From assembly GCA_021608145.1 (NCBI GenBank), contig JAKIHM010000015.1, positions 1 through 56,969 of the forward strand: a stretch of 56,969 nt of DNA. Direction: 5' to 3'. Every line of letters starts with the position of its first letter. Within the stretch, counting starts at the first letter, position 1. This DNA is from Thermovorax subterraneus. GTDB lineage: Bacteria; Bacillota; Thermosediminibacteria; Thermosediminibacterales; Thermosediminibacteraceae. Under the pieces are notes generated by a model. That model was given only the letters and a program-made list of their open reading frames with translations, had not been told where the DNA came from and made no database searches. Position numbers and translations under genes: made by a program. Below are positions 1-56,969 of this stretch, piece after piece.

Positions 1-187
1 TGGGGAATAGGTTTGAATTAAGTAGTGAGAGGGATAGTGGATAATTGTCAACTTATGCAGTAATTATTTTACATAAATGGCAATATAATACATCAAATTT
101 ATGTCACCTGAACTTAAATAGTGGTGAGGTCAGCTTAAAAAATTTTTTACCTACAACCTCTTGACACAGACATACACAATATTGTTA

Positions 188-231
188 TTGTAGTAGCATC
201 AAATTAATGGTATAATGCAATCATAATGCAA
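188..231 (+). promoter_or_regulatory. Promoter and candidate operator of the toxin-antitoxin pair
   Basis: A -35-like TTGTAG (188-193), a 17-bp spacer and a perfect -10 TATAAT (211-216) precede the antitoxin gene. The direct repeat ATAATGCAA occurs at 212-220 and 223-231, 11 bp apart (about one helical turn), overlapping the -10. Ribbon-helix-helix antitoxins typically bind such repeats to autoregulate, so this is a plausible operator. A second TTGACA lies at 161-166 without a clear -10 partner. Nothing else is recognisable in bases 1-160. Confidence 0.55.
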
Positions 232-253
232 CTATAATAGGAGGGAGACCAAC

Positions 254-535
254 ATGGCAAGTTTAACTATACGCAATATACCAGCAAGTCTTCTTGAGCG
301 ACTGAGGAGGTTGTCAGAGGCTGAACGTAGAAGTTTAAACAACGAGATTATAGTAATTCTTGAGAAAAGTCTTAAAAAATACCCTCCGGATTATGATAAA
401 AACGTTATTTCTGTTGAAGCTCAGGTCGAATTATGGAACAAGCTTGCGGGTGAATGGGATGATTCTCGTTCCAGTGATGAAATCATTAATGATATTTTAT
501 CACATCGCACAGCCGGGCGTGGGGTGAAGCTATGA
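254..535 (+). CDS. VapB/FitA-like ribbon-helix-helix antitoxin
   Basis: A 93-residue protein beginning MASLTIRNIP, the typical strand of an Arc/FitA-type ribbon-helix-helix fold (SLTIRNIPASLLERLRRL), with a helix around residues 20-45 and a hydrophilic tail that would wrap the toxin. A strong AGGAGGGAG site lies just upstream. Its stop overlaps the start of the PIN-domain gene by 4 bases (ATGA), so the two are translationally coupled. It should neutralise the toxin and repress its own promoter. The family is clear; the exact subtype is not. Confidence 0.85.
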   Translation: MASLTIRNIPASLLERLRRLSEAERRSLNNEIIVILEKSLKKYPPDYDKNVISVEAQVELWNKLAGEWDDSRSSDEIINDILSHRTAGRGVKL

Positions 536-924
536 TACTTTTTGATACAGATGTCTGTATTTCCCTGCTTCGAGGCAACAGGACTGTCATAGAGAAAAGA
601 AAACAATATCATGACCAAATAGCCGTGTCATTTATGACTGTTGCTGAACTATTCTATGGTGCGGAGAAATCCGGCAACCCATCAAAGAATAAAAATCTTG
701 TTGAGCAGTTTCTTATTACAGTTAACATTATAAATTCAAATAGAGCGATAATGAAAAGATTCGGGAAGCTAAAAGCAGATTTGGAGAGAAATGGAGATGT
801 GTTGTCAGATGCAGACCTTCTCATTGCTGCTACGGCATTAGAAATATGCGACCTTCTTGTGACAGGTAATGTAAAGCGCTTTAGTAAAATAAGAGAATTA
901 AAACTTGAGAACTGGCTGGGATAA
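532..924 (+). CDS. vapC: VapC-family PIN-domain ribonuclease toxin
   Basis: A 130-residue PIN domain of usual VapC length. The acidic metal site is visible: Asp5 in ILFDTD, Glu39 in TVAELFYG, Asp93/Asp95 in SDADLLIAA, plus the TGN motif at 111-113. VapC toxins are Mg-dependent endoribonucleases that usually cut tRNA or rRNA loops; the target here cannot be inferred. It overlaps the antitoxin gene by 4 bases. All catalytic positions are present, so it appears functional. Confidence 0.88.
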   Translation: MILFDTDVCISLLRGNRTVIEKRKQYHDQIAVSFMTVAELFYGAEKSGNPSKNKNLVEQFLITVNIINSNRAIMKRFGKLKADLERNGDVLSDADLLIAATALEICDLLVTGNVKRFSKIRELKLENWLG

Positions 925-963
925 AACTTTGCTGGATACCATTCCCGGAGGGGGATTATATTA

Positions 964-2971
964 ATGAATGCATCTATACCTAAAAAAATCCTGATCGTGG
1001 AAGACAGCAGGCTTAATGCACAAATAACTGCAGATGTTTTGAGTAAATACGGATACATAGCGGAAATTGTGCGCACAGGTGAAGAAGCTGTGGAAAGAGC
1101 CAAGAGCGATCAAAGCCCTGATCTAATTCTTATGGATATAGAACTTGGAGGGAAAATAGACGGTATAGAAACAGCCCGCATAATTCAGAAGTTTAAAGAC
1201 ATTCCTGTTTTATTTCTCACTGCTAATACCAGTAAAGAAATTATGGAAAAAATCCAGTCGGTTACAGGTTACGGCTATGTGCTGAAGGGTTTAGACGAGT
1301 ATGTGCTGGTATCCACAGTGGAAATGGCGCTTAAGCTTCACGAAACAAATATCCGGCTGAAGCAGAGCGAAGAGCTGTTCCGCAATATGTTTGAAGCCCA
1401 TGAAGCGGTGATGCTGCTTATTGAACCGGAGTCGGGAAACATTGTTGACGCCAACAGGGCTGCCTGCCGTTTCTTATGGTTATTCTAAAGAAACTCTGCT
1501 AGAGATGAATATGGGAGCAATTAATGTCTCTTCTAGCATAAATGGTGCTTCAGGGTGTATAAAAGCTTTCAAAAACAACTGCAATCCATGTGTTTGTGTC
1601 CAGCGCCTGGCCAGTGGAGAAGAACGGTTGGTTGAGGTATATTCATCCCCTGTCAATTATCAGGGGAAGGTGCTGCTTTATTTAATCATCTTTGATATTA
1701 CCGCGCGCTGGCAGTCTGAAAAAGAATTAAAATTTTACCGGTACTTATTCGAAAATTCACTGAACGAAATCTATATATTTCATCCCGAAACATTAAAATT
1801 TATTGCAGTAAACCGCGGCGCGAGAGAAAACCTGGGATATAGCGAGGAAGAACTGAAAGAAATGACCCCCGTTGACTTGAAGCCAGGATTTGATTTCCAA
1901 AGCTTTAAGGAACTCCTTGCCCCTCTATATGAAGGGAAACAGGAAAGCATTATCTTTAACACACTGCATCGTAGGAAAGATGGTTCTTGCTATCCCGTTG
2001 AAGTTCACCTGCAGCTTGTAGAATTTATGAAAGAAAAAGTATATGTCGCACTTATAATTGATATAACAGAGCACAAAGCGATGGAAAAAGAACTGCAGGA
2101 AAGGAACGAAATTTTAAGCACTATAATGGAATCTGCGCGGGACGCTATTATCATGATTGACGATAAAGGGAATGTTACTTTTTGGAATCCTGCGGCAGAA
2201 CGGATATTCGGTTACACTAAGAAAGAGGTGTTGGGTAAAGAACTGCACAGGTTGATGATACAAGATGAGCGACTTTACGAGGTGTACAAGGAAGCATTCA
2301 AGAAATTTCAATTGAGTGGGAAAGGAAGTGTGGTAGGGAAAACGATTGAACTTAAAACAAGGCATAAAGATGGTCATGAGGTTAATATAGAACTCTCACT
2401 ATCTGCTGAAAAAATTAAGGATACTTGGCATACATTGGGAATTGCGCGCGACATCAGCGAACGCAAAAAATATGAAGAATTGCTTTACCGGCAGTCTATT
2501 ACTGACCCTCTGACAAATGTTTATAACCGGCGTTTTTTTATGCAGATGCTGGAACAGGAGATGGAACGCACACGGCGGAACGGAAAGCCGTTTTCAATAA
2601 TTATGTTCGACTTAGACCACTTCAAGAGCGTAAATGACCGTTTTGGCCACGCTGCGGGGGATATGGTTCTCAAGAGTGTTGCCGATATGATAAAAGGGAG
2701 GATACGCAAAACGGACTGTTTTGCACGCTGGGGCGGAGAAGAGTTTATAATTCTATTACCAGAAACTACTGTAGGGGATGCAGCAAGTTTAGCCGAAGAG
2801 CTTCGAGAAAGGCTGAGTAATATGGCCTTACTGGAGGTAGGAGGTGTTACGGCGAGCTTTGGTGTAGCCGGTTACAGGCCATCGGATACAATTGATACCA
2901 TTCTTTTGCGAGCAGACAGCATGCTGTATGAAGCAAAGGCTGCGGGGAGGAATTATATAAAAAGCGAGTAA
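964..2971 (+). pseudogene. Response regulator-PAS-GGDEF diguanylate cyclase, frameshifted
   Basis: Two overlapping frames together encode one roughly 668-residue protein: an N-terminal receiver domain (ILIVEDSRLN; phospho-acceptor Asp58 in LILMDIE), three PAS domains and a C-terminal GGDEF domain. The active-site motif is GGEEF, with an RKTD I-site five residues upstream, so the domain should make c-di-GMP and be product-inhibited. The first frame ends at 1488 inside the first PAS domain (NRAACRF). The conserved continuation YGYSKETLLEMN resumes in the next frame if one T is removed near 1471-1475. This could be a sequencing error or a real null. If real, a reinitiated downstream part (from about 1421) would keep PAS-GGDEF without the receiver. 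Confidence 0.8.
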
Positions 2972-3017
2972 TTGATTTTGATGTGGCTGGCGTAATGTTT
3001 ATTTACTCCCTGACATA

Positions 3018-3158
3018 ATGAATATTGGCGATACGAATAAGGTTGCAAACAGAATATTGGAACTTTTCAACCAACCGATAAAGTTCAATAATCATGAATT
3101 GTATGTCACTTTTAGCATAGGTATTGCCATATATCCTCACCATGGGAAAAATGAGAGA
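3018..3158 (+). pseudogene. Fragment of a second GGDEF domain
   Basis: About 45 residues resemble the C-terminal quarter of a GGDEF domain: NRILELFNQP followed by a stretch ending TFSIGIAIYP, as found in GGDEF-EAL proteins. The catalytic GGDEF motif is absent and the reading runs into unrelated sequence near 3158. It is not the tail of the preceding cyclase, which has its own complete end. It is best read as a relic of another cyclase gene. No function is expected. Confidence 0.6.
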
Positions 3159-3224
3159 ACTACTTTGAGAAACTATACTGTAATTGACTGTACTCAACTA
3201 TTTTGTTACCATGGAAACATGGAA

Positions 3225-3510
3225 CTCTTATCCATTGGTCTGGAGCGTATGCTGAAAGCGGCTGAGAGGGGCGAGTGCAAGAAATAGCTCATCGAATACC
3301 CCGACCGACTGGCGCGCTTCGGGTGTGTCTATTTGGAACGCCATCTTAAGTACTGCGGTGTGGAGATAGAAATCACCTCGCAGAAGGAGCCTGAATACGC
3401 ACATACGGAGCTGGTCCGGGATTTATTAGCGATAGTGATTTCCTTTTCGGCCCGGCTATATGGTGCGAGAGGTGGCGGGAAAACCCGGCAGGGCTTCCGG
3501 GAAAGGCAAC
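3225..3510 (+). pseudogene. IS607-family serine recombinase (TnpA) remnant
   Basis: Translation in one frame gives IGLERMLKAAERGECKK, a TAG stop (3285-3287), then IEYPDRLARFGCVYLERH and SFSARLYGARGGGK. These are hallmark segments of the serine recombinase of IS607-like elements. The N-terminal helix-turn-helix and catalytic serine region are missing, and an in-frame stop interrupts the rest. No TnpB partner follows. It is a dead fragment, fused in frame to the preceding GGDEF relic, which suggests a deletion junction around 3160-3225. Confidence 0.7.
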
Positions 3511-3517
3511 TACGCTT

Positions 3518-3952
3518 ATGCCGTCCCGTTTTTCTGCAAACAAAGGTCCATCCTGTCAATATTCTTTAACCGCCAAGGACGTATACCTGCTATGCTTTTC
3601 CTACTATGACTTCCACACATTTTTGGACATACAGCCGAAAGGCGGGACATACATATATTCCTCCAGTGAGGCTTTCGACGAAGAAATGCTCGTAGACCAC
3701 CAGAGGGTGAGGAACTGGATTGACTATTTCGGCTTTGAGCTATACGGGACGCTTGGGAGAGAAAGAGAAAGGTCGGGCTTTCACGCCAGGGGACACATCC
3801 ACGGCCCTGGCATAGAGGAGATGGTGGAGACGATAAAGCCTGAAGTGCTGATACCGCTGCATACGCAGGAAAGGGAGTTTTTCGAGCGTTTTGAGGAATT
3901 GTGCAAGGTACTGTGGCCGGAGAAGGGGAAAATGATAAAATGCGGGTTATGA
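3518..3952 (+). pseudogene. C-terminal fragment of a metallo-beta-lactamase-fold hydrolase
   Basis: From about 3560 the reading frame gives AKDVYLLCFSYYDFHTFLDI, then RGHIHGPGIEEMVETIKPEV and LIPLHTQ. This matches the C-terminal part of RNase J/CPSF-like metallo-beta-lactamase hydrolases, where a His in HGPG and a late His (LIPLHT) are conserved. The metal-binding HxHxDH half is absent, so the piece is truncated and presumably inactive. Its stop overlaps the start of the next gene. Together with the two fragments before it, it marks a degraded stretch. Confidence 0.55.
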
Positions 3953-4809
3953 GAATAAAACTGATCCTTATCCTGATGGCGATGCTTTTAACAGCATGTA
4001 AGATAAGGGATGGCTTTGATGTGGGCGGCGCTTCCGACGTTCCGGGGGAAAATTTAATAAATGTTAACGGAAGGACCGTGCAGGAGAGGATAAAGGTTCC
4101 TGAGGGGTTCGAAAGGGTCAAGGTGCCCAAAGGATCCTTCGGTGAGTATTTGAGAAACCTGCCATTAAAGCCGCATGGCTCTAAGGTGAGGTATTACAAC
4201 GGCATTCCGAAGCCCTGGGATGTCCATGTAGCCGTTCTCGATATTGATGTAGGAAACAGGGACCTGCAGCAGTGCGCCGATGCTGTTATTAGGCTGAGAG
4301 CAGAGTACCTCTACTGGAAAGGAGAATATGACAAGATACATTTCAATTTCACTAATGGATTCAGAGCCGATTACGTTAAATGGATGGAAGGTTACAGGAT
4401 TAAGGTAGATGGGGATAAAGCTTACTGGGTAAAGGTTGCGGAACGGTCCAACGATTACGAAACTTTTAGAAAATACCTGGATATGGTCTTTGCGTACGCA
4501 GGCACGCTTTCACTGTCACAAGAATTGAAAAAAGTGTCGGTTGAAGATTTGCAGATAGGGGACGTATTTATTAAAGGTGGGAGTCCCGGCCACTGCGCAA
4601 TAGTGCTTGATGTGGCGGAGAATAAGGCCACGGGAGAAAAAATCTTTATTCTAGCACAGGGTTATATGCCTGCACAGGATATTCATATCCTCAAAAACCC
4701 GGCAAACAGTGATGGCAACCCCTGGTATTCCATCAACTTCGGGGAAAGGCTTCAAACTCCGGAGTTCGTGTTCGCTCGGGATCAGCTGGCACGTTTTGAA
4801 ACTAATTGA
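3940..4809 (+). CDS. DUF4846-type lipoprotein
   Basis: A 289-residue protein starting [10 protein letters not shown], with a hydrophobic signal ending in a lipobox (LLTAC), so it should be lipidated on Cys and anchored outside the membrane. The start at 3940 is chosen because an AAGGGGA site sits about 10 bases upstream. The mature part ([14 protein letters not shown]..., [38 protein letters not shown]) resembles the DUF4846 family. [12 protein letters not shown] contains a Cys-adjacent His reminiscent of, but not proof of, an NlpC/CHAP-like fold. The function is unknown. Confidence 0.75.
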
Positions 4810-4886
4810 TAACGCCCTCGCGCCAGCCTCTACTTGCGGATTTCTACAGTAATCTTTTAAGACTTTTCAGAAAGGTGAGAGTTTCT

Positions 4887-5900
4887 ATGAAAAGGAGCAA
4901 GGAATATTTTAGGGGCTGCCTTTTGGGCGGAGCTATCGGAGATGCCTTGGGGCGGCCTGTCGAGTTTTTAAAGCTGAATGAAATAAAAAAGAAATACGGG
5001 GAAAGCGGTATAACAGACCTTATTGTAGGAACAAATGGCAAAGCAGAAATTACCGACGATACTCAAATGACTTTATTCACCGCCGAGGGCTTGCTTCGAG
5101 CCGAAACTAGAAGGCAAGAGAAGGGGAACTGTCACGTCCCTTCTGCCGTATATCATGGATACCTCCGTTGGCTTCATACGCAGGGATATCCCAAAGATGT
5201 GGAGAAAGAATTTATCTACGATGGGTGGCTGATAAAAGTAAAAGACCTTCACGCAAGACGTGGGCCGGGAAGTACCTGCCTTTCAGCTTTATCCAGCGGA
5301 AAGATGGGCACGATTGAACAGCCGATAAATAACAGCAAGGGATGTGGCGGGGTTATGAGGGCAGCTCCGGTAGGACTGTTTTGCCGCAAAGAAGAGGCTT
5401 TTCGGATTGCCTGTGAGTGCGCAGCGATAACACACGGTCACCCGAGCGGGTATCTCCCTGCCGGGGTTCTTGCTCATATTATTGCTTGCATTATAGAAGG
5501 AGCGGATGTAGAAGAAGCCGTAAAAGATGCTCTACAGGTTCTTGACACATACGACGGGAAGGAAGAGTGCAGCATTGCAATAAGGAGAGCAGTTGAACTG
5601 GCAACTAGCAGTGAAGAACCTGATACGGCAATAAAGTTACTTGGAGAAGGGTGGGTAGGAGAAGAAGCCATAGCCATTTCCATATACTGCGCTTTGAAGT
5701 ACAAAGGTGACTTCAAAAAAGCCCTTTGCACTGCGGTGAATCATGACGGAGATAGCGACAGCACGGGAGCAATAACCGGGAATATACTCGGAGCTTATCT
5801 TGGGATCAATGGCATACCCGGAGAATGGATTGCCAAAGTGGAGTTAGCGGATGTGATAATACAAATTGCCGACGATCTGCTTATAAGATTTAAAAAATAA
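4887..5900 (+). CDS. ADP-ribosylglycohydrolase family protein
   Basis: A 337-residue protein with the ADP-ribosyl-acceptor hydrolase (DraG/ARH) signatures: [14 protein letters not shown] near the start, the metal-binding TDDTQM motif, and [18 protein letters not shown] near the C-terminus, which together bind two Mg ions. Such enzymes remove ADP-ribose from proteins or small molecules. The start at ATG 4887 follows an AAGGTGAG site; an upstream extension is possible but does not look conserved. No ADP-ribosyltransferase lies nearby, so the substrate is unknown. DraG control of nitrogen enzymes is known elsewhere, but this gene is about 20 kb from the nitrogen cluster. Confidence 0.9.
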
Positions 5901-6070
5901 AAATTTAAGCTACGAAGAGCGAATGATTACATCAAAGTATAAAGGTATTTTTCCTTTGGCTCTAAATTAATTTATAACAGGACGGATATCGGAATGAGTA
6001 TGATTTTTGTCACAAATTTGGTATTCTTTTAATAGATAAAGGTTTATTATTTTAAGGGGGAAGCATTAAA

Positions 6071-6622
6071 ATGAAAGTCATAGGGATTATAGGAAGTCCC
6101 AGGGAAGGCGGCAATACCGAAATTTTGGTGGAGAGAGTATTGAAGGGAGCGAGCGATAAGGGGGCTGAAGTTAAAACCTTCAAGTTGAATGAACTTAACA
6201 TTAGGGGATGTCAGGGCTGCAATTACTGCAAGCAAAATGACGGGTGCATACAGAAGGATGACATGCAAAAAATTTACAATGAATTATTTTCAGCAGATGC
6301 TGTAGTAATAGGTTCGCCAATATACATAAGTTATGTCACAGCTCAGACGAAAATTTTTCTTGACAGGCTTTATGCGTTTTTAGTAGTCGGAAAGGGTTCG
6401 AAGCTTCCAGTTGGAAAAAAATGCGTGTTAGTGTATACTCAGGGTGGAGGAGATGACGGAAAGAAGGTAATGGAAGGAATAGCAGCGTTTTTAAAACGTG
6501 CCTTAGGTATGGATGTAAAAGCCATAATAGGCGGTAATAATCTCAATCCTTTGGGTGCAGTGAACGAAAGAGAGGATTTGCTACAGACGGCTTATGAAGC
6601 TGGTGAATTATTGGTAAGGTAA
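6071..6622 (+). CDS. Flavodoxin-fold NAD(P)H-dependent FMN reductase / iron-sulfur flavoprotein
   Basis: A 183-residue protein with the FMN phosphate loop GSPREGGNTE and the segment CQGCNYCKQNDGC, a compact cysteine cluster (CxxCxxCx5C pattern) as in iron-sulfur flavoproteins of anaerobes. It probably shuttles electrons between NAD(P)H or ferredoxin and an acceptor. It starts with ATG after a GGGGG site and is followed 16 bases later by a PhzF-family gene, so the two are probably co-transcribed. The exact acceptor is not predictable. Confidence 0.85.
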   Translation: MKVIGIIGSPREGGNTEILVERVLKGASDKGAEVKTFKLNELNIRGCQGCNYCKQNDGCIQKDDMQKIYNELFSADAVVIGSPIYISYVTAQTKIFLDRLYAFLVVGKGSKLPVGKKCVLVYTQGGGDDGKKVMEGIAAFLKRALGMDVKAIIGGNNLNPLGAVNEREDLLQTAYEAGELLVR

Positions 6623-6638
6623 AAAAGAAGGTGAGGAT

Positions 6639-7424
6639 ATGAAAATTTATCAGGTGGATGCTTTTGCTCAGAAGCTCTTTGAAGGAAACCCCGCAGGTGT
6701 ATGCATTTTGGATGATCCGATTCCTGAAGAAATCATGCAAAAAATTGCGATGGAGATGAATCTTTCGGAGACCGCGTTTTTGCTAAAACGGGGTAGCGGT
6801 TACAGCTTGAGGTGGTTTACTCCCGAAACCGAAGTGGACCTTTGCGGGCATGCAACACTTGCCAGTGCCCATGTTTTATGGGAAGAGGGGTATATAAATG
6901 AGGACGAAGAAGCGGTATTCTATACTAAAAGCGGGGTCTTGAAAGCTTATAAACAGGGTGAATATATAAACTTGGACTTTCCTTTGGAGATAGCTGAATC
7001 GGCAGACCCTCCCGAAAGCTTGATAAAAGCCCTCGGCGTGCCTTTCCTATTTGTGGGAAAAAATAGAATGGATTATCTGGTAGAGGTGGAAAGTGAGCGG
7101 CTTGTGTGTGAGCTAGAGCCCGATTTTGAATTGCTGAAGCAGATTCAGGCGAGGGGTATAATAGTAACCGGCGCATCAAATAATCCTGAATATGACTTTG
7201 TCTCGAGGTTTTTTGCCCCGGCGATTGGAATAAATGAGGACCCAGTGACGGGATCGGCCCATTGCTGTTTGGGACCTTACTGGAGCTGTAAGCTAAAAAA
7301 GAATCAATTGAAGGCTTATCAGGCATCAAAAAGAGGGGGTATTTTGAGACTTCAAATAGAGGGTGACAGGATACATATAGGAGGAAAAGCCGTTACTTTT
7401 TTCAAGGCTGAAATAGCAATATAA
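6639..7424 (+). CDS. PhzF family isomerase-like protein
   Basis: A 261-residue protein of the PhzF/diaminopimelate-epimerase fold: MKIYQVDAFAQKLFEGNPAG at the N-terminus, NLSETAFL carrying the catalytic Glu, LCGHATLASAH, and GINEDPVTGSAHCCLGPYW in the second half. PhzF enzymes isomerise small carboxylic substrates; most homologues outside phenazine producers have no assigned substrate, and no phenazine genes are present here. It is preceded by an AAGGTGAGG site and lies 16 bases after the flavoprotein gene. Confidence 0.88.
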   Translation: MKIYQVDAFAQKLFEGNPAGVCILDDPIPEEIMQKIAMEMNLSETAFLLKRGSGYSLRWFTPETEVDLCGHATLASAHVLWEEGYINEDEEAVFYTKSGVLKAYKQGEYINLDFPLEIAESADPPESLIKALGVPFLFVGKNRMDYLVEVESERLVCELEPDFELLKQIQARGIIVTGASNNPEYDFVSRFFAPAIGINEDPVTGSAHCCLGPYWSCKLKKNQLKAYQASKRGGILRLQIEGDRIHIGGKAVTFFKAEIAI

Positions 7425-7520
7425 TCGATGGCAATTTTGGAAGGAATAATAAAAAGGAATAATAGAAAATATGAAGAATTTATTACATTAAAATAATGAA
7501 AATTTTGGGAGATGATGAAA

Positions 7521-8699
7521 ATGAAACCTGTTGAAGTGAAGAAAGGTATTTATTGGGTAGGAGCTATCGATTGGAATGTTAGGAATTTTCATGGCTATTC
7601 CACACACAGGGGAACCACTTACAACTCTTATCTCGTCGTTGATGAGAAAATAGCCCTCATAGATACTGTGAAATCGCATTTTTTTGATGAGATGGCATCG
7701 AGAATATCCCAAGTAATAGATCCCTCAAAGATAGACTACATAATTTGCAACCATCTGGAAATAGACCATTCGGGAAGCCTTCCAAGATTGATGATTGTGG
7801 CTAAAAACGCAAAAATAATAACATCTTTGAATGGAGAAAAGTTTTTAAAAGCCCACTTTGGAGCAAATGAGGAGTGGGACATCAAGGCGGTCAAATCGGG
7901 GGAAATTTTGCAGCTTGGGGAAAAATCTTTAACGTTTATTCATACGCCTATGGTTCACTGGCCGGACAGCATGGTAAGCTACTTGCAAGAGGATAAGATT
8001 TTGTTTTCTAACGATGCTTTCGGCCAACACTTAGCTTCTTATGAAAGGTTTGAGGATGAAATTCCCCTTGATGTCGTCCTTGAAGAAGCGGCTAAATATT
8101 ACGCGAATATAGTGATGCCTTACGGAAGCAATGTACAAAAGGCGATGGAAGCTCTATCCGGCTTTGATGTAGAAATTATTGCTCCAAGCCACGGAGTGAT
8201 CTGGCGCTCGCACGTCGAAAGGATAATTTCCGAGTACAAAAAGTGGTCTTCCAATATGACCGAAGATATAGCGGCAATCGTATACGATTCGATGTGGGGT
8301 TCTACGGAAAAAATAGCTTACGCAATCTTTAAAGCTTTTGACAAAAGAAATATCCCGGTGAAAGTGTTTGATTTGAAGACGAACGATATTTCCGATATCA
8401 TGACGTATATTCTCACGGCAAAATACATTTGTGTCGGATCGTCCACGCTAAATAATAACATGTTACCTACGGTAGCCGCATTCCTGCAATACATGAAGGG
8501 ACTTTCCCCAAAAAACCGTAAGGCTTTAGCTTTCGGTTCTTACGGATGGGGCGGGCAGAGCGTAACTCAAGTGGAGGAAGTGCTGAAAAGCTGCGGCTTT
8601 GAAGTTCTTGAAAGTATACGTGTCCAGTTTGTACCCTCAGAATCAACAATTGAAGAAATCACGGAAAAAGTATATCAAACTATAGGGAATATGGGATAG
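7521..8699 (+). CDS. fprA: FprA-type flavodiiron protein (oxygen/NO reductase)
   Basis: A 392-residue A-type flavoprotein: an N-terminal metallo-beta-lactamase domain carrying the diiron ligands (HLEIDHSG, HTPMVHWPDS, NDAFGQH, APSHGVIW) and a C-terminal flavodoxin domain (YDSMWGSTEKIA). These cytoplasmic enzymes reduce O2 to water or NO to N2O and protect anaerobes. The start at ATG 7521 is chosen because GGGAG (7507-7511) is 9 bases upstream; ATG at 7512 is also in frame. No rubredoxin gene is adjacent, so its electron donor is elsewhere. A terminator follows. Confidence 0.93.
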   Translation: MKPVEVKKGIYWVGAIDWNVRNFHGYSTHRGTTYNSYLVVDEKIALIDTVKSHFFDEMASRISQVIDPSKIDYIICNHLEIDHSGSLPRLMIVAKNAKIITSLNGEKFLKAHFGANEEWDIKAVKSGEILQLGEKSLTFIHTPMVHWPDSMVSYLQEDKILFSNDAFGQHLASYERFEDEIPLDVVLEEAAKYYANIVMPYGSNVQKAMEALSGFDVEIIAPSHGVIWRSHVERIISEYKKWSSNMTEDIAAIVYDSMWGSTEKIAYAIFKAFDKRNIPVKVFDLKTNDISDIMTYILTAKYICVGSSTLNNNMLPTVAAFLQYMKGLSPKNRKALAFGSYGWGGQSVTQVEEVLKSCGFEVLESIRVQFVPSESTIEEITEKVYQTIGNMG

Positions 8700-8730
8700 A
8701 GCAAATACAAGATTTTGTTGAAAAAACATA

Positions 8731-8767
8731 AAAGGCAAGGCACTTTAAAAATTTGCCTTGCCTTTTT
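8731..8767. terminator. Bidirectional terminator between fprA and moaD-like gene
   Basis: The inverted repeat AAAGGCAAGGCA / TTTGCCTTGCC is followed by a T run on the plus strand and preceded by an A run that serves as a T run on the minus strand. It separates two convergent genes. The GGCAAGG stem recurs in two other terminators of this window. Confidence 0.85.
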
Positions 8768-8778
8768 AATTCGTATTT

Positions 8779-9048
8779 TCAGCCGCCGAAGATAGGCGGT
8801 AAAAAGACTACAGTATCGCCATCGTGAAGAGGTGTTCCAAGACCCCCGGTGAGCTCGTATTCCCGTCCGTTTATCAAAATCCTGAGGCCATTAATAGAAT
8901 TCATCTGGGCTTCGAAATTTTTATATTCTTTATCGAGCCGGGAAATGAGGTGCGACAGATCACAATTGTCTTCCAATTCAATTTCGGTTTCTCGCGTCCC
9001 GGTTAGTGTCCTCAGCTCTCCGAAGAAAATCACTTTTATACTTGCCAT
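8779..9048 (-). CDS. MoaD/ThiS-family ubiquitin-like sulfur carrier
   Basis: An 89-residue beta-grasp protein ending in Gly-Gly (PPIFGG), the site that is adenylated and thiocarboxylated in MoaD and ThiS. Internal features such as IKVIFFGELRTLTG and LHDGDTVVFLPP are typical of MoaD. It starts 6 bases after the AOR gene, so it is in the same transcript. That position suggests a role in making the pterin cofactor used by the oxidoreductase. The E1-like MoeB, MoaE and other molybdopterin genes are not in the window. Confidence 0.88.
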   Translation of the reverse strand: MASIKVIFFGELRTLTGTRETEIELEDNCDLSHLISRLDKEYKNFEAQMNSINGLRILINGREYELTGGLGTPLHDGDTVVFLPPIFGG

Positions 9049-9054
9049 TTAATT

Positions 9055-10905
9055 TCACCCGGAGTATTTTGCGGCGAATTCAAGCCCCAGGGCTTTTAAT
9101 TTTTCGGGAGTAGGTATGCCCGTATTGAGGTCCCAGCCGCGGGCCTTATAGTAATCGGCGAGCAAGGCTTCCTCTTCGAAGATTTGACCTGCAGCGGGGC
9201 CAGCGGGAAGAGGTTCTGTTTTCAGTCTTTCCGGGAACGAGTCGGCCTTTTTGTCGAAGCCTTCCCTGACGTTGAACATTCTCTCCAGATTGTAGATCCG
9301 TTCTCCCACCAGCCACATATAGTCCGGGTCGGCGAAGTCTTCTATGCCGGTAAGCGTTGCGATTAATTTGCTGTATACTTCAGCGTTTATCAATCCCATA
9401 GAGGGTGGGAAGGCGCACAGGATACCGGTTTCCAGAAATGCCGTGAGGTCCTGGTTGAATTTCGTAATCTCGCCCTTTCCTTCTACGGCAAATCTATCTA
9501 CCTTTTTGGGAATAGGTACGCCGAATATCTCCTGGGAGGAATATCCGGTGTTGTGGTCTGCCCCAATGTTCGATGTCAAAAGGTTGAGCCCGTGGGCTTT
9601 CGCGCCCCTGGGGTCGTAGGCCGGAAGTTCCAGACCCTTTACCTGGATAGCGTATTTTTCCGCATCTTTCCCTATGCGGCGGGCTGCCTCTAGGGTGCCG
9701 TCGGCAAAAAGCGCTCCAAAACCTTCCCGGTAGGCAATCTGCCTTACGAGTTCCAGGACAGGTTCCGGATTTCCGTAAACGAGTTCGAGACCTCCAGTGT
9801 CCGATTTTGTGATTATCCCCTTTTCATACAGTTCATAAGCAAAACCTATGGCGCTTCCCGTGGAGATTGTATCGAGTCCCAGGTCGTCGCACAATTTGTC
9901 CGCAGCCACGGTGAGCCCTATATCCGGCAGATTGATAGAACCCGTAAAAGCCCAGATGGTCTCGTATTCCGGACCTTCGCTCCAGGCGCCTTTATACCTT
10001 CCGAAATTCACTTTGGTTATGCTGCCGCAGTGGAGCATACAGCTATAGCAAGCGGTTTTTCTCACCCTCATCTTGGTGTATTCCGAGCTTTCGATTTTTT
10101 CCCAGTTCGGCAGGACGCCTTCGCGGAAATTTCTGGTGGGGAACATGCCGAGAACGTTGGTGAATTCGGCTATTTGCGTGCCGGTTTCGGAGAAGGATTC
10201 TGCTGCCGGGTTTCCTTTGTAAAGTGCTATCTGTTCTTTTACCGCTGCCGCGAATCCCTCGGGATCCGCGATGTCAATCTTTTGCCTTCCGCGAACCGCG
10301 ATAGCTTTAAGGTTTTTCGCTCCCATTACCGTGCCGCCTCCGCCTCTTCCGGCAGCCCGGCGGTCGCTGAAAATTCCGGCAAATTTCACCCCGTTTTCGC
10401 CGGCAGGTCCGATACAAGCTATGCGGATGTTGGGGTCGTGGAGCTCTTCCCGGATTAAGGTATGGGTATCATCGCAATCCAATCCCCAAAGATATGTAGC
10501 ATCCCTCAGTTCGTATTTTCCGTCGTTTATCCAAAGATATACCGGTTTTTCGGATTTACCCTCAATGATTACCGCGTCAAATCCCGCAAATTTCAGTTCT
10601 GAAGCGAAATGCCCGCCCCCGGAGGATTTAAAATAAGTGCCGGTCAGCGGGGATTTGAAAAATACCTTCCATCTTCCGAAAGATTGGGCGTTTGTACCGG
10701 CTAAGGGACCTGCGATGAATACCAGCTTGTTTTCCTCTCCCAAGGGGTCGATTCCAGGCTTTAATTCGTCGTAAAGGAGCTTAATGCCAAAACCTCGCCC
10801 GCCTATGTAGTCGTGGATTAGGTCGTAAGGCAATTCTTCTTCAGAAAATGTGCGGTTGGTTAGATTGACCCTTAAGATTTTGTTTTTGTAACCTCCCAGT
10901 TTCAC
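9055..10905 (-). CDS. aor: Aldehyde:ferredoxin oxidoreductase (tungsten AOR family)
   Basis: A 616-residue member of the tungsten-bispyranopterin AOR family, which oxidises aldehydes to acids with ferredoxin. Visible features are YIGGRGFGIKLLYDEL and GPLAGTNAQSFGR at the N-terminus, the 4Fe-4S ligands in CYSCMLHCG with a later Cys (ETGILCAFPP), and the pterin-binding segment LPAYDPRGAKAHGLN. The GTG start at 10905 is preferred because a GGAGAGG site lies 8 bases upstream and the family begins with a short KLGGYKNKILRVNLT-like stretch. It is cytoplasmic and co-transcribed with the MoaD-like gene. Confidence 0.93.
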   Translation of the reverse strand: MKLGGYKNKILRVNLTNRTFSEEELPYDLIHDYIGGRGFGIKLLYDELKPGIDPLGEENKLVFIAGPLAGTNAQSFGRWKVFFKSPLTGTYFKSSGGGHFASELKFAGFDAVIIEGKSEKPVYLWINDGKYELRDATYLWGLDCDDTHTLIREELHDPNIRIACIGPAGENGVKFAGIFSDRRAAGRGGGGTVMGAKNLKAIAVRGRQKIDIADPEGFAAAVKEQIALYKGNPAAESFSETGTQIAEFTNVLGMFPTRNFREGVLPNWEKIESSEYTKMRVRKTACYSCMLHCGSITKVNFGRYKGAWSEGPEYETIWAFTGSINLPDIGLTVAADKLCDDLGLDTISTGSAIGFAYELYEKGIITKSDTGGLELVYGNPEPVLELVRQIAYREGFGALFADGTLEAARRIGKDAEKYAIQVKGLELPAYDPRGAKAHGLNLLTSNIGADHNTGYSSQEIFGVPIPKKVDRFAVEGKGEITKFNQDLTAFLETGILCAFPPSMGLINAEVYSKLIATLTGIEDFADPDYMWLVGERIYNLERMFNVREGFDKKADSFPERLKTEPLPAGPAAGQIFEEEALLADYYKARGWDLNTGIPTPEKLKALGLEFAAKYSG

Positions 10906-11003
10906 TTCAGCACCCTCTCCTTTCCCGTTATTCTTTGCTTTTTTAAATCCGCACCGCCCCAGCAAGCGGCATCCGGGGCTGTACAGAATAGTTATTTAAG
11001 AAA

Positions 11004-11032
11004 ATAATATCAGATAATTACATATAAGTCAA
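11004..11032 (-). promoter_or_regulatory. Sigma-A promoter for the aor operon
   Basis: Reading on the minus strand, TTGACT (11027-11032), a 17-bp spacer and TATTAT (11004-11009) form a good housekeeping promoter. It leaves a leader of about 95 bases before the GTG start. The leader contains a GC-rich fold-back element around 10945-10980 that I could not match to a known riboswitch. Confidence 0.75.
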
Positions 11033-11058
11033 TAAAGTCAGAAAACAATGCTTTTAAA

Positions 11059-11083
11059 ATAAAGGGCGAGATTTTCTCGCCCC
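11059..11083 (-). terminator. Terminator of the CoA-disulfide reductase operon
   Basis: On the minus strand GGGCGAGA, a 3-base loop and TCTCGCCC form a perfect 8-bp stem followed by TTTATTTT. It lies just after the stop at 11089. Confidence 0.88.
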
Positions 11084-11088
11084 TAAGA

Positions 11089-13590
11089 TCATATAAAAAG
11101 CGTCATATTTGACTTTTCGGCGGAGTTTAGGAAAGTAGCTACTCCTCCCACTTCAACACCGTCGATCAATTCTTCCTTCTTTATTCCCATGACGTCCATA
11201 GACATATTGCAGGCGACCATCCTCACGCCCAAACGACGGGCTTGTTCAATTAGTTCTTCCAGTGATAAAATGTTTTTCCTTTTCATTACCATCCTTATCA
11301 TGCGGGGGCCGATTCCCAGCATGTTCATCTTGGAAAGGGGAAGATTTTTGCTTCCTTTCGGCATCATCATCCCGAACATGCGGTCCAAAAGTCCTTTTTT
11401 AACCGGCACGTATTGGTCCTTTCTAAGAATGTTTAGACCCCAGAAGGTGAAAAACATTGTGACGGGTTTTCCTGTAGATGCGGCTCCGTTTGCTATAATG
11501 AAGGCAGCTATGGCTTTGTCTAAGTCCCCGCTGAAGACCACCATGGTCTTTTCTTTTGTGCTTTTTTCGGTAAGTTCGGGAGTGCAACATGAAGAGTAAA
11601 CATCTTGTGCTTCCCTTTTAGCACCTTTTCTTATATAGGCGATATAAGCATCCTTTGTTTTTTCAATTTTCAACAGTTCGTTTCCCGTGGTTTCGCACCA
11701 TGAGCGGATATCGTTTAAAAATCCCGGGTCTGTAGCTGCGACCTCAACGATAGAACCTTCTTCCAAATTTTTCATTGTCTGAAAAACCTGGACAATGGGA
11801 CCGGGGCACTGAAGACCGCGGGCATCGATCTTAATAATATTGTCATTAATTTTAATATCTTCTTTGTCTTTAGTTTCTGAAGATAGATTTACGTTTTCTT
11901 TCGCAACTTCATTTTCTCTGTCATCTATCTTTTTTTTTTCGTCCATGGCCGGTTTATAGGTCTTCCAACCACCGCTCAGATTCCTGACTTTGACGTATCC
12001 GTTCTGCATCAATATTCGGGTTGCTATATAACCCCTCAGGCCGATCTGACAGTATATAACTATATCCTTGTCCTTGGGCAGTTCTCCGAGACGGCTCCTT
12101 AGCTCGTCTACCGGAATATTGATGGAGCCTTCGATATGTCCCAGTTCATATTCTGCTTTAGTCCTCACGTCCACCAATAGCGTATTTTGCCTATCCAGGT
12201 TTTCTATTTCATGCCAATGGATTACCGGCATGTCGCCATTAATTATATTTCCTGCTACGTATCCGGCCATGTTTACAGGGTCCTTTGCCGATGAGAATGG
12301 AGGCGCGTAAGCGAGCTCCAGTTCTTGGAGGTCGAATACCGTATCGCCCCTTCGAATTGCCGAGGCTATAACGTCAATTCGCTTATCTACTCCGTCCTTT
12401 CCTACTATCTGGGCACCTAGAACCTTGCCGGTTTTTGGATCAAAGATGAGCTTTATCGACATGGGGGTAGGACCCGGGTAGTATCCGGCGTGAGAAGCTG
12501 GGTGGGTGTAAGAAACTTCGTAAGGTATTCCCAACCTTTTCAGGGTTTTCTCGTTCGCACCGGTGGAAGCAGCAACGCAGTCGAAAATTTTGACAATCGC
12601 TGTACCCTGGGTTCCTTCGTATTTGGCATCCCTTCCCGCTATGATATCGGCAACTATTCTTCCCTGTTTGTTGGCCGGGCCGGCTAAAGGAATTAGGGTA
12701 TATTGGCCGGTTACGAAGTCCTTTACTTCGATGGCATCTCCGATGGCAAAAATATACGGGTCGGAAGTCTGGAGTTTTTCGTTCACCTTTATTCCGCCGC
12801 GCTCACCTATTTCCAGGCCTGCCTCTTTTGCGAGCTTTACTTCGGGCTTTACCCCTATGGCAAGGACGACTAGGTCTGCTGGAATACGCCTTCCGCTTTG
12901 GAGTTCGACTTCTTTGGTAAGGTTGTTCTCATTTATAAAAGCCTTGACTCCGTCTTTTAGTACGAGGTCCACTCCTGCCGCCCGGATATGACCGTGTACT
13001 ATGGCTGCCATTTCAAAATCGAGGGGTGCCATCACCTGATCGAGGAGCTCTACGATGGTAGTCTTTATGCCCCGGCTGTGCAGATTTTCTGCCATTTCCA
13101 AGCCTATAAAACCGCCCCCTACTACGACGGCTCTATTTGGTTTTGCTTTGTCGATGAAATCCTTGATCTTATCTACATCCGGGATGGTCCTAACGGTGAA
13201 TATATTTTCAGCTTCGATTCCCGGAATTGGTGGACGAACGGGAGAAGCACCGGGAGATAAAATCAAATAGTCGTAGGTTTCCGTGTAGGTACGGCCTCCT
13301 TTTTCCCTTACTTCCACCTCTTTTTTGTTCGGGAAAATCCTCGTGACTTCGCTATTTACCCTTACATCGATGTTAAATCGGGCTTTGAAGTTTTCAGGAG
13401 TCTGAACCAGAAGTTTTTTCCTTTCAGTTATCACTTCTCCTACGTAGTAGGGCAGGCCGCAGTTGGCAAAGGATACATACTCGCCGCGCTCGAACATTAT
13501 TATTTGAGCGCTCTCGTCCAGCCTGCGAAGTCTTGCCGCGGCGCTAGCTCCACCTGCCACTCCGCCTACTATGAGGACTTTTTTCCCCAT
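11089..13590 (-). CDS. CoA-disulfide/persulfide reductase fused to rhodanese, TusA and DsrE domains
   Basis: An 833-residue four-part protein. Residues 1 to about 450 are a flavin pyridine-nucleotide-disulfide oxidoreductase (VLIVGGVAGGASAAARLRRL) with the single redox Cys44 in SFANCGLPYY typical of CoA-disulfide and NADH persulfide reductases. Next is a rhodanese domain with active Cys (VIYCQIGLRGYIA), a TusA-like domain (DARGLQCPGPIVQ) and a C-terminal DsrE-like domain (MVACNMSMDVMGI). All four expected cysteines are present. The enzyme probably reduces CoA or protein persulfides and passes sulfur between the domains. The ATG at 13590 follows AGGAGGGAG. It lies downstream of an ArsR gene. 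Confidence 0.92.
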   Translation of the reverse strand: MGKKVLIVGGVAGGASAAARLRRLDESAQIIMFERGEYVSFANCGLPYYVGEVITERKKLLVQTPENFKARFNIDVRVNSEVTRIFPNKKEVEVREKGGRTYTETYDYLILSPGASPVRPPIPGIEAENIFTVRTIPDVDKIKDFIDKAKPNRAVVVGGGFIGLEMAENLHSRGIKTTIVELLDQVMAPLDFEMAAIVHGHIRAAGVDLVLKDGVKAFINENNLTKEVELQSGRRIPADLVVLAIGVKPEVKLAKEAGLEIGERGGIKVNEKLQTSDPYIFAIGDAIEVKDFVTGQYTLIPLAGPANKQGRIVADIIAGRDAKYEGTQGTAIVKIFDCVAASTGANEKTLKRLGIPYEVSYTHPASHAGYYPGPTPMSIKLIFDPKTGKVLGAQIVGKDGVDKRIDVIASAIRRGDTVFDLQELELAYAPPFSSAKDPVNMAGYVAGNIINGDMPVIHWHEIENLDRQNTLLVDVRTKAEYELGHIEGSINIPVDELRSRLGELPKDKDIVIYCQIGLRGYIATRILMQNGYVKVRNLSGGWKTYKPAMDEKKKIDDRENEVAKENVNLSSETKDKEDIKINDNIIKIDARGLQCPGPIVQVFQTMKNLEEGSIVEVAATDPGFLNDIRSWCETTGNELLKIEKTKDAYIAYIRKGAKREAQDVYSSCCTPELTEKSTKEKTMVVFSGDLDKAIAAFIIANGAASTGKPVTMFFTFWGLNILRKDQYVPVKKGLLDRMFGMMMPKGSKNLPLSKMNMLGIGPRMIRMVMKRKNILSLEELIEQARRLGVRMVACNMSMDVMGIKKEELIDGVEVGGVATFLNSAEKSNMTLFI

Positions 13591-13622
13591 AATGCTCCCT
13601 CCTGCTATCGATACTTTAAAAT

Positions 13623-13928
13623 TCAAGAAAACAATACTTCAATTAGCCTTTTCACATTTTCGTCTACTACCGAATAATGTACTTCCGTTCCTTCTCGCCT
13701 TCCTTCTATTATCCTTGAGGCTTTGAGTTTTGCAAGGTGCTGCGAAATTGTCGACTGCGGAGTCTTGAGGCAGTTTTGAATTTGGGTAACGTTGGCTGAT
13801 TTTTGCTCGATAAGGTTTTTTACTATACATAGTCGCACGGGATGTCCCAGCACCTTCAAAAGTTCCGCTTTTTCCTCGAAGATTTTGGGATGGGTCGAGT
13901 ATGTCATCGATTGCAATTGGTTCACCAC
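13623..13928 (-). CDS. ArsR-family winged-helix repressor
   Basis: A 101-residue ArsR-type regulator: LLKVLGHPVRLCIVKNL leads into the winged helix, and TPQSTISQHLAKLKASRIIE is the recognition helix. The classic ELCVCDL metal motif is absent; two cysteines remain (RLCIV and QNCLK), a pattern compatible with a persulfide or redox sensor. It precedes the persulfide-reductase fusion by about 32 bases, so it most likely controls that gene and itself. The start is uncertain: tandem GTGs at 13928 and 13925, with only a weak ribosome site. Confidence 0.88.
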   Translation of the reverse strand: MVNQLQSMTYSTHPKIFEEKAELLKVLGHPVRLCIVKNLIEQKSANVTQIQNCLKTPQSTISQHLAKLKASRIIEGRREGTEVHYSVVDENVKRLIEVLFS

Positions 13929-13952
13929 CTGAGCATGAAAAAACTTTCTCTA

Positions 13953-13988
13953 ATTCAAATATTATAATATATGAATATATAGAGTCAA
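13953..13988 (-). promoter_or_regulatory. arsR promoter with overlapping palindromic operator
   Basis: On the minus strand TTGACT (13983-13988), 16 bp, and TATAAT (13961-13966) form a promoter. The -10 sits inside an AT-rich imperfect palindrome with arms ATTCA and TGAAT (13953-13976), the arm sequence and layout expected of ArsR-family operators. Repression by the gene's own product would block RNA polymerase directly. Confidence 0.65.
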
Positions 13989-14102
13989 GGATATTTTCTG
14001 CAAAAATTGTATGGAAATATCGCAAAGATAAATGATATAATCTATATTGACTAATTTTGTGATTTTTTGGTAGAATTACCCGTAACGAAAGAAGGGGTCC
14101 AG

Positions 14103-15794
14103 GTGGACATAAGGCGCCGGCTAGGAGATCTGCTCGTGGAATCGGGCATGATAACTGAAGAACAGCTTGAAAAGGCGTTAAATGAGCAGAGACGGACTGG
14201 AGAACGGTTGGGGAAAATTCTAACCCGCCTAGGATTTGTGAGGGAGAAGGATATACTGGAAGTTCTGGAGTTTCAATTAGGCATACCCAAAGTAGTACTT
14301 GAGGATTATCAACTAGACTCCAACGTTGTACAGATTATACCTGAAGCCTTGGCGCGCAGGTATATGGCAATTCCTATAAGAAAAGACGGGAACCGGCTAT
14401 TAGTGGCTATGGCAGATCCTTTGAACCTTAATGCAATAGATGACCTGCGATTAGCTACGGGAATGGAAATAGTACCCGCTATTGCTTCAGAAAAGGAAAT
14501 CGAAACTGCTATAGGGAGGTTTTTCGAGCCACGAATAGACGAAGCGGCAATTTCAGCTTTGGAAGAAATAAAGGTGGATACCGCTGCTTCCTGGGATAGT
14601 TATGACTTAGATGAACCTGCTGCTGGTGGGATTGACCGTGCGCCGGCAGTTCAATTGGTCAACCAGCTTATAGCAAAGGCTGTAAGGTCCAAAGCCAGCG
14701 ACATCCACATAGAACCCCAAGAAAGCTACATAGCGGTGCGCTACCGAATAGATGGGCTTTTGCGGGAAGTCATGAGGCTTCCTTTGGGAGTTTTAAACAG
14801 CCTCGTTTCCCGAATTAAAATCATGGCGGGGATGGACATAGCGGAAAAGCGTCTACCGCAGGATGGCCGCTTTCAAATAACGCTGGAAAGGCGAAGCATA
14901 GATCTTAGGGTTTCCACCATGCCTACAGTTTACGGAGAAAAAATAGTCCTGCGCATTTTGGACAAAGCCAACATGTTTTTGAGCCTCGATAGATTAGGTT
15001 TTCTTCCTAAAACTCTTGAGCAATACGAAAGCTTGATAAGAAGTTCTTACGGGATGATACTTATTACAGGACCTACGGGTAGCGGGAAAACTACTACCCT
15101 CTACGCCACTTTGAATGCCTTGAATACCCCTGAAAAAAATATAATAACCATAGAAGATCCGGTGGAATATCTGCTTCCGGGAATCAACCAGGTGAGGGTG
15201 AACCCAAAAGCCGGCCTTGATTTTGCCCGGGGGTTGAGGGCGATACTTAGGCAGGACCCGGATGTAATTATGGTAGGTGAGATTAGGGACCGAGAAACCG
15301 CCGATATAGCCGTAAGGGCTGCCACAACAGGACATCTTGTTTTCAGCACTTTGCACACAAATGATGCTGCAGGGGCTGTGACCAGGCTTTTGGACATGGG
15401 GATCGAGCCTTTTTTGGTCAACTCCTCGCTGCTTGGAGTAGTAGCCCAGCGCCTCGTAAGGCTCGTATGCCCTCAGTGCCGCGAAGCTTATGAGCCGAAG
15501 CCGGGAGACATAGAATATGAGTTTATGGATGATGAAAGGAAGGTGTTTTTTCGGGGCAAGGGCTGCAGGCAATGCAACTATACGGGATACCAGGGAAGGA
15601 CGGCAATCCACGAAATCCTGGTGATGACCGATGACATAAGGCAGCTGGTATCCCAAAAGGTGCATGTATCGAAGATAAGGGAAGCTGCCATCGCCGGGGG
15701 GATGGTCACTTTGCGAGATGATGGGCTCTCAAAGGCTGCCCAAGGTCTGACGACGGTTCAAGAAGTATTGAGGGTAACGATAAGTGGATTTTAG
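14103..15794 (+). CDS. pilB: Type IV pilus extension ATPase PilB/GspE
   Basis: A 563-residue secretion ATPase that powers pilin polymerisation at the inner face of the membrane. It has the N-terminal GspE/MshEN-like domain (RRRLGDLLVESGMI), Walker A GPTGSGKT at about 323, Asp and His boxes (LTGPTG..., TLHTNDA) and the zinc tetracysteine CPQC...CRQC that separates PilB from PilT. The GTG at 14103 is favoured because GAAGGGG lies 5 bases upstream; an in-frame TTG at 14067 lacks a site. MshEN domains of this kind can bind c-di-GMP, but binding here is not shown. It opens the pilus operon. Confidence 0.93.
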   Translation: MDIRRRLGDLLVESGMITEEQLEKALNEQRRTGERLGKILTRLGFVREKDILEVLEFQLGIPKVVLEDYQLDSNVVQIIPEALARRYMAIPIRKDGNRLLVAMADPLNLNAIDDLRLATGMEIVPAIASEKEIETAIGRFFEPRIDEAAISALEEIKVDTAASWDSYDLDEPAAGGIDRAPAVQLVNQLIAKAVRSKASDIHIEPQESYIAVRYRIDGLLREVMRLPLGVLNSLVSRIKIMAGMDIAEKRLPQDGRFQITLERRSIDLRVSTMPTVYGEKIVLRILDKANMFLSLDRLGFLPKTLEQYESLIRSSYGMILITGPTGSGKTTTLYATLNALNTPEKNIITIEDPVEYLLPGINQVRVNPKAGLDFARGLRAILRQDPDVIMVGEIRDRETADIAVRAATTGHLVFSTLHTNDAAGAVTRLLDMGIEPFLVNSSLLGVVAQRLVRLVCPQCREAYEPKPGDIEYEFMDDERKVFFRGKGCRQCNYTGYQGRTAIHEILVMTDDIRQLVSQKVHVSKIREAAIAGGMVTLRDDGLSKAAQGLTTVQEVLRVTISGF

Positions 15795-16857
15795 CGGGGT
15801 ATGGTGGTCGCATTTGAGCGTTCAATTAATAGATATATTAGAAAAAGCGGTTGAAATAAAAGCTTCGGATATCCATTTAACGGTGGGATTGCACCCAGTT
15901 TTCCGTTGTAATGGAGTGCTGGAGCCTCGAACGGAATGGCCGGTGCTTGATGCTTCCGATACGGAGAGGTTGGCCAGAGAAATTTTGGGTGGGAGATGGG
16001 AAGAATTTATCCAAAAAAAGGAGATTGATCTTGCATATTCTGTAGCAGGATTGGGACGATTCAGGGTGAACACTTTTTTCCAGCGGGGAAGCGTGAGCCT
16101 TGCCATACGCCTTGTGGGAGATTTAATTAGAAGTATAGAAGAACTGGGGCTTCCACCGATCGTAGGCGAGCTCGCTGACAAAAGTCACGGCCTTGTTTTA
16201 GTTACCGGTCCTACAGGAAGCGGCAAAACCACTACCCTGGCGGCCATGATAGACAGGATCAACGAAACGCGAAGCTGCCATATAGTTACCTTGGAAGACC
16301 CAATAGAATACTTGCACCGGCATAAAAAGAGCATCGTAAATCAGCGGGAAATCGGCAGCGACTCTCCTTCCTTTGCCAGTGCCTTGAGGGCAGCACTGCG
16401 CCAGGACCCTGATGTAATTCTTGTTGGCGAGATGCGCGATCTGGAAACCATCGCTACTGCCATCACAGCAGCGGAAACGGGCCATCTGGTGCTGGCAACA
16501 TTGCATACAGGCAGCGCCGTTCAGAGCATAGATAGGATAATAGACATGTTCCCGCCCCACCAGCAAAACCAAGTAAGGTCTCAGCTGGCGGATGTATTGA
16601 TAGGGGTTGTGACTCAAAGGCTACTGCCCCGCGCCGACGACAGAGGGCGGGTGGCAGCAGTCGAGATTTTGATAGCGACTCCAGCGGTCAGAAATCTCAT
16701 AAGGGAAGGCAAGACTTACCAGATAATTTCGCTGATGCAGACCGGAAGCCGCTTTGGAATGCAGACGATGGAAATGTCAATCCTCCAACTTTGCCAAAGA
16801 GGGATAATTGATCCAAAAGCCTGTTTAATAGGAAAGGAAAATGATAATTTATCCTGA
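15784..16857 (+). CDS. pilT: Type IV pilus retraction ATPase PilT
   Basis: A 357-residue PilT ATPase: ASDIHLTVGLHPVFR near the N-terminus, Walker A GPTGSGKT around 142, Walker-B-like RQDPDVILVGEMRD, and the AIRNLIRE-like motif (AVRNLIREGK) near the C-terminus that PilT needs for retraction. It lacks the zinc tetracysteine of PilB. A GTG start at 15784 has GAGGGT 8 bases upstream and overlaps the pilB stop; an in-frame TTG at 15814 would give a more typical N-terminus. A c-di-GMP riboswitch follows immediately. Confidence 0.93.
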   Translation: MDFSGVWWSHLSVQLIDILEKAVEIKASDIHLTVGLHPVFRCNGVLEPRTEWPVLDASDTERLAREILGGRWEEFIQKKEIDLAYSVAGLGRFRVNTFFQRGSVSLAIRLVGDLIRSIEELGLPPIVGELADKSHGLVLVTGPTGSGKTTTLAAMIDRINETRSCHIVTLEDPIEYLHRHKKSIVNQREIGSDSPSFASALRAALRQDPDVILVGEMRDLETIATAITAAETGHLVLATLHTGSAVQSIDRIIDMFPPHQQNQVRSQLADVLIGVVTQRLLPRADDRGRVAAVEILIATPAVRNLIREGKTYQIISLMQTGSRFGMQTMEMSILQLCQRGIIDPKACLIGKENDNLS

Positions 16858-16936
16858 AAAGGGCAAACCCGGCGAAAGTCGGGGGCGCAAAGCTACGGGC
16901 CTAAGGGCTTATGCCTATGGCAGCCGGGCTGCCGGG
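16857..16936 (+). ncRNA. Cyclic di-GMP-I (GEMM) riboswitch
   Basis: The sequence matches the GEMM-I consensus in order: GGGCAAACC, a GAAA tetraloop stem, GGGGCGCAAAGC, ACGGGCCTAAGGG, and the closing TATGGCAGCCGGGCTGCC. It lies between pilT and pilC and overlaps the start of a terminator hairpin, so ligand binding should change read-through into pilC and the downstream pilin genes. c-di-GMP is the expected ligand; a cGAMP-binding variant would have to be excluded by alignment of the specificity base. Confidence 0.93.
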
Positions 16937-16960
16937 AGAAAATTCCCGGCATATTTTTTA
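16931..16960 (+). terminator. Expression-platform terminator of the c-di-GMP riboswitch
   Basis: GCCGGGAG, a short A-rich loop and TTCCCGGC form an 8-bp stem (16931-16950) followed by a T-rich tract. Its 5' arm overlaps the last bases of the aptamer's closing helix, so aptamer and terminator are mutually exclusive folds. The geometry suggests ligand binding sequesters the arm and turns transcription on, which is an inference. Confidence 0.8.
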
Positions 16961-16980
16961 TAAAGTTGCGGGTGAAAGCT

Positions 16981-18193
16981 ATGGCAATTTTCAGGTATAA
17001 AGCCAGAGGAGAACGAGGAGAATTGATTACAGGTAAAATTGAAGCGAAAAGCGAAGAAGAGGCATTGATGGAACTTGCAAGTCGCGGACTTTTTGTAATA
17101 GAACTTCGAACAACAATACCGCTGGAAATAGCTATTTGGGCCGATTCTCTGTTTTACAGAGTAAGCAAGAAAGACCTTTCGGTCTTTTTCCGAGAGCTAG
17201 CCACAATGATAAGTGCGGGAATCCCGATAGTGCCTGCCTTGGAAATGCTCTCGAGGCAAACGGAAAAAAGTAAAATGCGCCAGAGTATCGAGAAAATCCT
17301 GGAAGATTTAAGGGGGGGGATATACATTTCATGAAGCCCTAGAAAGGCAACAAGAAATATTTCCCCAGATAGTCATACGCTCTATTGAAGCGGCGGAAAT
17401 CAGCGGAACTTTAGACAGGACCTTAGAGGAAATTTCGGACCATCTTGCGAGAGACCACGAATTGGAAGAGAAAATAAAGTCGACCCTTGCGTATCCGGCT
17501 ATAATAATTTCCTTGTCGGCAGCGGTGTTAATGTTGCTCCTCATATTCGTTATTCCGACCTTTGAAAATGTAATGAATTCGCTGGGAGTGGAAATGCCTT
17601 TACCTACTAAGGTGGTTTTACATACCGGCATTGCACTTCGAAGGGGATGGTATGCAATATTTGTCCTGCTTTTGGCATTTGTCATTTTTGCGATCCGGTT
17701 ACTGAAGTCGGAGCGCGCAAGACGAAAGGTTGACGAGTGGCTCTTGAAGGCCCCCATAGTAGGGATTCTTTATGAAAAAGCAGTGATATCGCGCTTCAGC
17801 AGGATTTTAGGGACGCTTCTTAAAAGTGGAGTCCCTATAATGGATGCCCTTGAAGTTGCAGCGAGAACCGTAGGAAACATGGTGGTAAGCGATGTTATCC
17901 TTCAGGCTAGGGAAAACATCAGGGAAGGCAGGAGCGTTGCGGATACGTTGGAAGTGAGCGACATTTTTCCTCCGATGGTGACCGCAATGATAGCAGTGGG
18001 AGAAGAGACCGGCGCTCTGGACGCTCTCCTTGAGAGAGTCAATAACTTCTATGAACGCGAGCTTGAAGAGGCAACCCGGCGCCTTTCTTCGATGATAGAA
18101 CCAATAATGATAGTCGTGCTGGGTGCGGCGGTGGGATTCATTGTTATATCCATTTTGCTGCCGTACTTCCAGATTATAAGTAATATGGGTTGA
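16981..18193 (+). pseudogene. pilC: Type IV pilus platform protein PilC, frameshifted in a G8 tract
   Basis: Two reading frames together encode a PilC/GspF platform protein of about 403 residues with two GspF domains and transmembrane helices (AIIISLSAAVLMLLLIFVIP; GAAVGFIVISILLPYFQ). The first frame runs from ATG 16981 (MAIFRYKARGERGE) to RGGIYIS and stops at 17334. The conserved continuation GYTFHEALERQQEIFPQ resumes if one G is removed from the run of eight at 17312-17319. It may be a homopolymer sequencing error or a phase-variable tract. It is the first gene after the riboswitch. Confidence 0.85.
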
Positions 18194-18277
18194 TGGGAAA
18201 GGGGGCGGGAAAAAAGTAATGTAATAAATATCACAGTTAAGAACTAAAATAAAGAAAATTAAGGGAGGTTTTTGTCT

Positions 18278-18814
18278 ATGTATACAAGGATTTTAAAAGA
18301 AAAGAAAAAACAAGGCGGTTTTACATTGGTAGAATTGCTCGTGGTAATTGCAATAATCGGTGTTCTCGCTGCAATAATCCTACCTAACGCTTTCAATGCT
18401 ATAGAAAAAAGTAAGGTGGCAGCAGCGGAAGCGGATTATAAGGCGATTAAAGCTGCGGCGCTCAATTATTATACAGATACAGGCACATGGCCAGATGATG
18501 GTGCAGATGATAGTGGGTTTGTGCAATCTGACGGTCAGGATGGCTGGAATGGCCCATACCTTGAGCGCTGGCCGAGCAAGACTCCATGGAGTGGAACGTA
18601 TGCTTATAATAATGACAACGAGGTAGACTTTGACAACAATACGAATACGACCGAGCGTTATCTGACGATCAATAATGTGCCTTTAAGTGCAGCAAAAAGA
18701 ATAGATGTTGATTTAGATGGGACGGAAGATGAGGACAAAGGAATTGTGAGGTACAGTACCGGCTCACCGGTTGACGTTCATATTTTAATTTCAGCTGACG
18801 GGCAAGTACAGTAA
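18278..18814 (+). CDS. Type IV prepilin / GspG-like major pseudopilin 1
   Basis: A 178-residue prepilin: a basic leader ending in GG, then FTLVELLVVIAIIGVLAAII, with cleavage before Phe and Glu at +5. The mature globular part carries DGWNGPYLERWPSKTPWSG, a hallmark of the GspG/major pseudopilin fold, and an Asp/Asn-rich loop that may bind calcium. The ATG at 18278 follows AAGGGAGG. It is cleaved by the PilD encoded downstream and assembled by PilB/PilC. It could be the major pilin of this system. Confidence 0.9.
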   Translation: MYTRILKEKKKQGGFTLVELLVVIAIIGVLAAIILPNAFNAIEKSKVAAAEADYKAIKAAALNYYTDTGTWPDDGADDSGFVQSDGQDGWNGPYLERWPSKTPWSGTYAYNNDNEVDFDNNTNTTERYLTINNVPLSAAKRIDVDLDGTEDEDKGIVRYSTGSPVDVHILISADGQVQ

Positions 18815-18841
18815 ACAGGGATGCGAGCGGGTTGAATCTGG

Positions 18842-19002
18842 TTTGATCCTTCGCCGCAACCAGCGCGGCTTCACCTTTGTAGAAATTTCAACAATGTGGA
18901 AAGGGCAAAGATATCGAGGATGGACACCGAAGTGCTTACCATAAAGGCGACTAGATGTGCCTATTGTGCCGACACCGGTGACTGGCGAATGGGTTTGCCA
19001 TG
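18842..19002 (+). pseudogene. Decayed prepilin gene remnant
   Basis: Between the two intact-looking pilins, one frame reads RRNQRGFTFVEIS, a prepilin cleavage region, then loses homology. Another frame then reads NVERAKISRMDTEVLTIKA and YCADTGDWRMGLP, which parallels the pilin helix and ADTG loop of the neighbours (KAAALAYYADTG). The middle of the hydrophobic helix is deleted and the reading frame is broken. It is the relic of a third tandem pilin copy. Confidence 0.6.
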
Positions 19003-19019
19003 AAGAGGAGTGATATGGC

Positions 19020-19786
19020 TTGATCAACCGAGTTTCAAAAGGCGAAAAAGGATTTACTCTGGTGGAGCTTCTTGTGGTAATAGCCATTATCGGCATCCTT
19101 GCTGCTATTATTTTGCCGACTGTTTTCAAGTCGGTGGAAAAGTCTAAAATAGCCCGTACTGTAGCTGATTTAAAGGCTATTAAGGCGGCTGCTCTTGCCT
19201 ATTATGCGGATACCGGTTGTTTTCCGCCAAATGACGACAACTATGCGGGAGGTCCTACCGGCAATGGTTACCGAGGTATAGATTTTTTGAGAAACCAGAG
19301 TAATGTTGATGGTTGGAACGGTCCTTATCTGGAAAAGTGGCCCGAAGCCCAGTACTGGGCGGGAAATCATGGCGGCACCTACCAGTGGCAGGGTGTTTAC
19401 AGCTATGGCGGGACTCCCTTGGACTTTAATGGTGACAATATAGCGGACCCTTGCATAGAGTTAAACTTTGGAGGGTCGGGTTTTACCGATGACCAGATAG
19501 CGAAAATAGTACAGGAAATCGATAAAATGCTGGATGACGGAGATTTGAAGACAGGCATGTTCAGATACCGCCCCAATAGTAATTGGCCCCAACATGCGGC
19601 ATATTATTGTGTTGCTTTCAGCCAGTAATCACAAAATGTGCTGTGGTCACTATCGGCGGCTTTCCTGACGAAGGGATTCGCGACGCTGTGGACAGGCAAA
19701 TTCGAGAAGATATCGGTTATTCCTATGTAGGAGAGGAAAACGGCAAGTATTATATTTCGGTGGTCATCTGGATGGAAGGATTGTAA
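19020..19786 (+). pseudogene. GspG-like prepilin 2, apparently frameshifted near its C-terminus
   Basis: The first frame (TTG at 19020 after GAGGAG) gives a 202-residue prepilin with leader MINRVSKGEKG, FTLVELLVVIAIIGILAAII and the GspG motif DGWNGPYLEKWPEAQYW, stopping at 19628. Directly after, another frame carries a protein-like tail (CAVVTIGGFPDEGIRDAVDR through YISVVIWMEGL, stop 19786) with no ribosome site of its own. One indel around 19605-19622 would join them into a protein of about 255 residues. The shorter form may still be functional, since pilin 1 also ends early. I call it broken with moderate confidence. Confidence 0.7.
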
Positions 19787-19913
19787 TGAGGATCTTTGCC
19801 GTTGAAAAATGCAAAAATACTGCAAGTTATGCTATAAGTTCGCAATAATTAGCGGACTTCGAGTGGTATAGAGTTTGGAATTTGAGTAGAGGGAAGGGAC
19901 TTAAAAGATAACT

Positions 19914-20672
19914 ATGTTTTGGATGGGGAGTTTCTTCTTACTAGGCCTATTTATCGGAAGTTTCCTTAACGTAGTCATTTACCGCCTGCCGCGAGGAGAG
20001 ACGATAATTTGGGGGCGATCCCGTTGTCCCGCCTGCAGGCGGGTGCTGGCCTGGCGCGACCTCGTGCCGGTGGTAAGTTACCTTGCCCTGCGGGGCAGAT
20101 GCCGCTACTGCGGGGAGAAAATCTCCCCGCGGTACGTGACGGTGGAGCTCCTGACGGGTGCGGTTTTCGCAGTGCTTTTTTGGCATTTCGGGTTGACGGC
20201 GGCGCTTTGGAAATACCTTTTTTTGAGCTGCATCCTGATAGCGGCGTCGTTCATAGACCTGGAACACTACGTTATCCCGGACCGGTTGGTGGCGGCGGGG
20301 TTTATCGGGGCCGGGCTGTTTGAGCTTTATTTTAGGGAAGTTGGATTTTTGTCTTCGTTTTTAGGCAGTGTTGCATCGGGAGGAATCCTGCTTTCGGTCA
20401 TTATCCTGAGCCGCGGCGGAATGGGGCTTGGCGATGCGAAGCTTGCCGCGATGGCGGGATTTTTCCTCGGCTGGCCAAAGGCGGTTTTTTCGCTTTTTTT
20501 GGCTGTAATTTCCGGTGGCATTGTGGCAGCTTTCCTTCTTTTATTAAAGCTCAAGGGGAGGAAGGACGCCGTGCCTTTCGGCCCCTTTATTTCCCTCGGG
20601 GCGATTGCTGGTCTTTTATGGGGAGAGGCCGTTTTTGGGTGGTATGTGAACGTATTTATACACTCCATGTAG
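19914..20672 (+). CDS. pilD: Prepilin peptidase / N-methyltransferase PilD
   Basis: A 252-residue polytopic membrane protease with about eight transmembrane helices. The cytoplasmic zinc loop CPAC...CRYC is present, as are the two catalytic aspartates in FIDLEHYVIPD and GMGLGDAK. It cleaves the leader of the pilins in this locus after Gly and methylates the new N-terminal Phe. The ATG at 19914 is preceded by AGGGAAGGG. The gene is visibly GC-richer than the pilin genes next to it. Confidence 0.95.
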   Translation: MFWMGSFFLLGLFIGSFLNVVIYRLPRGETIIWGRSRCPACRRVLAWRDLVPVVSYLALRGRCRYCGEKISPRYVTVELLTGAVFAVLFWHFGLTAALWKYLFLSCILIAASFIDLEHYVIPDRLVAAGFIGAGLFELYFREVGFLSSFLGSVASGGILLSVIILSRGGMGLGDAKLAAMAGFFLGWPKAVFSLFLAVISGGIVAAFLLLLKLKGRKDAVPFGPFISLGAIAGLLWGEAVFGWYVNVFIHSM

Positions 20673-20713
20673 GGATGACTTATTAAAGGGCGTCTGTTGG
20701 GGAGGCGTAAGCG

Positions 20714-21094
20714 ATGAACTCAAGGCAAAAAATCGGCGGCTTTACCCTTGTCGAGGTGCTCCTTGCGACTCTGATCATAATAGTGGCTACAGTCCCCCTC
20801 ATGGATGCCTTTCTCCAGGGGACAAGATGGACCGCAGAATCTCGGGAGATGATAACGGCCGTGAACCTTGCGCAGATGGTGCTGGAAAAATTGGATGATA
20901 TAGAGTATGATAAGTTGGATGCTTCGGAGGTTACAGAGCCGATTCCCTTTGGTGAATATCCACAATATAAATACCAACTACTGGTGGAGGGTTATGGGAT
21001 AGAAGGGATAAAGAGAATAAAAGTTACGGTATACGATGCCGATACCATGAAGGAGCTTGCGACTCTGGTGACCGACAGGAGTGACTGGCGATGA
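20714..21094 (+). CDS. Minor prepilin, PilV/GspI-like
   Basis: A 126-residue prepilin with leader MNSRQKIGG and methylation segment FTLVEVLLATLIIIVATVPL. The short globular part and its place at the head of three minor-pilin-like genes resemble PilV/GspI. Minor pilins prime assembly at the pilus tip. It has a GGGGAGG ribosome site, and its stop overlaps the next start by 4 bases. Confidence 0.85.
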   Translation: MNSRQKIGGFTLVEVLLATLIIIVATVPLMDAFLQGTRWTAESREMITAVNLAQMVLEKLDDIEYDKLDASEVTEPIPFGEYPQYKYQLLVEGYGIEGIKRIKVTVYDADTMKELATLVTDRSDWR

Positions 21095-21627
21095 ACGAAA
21101 GCAAAAATTCTAGAGCGGCTTTCACCCTAATAGAAGTCGTCGTCGCCCTTTCGGTGTTCACGCTCGTTGTAGGAGCAGTCCTTACCCTCTACCAGCAATC
21201 GATTCTTACCTGGAAGAGGGATGAAGCGAGGTTTGACGTACAGGAGGAATTGAAATATGCTCTTGAGTGTATGAGCAGGGACATAATGTCTGCGGTAGAG
21301 GTAATTGATTTAGAAAAATCGAAACTACGTATGAAAGTAATACCGCAGCGCAGTGCTTCCCAAGGCATTGTGGATGCAAAAGAAGTAGTTTATGAATGGG
21401 ACTCGGCAAATGAAGAATTGATAAAAATATTCGAAGGGAAACGGGAAGTCCTAGCAAGAAAGGTAACCGGCTTTGAAGTCGGATATTACAATGGCAACAA
21501 TATTGCTACTAGCCCCGAAAATGTAAGGAGAATAGAAATCGCCTTAACGGCCAGAATAGGGATCTCGCAAGAAAACACGGCAGAGATGACGGTGAAAACC
21601 TCGGCTGTTATTAGGGCTTTCAGGTAG
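21091..21627 (+). CDS. Minor prepilin, PilW/GspJ-like
   Basis: A 178-residue prepilin: leader MNESKNSRAA, then FTLIEVVVALSVFTLVVGAV. The residue before the Phe is Ala rather than the usual Gly, a tolerated but less common cleavage site. The downstream YALECMSRDIMSA resembles PilW/GspJ. It overlaps the preceding minor pilin by 4 bases (ATGA) and probably forms part of the same tip complex. Confidence 0.82.
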   Translation: MNESKNSRAAFTLIEVVVALSVFTLVVGAVLTLYQQSILTWKRDEARFDVQEELKYALECMSRDIMSAVEVIDLEKSKLRMKVIPQRSASQGIVDAKEVVYEWDSANEELIKIFEGKREVLARKVTGFEVGYYNGNNIATSPENVRRIEIALTARIGISQENTAEMTVKTSAVIRAFR

Positions 21628-21639
21628 GAGGGGTCGGTT

Positions 21640-22857
21640 TTGGCTTTTTTTTTATACTTAAGACAAGATAAAAAAAGGGGACAGGCTCTCGTTCTGGTGC
21701 TGCTGGTGTTGGCCGTTATAATGATTTTAAGTGCTGCAACGCTTACCCTGGCCGCAAGCCACAGGCTCTCCGTGAGCAAGCTGAGCGGCCGGATGCAGGC
21801 ACTTTACACGGCACAGGCCGGAGTGGAAAGGGCGCTTGTTATGATAAAGAAAAATCCCGGCCTCCTTGAGGCAATTTCCCGAGGTCCGCTCCAAATGATT
21901 TCAGACGAAATATATCTTGAAAGGGGCGGGAAAAAAAGTTACATTAAAAATGTGACTGCCGAAAAGGTTGATGATGAAGGAAGACTAAAGATAACTTCTG
22001 TCGGTACGTTCGGGAATGCAAGGAAGATAGTCGTAGCTGTGGTGCGGCATTTCCACAAATATGCTTATTATTTAAAAGGCATTAGTGTTCTTCCTAGGGA
22101 AGATGGCTATACCTTAAATTTAAATGGCAGTTTCACTCTGGTTGGGAGCATAGAGACGAGACCTGCACTTTTCGTAAGGGGTGGAATAAATATTAGCGGA
22201 AGCGTCGAAATAAGAAACTTTGAAATTTACGCATCGGGGGAAATAAGCTATAAGGAAAAAAACTTACAGGATTGCGGGGTGTATCCTTATTATGGGAAAA
22301 TACCGGAATTTCCGAATATTAATGCAAACTGGTATAGGGCGAAGGCAATTGAACAGGGTCAATTTTACCAAGGAGATGTTACTTTTCCCGAAGTCCTTGG
22401 AAACGAGGAAGATGACAAAAAGGGCAAAAAAAGAGATGAAGGGGAAAGTATTACGCCCTATTCCGGTATATATTTTATCGATGGTGATGCAAGTATCAAA
22501 GGAAACTATAGCGGTCAGGCAGTAATTTTTGCAACGGGAAGTATAAATGTCACAGGTGATCTGGTTGCGGATGACAAAGAAACGGATATGCTCATCCTTA
22601 TCGGTTTGGGGGATGTGAATATAAGAAACCATAAGGTCGATGCCCTTGTTGTGGCAAATAATTATTTTAAGGCCAATGGAAATGGGAGATTATCAGGAGG
22701 AATAGTTACTAGAAATATAGATGTCAATGGAAATATCGACATAGAGGTCGATCAATCGCTGATTGAGGCGCATTCCGAGCTCTTGGAGCTTGCTTTCGGA
22801 GAAGGTGGCGGAGCTTCCGGTATGGAGATTGAAATCGAAAGCTGGAGTGTGCAATAA
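21640..22857 (+). CDS. PilX-like pilus assembly protein with C-terminal beta-rich region
   Basis: A 405-residue protein with a basic N-terminus, one hydrophobic helix (ALVLVLLVLAVIMILSAATL) and the AQAGVERAL segment found in PilX N-terminal domains. The start is TTG 21640, supported by AGGAGGGG. The long C-terminal part has repeated NGS/GNI-type turns (SGSVEIRNFEIYASGEI; ATGSINVTGDL), suggestive of a right-handed beta-helix or bactofilin-like stack. It has no typical prepilin FTLxE motif. It probably acts at the pilus tip or in adhesion. Confidence 0.75.
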   Translation: MAFFLYLRQDKKRGQALVLVLLVLAVIMILSAATLTLAASHRLSVSKLSGRMQALYTAQAGVERALVMIKKNPGLLEAISRGPLQMISDEIYLERGGKKSYIKNVTAEKVDDEGRLKITSVGTFGNARKIVVAVVRHFHKYAYYLKGISVLPREDGYTLNLNGSFTLVGSIETRPALFVRGGINISGSVEIRNFEIYASGEISYKEKNLQDCGVYPYYGKIPEFPNINANWYRAKAIEQGQFYQGDVTFPEVLGNEEDDKKGKKRDEGESITPYSGIYFIDGDASIKGNYSGQAVIFATGSINVTGDLVADDKETDMLILIGLGDVNIRNHKVDALVVANNYFKANGNGRLSGGIVTRNIDVNGNIDIEVDQSLIEAHSELLELAFGEGGGASGMEIEIESWSVQ

Positions 22858-22876
22858 ATATTTTGGGGGTCGGAAA

Positions 22877-23770
22877 GTGGGCATATTTGGGTTTGGGAGT
22901 AAAAGTTTTTTGGGTGTGGACATAGGAACCAGCCGTATAAAAGTAGTGGCCGTTGATAAGGGTAGGGTAATGGGGAAGGGTTCGGCGACGATTGAGGAAA
23001 ATGGGGCGGATGATTTTTCAAAAATAAAAAGTGCCCTTGAAATGGCATTGGAGCAGGTAGGGGTGCGCGTATCCGAAGCGGCTCTTGCGTTAGGTGCTGA
23101 CAAGGCCGTTGTAAGGTATGTGCTTTTGCCGAAGATGCCCGAAAAAGACCTTAGAGCAGGGTTGAAGTACGAAGCGTCTAAGTATTTGCCCATTGCAGAC
23201 CAAAACGTGGTGGTCGACTTTACAATTTTAGAAGACAATGTGGAAGGTGAACCCGGGAAGATTAGGGTTCTCCTTGCTGCTTTGAGGCGGGATCTGGCAG
23301 AAAAATATCACGAACTATTCAAGCAAACAGGCCTGAAATTGAAAGCAATTGATTTGGTCCCGCTTGCTCTTTGCCGTCTCTTCAGGACATTGGGCGAAAG
23401 AGGTAATATTATAGCCATGGACATCGGTGAAAACTATAGCCACGTAGTGCTGATAGAATTGGGGAAGCTGGCATTCAGCAGAGCGGTAAACATTGGATAC
23501 AAGGAAATGACAAGAGTAGCGTTTCCATCAGGTTTAAACCCTGCGGCAGATCTGGTGCAGGAGATAAGGCGTTCTCTTGACTTCTACCGAATGCAGAAGA
23601 AGTTTGACTACATCCCCGAGAAATTGCTTATCTGCGGAGGAGGAGGATATATATCAAATATCGAATCTATTTTGGAAGAAGGGCTGGGAATTTCATCTGA
23701 AGTGGTAACTCCTCTAGGCCTCGGGTCCGAATACGCTGTAGCAGTAGGTTTGGCATTGAGGGAGAGATGA
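22877..23770 (+). CDS. pilM: Type IV pilus assembly ATPase-fold protein PilM
   Basis: A 297-residue actin-like protein: FLGVDIGTSRIKVVAV (phosphate 1), MPEKDLRAGLKYEASKYLPI and the second ATP-binding portion MDIGENYSHVVLIE. The start is GTG 22877, with GGGGGT about 7 bases upstream; the 38 upstream codons overlap the previous gene and are not PilM-like. PilM sits in the cytoplasm and binds the N-terminal tail of PilN, whose gene follows 3 bases later. Confidence 0.93.
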   Translation: MGIFGFGSKSFLGVDIGTSRIKVVAVDKGRVMGKGSATIEENGADDFSKIKSALEMALEQVGVRVSEAALALGADKAVVRYVLLPKMPEKDLRAGLKYEASKYLPIADQNVVVDFTILEDNVEGEPGKIRVLLAALRRDLAEKYHELFKQTGLKLKAIDLVPLALCRLFRTLGERGNIIAMDIGENYSHVVLIELGKLAFSRAVNIGYKEMTRVAFPSGLNPAADLVQEIRRSLDFYRMQKKFDYIPEKLLICGGGGYISNIESILEEGLGISSEVVTPLGLGSEYAVAVGLALRER

Positions 23771-23773
23771 CTA

Positions 23774-24319
23774 GTGCACGAAATAAATCTCCTTCCAGAA
23801 GAATTGCGGCGTTCTAGGAAAAAACTGTTCAACTTACAATTACCTAGCGTACTGCTGGGAACGGCCTTTTTTATCCTTCTTTCATTTCACTTGTTTTTGC
23901 TCATAAATTCGCAGTTTTTGGGAAAAAAGCTCGAAAATGTAAAACGAGAGATAGAGTTTTACGAGGCTAGAGAAAAAGAAGTAGTTCGACAACAAGAACT
24001 GTGGCAAAATCTACAAAAGAAAAAAGAAGAAGTAAAAAAAGTGGCAGAAAGCAGGATTTTTTGGTCAAAATTTTTAATTGAAGTAGAAGAAGTGCTTCCA
24101 CAAGATGTATGGCTGAAATCTATAGAGGTCGGGCCAGAGAACAAATTGAAGGTAGTAGGTGTTTCTTCCAGCTTCAAGAGAATCGGCGATTTTTACGTGG
24201 CCTTGAAGGAAGTTTCCTTGCTTGAAAACGTAACTCTGGAATCGGTTCAAGAAAAGGGTGAAGATGAAAGTGGGAGATCCCTTTTGGAATTCACAGTTAT
24301 CGCTGATATATTCCCATAG
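23774..24319 (+). CDS. pilN: Type IV pilus alignment protein PilN
   Basis: A 181-residue protein starting (GTG) with MHEINLLPEELR, the INLLP motif by which PilN binds PilM. One transmembrane helix (LLGTAFFILLSFHLFLLI) and a coiled coil (about residues 50-95) lead to a small ferredoxin-like domain containing VLPQDVWLKSIEVG. It anchors PilM to the membrane and pairs with PilO. Confidence 0.9.
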   Translation: MHEINLLPEELRRSRKKLFNLQLPSVLLGTAFFILLSFHLFLLINSQFLGKKLENVKREIEFYEAREKEVVRQQELWQNLQKKKEEVKKVAESRIFWSKFLIEVEEVLPQDVWLKSIEVGPENKLKVVGVSSSFKRIGDFYVALKEVSLLENVTLESVQEKGEDESGRSLLEFTVIADIFP

Positions 24320-24349
24320 GCGATAAAGTTTTTAGAAAGGGCGAAAACC

Positions 24350-25006
24350 ATGCAGGAAAAAGGCAAGAAGTTGCTTTATATGCTTATTGTCCTTTTATTA
24401 TTTTTGATCTCAGGATCAATTAAGGGAGCTTTGCCTCATTACATTGAACTCAGGTCGCAATTGAAGGCTGAAAATGACAAACTCTCTCTACTAAAGCAGC
24501 GGGTAGGAAATTTACCGGAAATAGTAAATAAAAAAGAAGCGGCCAAACAGGAATTGTATGACCTTTTAAAAGAATTAGATGTTGATTTTGATGACGATGT
24601 TTCATTTTTGCTTTCAGTAAACCCGCCTCAGTCAGGGTTAAGGATAACTAAGTTTCGCCCTCTTGAAGAAGGGAATTTAGAGACTTTGAGTTTCAGACCT
24701 TTTGAAGTAGAAGTTGCCGGGAATTACGAAGATCTAATAGGGTATTTAGTTTATCTTGAAAATCTCAAAGCTTTGACGGAAATAAGGGAACTTAAAATAA
24801 ATGAAGATGAGAGAAATCAAGGAGCGGTAAAGGCAAGTTTTATTATTCGGCTATATAAATTAGGATTAACGGGAGAAGTGATGAATGAAGTAGGACCTGG
24901 ATTATTGTCTTATAAAGAAGAATACAAGGAACTCTTGCCGCCAAATGGGAGAAATATCTTCGAAAAAGGCAGCAAAAATTTGACCAGTACTAATGGAGAA
25001 AAATGA
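24350..25006 (+). CDS. pilO: Type IV pilus alignment protein PilO-like
   Basis: A 218-residue protein with one N-terminal transmembrane helix (LLYMLIVLLLFLISGSI), a coiled coil (about 30-75) and an alpha/beta domain including FEVEVAGNYEDLIGYLVYLE, the PilO signature. Its place directly after pilN supports the call. It ends the pilus operon; no pilP or pilQ follows, consistent with a single-membrane cell. Confidence 0.87.
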   Translation: MQEKGKKLLYMLIVLLLFLISGSIKGALPHYIELRSQLKAENDKLSLLKQRVGNLPEIVNKKEAAKQELYDLLKELDVDFDDDVSFLLSVNPPQSGLRITKFRPLEEGNLETLSFRPFEVEVAGNYEDLIGYLVYLENLKALTEIRELKINEDERNQGAVKASFIIRLYKLGLTGEVMNEVGPGLLSYKEEYKELLPPNGRNIFEKGSKNLTSTNGEK

Positions 25007-25029
25007 TTTAATAACAAAAAAGCAAAAAA

Positions 25030-25067
25030 GGCAAGGGGATGTTGATCGCCTTGCCAACATAATTTTT
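25030..25067. terminator. Terminator between pilO and the glutamate synthase genes
   Basis: GGCAAGG (25030-25036) and CCTTGCC (25049-25055) form a 7-bp stem, with T-rich sequence after it on plus and an A run before it that gives T's on minus. It separates two convergent operons. The stem is shared with terminators at 8731 and 33341. Confidence 0.8.
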
Positions 25068-25068
25068 A

Positions 25069-25806
25069 TCAATAAGCGTACATTTGACCGTAAGGCCTGT
25101 GACTCTTGGGTCTTAATTTTAAGAACTGATGAGAGAGTATAGAATTGGGATCAGTTATACCGAAGGCATCGCAGAATTCCTGGATTATGTTTTTTAGTGC
25201 TGATAAGTCATTTTCGTCTATTTCTTCAATGCTCACGTCGTGGGCGACGTGACTTTTATTTATGCTCCCCCTTATATATATCGTGCCGCCGTGCATTCCG
25301 GTAGCTATGAATCTTCCAACAATCGGGTCCTTCTCCCTGCCAAAAATTCCTAGAACGACTAATATTCCTCCTGCCATGTATTCGCCGAGAAAGTCACCGG
25401 CTTTACCGCCGATGACGATAACGGGACACTGGTCTTTGTAGGCCTTAATATGAATTCCGGTTCTGTAGCCTACTGAGCCCTTTATAAAAATCTTGCCCCC
25501 TCTCATCGAAAGCCCTACCACATTTCCCGCATCTTTATGCACTACTATTTTACCGTTATTCATGGTGTTTCCTATTACATCCTGGCAACTTCCAAAAACG
25601 TTGATGACCGGGCCATCCATAAAAGCTCCAAGGTCGCTGCCCGGAGTTCCGTAGACATTTATCGTAACTTTTTCTCCTATACCCGTGCCTATATAGCGCT
25701 GGCCTAGGACGTTTACAATGTCGATCTCTTTAATCCCTTTTAGCACCGCATCGTGAATCCTCTCGTTTAGTTCCCTGTAATGCATTCCTCTTGCGTCAAT
25801 TTTCAT
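25069..25806 (-). CDS. Glutamate synthase GXGXG-domain subunit (GltB domain 3)
   Basis: A 245-residue protein made of the right-handed beta-helix repeats that end large-subunit glutamate synthase: GQRYIGTGIGEKVTINVYG, the run of GG-containing turns such as GGKIFIKGSVGYRTGIH and GGTIYIRG. In split systems this domain is a separate subunit that contacts the FMN domain. It is the last gene of the gltB transcript, 40 bases after the FMN subunit gene. Confidence 0.9.
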   Translation of the reverse strand: MKIDARGMHYRELNERIHDAVLKGIKEIDIVNVLGQRYIGTGIGEKVTINVYGTPGSDLGAFMDGPVINVFGSCQDVIGNTMNNGKIVVHKDAGNVVGLSMRGGKIFIKGSVGYRTGIHIKAYKDQCPVIVIGGKAGDFLGEYMAGGILVVLGIFGREKDPIVGRFIATGMHGGTIYIRGSINKSHVAHDVSIEEIDENDLSALKNIIQEFCDAFGITDPNSILSHQFLKLRPKSHRPYGQMYAY

Positions 25807-25845
25807 TATTATATCCCTCCGGAAGAATTATGAAATGCTTGAGAT

Positions 25846-27348
25846 TTATCTGCCGGCCGGTTTTATCCCGAGGACGTCCAGATAAACTTCATCTAGGTCA
25901 ATGCCTCTTAGCCTTTCCCGGTTGCCCCGAAGGCTCTCAATCGAATTAATACCTAATGCTCCCAGGATTTCTTTGATTTCCAGGTTCCAGGCTTTTACTA
26001 AATTTGTTACCCTTAAGGCTCCTTCTTCCACATTTAAGCGCCTTGTAAGTTCGGGTTTTTGCGTGGTTATGCCCCATGCGCAAAGGCCCGTGTAACATTT
26101 CTGGCAAAGGTGGCAGCCTAATGCAATAAGAGCTGCTGTACCGATAGCAACAGCGTCTGCACCAAGGGCTATGGCTTTTAGAACGTCAGCACTGCTTCTT
26201 ATCCCTCCGCTCGCGACAATCGATGCCAGATGACGTATGCCTTCTTTTCGAAGCTGTTCGTCGACCCGTGCAAGGGCAATTTCTATCGGCAACCCTGCGT
26301 GGTCCCTTATCACCTTTGGGGAAGCTCCCGTGCCACCTCTGAAGCCGTCGATAGTGATGATATCGGCTCCGGCTCTTACCACTCCGCTGGCGATGGCCGC
26401 CACGTTGTGAACGGCAGCTATTTTCACCCCGACCGGCTTTCTATATCGGGTGGCCTCCTTTATAGCGTAAATAAGCTGCCTTAAATCTTCGATAGAATAA
26501 ATATCATGATGGGGCGCAGGGGATATGGCGTCCGTTCCGGCCGGTATCATCCTGGTTCTTGATATTTCCTCGGTTACTTTCTCGCCTGGCAGGTGTCCGC
26601 CAATGCCAGGTTTTGCCCCCTGGCCGATTTTTATCTCGATCGCGGCACAGGAGTTCAAGTACTCTAGATTTACCCCGAACCTCCCGGAAGCTATTTGCAC
26701 AACGATGTGGTCTTTATAGGGTAAGAGCTCTTGAGGCAGACCGCCCTCTCCGGTGTTCATGATGGTTCCTAATTCTTTAGCTGCTCTTGCCAGGATTAAA
26801 TGCACGTTTAGGCTTACCGCGCCGTAAGACATTCCTGCAAAAATTACAGGGGTTTCGAGCTTTATTTGAGGTTCCATTACCGTAGTAAGTTTTATCTCGC
26901 CGGATTTGTCGTGCCAGAATTCCAGTTTTTCCGGTTTTTTACCAAGATAAGTGCGAAGTTCCATGGGTTCTCTCAAAGGATCTATGGATGGATTCGTCAC
27001 CTGACACGCATCTATAAGCATCTTATCCCAAAGAACGGGGTAAGGTTTGTCATTGCCGCAGCCGGTGAGTATCTTACCGCCGGTATCTGCCTGCTTTTTT
27101 ATATCGCGGAGTATTTCTTCCGTCCAAAGATGATTTTCTTTGAAACTGACCGGGTATTTTAAGATGGTTATAGCAGATGCTGGACAGCAGGCAGCGCATC
27201 TATGACATGCTACGCACTTTTCATGGTTAATTTTAATTTTTTCCCCATCCCATGAAAATACTCCGAAACTGCACTCCTTAATACAACGCCGGCACTTTAT
27301 ACAATTTTCGCTTACCTTGACTAAAAATTCAGGGTATGAAAAATTCAT
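25846..27348 (-). CDS. Glutamate synthase FMN/iron-sulfur subunit (GltB domain 2)
   Basis: A 500-residue subunit: two N-terminal 4Fe-4S clusters (CIKCRRCIKEC and CVACHRCAACC), then the FMN-binding synthase barrel with GMSYGAVSLNVH, PGIGGHLPGEKV, VKIAAVHNVAAIASGV and the CHLCQKCYTGLC cysteines. It makes glutamate from 2-oxoglutarate and the ammonia delivered by the amidotransferase subunit. The extra ferredoxin-like domain suggests ferredoxin or another iron-sulfur donor. No NADPH-binding GltD is present in this operon. Confidence 0.92.
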   Translation of the reverse strand: MNFSYPEFLVKVSENCIKCRRCIKECSFGVFSWDGEKIKINHEKCVACHRCAACCPASAITILKYPVSFKENHLWTEEILRDIKKQADTGGKILTGCGNDKPYPVLWDKMLIDACQVTNPSIDPLREPMELRTYLGKKPEKLEFWHDKSGEIKLTTVMEPQIKLETPVIFAGMSYGAVSLNVHLILARAAKELGTIMNTGEGGLPQELLPYKDHIVVQIASGRFGVNLEYLNSCAAIEIKIGQGAKPGIGGHLPGEKVTEEISRTRMIPAGTDAISPAPHHDIYSIEDLRQLIYAIKEATRYRKPVGVKIAAVHNVAAIASGVVRAGADIITIDGFRGGTGASPKVIRDHAGLPIEIALARVDEQLRKEGIRHLASIVASGGIRSSADVLKAIALGADAVAIGTAALIALGCHLCQKCYTGLCAWGITTQKPELTRRLNVEEGALRVTNLVKAWNLEIKEILGALGINSIESLRGNRERLRGIDLDEVYLDVLGIKPAGR

Positions 27349-28430
27349 ATTTGCACCTCCAAACGCGCTACCACGGGTTCTCCGCCTTTTGGGCTCCAGA
27401 CGGCATCTGGTTCAGGGCATATTTCCCTAATCGCAGCTTCCTCAGAAGCCATATAGACGAAATCGTCTTTTTTAGCAGCTACAAAAGGCCTCAGCATTAT
27501 TCTGTCAGTAAGGCCTATCATGCTTTCGCTGTTGGCGATAATAATGCTGAATGGCCCGTTTAAAAGGGCGCTTCCGTAGACTATTCTCAAAGCTGTTAAA
27601 GCCTCTCTCATGTTTTTTTCCATGGAGTCTATTTCGCTCCAGAAGGGAGGGGCCAATGCATTAAGGGCTATATCTATAGGTAACCTGTGGCGCCTTATCA
27701 TAAGGTCGAGCAGGCAAACAATTACTTCCGTGTCGGTAAGTAAAGAGCATTCATAGCCGAAGGTTTCTACATATCTTTTGTTTATGCCGTAAGAGCTTAT
27801 TTCTCCATTGTGAACCACAGACCAATCCAGCAAAGCAAAAGGATGGGCACCTCCCCACCAACCGGGAGTATTTGTAGGAAATCTTCCGTGAGCCGTCCAA
27901 AGGTATCCTTCGTATTCTTCAAGCCTGTAAAACCTGCTTATATCTTCAGGATAGCCAACCCCCTTGAAAACCCCCATGTTTTTGCCGCTGGAAAAAACAA
28001 AAGCCCCCTTAAAACGCTTGTTTATATTCATCACTATTGACACAACGTAGTCTTCTTCGGTTATTTTCGGGGTTAGTTTGCTTTGTGGGACTTCGAGGAA
28101 GTACCTCCACAGGATCGGAGTATTTAAGAAACTCATCTTTTTACGGATTGGTATGTCTTCGCTTTTGACCAGCACCATTTTTTCCTGGAGGTAAGCTTCT
28201 ACCGATTCCTTGATGCCTTCATCCAGAAACATTATGTGGAAAGCATAATATTCTTTGTATTCCGGATATATTCCGTAGGCGGCAAAGCCACCTCCCAGCC
28301 CGTTAGAACGCTCGTGCATTACTGAAATGGCTTCTGTGATGACATCGCCTTTAATCGGTTTTCCTTTGGTATTTATAATGCCGACTATAGCGCATCCTGA
28401 AATATCTTTGGAAAATAAAGGCTCAATCAT
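27345..28430 (-). CDS. Glutamate synthase glutamine amidotransferase subunit (GltB domain 1)
   Basis: A 361-residue class II glutamine amidotransferase: after a short leader, Cys13 of SGCAIVGIINTKG would be the exposed N-terminal nucleophile; GRFPTNTPGWWGGAHPFA and NGEISSYGINKR are the family signatures. It hydrolyses glutamine to supply ammonia to the FMN subunit. The ATG at 28430 is favoured by AAGGAGGG 6 bases upstream. Its stop overlaps the next start by 4 bases. Confidence 0.9.
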   Translation of the reverse strand: MIEPLFSKDISGCAIVGIINTKGKPIKGDVITEAISVMHERSNGLGGGFAAYGIYPEYKEYYAFHIMFLDEGIKESVEAYLQEKMVLVKSEDIPIRKKMSFLNTPILWRYFLEVPQSKLTPKITEEDYVVSIVMNINKRFKGAFVFSSGKNMGVFKGVGYPEDISRFYRLEEYEGYLWTAHGRFPTNTPGWWGGAHPFALLDWSVVHNGEISSYGINKRYVETFGYECSLLTDTEVIVCLLDLMIRRHRLPIDIALNALAPPFWSEIDSMEKNMREALTALRIVYGSALLNGPFSIIIANSESMIGLTDRIMLRPFVAAKKDDFVYMASEEAAIREICPEPDAVWSPKGGEPVVARLEVQI

Positions 28431-28498
28431 TATTTCCCTCCTTGCACTAAATAATACTGGGAACTCACGTATAATCGTATACAAAAGTTTGATTCTAA

Positions 28499-28527
28499 AT
28501 TATATATCGACATTGCCATGTCGTCAA
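28499..28527 (-). promoter_or_regulatory. Promoter of the gltB operon
   Basis: On the minus strand TTGACG (28522-28527), a 17-bp spacer and TATAAT (28499-28504) form a near-consensus sigma-A promoter. It lies after the terminator of the glnK transcript, so the three gltB genes can be regulated apart from glnN-amt-glnK. Confidence 0.82.
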
Positions 28528-28565
28528 TGGTATTTGTCAAGTTTGTTGTAAAAAAATTGTTAACA

Positions 28566-28612
28566 AAACAAAAAGACGGCGTCTTCCTCCCATGGAGGAA
28601 AATGCCGCCTCT
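28566..28612 (-). terminator. Terminator after glnK
   Basis: On minus, GAGGCGGC..TTCCTCC, a short loop and GGAGGAA..GCCGTC form a long imperfect hairpin followed by TTTTTGTTTTG. It ends the glnN-nadE-amt-glnK transcript. Confidence 0.88.
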
Positions 28613-28636
28613 TTGACCCATAAGTATGGAAAATGA

Positions 28637-28999
<363 letters not shown>

Positions 29000-29004
29000 C
29001 TATC

Positions 29005-30336
29005 CTATGGTTTCAAGACGAAATCGCCGTAAGCAGTCGTGCCGTGTTCTATTACATCCAGCCCTTCTACTTCCTCTTCCTCTGAAACTCTCAAACCCAC
29101 CGTCCCCTTGATTATGGAAAAAAGAACGAATATTGTCGCGCAAGTCCATAAAAATGTGGCTGCTGCCCCTGTAGCCTGAATTAAGAGTTGCTTAATTCCT
29201 CCGCCGTATAAAAGTCCGGTTTCCGTTGCAAAAAGGCCAACCATAATTGTTCCAAATGCACCGCAGACACCGTGTACGGATACAGCACCAACCGGGTCAT
29301 CTATTTTTAGCCTTTTATCGATAAATTCTACAGAAATTACCACTAGTATCCCCGCAAGGCATCCTATTATAGCAGAACCGATTATATTTACTGCTGCACA
29401 GCCTGCGGTAATAGCGACGAGGCCGGCTAAAGCGCCGTTTAATGTCATGCTGACATCTGGCTTTTTATACTTTATCCATGTGAATATCATTGCGGCGTTT
29501 GCCCCCATTGCAGCAGCGGTGTTGGTGTTGATTGCGATATATCCTATTTTTTCGTCCAAGCCGGAGAGAGTCGAACCCGGATTGAATCCGAACCAGCCGA
29601 ACCACAGTATGAACGTGCCAAGAGCAGCTAACGTTATGCTGTGGCCAGGAATGGCATTCACCCTGCCATCCTTTGAATATTTTCCTGTCCTGGGACCGAG
29701 CATTGCTGCGCCAATAAGTGCTGCCCAGCCCCCAACAGAATGTACTACTGTTGAACCGGCAAAGTCAATAAATCCCATCTTGCTCAGCCAGCCGCCACCC
29801 CAAGCCCAGTGTCCTACTATAGGATATATGAGGAGCGAAATAGCGGCACTATATAGGCAATATGCGATAAATTTTGTCCGTTCGGCCATTGCACCTGAGA
29901 CGATTGTTGCGGCCGTTGCGGCGAATACGGTCTGAAAGATTAGGAAGGACATCAGAGGGATATTAAGTTGAAGGTGTTCGAAGTTATCTTTTAGGAAAAA
30001 TCCTGATGTACCCACGAATCCACCCATATCCTTTCCGAACATCAATGCAAATCCCACAAGCCAGAAGGCGATAGAGCCTATAGCAAAATCCATCAGGTTT
30101 TTCATTACTATGTTGCTTGCGTTTTTCGCTCGAGTGAAGCCTGCTTCAACCATCGCAAATCCGGCTTGCATGAAAAAAACCAGAAAAGCAGATAGCAGGA
30201 CCCAGATGTTATCTATGGCTTTTGTTACTTTTTCCGTTTCTATAAAGTCATCAGCCCGGGCAGGATATAAACTGCCAATAATTATGATCAGTAAAGTTGC
30301 AAACATGCAAAAGGCTACCTTATTTACCTTTTTCAT
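29005..30336 (-). CDS. amt: Ammonium transporter Amt
   Basis: A 443-residue Amt/AmtB channel. A cleavable signal (AFCMFATLLIIIIGSLYPARA) precedes the 11-helix core, which includes FFMQAGFAMVEAGFTRAKNA, the family signature around DFAGSTVVHSVGG, and GALAGLVAITAGCA. The first pore His is seen in TVVHSVGG and the second in VSVHGVCGAFG. The ATG at 30336 is chosen for its GGGAGG site. It imports ammonium and is paired with the adjacent GlnK. Confidence 0.94.
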   Translation of the reverse strand: MKKVNKVAFCMFATLLIIIIGSLYPARADDFIETEKVTKAIDNIWVLLSAFLVFFMQAGFAMVEAGFTRAKNASNIVMKNLMDFAIGSIAFWLVGFALMFGKDMGGFVGTSGFFLKDNFEHLQLNIPLMSFLIFQTVFAATAATIVSGAMAERTKFIAYCLYSAAISLLIYPIVGHWAWGGGWLSKMGFIDFAGSTVVHSVGGWAALIGAAMLGPRTGKYSKDGRVNAIPGHSITLAALGTFILWFGWFGFNPGSTLSGLDEKIGYIAINTNTAAAMGANAAMIFTWIKYKKPDVSMTLNGALAGLVAITAGCAAVNIIGSAIIGCLAGILVVISVEFIDKRLKIDDPVGAVSVHGVCGAFGTIMVGLFATETGLLYGGGIKQLLIQATGAAATFLWTCATIFVLFSIIKGTVGLRVSEEEEVEGLDVIEHGTTAYGDFVLKP

Positions 30337-30361
30337 TTTTTCAACCTCCCTCAATCATTAG

Positions 30362-31069
30362 TTAAAATGGAGGCTTAAGAGGCAATATTCTTTTATGTTC
30401 GCTTGATTTTATCATCGCGTTTATTTTCTCCTCGATTTCCCTCGAAGCCTTTCCGGTGAGGATGTATTCATCCAGTTGATTGTATGTCAAGCCCATTTCA
30501 CCCTCGTCGGTCTGGCCTTCCCAGAGCCCTGCTGTAGGGGGTTTATCGATAATTTCTTTAGGAATTTTGAGAAATCGGGCTAATTCGCGGACTTGACTTT
30601 TTACAAGATTCCCAAGGGGTAGCAGGTCTACTCCGCCATCGCCGTATTTAGTGAAGTAGCCCACAGTCAATTCGCTCCTGTTCCCCGTCCCTACCACTAA
30701 AAAATTGTTTAGAGCAGCATAGTAATAAAGTGTAATCATTCTGAGGCGCGATTTTACGTTGGCCAAAGCTCTCTTATTTTCAGTCTTATCCAGTATTGCG
30801 GTGAATTTATCAAAAACCTCGTCCAAGATAATTTTTTTGTATGGGATGCCGAATTTTTCTGCAACCATTAGCGCATCTTCTTCGTCTTTTGGGTCGCTGT
30901 GGCAAGGCATAATGAGCCCCAGGCAATCATCCTCGAAAGCCTTTTTGCAAAGGACCCCCACTACGGCAGAATCTATACCGCCGCTCAACCCGAAGACCGC
31001 CCCCTTAGCATTGGCTTCATAGACTTTTTCCCTCAGCCAGCCAACTAGAGATTTATACAATTTTTCCAT
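30362..31069 (-). CDS. nadE: NAD synthetase (ammonia-dependent)
   Basis: A 235-residue NH3-dependent NAD synthetase: the ATP-pyrophosphatase loop FGLSGGIDSAVVG, NRSELTVGYFTKYGDGGVDL, and KPPTAGLWEGQTDEGEMG. It lacks the glutaminase domain, so it uses free ammonia to amidate nicotinate adenine dinucleotide. Its place between glutamine synthetase and the ammonium channel fits a need for local ammonia. It follows glnN by 25 bases. Confidence 0.92.
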   Translation of the reverse strand: MEKLYKSLVGWLREKVYEANAKGAVFGLSGGIDSAVVGVLCKKAFEDDCLGLIMPCHSDPKDEEDALMVAEKFGIPYKKIILDEVFDKFTAILDKTENKRALANVKSRLRMITLYYYAALNNFLVVGTGNRSELTVGYFTKYGDGGVDLLPLGNLVKSQVRELARFLKIPKEIIDKPPTAGLWEGQTDEGEMGLTYNQLDEYILTGKASREIEEKINAMIKSSEHKRILPLKPPF

Positions 31070-31094
31070 AGCAATCCCCTCTCGAAATGATAAA

Positions 31095-33191
31095 TTACAC
31101 GAGGAACAGTATATCGGCGTAAGTTGGCAATGGCCACAGTTTTGCGTCCACTATTTTTTCCAGTTTATCGCCGGTTTCTCTCAATGCGGACATCTTACTG
31201 AATACCACATCCCTGTAATATGAGGCTTTGGCATAAAGGTCGTCCTCCATATTGGATGCTTCGTTAAGCGATGTTTCCAGTTCATCGAGTTTTTTCTTGA
31301 ATTCCTCAAGCAACGTGGAAATTTCTTCGAGTAACTCTGTTTGAGCCGTTGTGGCTATTTTTAGTCCCGTGCTTCTGATTGAGTTTATAGATTCAGCAAT
31401 CTTTGCTAAATATTCTATTGTAGCGGGAATTATTTGCCGCATTGCTATATCGATCATGGTTAGTGCCTCGATATTAATCGTTTTTATATAATTTTCCAAC
31501 ATTATGTTGTAGCGCGATTCAAGTTCACGCCTGTTTAATACCCCGTGTTTTTCCATAAGCCTTATATTTTTCTCTTTGATCAAAGCGGGAATCGCTTCAA
31601 CGGTGTTTTTGATATTTGGGAGTCCTCTTTTTTCGGCTTCTTTGACCCATTCTTCTGAGTATCCATCGCCGTTGAATATAATTTTTTTATGCTTTTTGAC
31701 AATTTCCTGAAGTAAAGCCTGCACTTCTTCATCGAGATTCGATGCTTTTTCCAACCTATCGGCGATTTGGGAGAGCGACTCGGCGACTATTGTATTTAGA
31801 ACAAAACAGGCGGTTGCTATTGAAGAAGAAGACCCGACCATCCTGAATTCAAATTTATTTCCCGTAAATGCAAAGGGAGATGTCCTGTTTCTGTCTGTTG
31901 TGTCCTTCCACAATGCGGGAAGGGTGGATACGCCTATTTTCAATACCCCGCCGTTTTTTGATGATGTTGCTGCACCTTTTTCTATTTGCTCGAGAATGTC
32001 CGTAAGCTGCTCGCCGAGGAAAATGGAGACTATCGCAGGGGGTGCCTCATTGGCTCCGAGGCGGTGGTCATTCCCTGGATTTGCTATACTTACCCTAACT
32101 AAATCGGCATATTCATCTATGGCCTTGATTACGGCGCAAAGAAATACCAGGAATTGGGCGTTTTCGTGGGGGGTATGGCCTGGCTCCAAAAGATTTTGAC
32201 CGTCATCGGTGCTCATCGACCAGTTTATATGCTTACCTGAACCGTTGATACCCGTGAAGGGTTTTTCGTGTAAGAGACAGACAAGGCCATGCCGCAAAGC
32301 AATTTTTTTCATCAGCTCCATTGTGAGTTGATTGTGGTCTGCCGCGATATTTGCCGTGTTGTAAACTATTGCAAGTTCGTACTGGGAAGGTGCTACTTCA
32401 TTGTGCTTGGTCTTGGCAGGTATGCCCAGCTTCCATAATTCTTCGTCAAGTTCTTTCATGAATGCCGAAATTCTTTCTTTGATAGAAGCAAAGTAATGGT
32501 CTTCCATTTCTTGGCCTTTTGGGGATCTTGCTCCAAATAGGGTCCTTCCTGTAAGAATGAGGTCCTTGCGCTTCTCGTACATCTTTTTATCAATTAGAAA
32601 GTATTCCTGTTCGGGGCCTACGGTTGAGACGACCTTTTTTGCGGTGTTATTGCCGAACAATCTCAATACTCTAAGGGCTTGTTTTGACAAGGCTTCCATG
32701 GACCGGAGCAGCGGTATTTTCAAATCCAATGCCTCACCCGTATAGGAGAAAAAAGCGGTGGGTATATACAAGGTGTTATCCATTATGAAAGCCGGCGAAG
32801 TGCAGTCCCACGCAGTATACCCTCTTGCTTCAAAGGTGCTCCTCAGGCCGCCGGATGGAAAAGAAGATGCATCGGGTTCTCCTTTTATAAGCTCTTTACC
32901 GGAGAATTCGGCGATAACCTTGCCTTCCTGAGTGGGAGAGATAAAAGAGTTGCGTTTTTCTGCTGTTGTGCCGGTGAGTGGCTGAAACCAGTGGGCGAAG
33001 TGAGTCGCGCCTTTTTCGATCGCCCAGTCCTTCATGGCGTTGGCCACTACTTCGGCAACCGATGGGTCAAGCGGAATCCCCTCCTCTATTGTTTTCTTCA
33101 AAACTTTGTATGTTGCTTCAGGAAGCCGCTCTTTCATAACAGAGTCGTTAAAAACATTTTTTCCAAAGAATTCTCTAAAATTGCTCTCCAT
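31095..33191 (-). CDS. glnN: Type III glutamine synthetase GlnN
   Basis: A 698-residue GSIII enzyme (about 75 kDa; GSI is about 50 kDa): [82 protein letters not shown], and [17 protein letters not shown]. The C-terminal 170 residues are helical, as in other GSIII proteins. It condenses glutamate and ammonia with ATP. It is the first gene of the ammonia-assimilation operon, behind a consensus promoter. Confidence 0.95.
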
Positions 33192-33238
33192 TTCTTTTAA
33201 CCCCCTTTGTTTGTGACTTGTAAACTATTTTTGTAAAA

Positions 33239-33267
33239 ATTATATGCTTAGCGGGCAATATTGTCAA
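33239..33267 (-). promoter_or_regulatory. Consensus sigma-A promoter of glnN
   Basis: On minus, a perfect TTGACA (33262-33267), 17-bp spacer and a perfect TATAAT (33239-33244). The start would lie near 33232, giving a leader of about 40 bases. A perfect inverted repeat lies 3 bp upstream of the -35. Confidence 0.9.
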
Positions 33268-33270
33268 CAA

Positions 33271-33311
33271 AATGTAAGGTTTTTAATATAAAAAATTAAA
33301 AACCTTACATT
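33271..33311. repeat. Perfect 17-bp inverted repeat upstream of glnN
   Basis: AATGTAAGGTTTTTAAT (33271-33287) is repeated exactly inverted at 33295-33311, with a 7-base AT loop. It lies directly upstream of the glnN -35 and does not have the layout of a terminator for either neighbour. The length suggests an operator for a dimer or tetramer; TGTAA/TTACA ends resemble GlnR/TnrA half-sites, but the spacing does not fit that consensus. Confidence 0.8.
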
Positions 33312-33340
33312 ACCTGTGTCGAAATAATCTTTTGATAAGA

Positions 33341-33377
33341 AAAAAAGAAAAGGCAAGGCGATTTTTACGCCTTGCCT
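33341..33377 (-). terminator. Terminator of hsp20
   Basis: On minus, GGCAAGGCG, a 7-base loop and CGCCTTGCC form a perfect 9-bp stem followed by TTTTCTTTTTTTC. It lies 15 bases after the hsp20 stop. Confidence 0.9.
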
Positions 33378-33391
33378 TTGGCTACGAATAC

Positions 33392-33826
33392 CTATTCTAT
33401 CTCAATCTTTCGGCCTGAAGGTTTGCTTGGGGTTATTTTGGGCAATATAACCTTTAGAACTCCGTTGTTGTAGCTTGCCTTTATTTTTTCGGCATCTACA
33501 TTTTCGGGGACAGGGATGGTTCTGCTGAAACTTCCCTTTCTGCGTTCGCGGTGAATGTAATTTTCTCTCTTTTCTTCGGTTATTTCATCATGCTGTCCGG
33601 AAATGGTGAGCATGTTGTTTTCATACCTTATTTCTATGCTGTTTTTGTCAAAACCGGGCATATCGGCTTCGACTATATATTCGCTTTCGGTCTCCCGCAT
33701 GTCGATCCGGATGGGCTGCTGTCCGAAGAAATCGAAGAAGTTGTCAAGGAAATTTTCCATATCAAATTCGAAAATGCTCGGGAAAAATCCTCTTCTCCTC
33801 CACGGCATTAATTCCCGTCCGCGCAT
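33392..33826 (-). CDS. Small heat-shock protein Hsp20
   Basis: A 144-residue alpha-crystallin-family chaperone. The alpha-crystallin domain (about 45-135) contains IVEADMPGFDKNSIEIRYEN, a charged beta-strand region ending GSFSRTIPVPENVDAEKI, and NGVLKVILPK, then a short tail; the IXI-like motif at the very end is IEIE. It holds unfolded proteins during heat stress. The ATG at 33826 follows AAGGAGGG. A CtsR-type operator overlaps its promoter. Confidence 0.93.
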   Translation of the reverse strand: MRGRELMPWRRRGFFPSIFEFDMENFLDNFFDFFGQQPIRIDMRETESEYIVEADMPGFDKNSIEIRYENNMLTISGQHDEITEEKRENYIHRERRKGSFSRTIPVPENVDAEKIKASYNNGVLKVILPKITPSKPSGRKIEIE

Positions 33827-33867
33827 AACATTCCCTCCTTTTACAAATTTTACTACTGGCAATTATA

Positions 33868-33897
33868 ATTATAATACAAAGGTCAAAGAAGGTCAAT
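33868..33897 (-). promoter_or_regulatory. hsp20 promoter with CtsR operator
   Basis: On minus, TTGACC (33891-33896), 17 bp, and TATAAT (33868-33873) form the promoter. On plus, GGTCAAAGAAGGTCAAT (33881-33897) matches the CtsR heptad direct repeat RGTCAAA-NAN-RGTCAAA with one mismatch, overlapping the -35. CtsR repression relieved by heat is the expected control. Confidence 0.85.
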
Positions 33898-34026
33898 ACC
33901 ATGCCTGCAAAATTTTTTAATATTCGGGAAGGTGTTTGGGGTGGGAATATAGAATTATTTATTGCATTAGATTAACCTAGCATATATTATTTCCCTTTTT
34001 TCCTGGAAACATAGAGGTGATTTTTG

Positions 34027-34443
34027 GTGGAAATAGGAGTCGATATAATAGAGATCAAAAGGATAAAAAGAGCAGTGAAGAATGAAAATTTTATAAGAAA
34101 GATATTTACAAAAGAGGAAATAAATTCAATTAAACAAAAAAAAGGCGAGATTCTCTGCAGGTACGTGGCCGGCAGGTTTGCTGCAAAAGAAGCCGTAAGC
34201 AAAGTGTTAGGGACCGGAATTGGCTATGTAAGATGGAAGGACATAGAGATACTATCGGACGAATCGGGAAAACCCACGGTGAGGCTCAGCGGAAGGGCTT
34301 TGGAATTAGCGGAAAGCAGGGGATTTACCCGCTTGCTTATCAGCATTTCCCACTGCGGGGATTATGCCGTGGCCTTTTCAATGGCTGAAGGGGGAGTGAA
34401 GGGTGAGGGCAGTAAGTCCTTCGACGATGAAGCAGATAGATAG
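34027..34443 (+). CDS. acpS: Holo-ACP synthase
   Basis: A 138-residue phosphopantetheinyl transferase of AcpS type: EIGVDIIEIKRI carries the first Mg-binding Asp, RFAAKEAVSKVLGTGIG the second acidic residue, and ISISHCGDYAVA the substrate-binding end. It loads 4'-phosphopantetheine onto acyl carrier protein. GTG 34027 has GAGGTGA about 7 bases upstream; TTG one codon earlier is also possible. It overlaps nnr by 41 bases. Confidence 0.93.
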   Translation: MEIGVDIIEIKRIKRAVKNENFIRKIFTKEEINSIKQKKGEILCRYVAGRFAAKEAVSKVLGTGIGYVRWKDIEILSDESGKPTVRLSGRALELAESRGFTRLLISISHCGDYAVAFSMAEGGVKGEGSKSFDDEADR

Positions 34444-36010
34444 AAGGGCCATTGAGGTTTACGGAGTTCCGGGGATAGTCCTGATGGAAAACGCTGGCAG
34501 AGCGGTGGCTGTTGCGGTGAAGCAAAGGATTGAAGAAGTGTACGGAAAAAAGAAATCTCCGCGGAAGGTGGCCGTGGTCTGTGGAAAGGGCAATAACGGC
34601 GGTGACGGCTTTGGGGCGGCAAGGCACCTTGCCAATATGGGTTTTGAGGTGAAGGTTTTTCTGGCATCGCCTTTTGATGAGATTTCGGGGGATGCCGCGG
34701 TAAACCTCAAAGTCATAAAAAATATGGGAATCCCCATTTTCGAGATAAAAGGGGATGGCGAATCGGAGAAAGTCAGAGGACTTTTTGATGGATTTAGTGC
34801 CGTAGTGGATGCCCTTTTCGGAACTGGCTTGAGAGGTGAAGTGGGAGGGTTCCACAAAAAGCTCATAGAAGCGATAAATGAGTCCGGACTTCCCGTTATT
34901 GCAGTAGATATACCGTCAGGAATATGCGGGATGACCGGAAGGGTACTGAGTGCTGCGGTGAAAGCCGATGTCACGGTGACGATGGGAGCTTTGAAAATAG
35001 GCTTATTGCTCTATCCGGGGGCAGCCCATGCGGGCAGGGTAGTAATCGCGGACATAGGTATACCCAACAGGGTTTTTGAGGAATTCGAAGCCGAGGGCTT
35101 TCTTTTGGAACCGGCGCTCATAAAAAGCTATATTAAAAGCCCCGCACCCGATGCCCACAAGGGGGACATGGGCAAGGTTTTCGTCATAGCGGGTTCGAAG
35201 GGGATGACGGGAGCCTGCGCTCTTTCGGGCTTAGGCGCGGCCCGGTGCGGAGCGGGGCTTGTGACACTGGGGGTGCCGGAAAGCTTGAACGACATACTGG
35301 AGGTGAAGGTGACCGAGGTTATGACCCTGCCCCTTCCCGATACGGGGGAAGGGACGCTTTCGGAGGAAGCTTTAAAGCCCGCATTGGAATTTGCCCAAAA
35401 ATGCGATGCGGTTGTCATCGGACCAGGGCTTTCGTGCCACAAAGAAACAGAAAAGTTCGTGAGAAGCTTCGTGGCCGAATGCGAAAGGCCGATGGTGATA
35501 GATGCCGACGCCCTAAACAACCTTTCCCGGAGTCCCGGGGTGCTCAGGGATGCTAAGGCTCCCATCGTGATCACGCCGCACCCCGGGGAAATGGCAAGGC
35601 TGCTTTCCATGACACCCCGGGAGGTACAGGAAAGCAGGTGGGATGTGGCAAAAAAGGCCGGCGAAATTTTCGGATGTACGGTGGTCTTGAAAGGAGCACG
35701 CACCTTGATATATTCGCCGGGACGTCCGGTTTATGTAAATCCCACCGGGAACCCGGGAATGGCTACGGGCGGCAGCGGCGATGTGCTCGCCGGCATGATA
35801 GGCGCTTTTCTGGCAAGGGGTCTTGATGCTGTGGAGGCTGCCGCAGCCGGAGTCTACCTGCACGGGCTGGCAGGGGATGCGGCGGCGGAGAAAAAAGGTG
35901 AAATCCCACTGGTGGCAGGGGATATAATAGAAAACATTCCCGAGGCTTTAAAATACCTGCAAGAAGGGGAGAAAGTATATGGATATGAGATTCAGACCTA
36001 CCAGGGCTGA
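34403..36010 (+). CDS. nnr: Bifunctional NAD(P)H-hydrate epimerase/dehydratase
   Basis: A 535-residue fusion. Residues 1-215 are the YjeF-N epimerase (VVCGKGNNGGDGFGAARHL; VVDALFGTGLRGEV; AVDIPSGICGMTG). Residues 225-515 are the ADP-dependent dehydratase (HKGDMGKVFVIAGSKGMTGA; NPTGNPGMATGGSGDVLAGM). Together they repair NADHX and NADPHX, hydrated forms of the cofactor that arise with heat or acid. The GTG at 34403 follows AAGGGTGAGG-type sequence within acpS. Confidence 0.95.
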   Translation: MRAVSPSTMKQIDRRAIEVYGVPGIVLMENAGRAVAVAVKQRIEEVYGKKKSPRKVAVVCGKGNNGGDGFGAARHLANMGFEVKVFLASPFDEISGDAAVNLKVIKNMGIPIFEIKGDGESEKVRGLFDGFSAVVDALFGTGLRGEVGGFHKKLIEAINESGLPVIAVDIPSGICGMTGRVLSAAVKADVTVTMGALKIGLLLYPGAAHAGRVVIADIGIPNRVFEEFEAEGFLLEPALIKSYIKSPAPDAHKGDMGKVFVIAGSKGMTGACALSGLGAARCGAGLVTLGVPESLNDILEVKVTEVMTLPLPDTGEGTLSEEALKPALEFAQKCDAVVIGPGLSCHKETEKFVRSFVAECERPMVIDADALNNLSRSPGVLRDAKAPIVITPHPGEMARLLSMTPREVQESRWDVAKKAGEIFGCTVVLKGARTLIYSPGRPVYVNPTGNPGMATGGSGDVLAGMIGAFLARGLDAVEAAAAGVYLHGLAGDAAAEKKGEIPLVAGDIIENIPEALKYLQEGEKVYGYEIQTYQG

Positions 36011-37145
36011 GATAAACCTGGATAACTTGCAGCACAACATCAGTGAAATAAAAAGGATAACGAGTTCGGGGGCCTTTCTCTGCGCTGTGGTGAAGGCAGA
36101 CGCTTACGGCCACGGTGCCGTGGAAGTAGCAAATACGGCACTTTCATGCGGGGCAAGATATTTGGCCGTGGCCATCTTAGAAGAAGCCGTATTCTTGAGG
36201 GAAGCGGGAATAAAAGCGCCTATCCTTATTTTGGGTTTTACACCTGAGGAGCAGTTTGATAAAATAGTAGAGTACGGCATAACCCAGACCGTCTACAACC
36301 TTAATTCCGCGAAGTTGCTTTCAAAAAAAGCAAAAGAGTGCGGAGTTAAGGCCAAGGTCCATATAAAGCTCGATACCGGCATGTCGAGAATTGGCTTTCA
36401 GGCGCAGATGTCGTGCCTTACGGATATAGAGGAGATATTTAAACTCCCCGGGATTGAAGTGGAAGGTATCTTCACCCACTTTGCAAAAGCCGACGAAAAG
36501 GACAAGAGCTTTACTAAGGAGCAATATGAGAAATTTGATATGATCATAAAGGCCTTGGATAGTCGGGGCTTCAGGATACCGATAAAGCACGTGGCCAACA
36601 GCGCTGCGATTATCGACCTTCCGGAAATGCACCTCGATATGGTAAGGCCGGGCATCGTCCTTTACGGCATATACCCTTCAGATGAAGTGAAGAGGGAAAA
36701 GATCAATTTAAAGCCCGTGATGAGCTTTAAGACCCGTGTATCCCACGTAAAAAGGGTGCCTGCAGGCACTCCGATAAGTTACGGAGGAACTTTTGTCACG
36801 AAAAGGGAGAGCGTCATTGCGACCTTGCCTGTGGGGTATGCAGATGGCTACCCGAGACTTTTATCTTCCAGGGCGGAGGTCTTGATAAAGGGGAAAAGAG
36901 CCCCGATAGTTGGCCGGATTTGTATGGACCAGTGCATGGTGGACGTTACCGATGTTCCCGGAGTAATGCCCGGCGACGATGTCGAACTTTTTGGCGAAGG
37001 CAAAAACGGCGGAGTTACGGCCGATGAAATAGCCAGGATAGTTGGTACCATCCCTTATGAAATTGTATGCGGCATATCCAAAAGGGTTCCGAGAATATAC
37101 ATTAAAAATGGTAAAATAATAAAAATAAATAACCCTTTGGCATGA
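35979..37145 (+). CDS. alr: Alanine racemase
   Basis: A 388-residue PLP enzyme: the Schiff-base lysine is in VVKADAYGHGAVEVA, and the C-terminal domain supplies the catalytic Tyr in SYGGTFVTKRESVIA plus GRICMDQCMVDVTD. It makes D-alanine for peptidoglycan. It starts (ATG) within the last 32 bases of nnr after an AAGGGGAG site. The order acpS-nnr-alr-mazEF is common in Firmicutes. Confidence 0.95.
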   Translation: MDMRFRPTRAEINLDNLQHNISEIKRITSSGAFLCAVVKADAYGHGAVEVANTALSCGARYLAVAILEEAVFLREAGIKAPILILGFTPEEQFDKIVEYGITQTVYNLNSAKLLSKKAKECGVKAKVHIKLDTGMSRIGFQAQMSCLTDIEEIFKLPGIEVEGIFTHFAKADEKDKSFTKEQYEKFDMIIKALDSRGFRIPIKHVANSAAIIDLPEMHLDMVRPGIVLYGIYPSDEVKREKINLKPVMSFKTRVSHVKRVPAGTPISYGGTFVTKRESVIATLPVGYADGYPRLLSSRAEVLIKGKRAPIVGRICMDQCMVDVTDVPGVMPGDDVELFGEGKNGGVTADEIARIVGTIPYEIVCGISKRVPRIYIKNGKIIKINNPLA

Positions 37146-37212
37146 GAGGTATAATTTGCATATCCCAAACGCATAATGTTATTGATTTTTGATTACATTA
37201 GGGGGTGCCACT

Positions 37213-37488
37213 GTGGCGGAGCTCAGGAGGATTGTGGTCAACCTGCCCGAGAGCCTTCTGAGGCAGGTGGACATGATATTGTCGAAGGAGAAAAAAAACC
37301 GCAGCGAATTTATTCAGGATGCCATGAGATTATATATTAAAGAAAGGGAAAGGATAAGGATGAGAGAGCAATTGAAGAATGGGTATTTAGAAATGGCTGA
37401 AATAAATCTAAGAATGGCGGAATTTGGGATAAACGAAGATTTAAAAGATTTGATGCTTTATGAGACAATTCTTTCGGAGAGTGAATAA
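37213..37488 (+). CDS. MazE/EndoAI-like ribbon-helix-helix antitoxin
   Basis: A 91-residue CopG-type protein: [19 protein letters not shown] and [19 protein letters not shown] are the ribbon-helix-helix core. The remainder is a long charged helix that binds the toxin. The GTG at 37213 lies 5 bases after GGGGGTG. Its gene abuts the toxin gene. It should sequester EndoA/MazF and may repress the pair. Confidence 0.9.
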
Positions 37489-37489
37489 G

Positions 37490-37840
37490 GTGCAGATAAG
37501 ACGAGGAGACGTATTTTATGCCGATTTAAATCCCGTCATAGGTTCCGAACAAGGGGGCATACGGCCTGTATTGGTAGTGCAAAATGACGTGGGGAATAAG
37601 TACAGCCCCACCGTTATAGTGGCGGCTATAACTTCCCAGATAGACAAAGCCAAGCTGCCCACTCACGTGGAACTGAAACGCGGAGAATACGGCCTGGAAA
37701 AGGATTCGGTAATCCTCTTGGAACAGTTGAGAACCATAGACAAGAGGCGACTGAGGGAAAAGGTGGCTTTTCTCGACAGCGAAATAATGGCCAAGGTTGA
37801 TGAAGCGCTGAAGATCAGCCTGGGACTTGTGGAATTTTAA
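37490..37840 (+). CDS. MazF/EndoA endoribonuclease toxin
   Basis: A 116-residue PemK/MazF protein close to Bacillus Endo[21 protein letters not shown] with the catalytic Arg in [14 protein letters not shown], then [20 protein letters not shown]. EndoA cuts mRNA at UACAU; the same specificity is likely but not shown. The GTG at 37490 begins 1 base after the antitoxin stop region, with GGAGAG as ribosome site. Confidence 0.92.
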
Positions 37841-37845
37841 ATTTA

Positions 37846-37871
37846 AGCCCGCCCAGGGCTTTTTGGTTTTT
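37846..37871 (+). terminator. Terminator after mazF
   Basis: AGCCC, a 5-base loop and GGGCT (37846-37860) are followed by TTTTGGTTTTT. The short stem makes it moderate in strength. Confidence 0.65.
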
Positions 37872-37911
37872 GAAATCCAATCATAAGTGTTGGCGGGAAG
37901 AGGAGAGTAAA

Positions 37912-38616
37912 ATGAGGCCGTTGATAGCGATAACCTGTTCTTACGCCGAAGAAAAAATTTTTTTAAATCGCGGGTATTATGAAGCGGTGGAAAAAGCCGG
38001 AGGAATCCCGGTAGGTGTTGCGCCTTTGAAGGACAAGGATGCCCTTTCGAATCTTCTCGACAGGGTGGATGGCCTGCTCCTTTCGGGAGGTCCCGATGTG
38101 GACCCGAGGTATTTTGGAGAAGATCCGAGGCCCGGTCTTGGAGAGGTGAACCCATTGCGCGATGAAGCGGAAATCTTCCTATGCCGCGAAGCCGTAAAGA
38201 GAAAGAAGCCGGTGCTCGGCATATGCCGCGGTGTGCAGCTTATAAACATAGCCTTGGGAGGCACCGTTTACCAAGATATCGGCTCGGAAATTGAAAAACC
38301 GCTGAAGCACCGGCAGGAAGCTCCCCGGTGGTACGCCAGCCACGATGTAAATATATCGAAGGATTCACTGCTTTACCGAATATTGGAATCCAACCTAGTT
38401 CCGGTCAACAGCTTCCACCACCAGGCCGTAAAAGACGTGGCGGAATTATTAAAACCCGTGGCCTTTTCGCAGGATGGCATAGTGGAAGCATTGGAAGGTG
38501 CATCTGGGGAGTTTTTTTTGCTAGGGGTGCAGTGGCATCCTGAGGAGATGTGGCGAGAATATCCTCTTCAGCTTAAGCTTTTTGAAGCTCTGGTTGAAGC
38601 GGCCCGGATGAAGTGA
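37912..38616 (+). CDS. Peptidase C26 family gamma-glutamyl hydrolase
   Basis: A 234-residue class I glutamine-amidotransferase-fold hydrolase related to PuuD: LLLSGGPDVDPRYFGEDP, the nucleophile Cys in VLGICRGVQLINIALGG, FHHQAVKDV, and the catalytic His-Glu in GVQWHPEEM. Members cleave gamma-glutamyl bonds such as gamma-Glu-GABA. The ATG at 37912 follows AAGAGGAGAG. It precedes two peptide/amide hydrolases, so a role in peptide or amino-acid salvage is plausible. Confidence 0.9.
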   Translation: MRPLIAITCSYAEEKIFLNRGYYEAVEKAGGIPVGVAPLKDKDALSNLLDRVDGLLLSGGPDVDPRYFGEDPRPGLGEVNPLRDEAEIFLCREAVKRKKPVLGICRGVQLINIALGGTVYQDIGSEIEKPLKHRQEAPRWYASHDVNISKDSLLYRILESNLVPVNSFHHQAVKDVAELLKPVAFSQDGIVEALEGASGEFFLLGVQWHPEEMWREYPLQLKLFEALVEAARMK

Positions 38617-38671
38617 TATTGACCCGGGCTTTAATAAGTCAATATAAAATTGAAAATGAGGAGGGGGTTTT

Positions 38672-39490
38672 CTGAAAATCTACATATCCGCCGACATGGA
38701 AGGGATTTCTGGAGTTGTATCTTCCAACCACGTCGAGCCTGGCTCCGGGGAATACGAAAGGTTTCGCCGGCTTATGACCAGGGAAGTAAATGCAGTGGTG
38801 GAGGCTGCTTATGAATACGGGGCTTCAGAAATAGTAGTAAATGACTCCCACAACAAAATGGACAACATTTTGGTGGAGGAGCTTCATCCCAGGGCTTGTC
38901 TTATAAGCGGCAGTCCGAAGCCACTCAGCATGATGCAGGGAATTGACGAAACGTTCGATGCGGTGTTCTTTGTCGGGTACCATGCCAGGGCCGGCTGTTC
39001 CGAAGCCATCATGGACCATACGTACACCGGAAGCGTGATATACGCCAAGATCAACGGCAAATTTATGAGCGAAGCTGGTTTGAACGGGAGGCTGGCGGGT
39101 TATTTCGGGGTGCCCGTGGCGTTGATAACGGGAGACCAGAATGCCGTAAGGTGTGCGAAAGATGAACTCAACGATCCCGTAGGCGTTGTGGTGAAGGAGG
39201 CGGTTACTAGATATTCCGCTAAAGTATTCCCCTTCGACGTTGTACGGGAGAAAATCCGGGAAGGAGTAAAAAAAGCCATCGAAGACCTTTCGCGTTTCAA
39301 ACCCACTGTGGAAGAAGGCCCGGTGGAACTAGAGGTCTCGTTTTGGCGGTCCATAATGGCCGACATGGCTTTGCTCATTCCAGGAATGATGAAAAAAGAT
39401 GCGCGGACCGTTGTTTATACCTCAAAAGATTATTTGGAAGCTTATAAAGTTTTTAGGGCGGTTTTGGCTGTAAATTCTGGCATTCGCTGA
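38672..39490 (+). CDS. M55-family D-aminopeptidase (DppA-like), CTG start
   Basis: A 272-residue zinc D-aminopeptidase of the DppA family. Conserved metal residues are Asp8 and Glu10 in ISADMEGISG, His in NDSHNKMDN, His in VGYHARAG and Glu in MSEAGLN. No ATG, GTG or TTG lies in frame upstream of Asp8; the only codon with correct spacing from AGGAGGGGG is CTG at 38672 (LKIYISADMEG). Starting at the internal ATG 38696 would remove Asp8, so CTG initiation is inferred. DppA releases D-alanine from D-Ala peptides. Confidence 0.9.
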   Translation: MKIYISADMEGISGVVSSNHVEPGSGEYERFRRLMTREVNAVVEAAYEYGASEIVVNDSHNKMDNILVEELHPRACLISGSPKPLSMMQGIDETFDAVFFVGYHARAGCSEAIMDHTYTGSVIYAKINGKFMSEAGLNGRLAGYFGVPVALITGDQNAVRCAKDELNDPVGVVVKEAVTRYSAKVFPFDVVREKIREGVKKAIEDLSRFKPTVEEGPVELEVSFWRSIMADMALLIPGMMKKDARTVVYTSKDYLEAYKVFRAVLAVNSGIR

Positions 39491-39509
39491 AAAAGAGGAG
39501 GGGTAAGAC

Positions 39510-40685
39510 GTGATAGCCATAAAAGGCGGCACAGTCTACACCATGAAAGGTGAAATAATAGAAGGAGGAACGGTGTTAATTGGGGATGGCAAGATTGTCA
39601 AAGTAGGTAAAGACATACCGGTGCCGGAAGGCTGCGAAGTGATGGATGCCACAGAGAAATATGTTTTTCCAGGTTTCATTGACGCCCACAGCCATGTGGG
39701 TATTTTCGAAGAAGGCGTGGGGGAAATAGGAGAGGATGGCAACGAGATGACTGACCCCGTAACGCCCCACCTGAGGGCCCTTGATGCCGTAAATCCGGGA
39801 GATAAGGCTTTTGACGATGCGATAAAGGGTGGAGTTACCTGCGTTTTTACCGGGCCCGGCAGTGCCAACGTGATAGGAGGCCAATCCATTGCCGTCAAGA
39901 CCTTCGGTCGAGTCATAGATAAAATGATCGTAAAAGCTCCAGCAGGGTTAAAAGTAGCTTTCGGAGAAAATCCAAAGCGGGTCTACGGTCAGCAAAAGAA
40001 GATGCCCTCCACCCGAATGGGAACCGCGGCCCTCTTGCGGGAGACATTAACAAAAGCGAAAAATTACCTAGAAAAAAGAAAAATAGCCCTAGAAAAAGGA
40101 GAGTTTTTCGAAAAAGACCTTAAAATGGAAGTGCTCTGTGAGCTTTTGGAAAAAAAGATTCCGCTGAGAGCCCACGCCCACAGGGCGGACGACATAATGA
40201 CTGCTATAAGAATAGCTCGAGAATTCGATGTGGAAGTTGTGATAGAACACTGCACCGAGGGGCATCTCATAGCCGATGAGCTGGCAGAACTCGGCGTGCC
40301 TGCGGTGGTGGGACCTTCTTTGACGTCCCGCTCCAAAGTGGAGCTTAAGGATCTGAGTTTTAAGACCGCGGGCATCCTGGCAAGCAGAGGAGTCAAAGTG
40401 GCGATAATGACGGACCATCCCGTTGTTCCCATCCAGTATCTTAATGTATGCGCTGCCCTTGCGGTAAAAGAAGGAATGAAACCGGAAGACGCCCTTTCGG
40501 CCATTACCATTAACCCTGCCGAGATTATCGGCATAGCGGACAGGGTGGGCAGTATCGAGGAAGGCAAGGACGCCGATATAGTAATATGGGACGGTTTCCC
40601 CTTAGAGATCATGTCGAAACCGGAGCTTGTAATGATCGAGGGCAAGGTGGTTTATAAAAGAGAAGAATTCCCCCTTGACAAGTAA
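39510..40685 (+). CDS. Amidohydrolase (imidazolonepropionase-like)
   Basis: A 391-residue metal-dependent amidohydrolase: the first metal motif FPGFIDAHSHVG, the Lys-bearing GENPKRVYGQQ region, LRAHAHRADD, VEVVIEHCTEGHL and the final Asp in MTDHPVVPIQY. The C-terminal SIEEGKDADIVIWDG completes the small beta domain. It starts (GTG) 20 bases after the DppA gene with a GGAGGGG site. The substrate is unknown; the neighbourhood suggests a cyclic amide or N-acyl product of peptide breakdown. Confidence 0.88.
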   Translation: MIAIKGGTVYTMKGEIIEGGTVLIGDGKIVKVGKDIPVPEGCEVMDATEKYVFPGFIDAHSHVGIFEEGVGEIGEDGNEMTDPVTPHLRALDAVNPGDKAFDDAIKGGVTCVFTGPGSANVIGGQSIAVKTFGRVIDKMIVKAPAGLKVAFGENPKRVYGQQKKMPSTRMGTAALLRETLTKAKNYLEKRKIALEKGEFFEKDLKMEVLCELLEKKIPLRAHAHRADDIMTAIRIAREFDVEVVIEHCTEGHLIADELAELGVPAVVGPSLTSRSKVELKDLSFKTAGILASRGVKVAIMTDHPVVPIQYLNVCAALAVKEGMKPEDALSAITINPAEIIGIADRVGSIEEGKDADIVIWDGFPLEIMSKPELVMIEGKVVYKREEFPLDK

Positions 40686-40727
40686 AAGTTATTTGATATA
40701 TTTGATTATGAAAAAATTAATAATTTC

Positions 40728-40863
40728 CGAGGATATGCCTTCGGGGCAGGGTGAAATTCCCGACCGGCGGTGAGCCTGCAAGGCGAGCCCGCGAGCCCTT
40801 TTTATGGGGTTGACCCGGTGAAAATCCGGGGCCGACGGTTAAAGTCCGGATGGGAGAAGGCGA
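40728..40863 (+). ncRNA. FMN riboswitch (RFN element)
   Basis: The RFN consensus is present in order: AGGATATGCCTTCGGGGCAG, GGTGAAATTCCCGACCGGCG, GTGAGCCTGC, the variable arm with GCGAGCCC, GACCCGGTGAAAATCCGG and CCGACGGTTAAAGTCCGGAT ending GGGAGAAGG. It precedes the riboflavin transporter gene ribU. FMN binding should lower expression when flavin is sufficient. Confidence 0.96.
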
Positions 40864-40885
40864 GAATTTATTGTGTGACATTGTT

Positions 40886-40907
40886 GCCCCGGGGTTTATC
40901 CCGGGGC
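40886..40907 (+). promoter_or_regulatory. Hairpin downstream of the FMN aptamer
   Basis: GCCCCGGG and CCCGGGGC form a perfect 8-bp stem with a short loop. Only a weak T-rich stretch follows. It is probably the expression platform (terminator-like), since it lies between the aptamer and the ribosome site of ribU at about 40930. Confidence 0.6.
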
Positions 40908-40941
40908 TTAAATTCTTATGAGATATTCGGAGGTGTAAAAA

Positions 40942-41559
40942 ATGAGTGCGCTGAACAATTCAAAAGCGGAGTCTTTGCGCGAGACCAGAAACCTTACAAA
41001 AGTTGCGGTCCTGGGAGTTATGGCTTTTTTGTTGATGACTTACCTCGAATTCCCGCTTCCTATGTTTCCCTCATTTTTGAAGATGGACTTGAGCGACCTG
41101 CCTGCCCTGCTTGCAGGTTTTGGGATAGGGCCGTGGGCGGCAGTATTGGTCGAGATAATTAAAAACATTATGCACGCGATTTTTAAGAACCAGACCGCGT
41201 TTGTGGGGGAGATAGCCAACTTCTTGACGGGAGTTCTCTTCGTAGTGCCTGCAACTTTGGTGTACGCCGTAAAAAAGACAAAAGCCAACGCGGTAATTGG
41301 AATGGTCCTCGGGACTTTAATAATGGCTGTTGGCATGGCTCTGGCCAATTACTATATCTTCCTCCCGCTTTATGCAAAAATATTTAATATGCCCATCGAT
41401 GCAATAGTGAGTATGGGCTCGAGCGTCAACGGGAGGATAGTAGATTTGAAGACCCTTGTGGTTTATAGCATCGTTCCGTTCAACATCTTAAAAGGTGCAA
41501 TAATAATGGCTATCACCCTGCTTATTTATAAAAAAGTTTCTCCTATCTTGCACAGCTAA
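40942..41559 (+). CDS. ribU: ECF transporter riboflavin-specific S component RibU
   Basis: A 205-residue membrane protein with about six helices, including KVAVLGVMAFLLMTYLEFPL, the conserved KMDLSDLPALLAGF and FVGEIANFLTG segments of RibU, and the C-terminal VPFNILKGAIIM. RibU binds riboflavin and works with shared ECF ATPases. The FMN riboswitch directly upstream makes the riboflavin assignment firm. The ATG follows GGAGGTG. Confidence 0.95.
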   Translation: MSALNNSKAESLRETRNLTKVAVLGVMAFLLMTYLEFPLPMFPSFLKMDLSDLPALLAGFGIGPWAAVLVEIIKNIMHAIFKNQTAFVGEIANFLTGVLFVVPATLVYAVKKTKANAVIGMVLGTLIMAVGMALANYYIFLPLYAKIFNMPIDAIVSMGSSVNGRIVDLKTLVVYSIVPFNILKGAIIMAITLLIYKKVSPILHS

Positions 41560-41572
41560 CTCGACTGAATGC

Positions 41573-41600
41573 AAGCACTAACCTGGTAACGGTTGGTGCT
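41573..41600 (+). terminator. Terminator after ribU
   Basis: AGCACTAACC and GGTTGGTGCT pair into a stem of about ten bases with one mismatch, followed by TTATTTTT. Confidence 0.85.
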
Positions 41601-41682
41601 TTATTTTTAAGTTTTTATCAAAGGGAATTTGCGATATAATGTAAATATATATGTAAAACTAATACAAAGAATGGGGAAAACT

Positions 41683-42147
41683 ATGGAGTTCAAAGTTGTT
41701 TTTGAGACCAAAAGCGTTGAGGAGACACAGGAGCTGGGAGAAAAATTGGGGAGGCTCCTTACAAAGGGGGATTTGGTGGCCTTAAAAGGGGATTTGGGCG
41801 CGGGCAAAACGGCTTTTGCAAGGGGAATTGCAAGAGGGGTCGGAAGTGAGGATTTTGTGACGAGTCCCACCTTTACAATAATAAACGAGTATAATGGAGA
41901 TGTACCTGTTGCACATATAGATGTTTACAGGTTGAGCGATGCCGGAGAATTAGAAGAGATAGGATTTAGGGACTATTTAAAAGAATATGTCGTCATAATT
42001 GAGTGGGCGGATTTGGTCATCGACATTCTTCCCGAAGAGATTCTTTGGGTGGAATTAGAAACGATTGGAGAGCAGGAAAGAAGGATAATTTTCACGGCAA
42101 AAGGAAAAAAGTACGAAAAAATTTTGCAGGAGATGAAGAAGTCATGA
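41683..42147 (+). CDS. tsaE: tRNA t6A biosynthesis ATPase TsaE
   Basis: A 154-residue P-loop protein: LVALKGDLGAGKTAFARGIA is the Walker A, SPTFTIINEY the switch region and IEWADLVIDILPEE the conserved C-terminal part. With TsaB and TsaD it makes threonylcarbamoyladenosine in tRNA. The ATG at 41683 has GGGG 6 bases upstream; an earlier in-frame ATG at 41671 is possible. It overlaps tsaB by 4 bases. Confidence 0.95.
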   Translation: MEFKVVFETKSVEETQELGEKLGRLLTKGDLVALKGDLGAGKTAFARGIARGVGSEDFVTSPTFTIINEYNGDVPVAHIDVYRLSDAGELEEIGFRDYLKEYVVIIEWADLVIDILPEEILWVELETIGEQERRIIFTAKGKKYEKILQEMKKS

Positions 42148-42878
42148 AGGTCCTTGGCATAGATACATCTTCTGAAGTTGCAACGGCAGCATTGCTTGCG
42201 GAAGAAAAATTAGTGGCGGAGTACGTTTTGAACCACCGTCACACCCATCTTGAAAAGCTCGTCTCAATGATTGACAGGCTTCTTTCCGATTCGGACACCC
42301 AATTGGAAGAATTGGACGCCATAGCGGTGGCCATAGGGCCGGGATCCTTTACCGGAATAAGGATAGGAATGGCTTGTGCCCAAGGGCTTTCTCACGTTCA
42401 CGGTATACCCCTTGTTGGGGTCAATACACTGGACGCTTTGGCACACAATCTCATGCACTGCGGTGATTTTTTATGCCCTGCCGTTGATGCCCAGAGGGGC
42501 GAAGTGTATGCTTGCCTTTACCGTTGGGAAGGTAAAGAATTGGTCCGCTTTTGGGATTATGAGGTAATAAAGGTGGAGAAACTAGTAAAGCGGCTGATTG
42601 ACTTAAACCAGAACGCCGTTCTGCTGGGAGATGGAGCGCCTTTGGTGCATTCTTCTCTTCCTGAAGATGTAAAATCTGCGGGAAAGCTCGTAGTGGCAAA
42701 AAGGCCTTTTGCCATGCCCAGGGCATCTTCGGTGGCTGAGGCTGGCCTAAAGGATTTGAAGGCTGGAAAAACCTTTAATTGTTTTAATATCAGGCCTTTT
42801 TACATGAGAAAATCCCATGCAGAAGAAAAATGGGAGGAAAGGTATGGAAAGGGCAAGCCTGGGAAAAGTAACCGTTGA
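42144..42878 (+). CDS. tsaB: tRNA t6A biosynthesis protein TsaB
   Basis: A 244-residue protein of the actin-like/ASKHA fold: MKVLGIDTSSEVATAALL, VAIGPGSFTGIRIGMACAQG, and VDAQRGEVYACLY. It scaffolds TsaD. The ATG overlaps the tsaE stop (ATGA). It overlaps the downstream rimI start by 35 bases, so the three genes form one tightly packed operon. Confidence 0.95.
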   Translation: MKVLGIDTSSEVATAALLAEEKLVAEYVLNHRHTHLEKLVSMIDRLLSDSDTQLEELDAIAVAIGPGSFTGIRIGMACAQGLSHVHGIPLVGVNTLDALAHNLMHCGDFLCPAVDAQRGEVYACLYRWEGKELVRFWDYEVIKVEKLVKRLIDLNQNAVLLGDGAPLVHSSLPEDVKSAGKLVVAKRPFAMPRASSVAEAGLKDLKAGKTFNCFNIRPFYMRKSHAEEKWEERYGKGKPGKSNR

Positions 42879-43314
42879 GCTTATGGGAGTGGAAGATTTG
42901 GACCAGGTGATAGAAGTCGAAAAATTGAGCTTTACCAACCCGTGGTCCAGAAACTCGTTTTTCCTTGAGCTTACGAGTAATGAACTTGCAACGTACATAG
43001 TGGCCAAGGTCGACGGCAGGGTTGTGGGCTATGCGGGAATGTGGCTAATTGTTGGGGAAGCTCACGTGACCAACGTGGCGGTCCACCCCGGATTCAGAAA
43101 AAAAGGTATAGGGGAGCTTCTTATGCGCTCCCTCATGACGATAGCCAGGGAAAGCGGAGCCAAGATGATGACCCTCGAAGTGAGAAAGAGCAACTACATT
43201 GCCCAGAACCTTTATACTAAATTGGGATTTGAGCCCATAGGGATAAGGCGGGGATACTATACTGACAACAATGAAGACGCTGTCATAATGTGGACAAATT
43301 TGAATGAAAAGTAA
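42844..43314 (+). CDS. rimI: Ribosomal-protein S18-alanine N-acetyltransferase RimI
   Basis: A 156-residue GNAT acetyltransferase: EKLSFTNPWSRNSFFLELTS, the acetyl-CoA loop HPGFRKKGIGELLM, EVRKSNYIAQNLYTKLGF and GIRRGYYTDNNEDAVIM. RimI acetylates the N-terminal Ala of ribosomal protein S18. The ATG at 42844 follows GGGAGGAAAGG. Its stop is 3 bases from a cluster of DnaA-box motifs. Confidence 0.94.
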   Translation: MERASLGKVTVELMGVEDLDQVIEVEKLSFTNPWSRNSFFLELTSNELATYIVAKVDGRVVGYAGMWLIVGEAHVTNVAVHPGFRKKGIGELLMRSLMTIARESGAKMMTLEVRKSNYIAQNLYTKLGFEPIGIRRGYYTDNNEDAVIMWTNLNEK

Positions 43315-43317
43315 GTA

Positions 43318-43412
43318 TTATCCACATATCCACAAAGTTATCCACAGAAAAAACTTAAAAACCATCCTTTGTACGTCACTTATCCACAATTTCCCCAGTT
43401 TTATTTTCCACA
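43318..43412 (+). promoter_or_regulatory. Cluster of DnaA-box-like motifs
   Basis: Three exact TTATCCACA boxes (43318-43326, 43338-43346, 43380-43388) and two one-mismatch copies (ATATCCACA at 43326-43334; TTTTCCACA at 43404-43412) all point the same way within 95 bp. They fill the gap between convergent rimI and tsaD. Such clusters titrate DnaA or load it; dnaA and other origin genes are not nearby. Confidence 0.75.
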
Positions 43413-43416
43413 TGCA

Positions 43417-44430
43417 TTAAAAAAGTCTCAGATTTGCATAAGCTTCGAGGCTTAGGTCTGAAAAAAATCCTTGCCTGTACCTGTAATAGCCCGCACATGC
43501 TATCATGGCGGCGTTGTCGGTGCAGAGTTTTACCGGCGGGAAGTGAATTTCGAATTTGTCGTCGGCTCTTTTTTGGAATTCCTCCCTTAGCCGGCTGTTT
43601 GCAGCGACGCCTCCTGCCAGAGCTATAACCCGGCAGTTGGTTCTTTCTGCCGCTTCGATGGTATTTTCCACAAGAGCACTTACAACGGCTTTTTGAAAGC
43701 TGGCAGCTACGTCCTCTACTTTTACCGGCACCCCTTTTTGCTTGCAGTGGTTGAGAAAATTGAGAACGGCTGATTTGAGGCCGCTGAAGCTGAAATCCAG
43801 GTCACTTCCCTTTATCTGGGCGACCGGAAAAGAGATAGCGTTTTCGTCGCCCAGTCGCGCGATTTTGTCGATGGCCGGGCCTCCTGGATAGCCAAGGTTC
43901 AAGGCCCTCGCTATTTTGTCAAAAGCCTCACCGGCGGCGTCGTCCAGCGTCCTGCCCAGCACGGTATATTTCCCGTAATCTTCCGTATATATGATATGGG
44001 TATGTCCTCCAGAAACCACGAGGCAAATAAAGGGAGGTTCGAAATCGTTTTCGAGGAAGTTAGCGTAAATATGCCCCTCTATGTGGTTAACCCCGATGAG
44101 GGGTTTTTTTATTGCGTATGCGACGGCTTTTGCGTAGGACACGCCTACAAGCAAAGCGCCTATTAGCCCGGGGCCATTGGTGACTGCTACTAGGTCTATG
44201 TCACTAAAATCGACTTTTGCCTCTTGAAATGCCTTCTCTACAACGGCGCATATAGATTCCAGGTGTTTCCTCGATGCGATTTCAGGTACCACGCCGCCGA
44301 ATCTTTCGTGCCATTCGGTCTGGGAAAGTATGACGTTAGAAAGAATCCTTCTGCCGCCCGCCACTATTGCAGCAGACGTTTCATCGCAGGAAGTTTCTAT
44401 GCCGAGTGTTATTAATTCTCCGTTTTTCAT
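43417..44430 (-). CDS. tsaD: tRNA t6A transferase TsaD
   Basis: A 337-residue ASKHA protein: [15 protein letters not shown], the iron-binding HxxxH of [35 protein letters not shown] and [15 protein letters not shown]. It transfers the threonylcarbamoyl group to tRNA A37. It is transcribed towards tsaE-tsaB-rimI, an inversion of the usual co-directional order. Confidence 0.96.
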
Positions 44431-44583
44431 AGCAAATCCCCTTTCTAGAAAGTAATCTTAGCACAACGGCGCCCGTTGTGCAATTTGTTAAATAGTAGAC
44501 TAATAATGTAAATTAAAAAATGTATATTTAATTCGAAGGATTTTTTAAATGAATGAAGAATATCTATAAAATAAATATAACTG

Positions 44584-44618
44584 GATGACCAAGTAAGCTA
44601 AATAGTCAGGAGGTCATC
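44584..44618 (+). promoter_or_regulatory. Candidate autoregulatory operator of the GntR gene
   Basis: GATGACC (44584-44590) and its exact inverse GGTCATC (44612-44618) flank the AGGAGG ribosome site and end at the ATG. Binding by the encoded GntR-type dimer would block translation start or elongation. The 21-bp gap is larger than typical FadR sites, so this is tentative. Confidence 0.4.
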
Positions 44619-45329
44619 ATGAATTTCCAAAGGGTCAAAAACGTGAGGCTGTATGAAACCATAATCCAGCAGGTAATGGGCATGATCGACAGGGGGGAGC
44701 TAAAACCGGGCGACAAATTTCCATCAGAAAGGCAGCTTATAGAACAGTTGGGAGTGAGCAGGTCGATTTTGAGGGAAGCTTTCAGGGTGCTAGAATCAAG
44801 GGGCATCGTGGAAAGCCGTCCGGGCGGAGGGAGATATCTAAGGAAAATATCCGGCTCTTCCTTCATGAACTTTACCTCGATGGACCTGGAAAGAGATGCG
44901 CTTTTGGATGTCATTGAAGCAAGGGAAATTATCGAAATAAGGGTTGTAAGCTTGGCGACGAAGCGCGCAACAGAAGAGGACATAGAAAAGTTGATGGCAT
45001 TGGACAGAGAATTCCACGGGGCTGGCACGAGTTTGGAAGAATACCGGGAAAAAGACAAAGATATGGCCTTTCATCTGGCACTGGCCGAAGCGTCGCATAA
45101 TTTCGTCCTAAAGGAGGTGGTGGCCTACCTTCTCACGGTGAGCAAGGACTTGCGGGAAAAAACCATGTTGGATTTTGACGACTGGCTGGAGCTGTGCAGG
45201 CAGCACAGCGATATAGTTAAAGCCATTTCTGAACGCAAGGAAGATGAGGCCGTTGAAAAGATGAAAGCGCACCTCAGGGAATTGAGGCGTTACATATTAA
45301 AAGAAAAGCATTTTAAAAATGAGGGGTGA
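44619..45329 (+). CDS. FadR-subfamily GntR transcriptional regulator
   Basis: A 236-residue regulator: an N-terminal winged helix (LKPGDKFPSERQLIEQLGVS, SILREAFRVLESRGIVESRP) and a C-terminal all-helical FCD domain (about 85-225) whose His/Asp residues usually bind metal and an acid ligand (HLALAEASHN). It immediately precedes a five-gene oxidoreductase operon and probably controls it in response to the substrate, an amino or hydroxy acid. Confidence 0.92.
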   Translation: MNFQRVKNVRLYETIIQQVMGMIDRGELKPGDKFPSERQLIEQLGVSRSILREAFRVLESRGIVESRPGGGRYLRKISGSSFMNFTSMDLERDALLDVIEAREIIEIRVVSLATKRATEEDIEKLMALDREFHGAGTSLEEYREKDKDMAFHLALAEASHNFVLKEVVAYLLTVSKDLREKTMLDFDDWLELCRQHSDIVKAISERKEDEAVEKMKAHLRELRRYILKEKHFKNEG

Positions 45330-45335
45330 AGGGAC

Positions 45336-45641
45336 ATGAGAATCGAAGAACACCCTATTTTGACTTTCAAGCGGGGAAGGGAAGTTGAATTCACCTTCAA
45401 CGGCAAAAAGATGAAAGGATTTGAAGGGGAGCCCATCGCGGCGGCGCTACACGCCAACGGCGTGAGGGTTTTAAGTTACAGCAAAAAGCTGAAAAGACCA
45501 AGGGGATTTTATTGCGCCATAGGGAATTGTTCTTCCTGCCTCATGACCGTGAACGGCGAACCGAACGTGAGGGTGTGCACTGAGAAGCTGCGCGAAGGCA
45601 TGGTAATAGAAACACAGGAAGGCAGGGGTGAACTCAATTGA
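45336..45641 (+). CDS. 2Fe-2S ferredoxin-like subunit (HcnA/SoxA N-terminal-like)
   Basis: A 101-residue plant-type-ferredoxin-like protein with the 2Fe-2S ligands in YCAIGNCSSCLMTVNGEPNV plus a later Cys (RVC). This domain forms the N-terminus of sarcosine oxidase alpha and is separate here, as in hydrogen cyanide synthase and octopine-type dehydrogenases. Its stop overlaps the next gene by 4 bases. Confidence 0.88.
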   Translation: MRIEEHPILTFKRGREVEFTFNGKKMKGFEGEPIAAALHANGVRVLSYSKKLKRPRGFYCAIGNCSSCLMTVNGEPNVRVCTEKLREGMVIETQEGRGELN

Positions 45642-46729
45642 AGCACGCACAGATTGCGGTTATAGGTGGGGGACCGGCTGGCCTCATGGCGGCACTGGCT
45701 GCTGCGGAAATGGGAGCCGGTGTGACTTTGATTGACAGAAATTCCAGATTAGGAGGACAGCTCGTAAAGCAGACTCACAAGTTTTTCGGATCGGAGAAAC
45801 AGTATGCTTCGGTGCGCGGAGTAGACATTGCTGAGATTTTATCGGAAAAGATAAAAGAAAACCCGAAAATTGAAGTAATGCTGAATTCGACGGTTGTTGC
45901 CTATTACCCCGATGACGGGGTGCTGGGGATAGAGGTTGAAGAAAAAAAATGGGTTAAGATGAAGGCTGAGAGAATTGTGGTAGCAACGGGTGCGTCGGAA
46001 AAATTCCTGCTTTTTGAAAACAACGACCTTCCCGGAATTTACGGTGCCGGGGCCGTGCAGACCCTGATGAACGAACACGGGGTGCTACCGGGCAAAAACG
46101 TGCTGATGGTTGGAGCAGGCAACATAGGCCTCATCGTGAGTTACCAGCTGATGCAGGCGGGGGTCAACGTAAAGGCGATAATCGATGCCGCGCCTACAAT
46201 AGGGGGTTACTGGGTTCATGCTTCAAAAGTGGCAAGACTCGGAGTGCCCATCCTTACTTCTTATACTGTGAAGGCAGCATATCCCAACAAGATGACAGGA
46301 GCCCTGGAAAGGGCGGTTATATGGAAGTTGGATGAAAATTGGAAGCCGGTACCGGGGACGGAAAAAGTGTTTAATGTGGATGTGATGTGCATAGCGGTGG
46401 GGCTATCGCCTCTGGCAGAGATACTGTGGCAGGCCGGATGCAGGATGAAGTACGTGCCGGAGCTCGGAGGGCATGTGCCCGTGAGGAACGAGAACATGGA
46501 GACAACGGTTCCCGGAATTTACGTGGCCGGCGATGTGGCCGGAGTGGAAGAGGCTTCGAGCGCCATGATGGAGGGAAGGCTGGCAGGCCTTTCTGCTGCT
46601 CAAAGTCTCGGGTATGACGACGGTAGTTGTGAGGAAAAGAAGGCAGAGGTCAAAAGAGAACTTGAAAATCTGCGCTCCGGGCCGGTCGGGGAGAAAATCC
46701 GCAAAGGCCTTTCCAAATTAGCCTCGTAA
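45638..46729 (+). CDS. FAD/NAD-binding oxidoreductase subunit (HcnB/OoxA-like)
   Basis: A 363-residue two-dinucleotide flavoprotein: the FAD loop IAVIGGGPAGLMAALAAAEM, the second loop VLMVGAGNIGLIVSYQLMQ, and PGIYVAGDVAGVEEASSAMM near the end. It corresponds to the middle of sarcosine oxidase alpha and to HcnB/OoxA, which pass electrons from the dehydrogenase subunit to iron-sulfur carriers. It overlaps the 2Fe-2S gene. Confidence 0.9.
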   Translation: MKHAQIAVIGGGPAGLMAALAAAEMGAGVTLIDRNSRLGGQLVKQTHKFFGSEKQYASVRGVDIAEILSEKIKENPKIEVMLNSTVVAYYPDDGVLGIEVEEKKWVKMKAERIVVATGASEKFLLFENNDLPGIYGAGAVQTLMNEHGVLPGKNVLMVGAGNIGLIVSYQLMQAGVNVKAIIDAAPTIGGYWVHASKVARLGVPILTSYTVKAAYPNKMTGALERAVIWKLDENWKPVPGTEKVFNVDVMCIAVGLSPLAEILWQAGCRMKYVPELGGHVPVRNENMETTVPGIYVAGDVAGVEEASSAMMEGRLAGLSAAQSLGYDDGSCEEKKAEVKRELENLRSGPVGEKIRKGLSKLAS

Positions 46730-46744
46730 GGAGTGTGAATTGGT

Positions 46745-47242
46745 ATGCTTGCTACGAACGGAATACCGACGGCAGAGGAATTGGCCCCCAGGATTCCGCC
46801 GGCCGAAAGGCTCAAAAAGGGGCCGGTGGCGGTTATCGAATGTTTCCAAAAAATCCCTTGCAATCCTTGCTATACCGCCTGCAGGGTGGGAGCAATAGAA
46901 AAGTTTGAAGATATAAACGACCTTCCCAGAATCGATTTTGAAAAATGCACCGGGTGCGGCCTTTGCATAAGCAAGTGTCCTGGACTTGCTATATTTGTAG
47001 TCGATGAGACTTATTCGGAAAGTGAAGCCACGGTCTCTATGCCCTTTGAGTTTCTACCGCTTCCGGAAGAAGGCCAGGAGGTGGACTTGCTGGACAGAAG
47101 CGGTGCGGTGGTAGGCAGGGGCAGGGTCGTAAAGGTACGGAAGGGGAAGTATGAAGACAGGACCCCAATCGTTACCGTAACGGTTCCGAAGCATCTTTCC
47201 ATGGTGGTAAGGAATATAAGGGTCGGGGGAGGTAAAAAATGA
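46745..47242 (+). CDS. 4Fe-4S ferredoxin-type electron transfer subunit
   Basis: A 165-residue protein with CNPCYTACRVGAI and the complete motif CTGCGLCISKCPGLAIF, giving one clear and one probable 4Fe-4S cluster. The C-terminal part (residues 95-160) looks like a small beta domain (VDLLDRSGAVVGRGRVVKV). It probably links the flavoprotein subunits to a soluble ferredoxin or quinone. It overlaps the next gene by 4 bases. Confidence 0.88.
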   Translation: MLATNGIPTAEELAPRIPPAERLKKGPVAVIECFQKIPCNPCYTACRVGAIEKFEDINDLPRIDFEKCTGCGLCISKCPGLAIFVVDETYSESEATVSMPFEFLPLPEEGQEVDLLDRSGAVVGRGRVVKVRKGKYEDRTPIVTVTVPKHLSMVVRNIRVGGGKK

Positions 47243-47523
47243 AAAGCAAGACGATTATCTGCCGGTGCGAGGATGTGACGCTTGAGGAAATCGAGGCCCT
47301 TATAGAAAAGGGATATACGTCAATGGAAGAGATAAAAAGGATAACCCGCTGCGGTATGGGCCAGTGCCAGGGCCGGACCTGCCGGACGTTGCTTTTGGCG
47401 GAACTTGCAAAGGCCACGAATAAAAATCCCGCCGAAATCGAGGTTACAACATTCCGGCCTCCTGCCAAAAACATAAAGATGTCGGTGATACTGGAGGGAA
47501 GCGAAAATGAAAAAAACGGCTGA
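47239..47523 (+). CDS. BFD-like 2Fe-2S subunit
   Basis: A 94-residue bacterioferritin-associated-ferredoxin-like protein: IICRCEDVTLEEIEALIEKG and RCGMGQCQGRTCRTLL supply four cysteines (CxC and Cx4C) for a 2Fe-2S cluster. In sarcosine oxidase and HcnB this domain is fused; here it is free-standing. It overlaps the next gene by 17 bases. Confidence 0.88.
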   Translation: MKSKTIICRCEDVTLEEIEALIEKGYTSMEEIKRITRCGMGQCQGRTCRTLLLAELAKATNKNPAEIEVTTFRPPAKNIKMSVILEGSENEKNG

Positions 47524-48652
47524 AATTGTAATTATAGGCGGGGGGATATCAGGCCTTGCCACGGCTTATAACCTCGCGGCCATGGGCATGAAGGATGTGG
47601 TAGTGCTCGAAAAAGATTACCTGATGAGCGGTTCTACCGGACGATGCGGCGCCGGCGTCAGGCAGCAGTGGGGAACGGAGATGAACTGCCGTCTTGCCAA
47701 GGCTTCCTGTGAGATTTTCGAAAACCTAAACGAAATTTTGGACTATGAAGGAGATATCGAATTCAAACAGGGCGGATACCTGCTGATGGCCGTTACGGAA
47801 AAAGAAGTGGAGCAGTTCAAGAAAAACGTTGCCCTTCAAAATAGTTTAGGGATAAATTCGGTGCTCCTCGCCCCTGAAGAGGCAAGGGAGATAGTGCCGG
47901 ACCTCAATATAGAAGGTATTTTGGCGTGTGCTTTCCACCAAAAGGATGGCCACGCCAATCCCTTCCACACTATGATAGCTTATGCACAAGCGGCAAAAAG
48001 GCTCGGCGTGGAGATTTACACCTATACTGAAGCGACCGGGATAATTGTCGAAAACGGAAGGATTAAAGGCGTAAATACCAATAAAGGAGATATTTACACG
48101 GATAAGGTGCTCATCGCTGCCGGTGCCTGGTCGAAAGAAGTGGGCCTTATGGCTGGCGTAGACATACCTGTGAGGCCAGAACGCCACCAGATCCTCGTTA
48201 CAGAGCCCGTGAACCACCGCCTGGGCCCCATGATAATGTCTTTTGCGGGCAATATCTACTGCCAGCAGGAGCCGGGCGGGGAATTCATAATGGGGCACGG
48301 CCCGGCGGAACACGAAACCTACAGCGTGACGTCATCGTGGGACTTTGTGGAAGAGATGTGCAGGAAAGCGGTGAGATTCCTGCCTTACTTGAAAAATGTG
48401 CGAATCGTGCGGCAGTGGTCGGGACTTTATGAAATATCTCCCGATGCCCAGCCCATCCTGGGCAGGGTAGAGCAGGTGGAGGGGCTTTACGTAGCCACCG
48501 GTTTTTCAGGCCACGGATTCATGTTCGGGCCCATAACCGGTGTGCTTATGGCGGAATGCATTTTAGGACTTCCCACGAGTATACCTATCGATAAACTAGA
48601 CCTCGGGAGGTTTGAAAGGGGCGAGCTCATATTCGAACCATCGGTCGTATAA
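47507..48652 (+). CDS. FAD-dependent amino-acid dehydrogenase subunit (DAO family)
   Basis: A 381-residue DAO-family flavoenzyme: EIVIIGGGISGLATAYNLAA, GSTGRCGAGVRQQWGTEMN, and RQWSGLYEISPDAQPILG with GLYVATGFSGHGFMFGPI. It is the substrate-oxidising subunit. The gene order 2Fe-2S, FAD, 4Fe-4S, BFD, DAO resembles dye-linked L-proline dehydrogenase of Thermococcales, hydrogen cyanide synthase and D-hydroxyproline dehydrogenase. Proline or hydroxyproline is a reasonable guess for the substrate, not a demonstrated one. Confidence 0.88.
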   Translation: MKKTAEIVIIGGGISGLATAYNLAAMGMKDVVVLEKDYLMSGSTGRCGAGVRQQWGTEMNCRLAKASCEIFENLNEILDYEGDIEFKQGGYLLMAVTEKEVEQFKKNVALQNSLGINSVLLAPEEAREIVPDLNIEGILACAFHQKDGHANPFHTMIAYAQAAKRLGVEIYTYTEATGIIVENGRIKGVNTNKGDIYTDKVLIAAGAWSKEVGLMAGVDIPVRPERHQILVTEPVNHRLGPMIMSFAGNIYCQQEPGGEFIMGHGPAEHETYSVTSSWDFVEEMCRKAVRFLPYLKNVRIVRQWSGLYEISPDAQPILGRVEQVEGLYVATGFSGHGFMFGPITGVLMAECILGLPTSIPIDKLDLGRFERGELIFEPSVV

Positions 48653-48661
48653 AGTTGCACA

Positions 48662-48690
48662 AATGGGCTATACGGCCCATTTTTTTTATA
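48662..48690 (+). terminator. Terminator of the dehydrogenase operon
   Basis: ATGGGC, a short loop and GCCCAT form a stem followed by a run of eight or more T's. Confidence 0.88.
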
Positions 48691-48752
48691 ATTTTTTTTA
48701 AATAAGGCAAAATAAAAAAATGGATATAATGAAAAATTTATGGTGAAAACTT

Positions 48753-49259
48753 ATGGGCTTGGCTATAATAAAACTATACGATATAGTGTTAAGGTACGGT
48801 TGGATTGCGATTTTTACTGTTTTTGCCTTGGAAGGAACGGGAATGCCGCTGCCCGTACAGGTGGTATTCATAGCTGCGGCCTTTCTCATAAAGACCGGAA
48901 GAATTTCTTTCTGGAAAACGGTAATAATCATGGCTCTAGGGAACCTTTTGGGAAACGTGCTCGCATATTATGCGGGTCGCACGAAAGGAAAACCCTTTTT
49001 CGACAGGTACGGGGGGAAAATTAAGCTTTGGCGGAAAGGCTTTGAAAAGATAAAAGAGTGGTACATCCGCTACGGAGGTCCTTTCATAATCGCAAGCAGG
49101 TTTATTGGGATTCCGCGCACTCCGGCTATATGGGCTTCGGGCGTCGTTGGAATAGATTTTAAAGTTTATGTGATTTACAGTTTTCTTGCGGATTTTTTGT
49201 GGGCATGTTTTTATACCTTTTTGATGTATAAGGGGCTTACCTTATTTCCTCAGATATAA
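48753..49259 (+). CDS. DedA-family membrane protein
   Basis: A 168-residue DedA/SNARE-associated (VTT) protein with four or five hydrophobic stretches: AIFTVFALEGTGMPLPVQVV carries the conserved Glu, GNLLGNVLAYYAGR the glycine motif, and IIASRFIGIPRTPAIWASGV the Arg/Pro motif. DedA proteins help move lipids such as undecaprenyl phosphate and support membrane potential. It is followed directly by the structured non-coding element. Confidence 0.88.
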   Translation: MGLAIIKLYDIVLRYGWIAIFTVFALEGTGMPLPVQVVFIAAAFLIKTGRISFWKTVIIMALGNLLGNVLAYYAGRTKGKPFFDRYGGKIKLWRKGFEKIKEWYIRYGGPFIIASRFIGIPRTPAIWASGVVGIDFKVYVIYSFLADFLWACFYTFLMYKGLTLFPQI

Positions 49260-49270
49260 ATAGAAAGTAA

Positions 49271-49690
49271 GAGCCCGCAGCAACCTACGCTACGGCTATC
49301 AGAGATCTCTACGTAGCCCGCTGCAACCTTTAGGCTGCATGGGACCATTACAAAACCTCTGATAACCTTCGCTCGACCTTCACGAGTACCTTAGAAACCT
49401 TAAGCAATCTCTCGACTGCTTAAGACCTCGAGTCAAACCTCATTAAAAGGTCGTGACCTGCGGAACCCATGAAGATCTTAGCTCGAATGTTATGCATCCT
49501 TTTGGACCCTTGAATGACCCAATCAGGCCATCCAAGAGCCTTATAAGACACATAACACTCTGCCCGCCGGCCGGTACCGGTGTTTGGCACCCGGTACCGA
49601 CCTTTGGCCGACCGCCGCAGGACCTTATCAAAGTCCTGCGGCGATCTTGGCTCGGCTGCTGCGAACCCTTACGTTCTTATTTTTCCCCCT
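49271..49690. ncRNA. Putative large structured non-coding RNA, family unknown
   Basis: About 420 bases without a credible reading frame but rich in nested inverted repeats: GCAGC/GCTGC (49277/49320) enclosing CTACG/CGTAG (49285/49312); TATCAGAG/CTCTGATA (49297/49357); CTTAAGCA/TGCTTAAG (49399/49417); GGTCGTGACC (49449); TGTTATG/CATAACA (49488/49551); GGTACCGGTG/CACCCGGTACC (49573/49588); and a perfect 11-bp CGCCGCAGGAC/GTCCTGCGGCG (49613/49633). ACCT (AGGT on the other strand) recurs about twelve times between helices. The strand is unclear; linkers are purine-rich if read on minus. I could not match it to RNase P, tmRNA, 6S, OLE, T-box or riboswitches I know. Confidence 0.6.
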
Positions 49691-49737
49691 TTGAAAATTA
49701 ATATACATTTTTTAAGAGATTGAGGAGGCATTTTTGA

Positions 49738-51486
49738 ATGTCAATAAATGGAAACGAAAAATTAAAAAGTTATATAGCTTTTGACCCACTCCAATTGGAA
49801 GAATTCAAAAGGAGGACGCTGGGTTTCGGGTCGATCGGAGGAAAGGCTAAGGGATTTTTGTTTTCGAAGCTACTGCTTGAAAAGAAGGAAGATGAAATTT
49901 TAACTAACGTGACAATACCTACTAGCTATTTTATAGCGACTAGTGTATATGAAGACTTTATTGAAAAAAATAAGATTTACAAGATTATAGAGGACACGCC
50001 GGATGAAATTGAGAAAATTCAAAAGGCCATTATGGGTGGGGATTTTCCCGAATACGTGATCGGGTTTCTGAGGAAGATTGTTGCTGAGATGGACTATCCT
50101 CTGGCAATCAGGTCGTCTTCGATGCTGGAGGACAGCGTGAAATACTCTTTTGCAGGCAAATATTTTACTACGTTCATACCAAATAATGGGGGCGAAAAAC
50201 AAAGACTGCACCAGATAACTTTTGCGATAAAACAGGTTTATGCCAGCACGTTTGGGATAAATGCGGTGGTATATAGAAAAAAGCATAACCTACCCGAAGA
50301 AAAGATGGCGGTCATCGTTCAGCAACTTTTTGGAAAACAAAGGGGCGATGGTTTTTACCCGGAAATTGCGGGTGTGGGGTTTTCCCAGAATTACCGGCGC
50401 TTTACGGAGAGGATACGCAAAGAAGATGGGGTCGTTCGGATGGTCTTCGGCCTCGGCACGAGGAGCACGAATAGAGGGTATGCGAGAACCTTCTCGCTGA
50501 CGAATCTGGAATTGAGGCCGGAAGGAAATAATGTCCAGGAGATTGCCAAGTATTCCCAGGAAACTTTTGATATGCTGAACTTGAAGACGGGATATTTGGA
50601 ATCTTACAATATCAATGAGCGGCTCGACCTGATACCGTATCACAGGAACTTTAATAAACTCTGCAGCCTCTATTCTGCCTACGAAAACGTGATAAAGGAT
50701 ATTCCTGCAGTGATATCTTCCCTAGGCCCGGGAGAAAAGCTTATATTCACCTTTGACAGGTTTCCCGCATATAAACCCCGTTTTTTCAAATTGATGAAAT
50801 ATCTTTTTTCAGTGCTCGAGGATGCGATGGGAATTGCAGTGGATGTGGAGTGGGCGTACGAGCCCGAAGATCCGAAGTTTGCCCTGATTCAGGTAAGGCC
50901 CCTTTCGAGCAAGGAAGAATACCGCAAGGTAAGGATTCCGGAAGGAATAAAAAGGGAGGATATTATACTTGCCGGCGACCGAATGCTGACCAACGGTATG
51001 GTGCGGGGGGTAAAATTTCTGGTCTACGTGGACCACGACGAATTTTACGCAAGTCCTGACAAATACGCTATTGCCAGGGAAGTGGGAAGGGTTAACGAGA
51101 GCCTTGCGGGGGAAAAGTATATCCTGGTGGGGCCGGGGCGGTGGGGCTCAAGCAACCCCTTACAGGGCGTTCCTGTAAATTATAACGAAATCTGCAACTG
51201 CGGAGTTCTTGTGGAGGTAGGGATTCAAAGGAAGAATTTAACACCGGAACTTTCTTACGGCACCCACTTTTTCGCCGATCTTGAGCTGGACGGCATTCTG
51301 TACATGCCCGTCTTCGATAACATTAAGACAAATATCATTAATTTCGACTGGTTTAAAAGCGCTCCCAAAAAGGCGACTGGACATAAGGCCGTTTGGATTT
51401 ATGAAGGGAAATTTGATGTTTATCTGGACGGGGATAATATGAAAGGTGTGATAGTCAAAAATGAAGACGGGCTAAAGGAGACATGA
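49738..51486 (+). CDS. PEP/pyruvate-binding (PPDK N-terminal-like) protein
   Basis: A 582-residue protein whose first 400 residues resemble the ATP-grasp nucleotide-binding domain of PEP synthase and pyruvate phosphate dikinase: IGGKAKGFLFSKLL, MDYPLAIRSSSMLEDSVKYS, FAGKYFTTF and VDVEWAYEPEDPKFALIQVR. The phosphohistidine domain and PEP-binding barrel are missing. The last 170 residues (YILVGPGRWGSSNPLQGVPV; LSYGTHFFADLELDGILYMP) form a conserved-looking domain I cannot name. The ATG follows GAGGAGG. The substrate phosphorylated is unknown. Confidence 0.82.
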   Translation: MSINGNEKLKSYIAFDPLQLEEFKRRTLGFGSIGGKAKGFLFSKLLLEKKEDEILTNVTIPTSYFIATSVYEDFIEKNKIYKIIEDTPDEIEKIQKAIMGGDFPEYVIGFLRKIVAEMDYPLAIRSSSMLEDSVKYSFAGKYFTTFIPNNGGEKQRLHQITFAIKQVYASTFGINAVVYRKKHNLPEEKMAVIVQQLFGKQRGDGFYPEIAGVGFSQNYRRFTERIRKEDGVVRMVFGLGTRSTNRGYARTFSLTNLELRPEGNNVQEIAKYSQETFDMLNLKTGYLESYNINERLDLIPYHRNFNKLCSLYSAYENVIKDIPAVISSLGPGEKLIFTFDRFPAYKPRFFKLMKYLFSVLEDAMGIAVDVEWAYEPEDPKFALIQVRPLSSKEEYRKVRIPEGIKREDIILAGDRMLTNGMVRGVKFLVYVDHDEFYASPDKYAIAREVGRVNESLAGEKYILVGPGRWGSSNPLQGVPVNYNEICNCGVLVEVGIQRKNLTPELSYGTHFFADLELDGILYMPVFDNIKTNIINFDWFKSAPKKATGHKAVWIYEGKFDVYLDGDNMKGVIVKNEDGLKET

Positions 51487-51505
51487 GCCTACTTAACCCG
51501 TCTTT
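51464..51505. terminator. Hairpin between the PEP-binding gene and the SLH gene
   Basis: AAGACGGG (inside the last codons) and CCCGTCTT form a perfect 8-bp stem with a loop of about 25 bases. A T-containing tail follows. It sits between convergent genes and probably terminates both weakly. Confidence 0.5.
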
Positions 51506-51513
51506 ACCAATCG

Positions 51514-53691
51514 TCATCTTTCCGCTACTAAGAATCGGACGAGGGCAACAGCTGCCTGGGCTCTGGTAACCACCGCCTGAGGCAGGAAATTGCCCGAGAT
51601 ACCCCTGATAAGCCCAAGACCCATTGCTATTGCCGCATGGCCCCTGTAAGCCGGATTTACTGCCGAGGCGTCTTTTGCCTTTATTATATATATATCGTTA
51701 ATCGAAGCTACCTTCTCAAACCCCATAGCTCTTACTAAAACTGCCGCCATCAATTCCCTAGAAATGGGGCTTTGTTTAGCGACTTCTCCCTTTTTGATCA
51801 ATCCTAGCCTTACAGCGGTTTCGATTATTTTTTCGTCCTGGTCTACGGTTTCCTGCGTTTCACTATTATTTACATATTCGGGCATGGGCTTTGCCATACC
51901 TGTTATTGGGTAGCCGCCCGTAGCTTTAAGCGTCATTTTCAAAAATTCAGTTGCTTTTATTTTTTCATCAGGACCGAATTTATCGCTTTCAGCTTCTATT
52001 ATACCCAGGTCGCAAAGTAGCCTTATCTCCTTTTCCGCCCAGTGGCCTTTTATGTCTATAAATTCGATTTTGGGTTTTTCCTCGATGGTATTTCCCGCAT
52101 AATCTAGGGGCTTCATGTTAAAGGCGTCAAAGGTGTAAGAGCTGAAGGGAGTAATTCTATATACGAGCTTGTAATTGCTTTTTCCCGATTCATAAAACGG
52201 CACGTACGAAAGCTGCAGGCCTATTTTTTCCAAAAAGAGCTTTTCAGCGTCGCCTTCACTTATTATTCCGGCGGGTTCGGGGAAAGAAGCCTCCGTCCAT
52301 CTGGTGTAGTAACTTAAAATCTTGCCGGTTTCAGCGTCAACGGTTACGCTAAAGCCATTGTCCGGGAAGGGTATGTCGTTTACCTGCCTTACATAATTGA
52401 AGCCGAATTCCCTGACTTCTCCGGAAGTCGGTGGTTGGCTTACGGGTTTTTCGAGCTTTACCATGCCGTACTTTTCAGGCTGCACCGTTTTCAAAAATTC
52501 ATCGGCCTTTTTCTGAGCATCTTCCAGGTTTAGGTTCTGCCTGAAATCCTGGGTGTATCTTGAACTGTCGTATATATAAAAACTTAAGAGTTCTGAGCTT
52601 GAAGCGTCAACCTGTGCATTAATGTTGCCGTAGTCTTCGGGCTTATCAGATCTTTTTTCCCAGCTTAAGCTCCACAACCTTCGGCCCGGATTTTCGTAGT
52701 CCTCGTAAAGCGATGCATATTGCTGCACATAGTTCTCGGGAATTTCCACGTATTTTTTTACGATTTCGATAGCTTTTTCCTTTGATATGAGTTTTTTTGC
52801 ATCTTCCAGCTCCTTTTGCTCCTGGGGAGTGAGTTCGGTCAAAGCCTGTTTGTTTACATCACCCGCTCCGGCTTCCCCATAATATGGCGGGTACCTGTAA
52901 TCAGGGCCTCTTTGTATGACCTCGCCTGAGTAAGCATCAACAAAGAAGCTGTGAGGACTTTCTATTTGATAAACCAGCTTTATTTTGGGCTGCCTTTTTT
53001 CATAGTCGAAGTAACGCTTGTAAATCAAATTCAACCCGCATTTTTCGAGGAAAATCTTTTCGGCATCACCTTTTGACAGGATTTTTGCGGGGGAGGGTAG
53101 CTGGCCGAAATACCACTCGAAACTGTAATCTATAACCTGGCCCGTAAAGGCGTCTACCGTTATATAAAAACCATTGTCGACTACCGGAATACCCTCGTGT
53201 ATCCGTTGAAAATAAAAGTAATACTGCCTCGCATAAAGATCGATGAGAGGTCTTACCGGAGGCAACGAATTGGGGCTAAGTACCGTGTTTTTGAACTCCT
53301 CGGGTTGGAGCTTTGTTGCGAACCCTTTAGCGATGTTCTTTGCCTCGTCTTCCGAAAATTTTGGCAAAATTGCGCCTTTTCCAAAGTCACTTCCAGGGTA
53401 TATGGAAAGATGCTTTATGTATCCCCTGTCGGCGTCCACCGTAGCATAAAGGCTCGCGTAAGGCTCTTTAGAAGTGGTCCAATTTAAATACCAGAAAGCG
53501 CCTTCTGGTGTTTCCCTGTAATCCATTGAAAATTTGTCGTATATCCTAGTGTCGAAAAATTTCTTTACGAGTTCTACCGCCTGCTCTCGAGAAATTTTCG
53601 GACTTTCGCCTTCTAATGCGAAAGCAGGAAAGGCCGAGAAAACCAGGAAAAGGATAAACAAAATCATGATAGAACTAATAAATTTTTTCAA
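51514..53691 (-). CDS. SLH-domain surface protein with two YcdB/PepSY-like repeats
   Basis: A 725-residue secreted protein: signal peptide (about 1-25, ending FPAFALEG), two homologous modules (about 30-260 and 295-530) that share SREQAVELVKKFFDTR / SKEKAIEIVKKYVEI and repeated VDAFTGQVIDY / VDAETGKILSY turns as in YcdB/YcdC and PepSY-like proteins, and three SLH repeats (FIDIKGHWAEKEIRLLCDLG, then the 600s, then ASAVNPAYRGHAAIAMGLGL). SLH repeats anchor it to the cell-wall polymer. The start is TTG 53691, with GGAGGG upstream. Such proteins may inhibit proteases at the cell surface. Confidence 0.85.
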   Translation of the reverse strand: MKKFISSIMILFILFLVFSAFPAFALEGESPKISREQAVELVKKFFDTRIYDKFSMDYRETPEGAFWYLNWTTSKEPYASLYATVDADRGYIKHLSIYPGSDFGKGAILPKFSEDEAKNIAKGFATKLQPEEFKNTVLSPNSLPPVRPLIDLYARQYYFYFQRIHEGIPVVDNGFYITVDAFTGQVIDYSFEWYFGQLPSPAKILSKGDAEKIFLEKCGLNLIYKRYFDYEKRQPKIKLVYQIESPHSFFVDAYSGEVIQRGPDYRYPPYYGEAGAGDVNKQALTELTPQEQKELEDAKKLISKEKAIEIVKKYVEIPENYVQQYASLYEDYENPGRRLWSLSWEKRSDKPEDYGNINAQVDASSSELLSFYIYDSSRYTQDFRQNLNLEDAQKKADEFLKTVQPEKYGMVKLEKPVSQPPTSGEVREFGFNYVRQVNDIPFPDNGFSVTVDAETGKILSYYTRWTEASFPEPAGIISEGDAEKLFLEKIGLQLSYVPFYESGKSNYKLVYRITPFSSYTFDAFNMKPLDYAGNTIEEKPKIEFIDIKGHWAEKEIRLLCDLGIIEAESDKFGPDEKIKATEFLKMTLKATGGYPITGMAKPMPEYVNNSETQETVDQDEKIIETAVRLGLIKKGEVAKQSPISRELMAAVLVRAMGFEKVASINDIYIIKAKDASAVNPAYRGHAAIAMGLGLIRGISGNFLPQAVVTRAQAAVALVRFLVAER

Positions 53692-53782
53692 CTTATTATG
53701 TCCCTCCTCGCAAGATATTGGATTGAATTTTCTACCACCCCCTCTAAAATAAATTATACTATTAATTGCTGAAATCTACCAG

Positions 53783-53817
53783 AAATAAAAAAATAACGGG
53801 CCTTTTGGCCCGTTATT
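53783..53817 (-). terminator. Terminator of the Fur-controlled small ORF
   Basis: On minus, AATAACGGGCC, a 4-base loop and GGCCCGTTATT form a perfect 11-bp stem followed by TTTTTATTTCT. The TAA stop of the small ORF lies inside the 5' arm, so ORF and terminator form a compact unit. Confidence 0.92.
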
Positions 53818-53917
53818 CCTGTTCCCAGATGAGTTTGAGGATTTTTTCAACATCTTTTATGGCTTTATTTATTTTATCCACCACCATCTGGTTGTTGGAA
53901 AAAAGAAATTTTAGCAT
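53813..53917 (-). CDS. 34-residue small protein under Fur-type control
   Basis: A small ORF (ATG 53917, TAA 53813) coding MLKFLFSNNQ followed by an amphipathic, Lys/Glu-rich helix (residues about 11-32) and ending LIWEQE. It has a strong AGGAGGGACC ribosome site 7 bases upstream, a consensus promoter with two Fur-box-like palindromes, and its own terminator, which argues it is a real gene. The function is unknown. The same transcript (about 170 bases) could also act as a small regulatory RNA. Confidence 0.72.
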   Translation of the reverse strand: MLKFLFSNNQMVVDKINKAIKDVEKILKLIWEQE

Positions 53918-53933
53918 TTATGGTCCCTCCTAA

Positions 53934-53992
53934 TGAAAATGATATTCAATCTTATCTTGTTACATTATAACATGAAAATGATTTTCAATCAA
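53934..53992 (-). promoter_or_regulatory. Promoter with two Fur-type operators
   Basis: On minus, TTGATT (53987-53992), 17 bp, and TATAAT (53964-53969) form a strong promoter. TGAAAATGATTTTCA (53973-53987) is a perfect 7-1-7 Fur-type palindrome lying in the spacer; TGAAAATGATATTCA (53934-53948) is a second copy with one mismatch, just upstream of the ribosome site. Iron-dependent repression is expected; Zur or another Fur-family member is possible. Confidence 0.85.
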
Positions 53993-53996
53993 GTAG

Positions 53997-54275
53997 CTAT
54001 TGAGAATTTTTTTCATCTAGTTTATATATGAAAGCGAGGACCTCGGCTATCGCTGCGTATAGTTCTGGCGGAATTTCTAATCCGACCTCCACTGAAATTA
54101 GTGCCTTAACGAGTTCCGGGTCTTTATGGATTGGAATTCCACATTCGACGGCTGTCTCTATGATTTTTTGTGCGATTTCGCCCCTGCCGGAAGCGATGAC
54201 TTTTGGAGCTAAATCCTTGTCAGGGTCGTATTTAATCGCAACGGCTTTTTGGCCCTGGTTGTTTTTCTCTTTCAG
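53997..54275 (-). CDS. FlhB C-terminal-like export switch protein (EscU/YscU family), CTG start
   Basis: A 92-residue protein resembling the cytoplasmic domain of FlhB (like Bacillus YlqH): KAVAIKYDPDKDLAPKVIA, GRGEIAQKIIETAVECGIPI, and VGLEIPPELYAAIAEVLAFI. The NPTH self-cleavage motif is absent, as in other stand-alone FlhB-like proteins. No ATG, GTG or TTG lies near the N-terminus; CTG at 54275 sits 8 bases after AAGGGGG and gives LKEKNNQGQK. It follows the FliK-like gene, as in ylqG-ylqH. Confidence 0.85.
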   Translation of the reverse strand: MKEKNNQGQKAVAIKYDPDKDLAPKVIASGRGEIAQKIIETAVECGIPIHKDPELVKALISVEVGLEIPPELYAAIAEVLAFIYKLDEKNSQ

Positions 54276-54302
54276 AGCGATGACCCCCTTTTTCTAATGA
54301 AA

Positions 54303-55148
54303 CTATAGGATTACGTCTATGTTTCTGTTTAAATTAAAGGATGTCAGATCTTCCTTTAAAAATTCTTCCAATAAATTGGATTTTTTCCACTGCCATGAGA
54401 GCGTTTCGATAAAAGATGAAAAGTTGAAATCGGTTTTGACTTCTTCATAGCGCTTTCGGGCCTTCTTAAAATTATCGGGACCTTCAAACACCAGGGTACC
54501 GCTTAATTTCCCGTTTATATAGAATAAATTTACGAGAATCTTCCCCAAATTGAAAGTATCGACGATAAAGGAAACTGATTTCGTAAGGTCTTCAGGGCCC
54601 TCCTTTTTTAATTCTTCTTTTACTTTGATGAGGGTGTGTTCATAAACGGGATGATGAAGAGCAAAAAACACTACTTTTTTGTCCTTAAGTGCAACATGGG
54701 CAACGTTCAGTATTTTGATGCCCAGTTCCAATGTTGGTTCGGTAACGGGTTTATTTTCGCTTTTTTTCTCCTGTGCAGGTTTTTTTACTATCCTTTCAAT
54801 GATGGTTTGAAGTAATTTTAATCTTTCCTGGGTAATGGGCAGGTTCAGATTGGAAAGTGTAAGAAATGGCAAGACATCGGGTGGAGGAGTCTTTGAAAAA
54901 GGAGGGCTTTCTTTCATTTCCTGCCGGCTTAGGAGTTTAAAAATTACTTTTCCACTGGAATAGGAGATGGGCTTTAAATGCACAATCTTCCCTTCAGGAA
55001 TTTGAAGTTCACTCCTTGCGAAAAATTTTTCGCCGTCAATTTCGATTATATAGCCACCTTCAACTTTGCACCGAATAAATGCCTTTAGTGGCGCATTTAA
55101 AGTTGCATTAAAGATATTCCAAAAATTATCAACTACAAATGTCCTCAT
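54303..55148 (-). CDS. FliK-like hook-length-control-type protein
   Basis: A 281-residue protein with an N-terminal beta-rich segment (AFIRCKVEGGYIIEIDGEKF; IVHLKPISYSSGKVIFKLL), a Pro/Lys-rich linker (about 85-150), and a C-terminal domain of FliK type (LGKILVNLFYINGKLSGTLVF). It pairs with the FlhB-like gene downstream, as in the ylqG-ylqH pair of Bacillus. The ATG at 55148 is chosen because GGAGTGG is upstream; the ORF extends further but the extra residues look non-native. Confidence 0.7.
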   Translation of the reverse strand: MRTFVVDNFWNIFNATLNAPLKAFIRCKVEGGYIIEIDGEKFFARSELQIPEGKIVHLKPISYSSGKVIFKLLSRQEMKESPPFSKTPPPDVLPFLTLSNLNLPITQERLKLLQTIIERIVKKPAQEKKSENKPVTEPTLELGIKILNVAHVALKDKKVVFFALHHPVYEHTLIKVKEELKKEGPEDLTKSVSFIVDTFNLGKILVNLFYINGKLSGTLVFEGPDNFKKARKRYEEVKTDFNFSSFIETLSWQWKKSNLLEEFLKEDLTSFNLNRNIDVIL

Positions 55149-55324
55149 AGCGGTACCACTCCGGATATCCTCACTTTTATTTATTATACAGAAAATTTTA
55201 GCATAGGGCAAAAAATAGAAACGAACGATTCGCAAAATTAGGCTAAAAATTGTTCGATTTCATATTGACTTTTCCAGATTCATCTGGTAATATAAAGGTA
55301 AACTTAAAACCGCCCCTTTTTTGA

Positions 55325-55397
55325 CCCCTATATAATTCCGGGAATATGGCCCGGAAGTTTCTACCGGGTGGCCGTAAACCACCGAAGGCTATAGGGG
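55325..55397 (+). ncRNA. Purine-type riboswitch aptamer (atypical 3' junction)
   Basis: P1 pairs CCCCTATA with TATAGGGG. The core contains ATATAATTCC, the P2 loop GAATATGGCCC, the J2/3 AAGTTTCTACC and the P3 loop CCGTAAA, all hallmarks of purine aptamers. The 3' junction reads CCACCGAAGGCTATAGG instead of the usual stem-GACTATG, so about three extra bases separate P3 from the specificity pyrimidine. Specificity (guanine, xanthine or other) is therefore uncertain. It lies in front of a purine permease. Confidence 0.9.
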
Positions 55398-55410
55398 AAA
55401 AAATTCCTTT

Positions 55411-55438
55411 CCCCGATAGTCGGGGACTTTTTATTTTT
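55411..55438 (+). terminator. Expression-platform terminator of the purine riboswitch
   Basis: CCCCGA, a 3-base loop and TCGGGG form a perfect 6-bp stem followed by ACTTTTTATTTTT. The upstream GGGGAAAA at the end of P1 can pair with TTTCCCC, forming a competing antiterminator. Ligand binding should favour termination. Confidence 0.88.
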
Positions 55439-55471
55439 GCGGGGGGAATAATATCACTGGAGGGATTTAAT

Positions 55472-56809
55472 GTGAGGGAGGAGATGGCTATTTCCAAAAA
55501 AACTTCAGAGAGCCTGGCGGAGAAAGTCTTCAAATTATCGGAAAATGGTACAGATGTGAGGACGGAGATTACCGCCGGTATTACAACTTTTGTGACGATG
55601 GCCTATATACTTCTGGTTAATCCGGTGATATTGAAGGATGCCGGTCTAGACCAGGGGGCCGTTTTCATGGCTACAGCTCTAGCTGCTGCGATTTCAACAA
55701 TGTTCATGGGGCTTTATGCCAACTATCCTTTTGCATTAGCGCCTGGCATGGGGCTAAACGCGTTCTTCGCCTATGTGATGGTGGGCGGCATGAAGATTCC
55801 ATGGCAGACGGCGCTCGGTGCGGTTTTTGTTTCCGGAATAATAGCTGTTATAGTTACGCTGACGGGGATAAGGGAACTTTTGATAAGGGCGATTCCGCTG
55901 CAGTTAAAACACGCCGTGGGTGCCGGAATAGGACTTTTCATAGCCTTTATAGGTTTTAAAAATGCCGGAATAATAGTCGCAAATCCTGCAACTTTTGTAG
56001 ACTTAGGAAATTTGAAAGACCCAGGGACGCTTCTTGCGGTTATAGGACTCGTTATTACTGCCGCGCTGGTGGCAAGAGGAGTGAGGGGCGGAATTCTCCT
56101 CGGCATAATCCTTACGACCATCATCGGTGTTCCCATGGGTATAACTAAGTTGCCTTCTTCTTTGATATCTTCGCCTCCGAGCATCGCCCCAGGATTTTTG
56201 AAGCTTGATATTATGGGGGCGTTGAAACTTTCGATGTATCCTGTGATATTTTCACTGTTTTTTGCTGACCTCTTCGATACTATAGGCACGTTTGTAGGTG
56301 TTGCAAGCCGTACGGGAATGATAGATGAGCACGGCAATTTAAAGCGGGGCAACAAAGCTCTTTTTGCCGATTCGTTGGGGACTGTTGTAGGTGCATTATT
56401 GGGTACCAGCAATACTACTACTTATGTAGAAAGTGCGGCTGGCGTCAGTGTAGGTGGAAGGACGGGCCTTACTTCTGTAGTTGTGGCATTGCTTTTCATA
56501 GCAAGCATCATCTTTTCTCCGATAGCGCTAGCTGTGCCTGCCCAGGCCACAGCCCCGGCATTGATAATAGTGGGGGTATTCATGGCCAGCAGCTTAAATG
56601 AAATAAAGTTCGGCGACTTTTTGGAAGCCTTCCCAGCATTTCTCACGGCAATCCTGATGCCGCTTACTTTTAGCATATCGATGGGACTTGCGCTGGGCTT
56701 CATATCGTATACTGTCTTGATGCTGCTTTCCGGAAAGGGAAGAGAGGTCCACTGGGTAATGTACGTTTTATCGATAACTTTTGCCCTCTACTTCATGTTC
56801 ATCAGATGA
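55472..56809 (+). CDS. AzgA/PbuG-type guanine/hypoxanthine permease (NCS2)
   Basis: A 445-residue membrane transporter with about 12-14 helices. Signatures are AGITTFVTMAYILLVNPVIL, YPFALAPGMGLNAFFAYVMV, GAGIGLFIAFIGFKNAGIIV, and the late FADLFDTIGTFVGVASRTGM and GTSNTTTYVESAAGVSVGGR. The AzgA branch imports hypoxanthine, guanine or adenine with protons. The GTG at 55472 has GGAGGG 7 bases upstream; ATG 55484 is also possible. The upstream purine riboswitch fits this role. Confidence 0.94.
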   Translation: MREEMAISKKTSESLAEKVFKLSENGTDVRTEITAGITTFVTMAYILLVNPVILKDAGLDQGAVFMATALAAAISTMFMGLYANYPFALAPGMGLNAFFAYVMVGGMKIPWQTALGAVFVSGIIAVIVTLTGIRELLIRAIPLQLKHAVGAGIGLFIAFIGFKNAGIIVANPATFVDLGNLKDPGTLLAVIGLVITAALVARGVRGGILLGIILTTIIGVPMGITKLPSSLISSPPSIAPGFLKLDIMGALKLSMYPVIFSLFFADLFDTIGTFVGVASRTGMIDEHGNLKRGNKALFADSLGTVVGALLGTSNTTTYVESAAGVSVGGRTGLTSVVVALLFIASIIFSPIALAVPAQATAPALIIVGVFMASSLNEIKFGDFLEAFPAFLTAILMPLTFSISMGLALGFISYTVLMLLSGKGREVHWVMYVLSITFALYFMFIR

Positions 56810-56969
56810 TAAATTTTGAAAAACTAGATGCTATCCCTTTGCGAGTGAATTGCGATGATCAGAGAAACAGATGAAATAGCGATTATAAGGCTTATAAAAA
56901 AATAATTTCTCCCATAAAAAAGCGAAAAAATGGGACTCTCATAATAATAAATTTATACAACATCAAAAA

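Follow-up and report, generated by a model that had tools for sequence, protein, structure and literature searches.

The window, by which we mean the whole 56,969-nucleotide stretch of Thermovorax subterraneus DNA that we analysed, carries on its plus strand a dedA/VTT-domain gene (48753-49259; PF09335, E 8.2e-18) and a PPDK_N-domain gene (49738-51486; PF01326, E 2.8e-41), and between the two, on the minus strand, a predicted RNA gene of about 410 nt (49262-49672) that we delimited using minimum-energy folding, a 34-sequence alignment (A1) and a consensus structure. Both protein genes are flanks that lie outside the element, the first tail to tail with the RNA and the second divergent from it. 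The element is slightly larger than the interval 49271-49690 of the original prediction, spanning ~49262-49672 with a promoter that reaches 49706, and the RNA is single-copy in this genome. Elsewhere in the window, riboswitch aptamers of the FMN (40733-40865), purine (55308-55411) and c-di-GMP-I-GGC (16853-16937) families score above the Rfam gathering threshold, and a minus-strand protein at 51514-53691, with DUF4901/PepSY repeats, SLH domains and a weak YpeB sporulation-type match, keeps near the RNA in related genera.

The interval had been described as free of open reading frames, and we found no credible protein there and no Pfam match to any open reading frame in the gap. The longest open stretch in homologues ranges from 54 to 140 codons and no reading frame is conserved; with no Pfam match and no conserved frame we ruled out a coding remnant, in agreement with the earlier remark that the sequence is unlike degraded coding sequence. 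The stems listed at that time are all present within 49271-49690, including a perfect stem at 49613/49633, which forms part of the arm designated P2 below, the pair TATCAGAG/CTCTGATA, which is the base of arm P6, and the pair TGTTATG/CATAACA, which lies within arm P4. The tetranucleotide ACCT, said to recur about twelve times, occurs exactly 12 times in 49271-49690 compared with 3.1 occurrences expected under an order-1 Markov model, and none of 5000 simulations reached 12.

The strand, originally left unresolved, could be assigned from folding and homologues. The minus-strand RNA folds to -245.9 kcal/mol (z -17.4) and the plus strand to -150.3 kcal/mol (z -8.5); both strands thus fold far better than shuffles, though very unequally. 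This asymmetry arises because G-U pairs, which make up 29 of the 147 consensus pairs in the window sequence, exist only in the minus-strand RNA. All full-length homologues reach -216 to -270 kcal/mol on the RNA strand, compared with -95 to -177 kcal/mol on the opposite strand. Because of the fold difference, and the same asymmetry in every full-length homologue, we assigned the RNA to the minus strand and rejected the plus strand.

The original prediction had proposed a search for homologues in related genomes, and many were found. Using blastn (E below 1e-6) we identified homologues in 33 of 101 related genomes, with 61-99% identity after realignment. A covariance model (R1) built from the final 112 nt of the RNA matched in 136 of 299 related genomes, and a degenerate pattern run over 84,980 species yielded 95 stretches, nearly all of which were confirmed by R1; four pattern loci with no R1 match (L123, L126, L154 and L155) were treated as chance. 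Hosts include Fervidicola, Thermosediminibacter, Tepidanaerobacter, Thermoanaerobacter, Caldanaerobacter, Moorella, Pelotomaculum and Acetivibrio, and further Clostridium psychrophilum and its relatives, which are cold-adapted, Propionispora, Lucifera, Symbiobacterium and a Thermaerobacter metagenome-assembled genome (MAG). A Propionispora-centred search covered mostly the same broad phylum and does not count as an independent test. A contig labelled as a Deltaproteobacteria MAG (L111) gave a strong R1 match (111.9 bits) and is likely a mis-binned Bacillota contig.

Copy number varies among these hosts. Lucifera has four RNA loci, and the MAG SKW257 has seven divergent loci (L063, L099, L116, L119, L127, L139 and L145), two of them ~9 kb apart on one contig; these paralogues may differ in role. 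One genome (G099) holds two full copies ~2.2 kb apart on a single contig (L025:1318-1763 and 3933-4366), each with its own promoter-like box. In a genome of the same family as the window (G006), blastn aligns only approximately the last 100 nt of the RNA at 88% identity, and the interval (L027:6355-6800) lacks the fold on either strand (-110/-112 kcal/mol); SpoIIR and a SASP are present in this genome, and the copy looks like a truncated remnant.

Covariation among the homologues, which had also been put forward as a check, was above background in most helices. The RNAalifold consensus on the 34 sequences of A1 contains 147 pairs, 101 of which show compensatory double changes. Across the consensus 97.6% of cells are paired, compared with 83.2% in shuffles, and double changes occur in 807 cells, compared with 211 for shuffles, none of which reached the observed count in 500 trials. 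When partner columns were slid by 1-3 positions, pairing collapsed to 32-46%. Covariation is present in all twelve consensus helices except one 2-bp collar, and when the column pairs of an 85-sequence alignment were ranked by APC-corrected covariation, 77 of the first 100 belonged to the predicted structure. The remaining off-structure pairs look phylogenetic, and the APC-corrected covariation in the 85 sequences revealed no clear pseudoknot, tertiary or intermolecular contact except 49369/49292, which extends P6. Single-sequence folds from ten further genomes, chosen among those with lower-scoring or repeated R1 matches, gave the same star. We consider it virtually certain that a conserved structured RNA exists here.

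In the consensus, P1, the closing stem, meets the other arms, P2-P6, five in number, at a six-way junction; all are given here in minus-strand orientation. The 5' arm of P1 (49650-49669, including a 2-bp GC collar) pairs with a 3' arm at 49270-49290 that is directly followed by the U-rich tail; its 16-bp main helix is 99.8% paired, with double changes in 9 of 16 bp. P2 (49610-49646) comprises 16 bp (98.7% paired, double changes in 12 of 16), and P3 (49564-49607) comprises 14 bp plus a 2-bp collar (97.3% paired, double changes in 9 of 14). A second helix is present in each of P4, P5 and P6, with a variable side arm in P5 as well. The 16 bp of P4 (49485-49560) are 96.1% paired with double changes in 10, and its distal 14-bp helix P4b (49527-49540/49505-49518) is 99.4% paired with double changes in 11. 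P5 (49371-49482; 97.9% paired) includes the variable P5a (49454-49457/49432-49435; 82.6% paired) and P5b (49414-49429/49394-49409; 96.7% paired), which is capped by a GNRA-type loop. P6 (49294-49367) is 98.3% paired with double changes in 13 of 16 bp, and P6b (49333-49347/49314-49328) is 98.4% paired with double changes in 8 of 13; the apical loop of P6 is UAAA in the window and GAAA in most relatives.

The linkers ahead of the arms are near-identical (GC-NAAG), and G-U wobbles concentrate at fixed positions within the arms. Counted from the junction, bp 3, 12 and 14 of the A1 arms are G-U pairs at frequencies of 0.78, 0.83 and 0.59, compared with 0.24 overall (permutation test for positions 12 and 14, p 1e-5). 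These positions were picked after viewing A1 and then tested on the individual minimum-energy folds of 51 other RNAs: in the 241 arms of these RNAs, which are homologues that share ancestry with A1 though more divergent, the frequencies are 0.73, 0.75 and 0.58, and 42 of the 51 have exactly five arms on the junction. The pattern is weaker at bp 14 of P4, in P5 and at bp 3 of P2. One turn of an A-form helix takes 11 bp, and bp 3 and 14 of an arm, being 11 bp apart, would face the same side. R1, which models the P6 unit, also matches the P5 unit and sometimes other units of the same RNA, and because it matches several units of one RNA we conclude that the RNA contains internal repeats. The P5 and P6 arms start near-identically in relatives (TCGAGC[TA]AAG...GGGTTCCG), which suggests that a hairpin module may have been duplicated internally. 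The recurrence of AGGT/ACCT follows from this arrangement, since its copies are the wobble boxes and the beginnings of the arms (AAGGU). A quasi-six-fold star of a closing stem, five arms and near-identical linkers is thus well supported by the alignments and predicted folds, and is an unusual architecture; in the literature we searched we found no description of arms that repeat with their G-U wobbles at fixed positions.

Directly upstream of P1 the window contains GTATA-N14-GGGAAAAATA, which by motif match would provide a -35 box (GTATA, 49702-49706, minus strand) of the sigma-F/sigma-G type, the same motif that precedes ssp genes, and, 14 nt from it, a -10 box (GGGAAAAATA (GGNNANANTA), 49678-49687, minus strand). 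At least nine of 11 positions match GYATA-N14-17-GGNNANANTA at the 5' end of 81 of 88 elements, compared with 10% of shuffled upstream regions; many elements have CATAATA as the -10 box, and the promoter is present in most of ten divergent variants. A sigma-70-type promoter for the RNA was looked for and not found. We take the GTATA-type motif to be that of sigma-F/sigma-G on the basis of the Bacillus and Clostridium consensus. The alpha/beta-type ssp genes are classic forespore genes, and in the same genomes they carry GTAT[AT]-N14/15-GGTTATATTA at the expected place, a comparison that serves as an internal control because it does not depend on that consensus. Two reports describe similar promoters for sigma-F and sigma-G (PMC3174212, PMC7438776). 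Our assignment rests on the motif, which would suit either factor indistinguishably, and the RNA is very probably transcribed in the forespore by sigma-F or sigma-G polymerase.

At the other end of the gene, a U-rich tail resembling that of an intrinsic terminator (49262-49269, minus strand) follows the closing helix, which would itself serve as the terminator hairpin. The tail is interrupted in the window (ACTTTCTATTT); a T-rich run lies downstream of the closing helix in most homologues, and the T runs are longer in most relatives. Judged by where the promoter and the terminator-like tail lie, the 5' end would be at ~49670-49672 and the 3' end at ~49262. A processed transcript, one of the two possibilities originally raised, becomes less likely with a conserved promoter abutting the 5' end and a U-rich tail after the closing helix.

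The distribution of the RNA is linked to that of sporulation genes. SpoIIR is encoded in 249 of the 299 genomes, including 131 of the 136 RNA-positive genomes (Fisher p 6.6e-9, kinship ignored), and the remaining five have SpoIVA, such that all 136 have SpoIIR or SpoIVA. Most of the genomes negative for the RNA are nonetheless those of sporulators, and R1 has no match in 118 of the 249 SpoIIR-positive genomes, so either the RNA is not essential to sporulation generally or the model misses divergent copies. One genome (G015) is without SpoIIR, SpoIVA and SASP and also without the RNA, and this is not a clean loss because its congeners are without the RNA too. Among 602 neighbouring proteins in 320 clusters we found no conserved protein partner family-wide; the large clusters are lineage-limited or belong to general superfamilies (ABC transporters and HD-GYP proteins). 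Because its neighbours are conserved only within lineages, we regard the RNA as a stand-alone gene.

The original prediction had matched the element to no known large RNA class, and comparison with Rfam bears this out. At the gathering threshold, none of the families in Rfam 15, including OLE, ROOL, GOLLD and raiA, matched within the element, nor was there a match in 12 homologue loci (including those of Moorella, T. wiegelii, Acetivibrio, Pelotomaculum, Lucifera and Symbiobacterium), and permissive thresholds returned matches only far below family cut-offs. We found no description of this six-armed RNA in the non-subscription literature and the minority of preprints that we searched. The suggestion of a new ornate RNA is thus supported by the lack of an Rfam match, the many homologues and the covariation, to which the present analysis adds the strand, the predicted forespore promoter and the six-fold repeat architecture.

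The six-armed RNA shares features with several described RNAs. OLE RNA has protein partners, OapA and others, and localises to the membrane. At ~600 nt it occurs in Gram-positive extremophiles and anaerobes, and its function is not settled (PMC12286853, PMC9723947); like OLE, the six-armed RNA is large, ornate, stand-alone and found in similar hosts, but it differs in size, in its single six-way junction with repeated arms and in its forespore-type promoter. ROOL and GOLLD are likewise large ornate RNAs, form RNA-only homo-oligomers and provide a precedent for architectural RNA (PMC12286853), but phages and prophages encode them, frequently close to tRNA islands, whereas the six-armed RNA is chromosomal and sporulation-linked: all confirmed loci are in bacterial genome records, and IMG/VR yielded only two chance pattern matches, neither matching R1. 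The raiA motif (ModT), another structured RNA found widely in Bacillota, influences sporulation (PMC11706538); it is expressed during exponential growth and affects c-di-GMP levels, whereas the forespore-type promoter of the six-armed RNA implies late expression. The nearest functional precedents are CsfG and Bvs196/S547, stand-alone forespore RNAs of Bacillus with sigma-F/sigma-G transcription and a terminator (PMC9147052), which the six-armed RNA resembles in having a forespore-type promoter of the ssp class at its 5' end. Bvs196 of Bacillus velezensis has a conserved stable fold and affects spore resistance (PMC9147052), but it is located between hinT and ecsA and measures 294 nt, with a predicted folding energy of -82 kcal/mol, compared with ~410 nt and -246 kcal/mol for the six-armed RNA. 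Our best reading is that the latter represents a probably new, widespread class with no Rfam 15 match, of which Bvs196/S547 and CsfG may be distant relatives.

We propose that the minus strand encodes a stand-alone noncoding RNA of ~410 nt, built on a six-way junction of P1 and P2-P6, that would be made in the forespore by sigma-F or sigma-G RNA polymerase, with the transcript stopping at its own closing helix and U-rich tail in the manner of an intrinsic terminator. A new class of forespore-transcribed, stand-alone structural RNA is the best explanation overall, and we put its probability at roughly 0.8 from the sequence comparisons. How such an RNA would act is the least certain step. Because the arms are regular and repeated we favour, tentatively, an architectural role as hub or scaffold, in which the RNA would act through its shape, as an architectural RNA or ribonucleoprotein scaffold in the developing or dormant spore, and we rank this ahead of titration and antisense action. 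Each arm might present the same surface, spanning approximately one turn of the A-form helix, either to adjacent copies of the RNA or to some small forespore protein of high abundance. Self-assembly is unsupported, since no tertiary or intermolecular covariation was seen.

A rather unlikely alternative is a spore RNA for sequestration or hibernation, which would titrate some protein or a ribosomal factor much as 6S RNA does or as proposed for OLE and ribosomal protein bS21. The six repeated linker and arm-start units (AAGGU/AAGAU) and the wobble boxes do resemble multiple copies of one site, and sequestration of RpsU by OLE RNA has been suggested (PMC12286853), but no partner protein is encoded nearby and the G and U residues of the repeats are mostly base-paired. 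Less likely again is a forespore regulatory RNA that base-pairs with spore mRNAs, as reported for Bvs196, and whose fold serves only as protection within the spore. The six-armed RNA has a promoter of the same type; hardly any long unpaired stretch is conserved, however, most of the sequence lies in covarying helices, and it is the helices and linkers that are conserved and the loops of P2, P3, P4 and P5a that vary, the reverse of a seed-pairing RNA.

A tertiary fold, and hence a ribozyme or ligand-binding RNA active in sporulation or germination, would fit the strong conservation of the linkers, the two GNRA-type loops that are conserved and the internal loops of P4, P5 and P6. We consider this improbable: conservation is spread across six similar units and not gathered in one active core, and the 3' end is a terminator-like tail and not a gene leader. 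That the element is a cis-regulatory leader or riboswitch of an adjacent gene is very improbable despite its intergenic position, promoter and terminator-like end, given that it lies tail to tail with dedA in the window, has its own U-rich tail and has no conserved downstream genes. A DNA-level element (a mobile-element end, REP-like repeat or cruciform) might be suspected from the several copies in some genomes (seven loci in MAG SKW257), but the strand-specific fold with its G-U pairs, the covariation, the single copy in the window genome, the conserved context in related lineages and the conserved promoter upstream leave this a negligible prospect.

Large structured bacterial RNAs of unknown function are, to our knowledge, rare, and each new class offers a test bed for RNA function. 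An architecture of recurring arms, with G-U wobbles at set places, bears on the design of nanostructures as well as on RNA structure prediction. Under the forespore structural RNA that we favour, six arms with the same wobble-marked face might form a hub for a spore protein or for copies of the RNA itself, making a regular RNA scaffold in the spore core, although this particular arrangement is doubtful. The promoter ties the RNA to one compartment and one developmental stage, so that its function is directly testable in culturable hosts. The RNA would be a component of the endospore that is missing from sporulation gene lists, and spores may hold previously unrecognised RNA.
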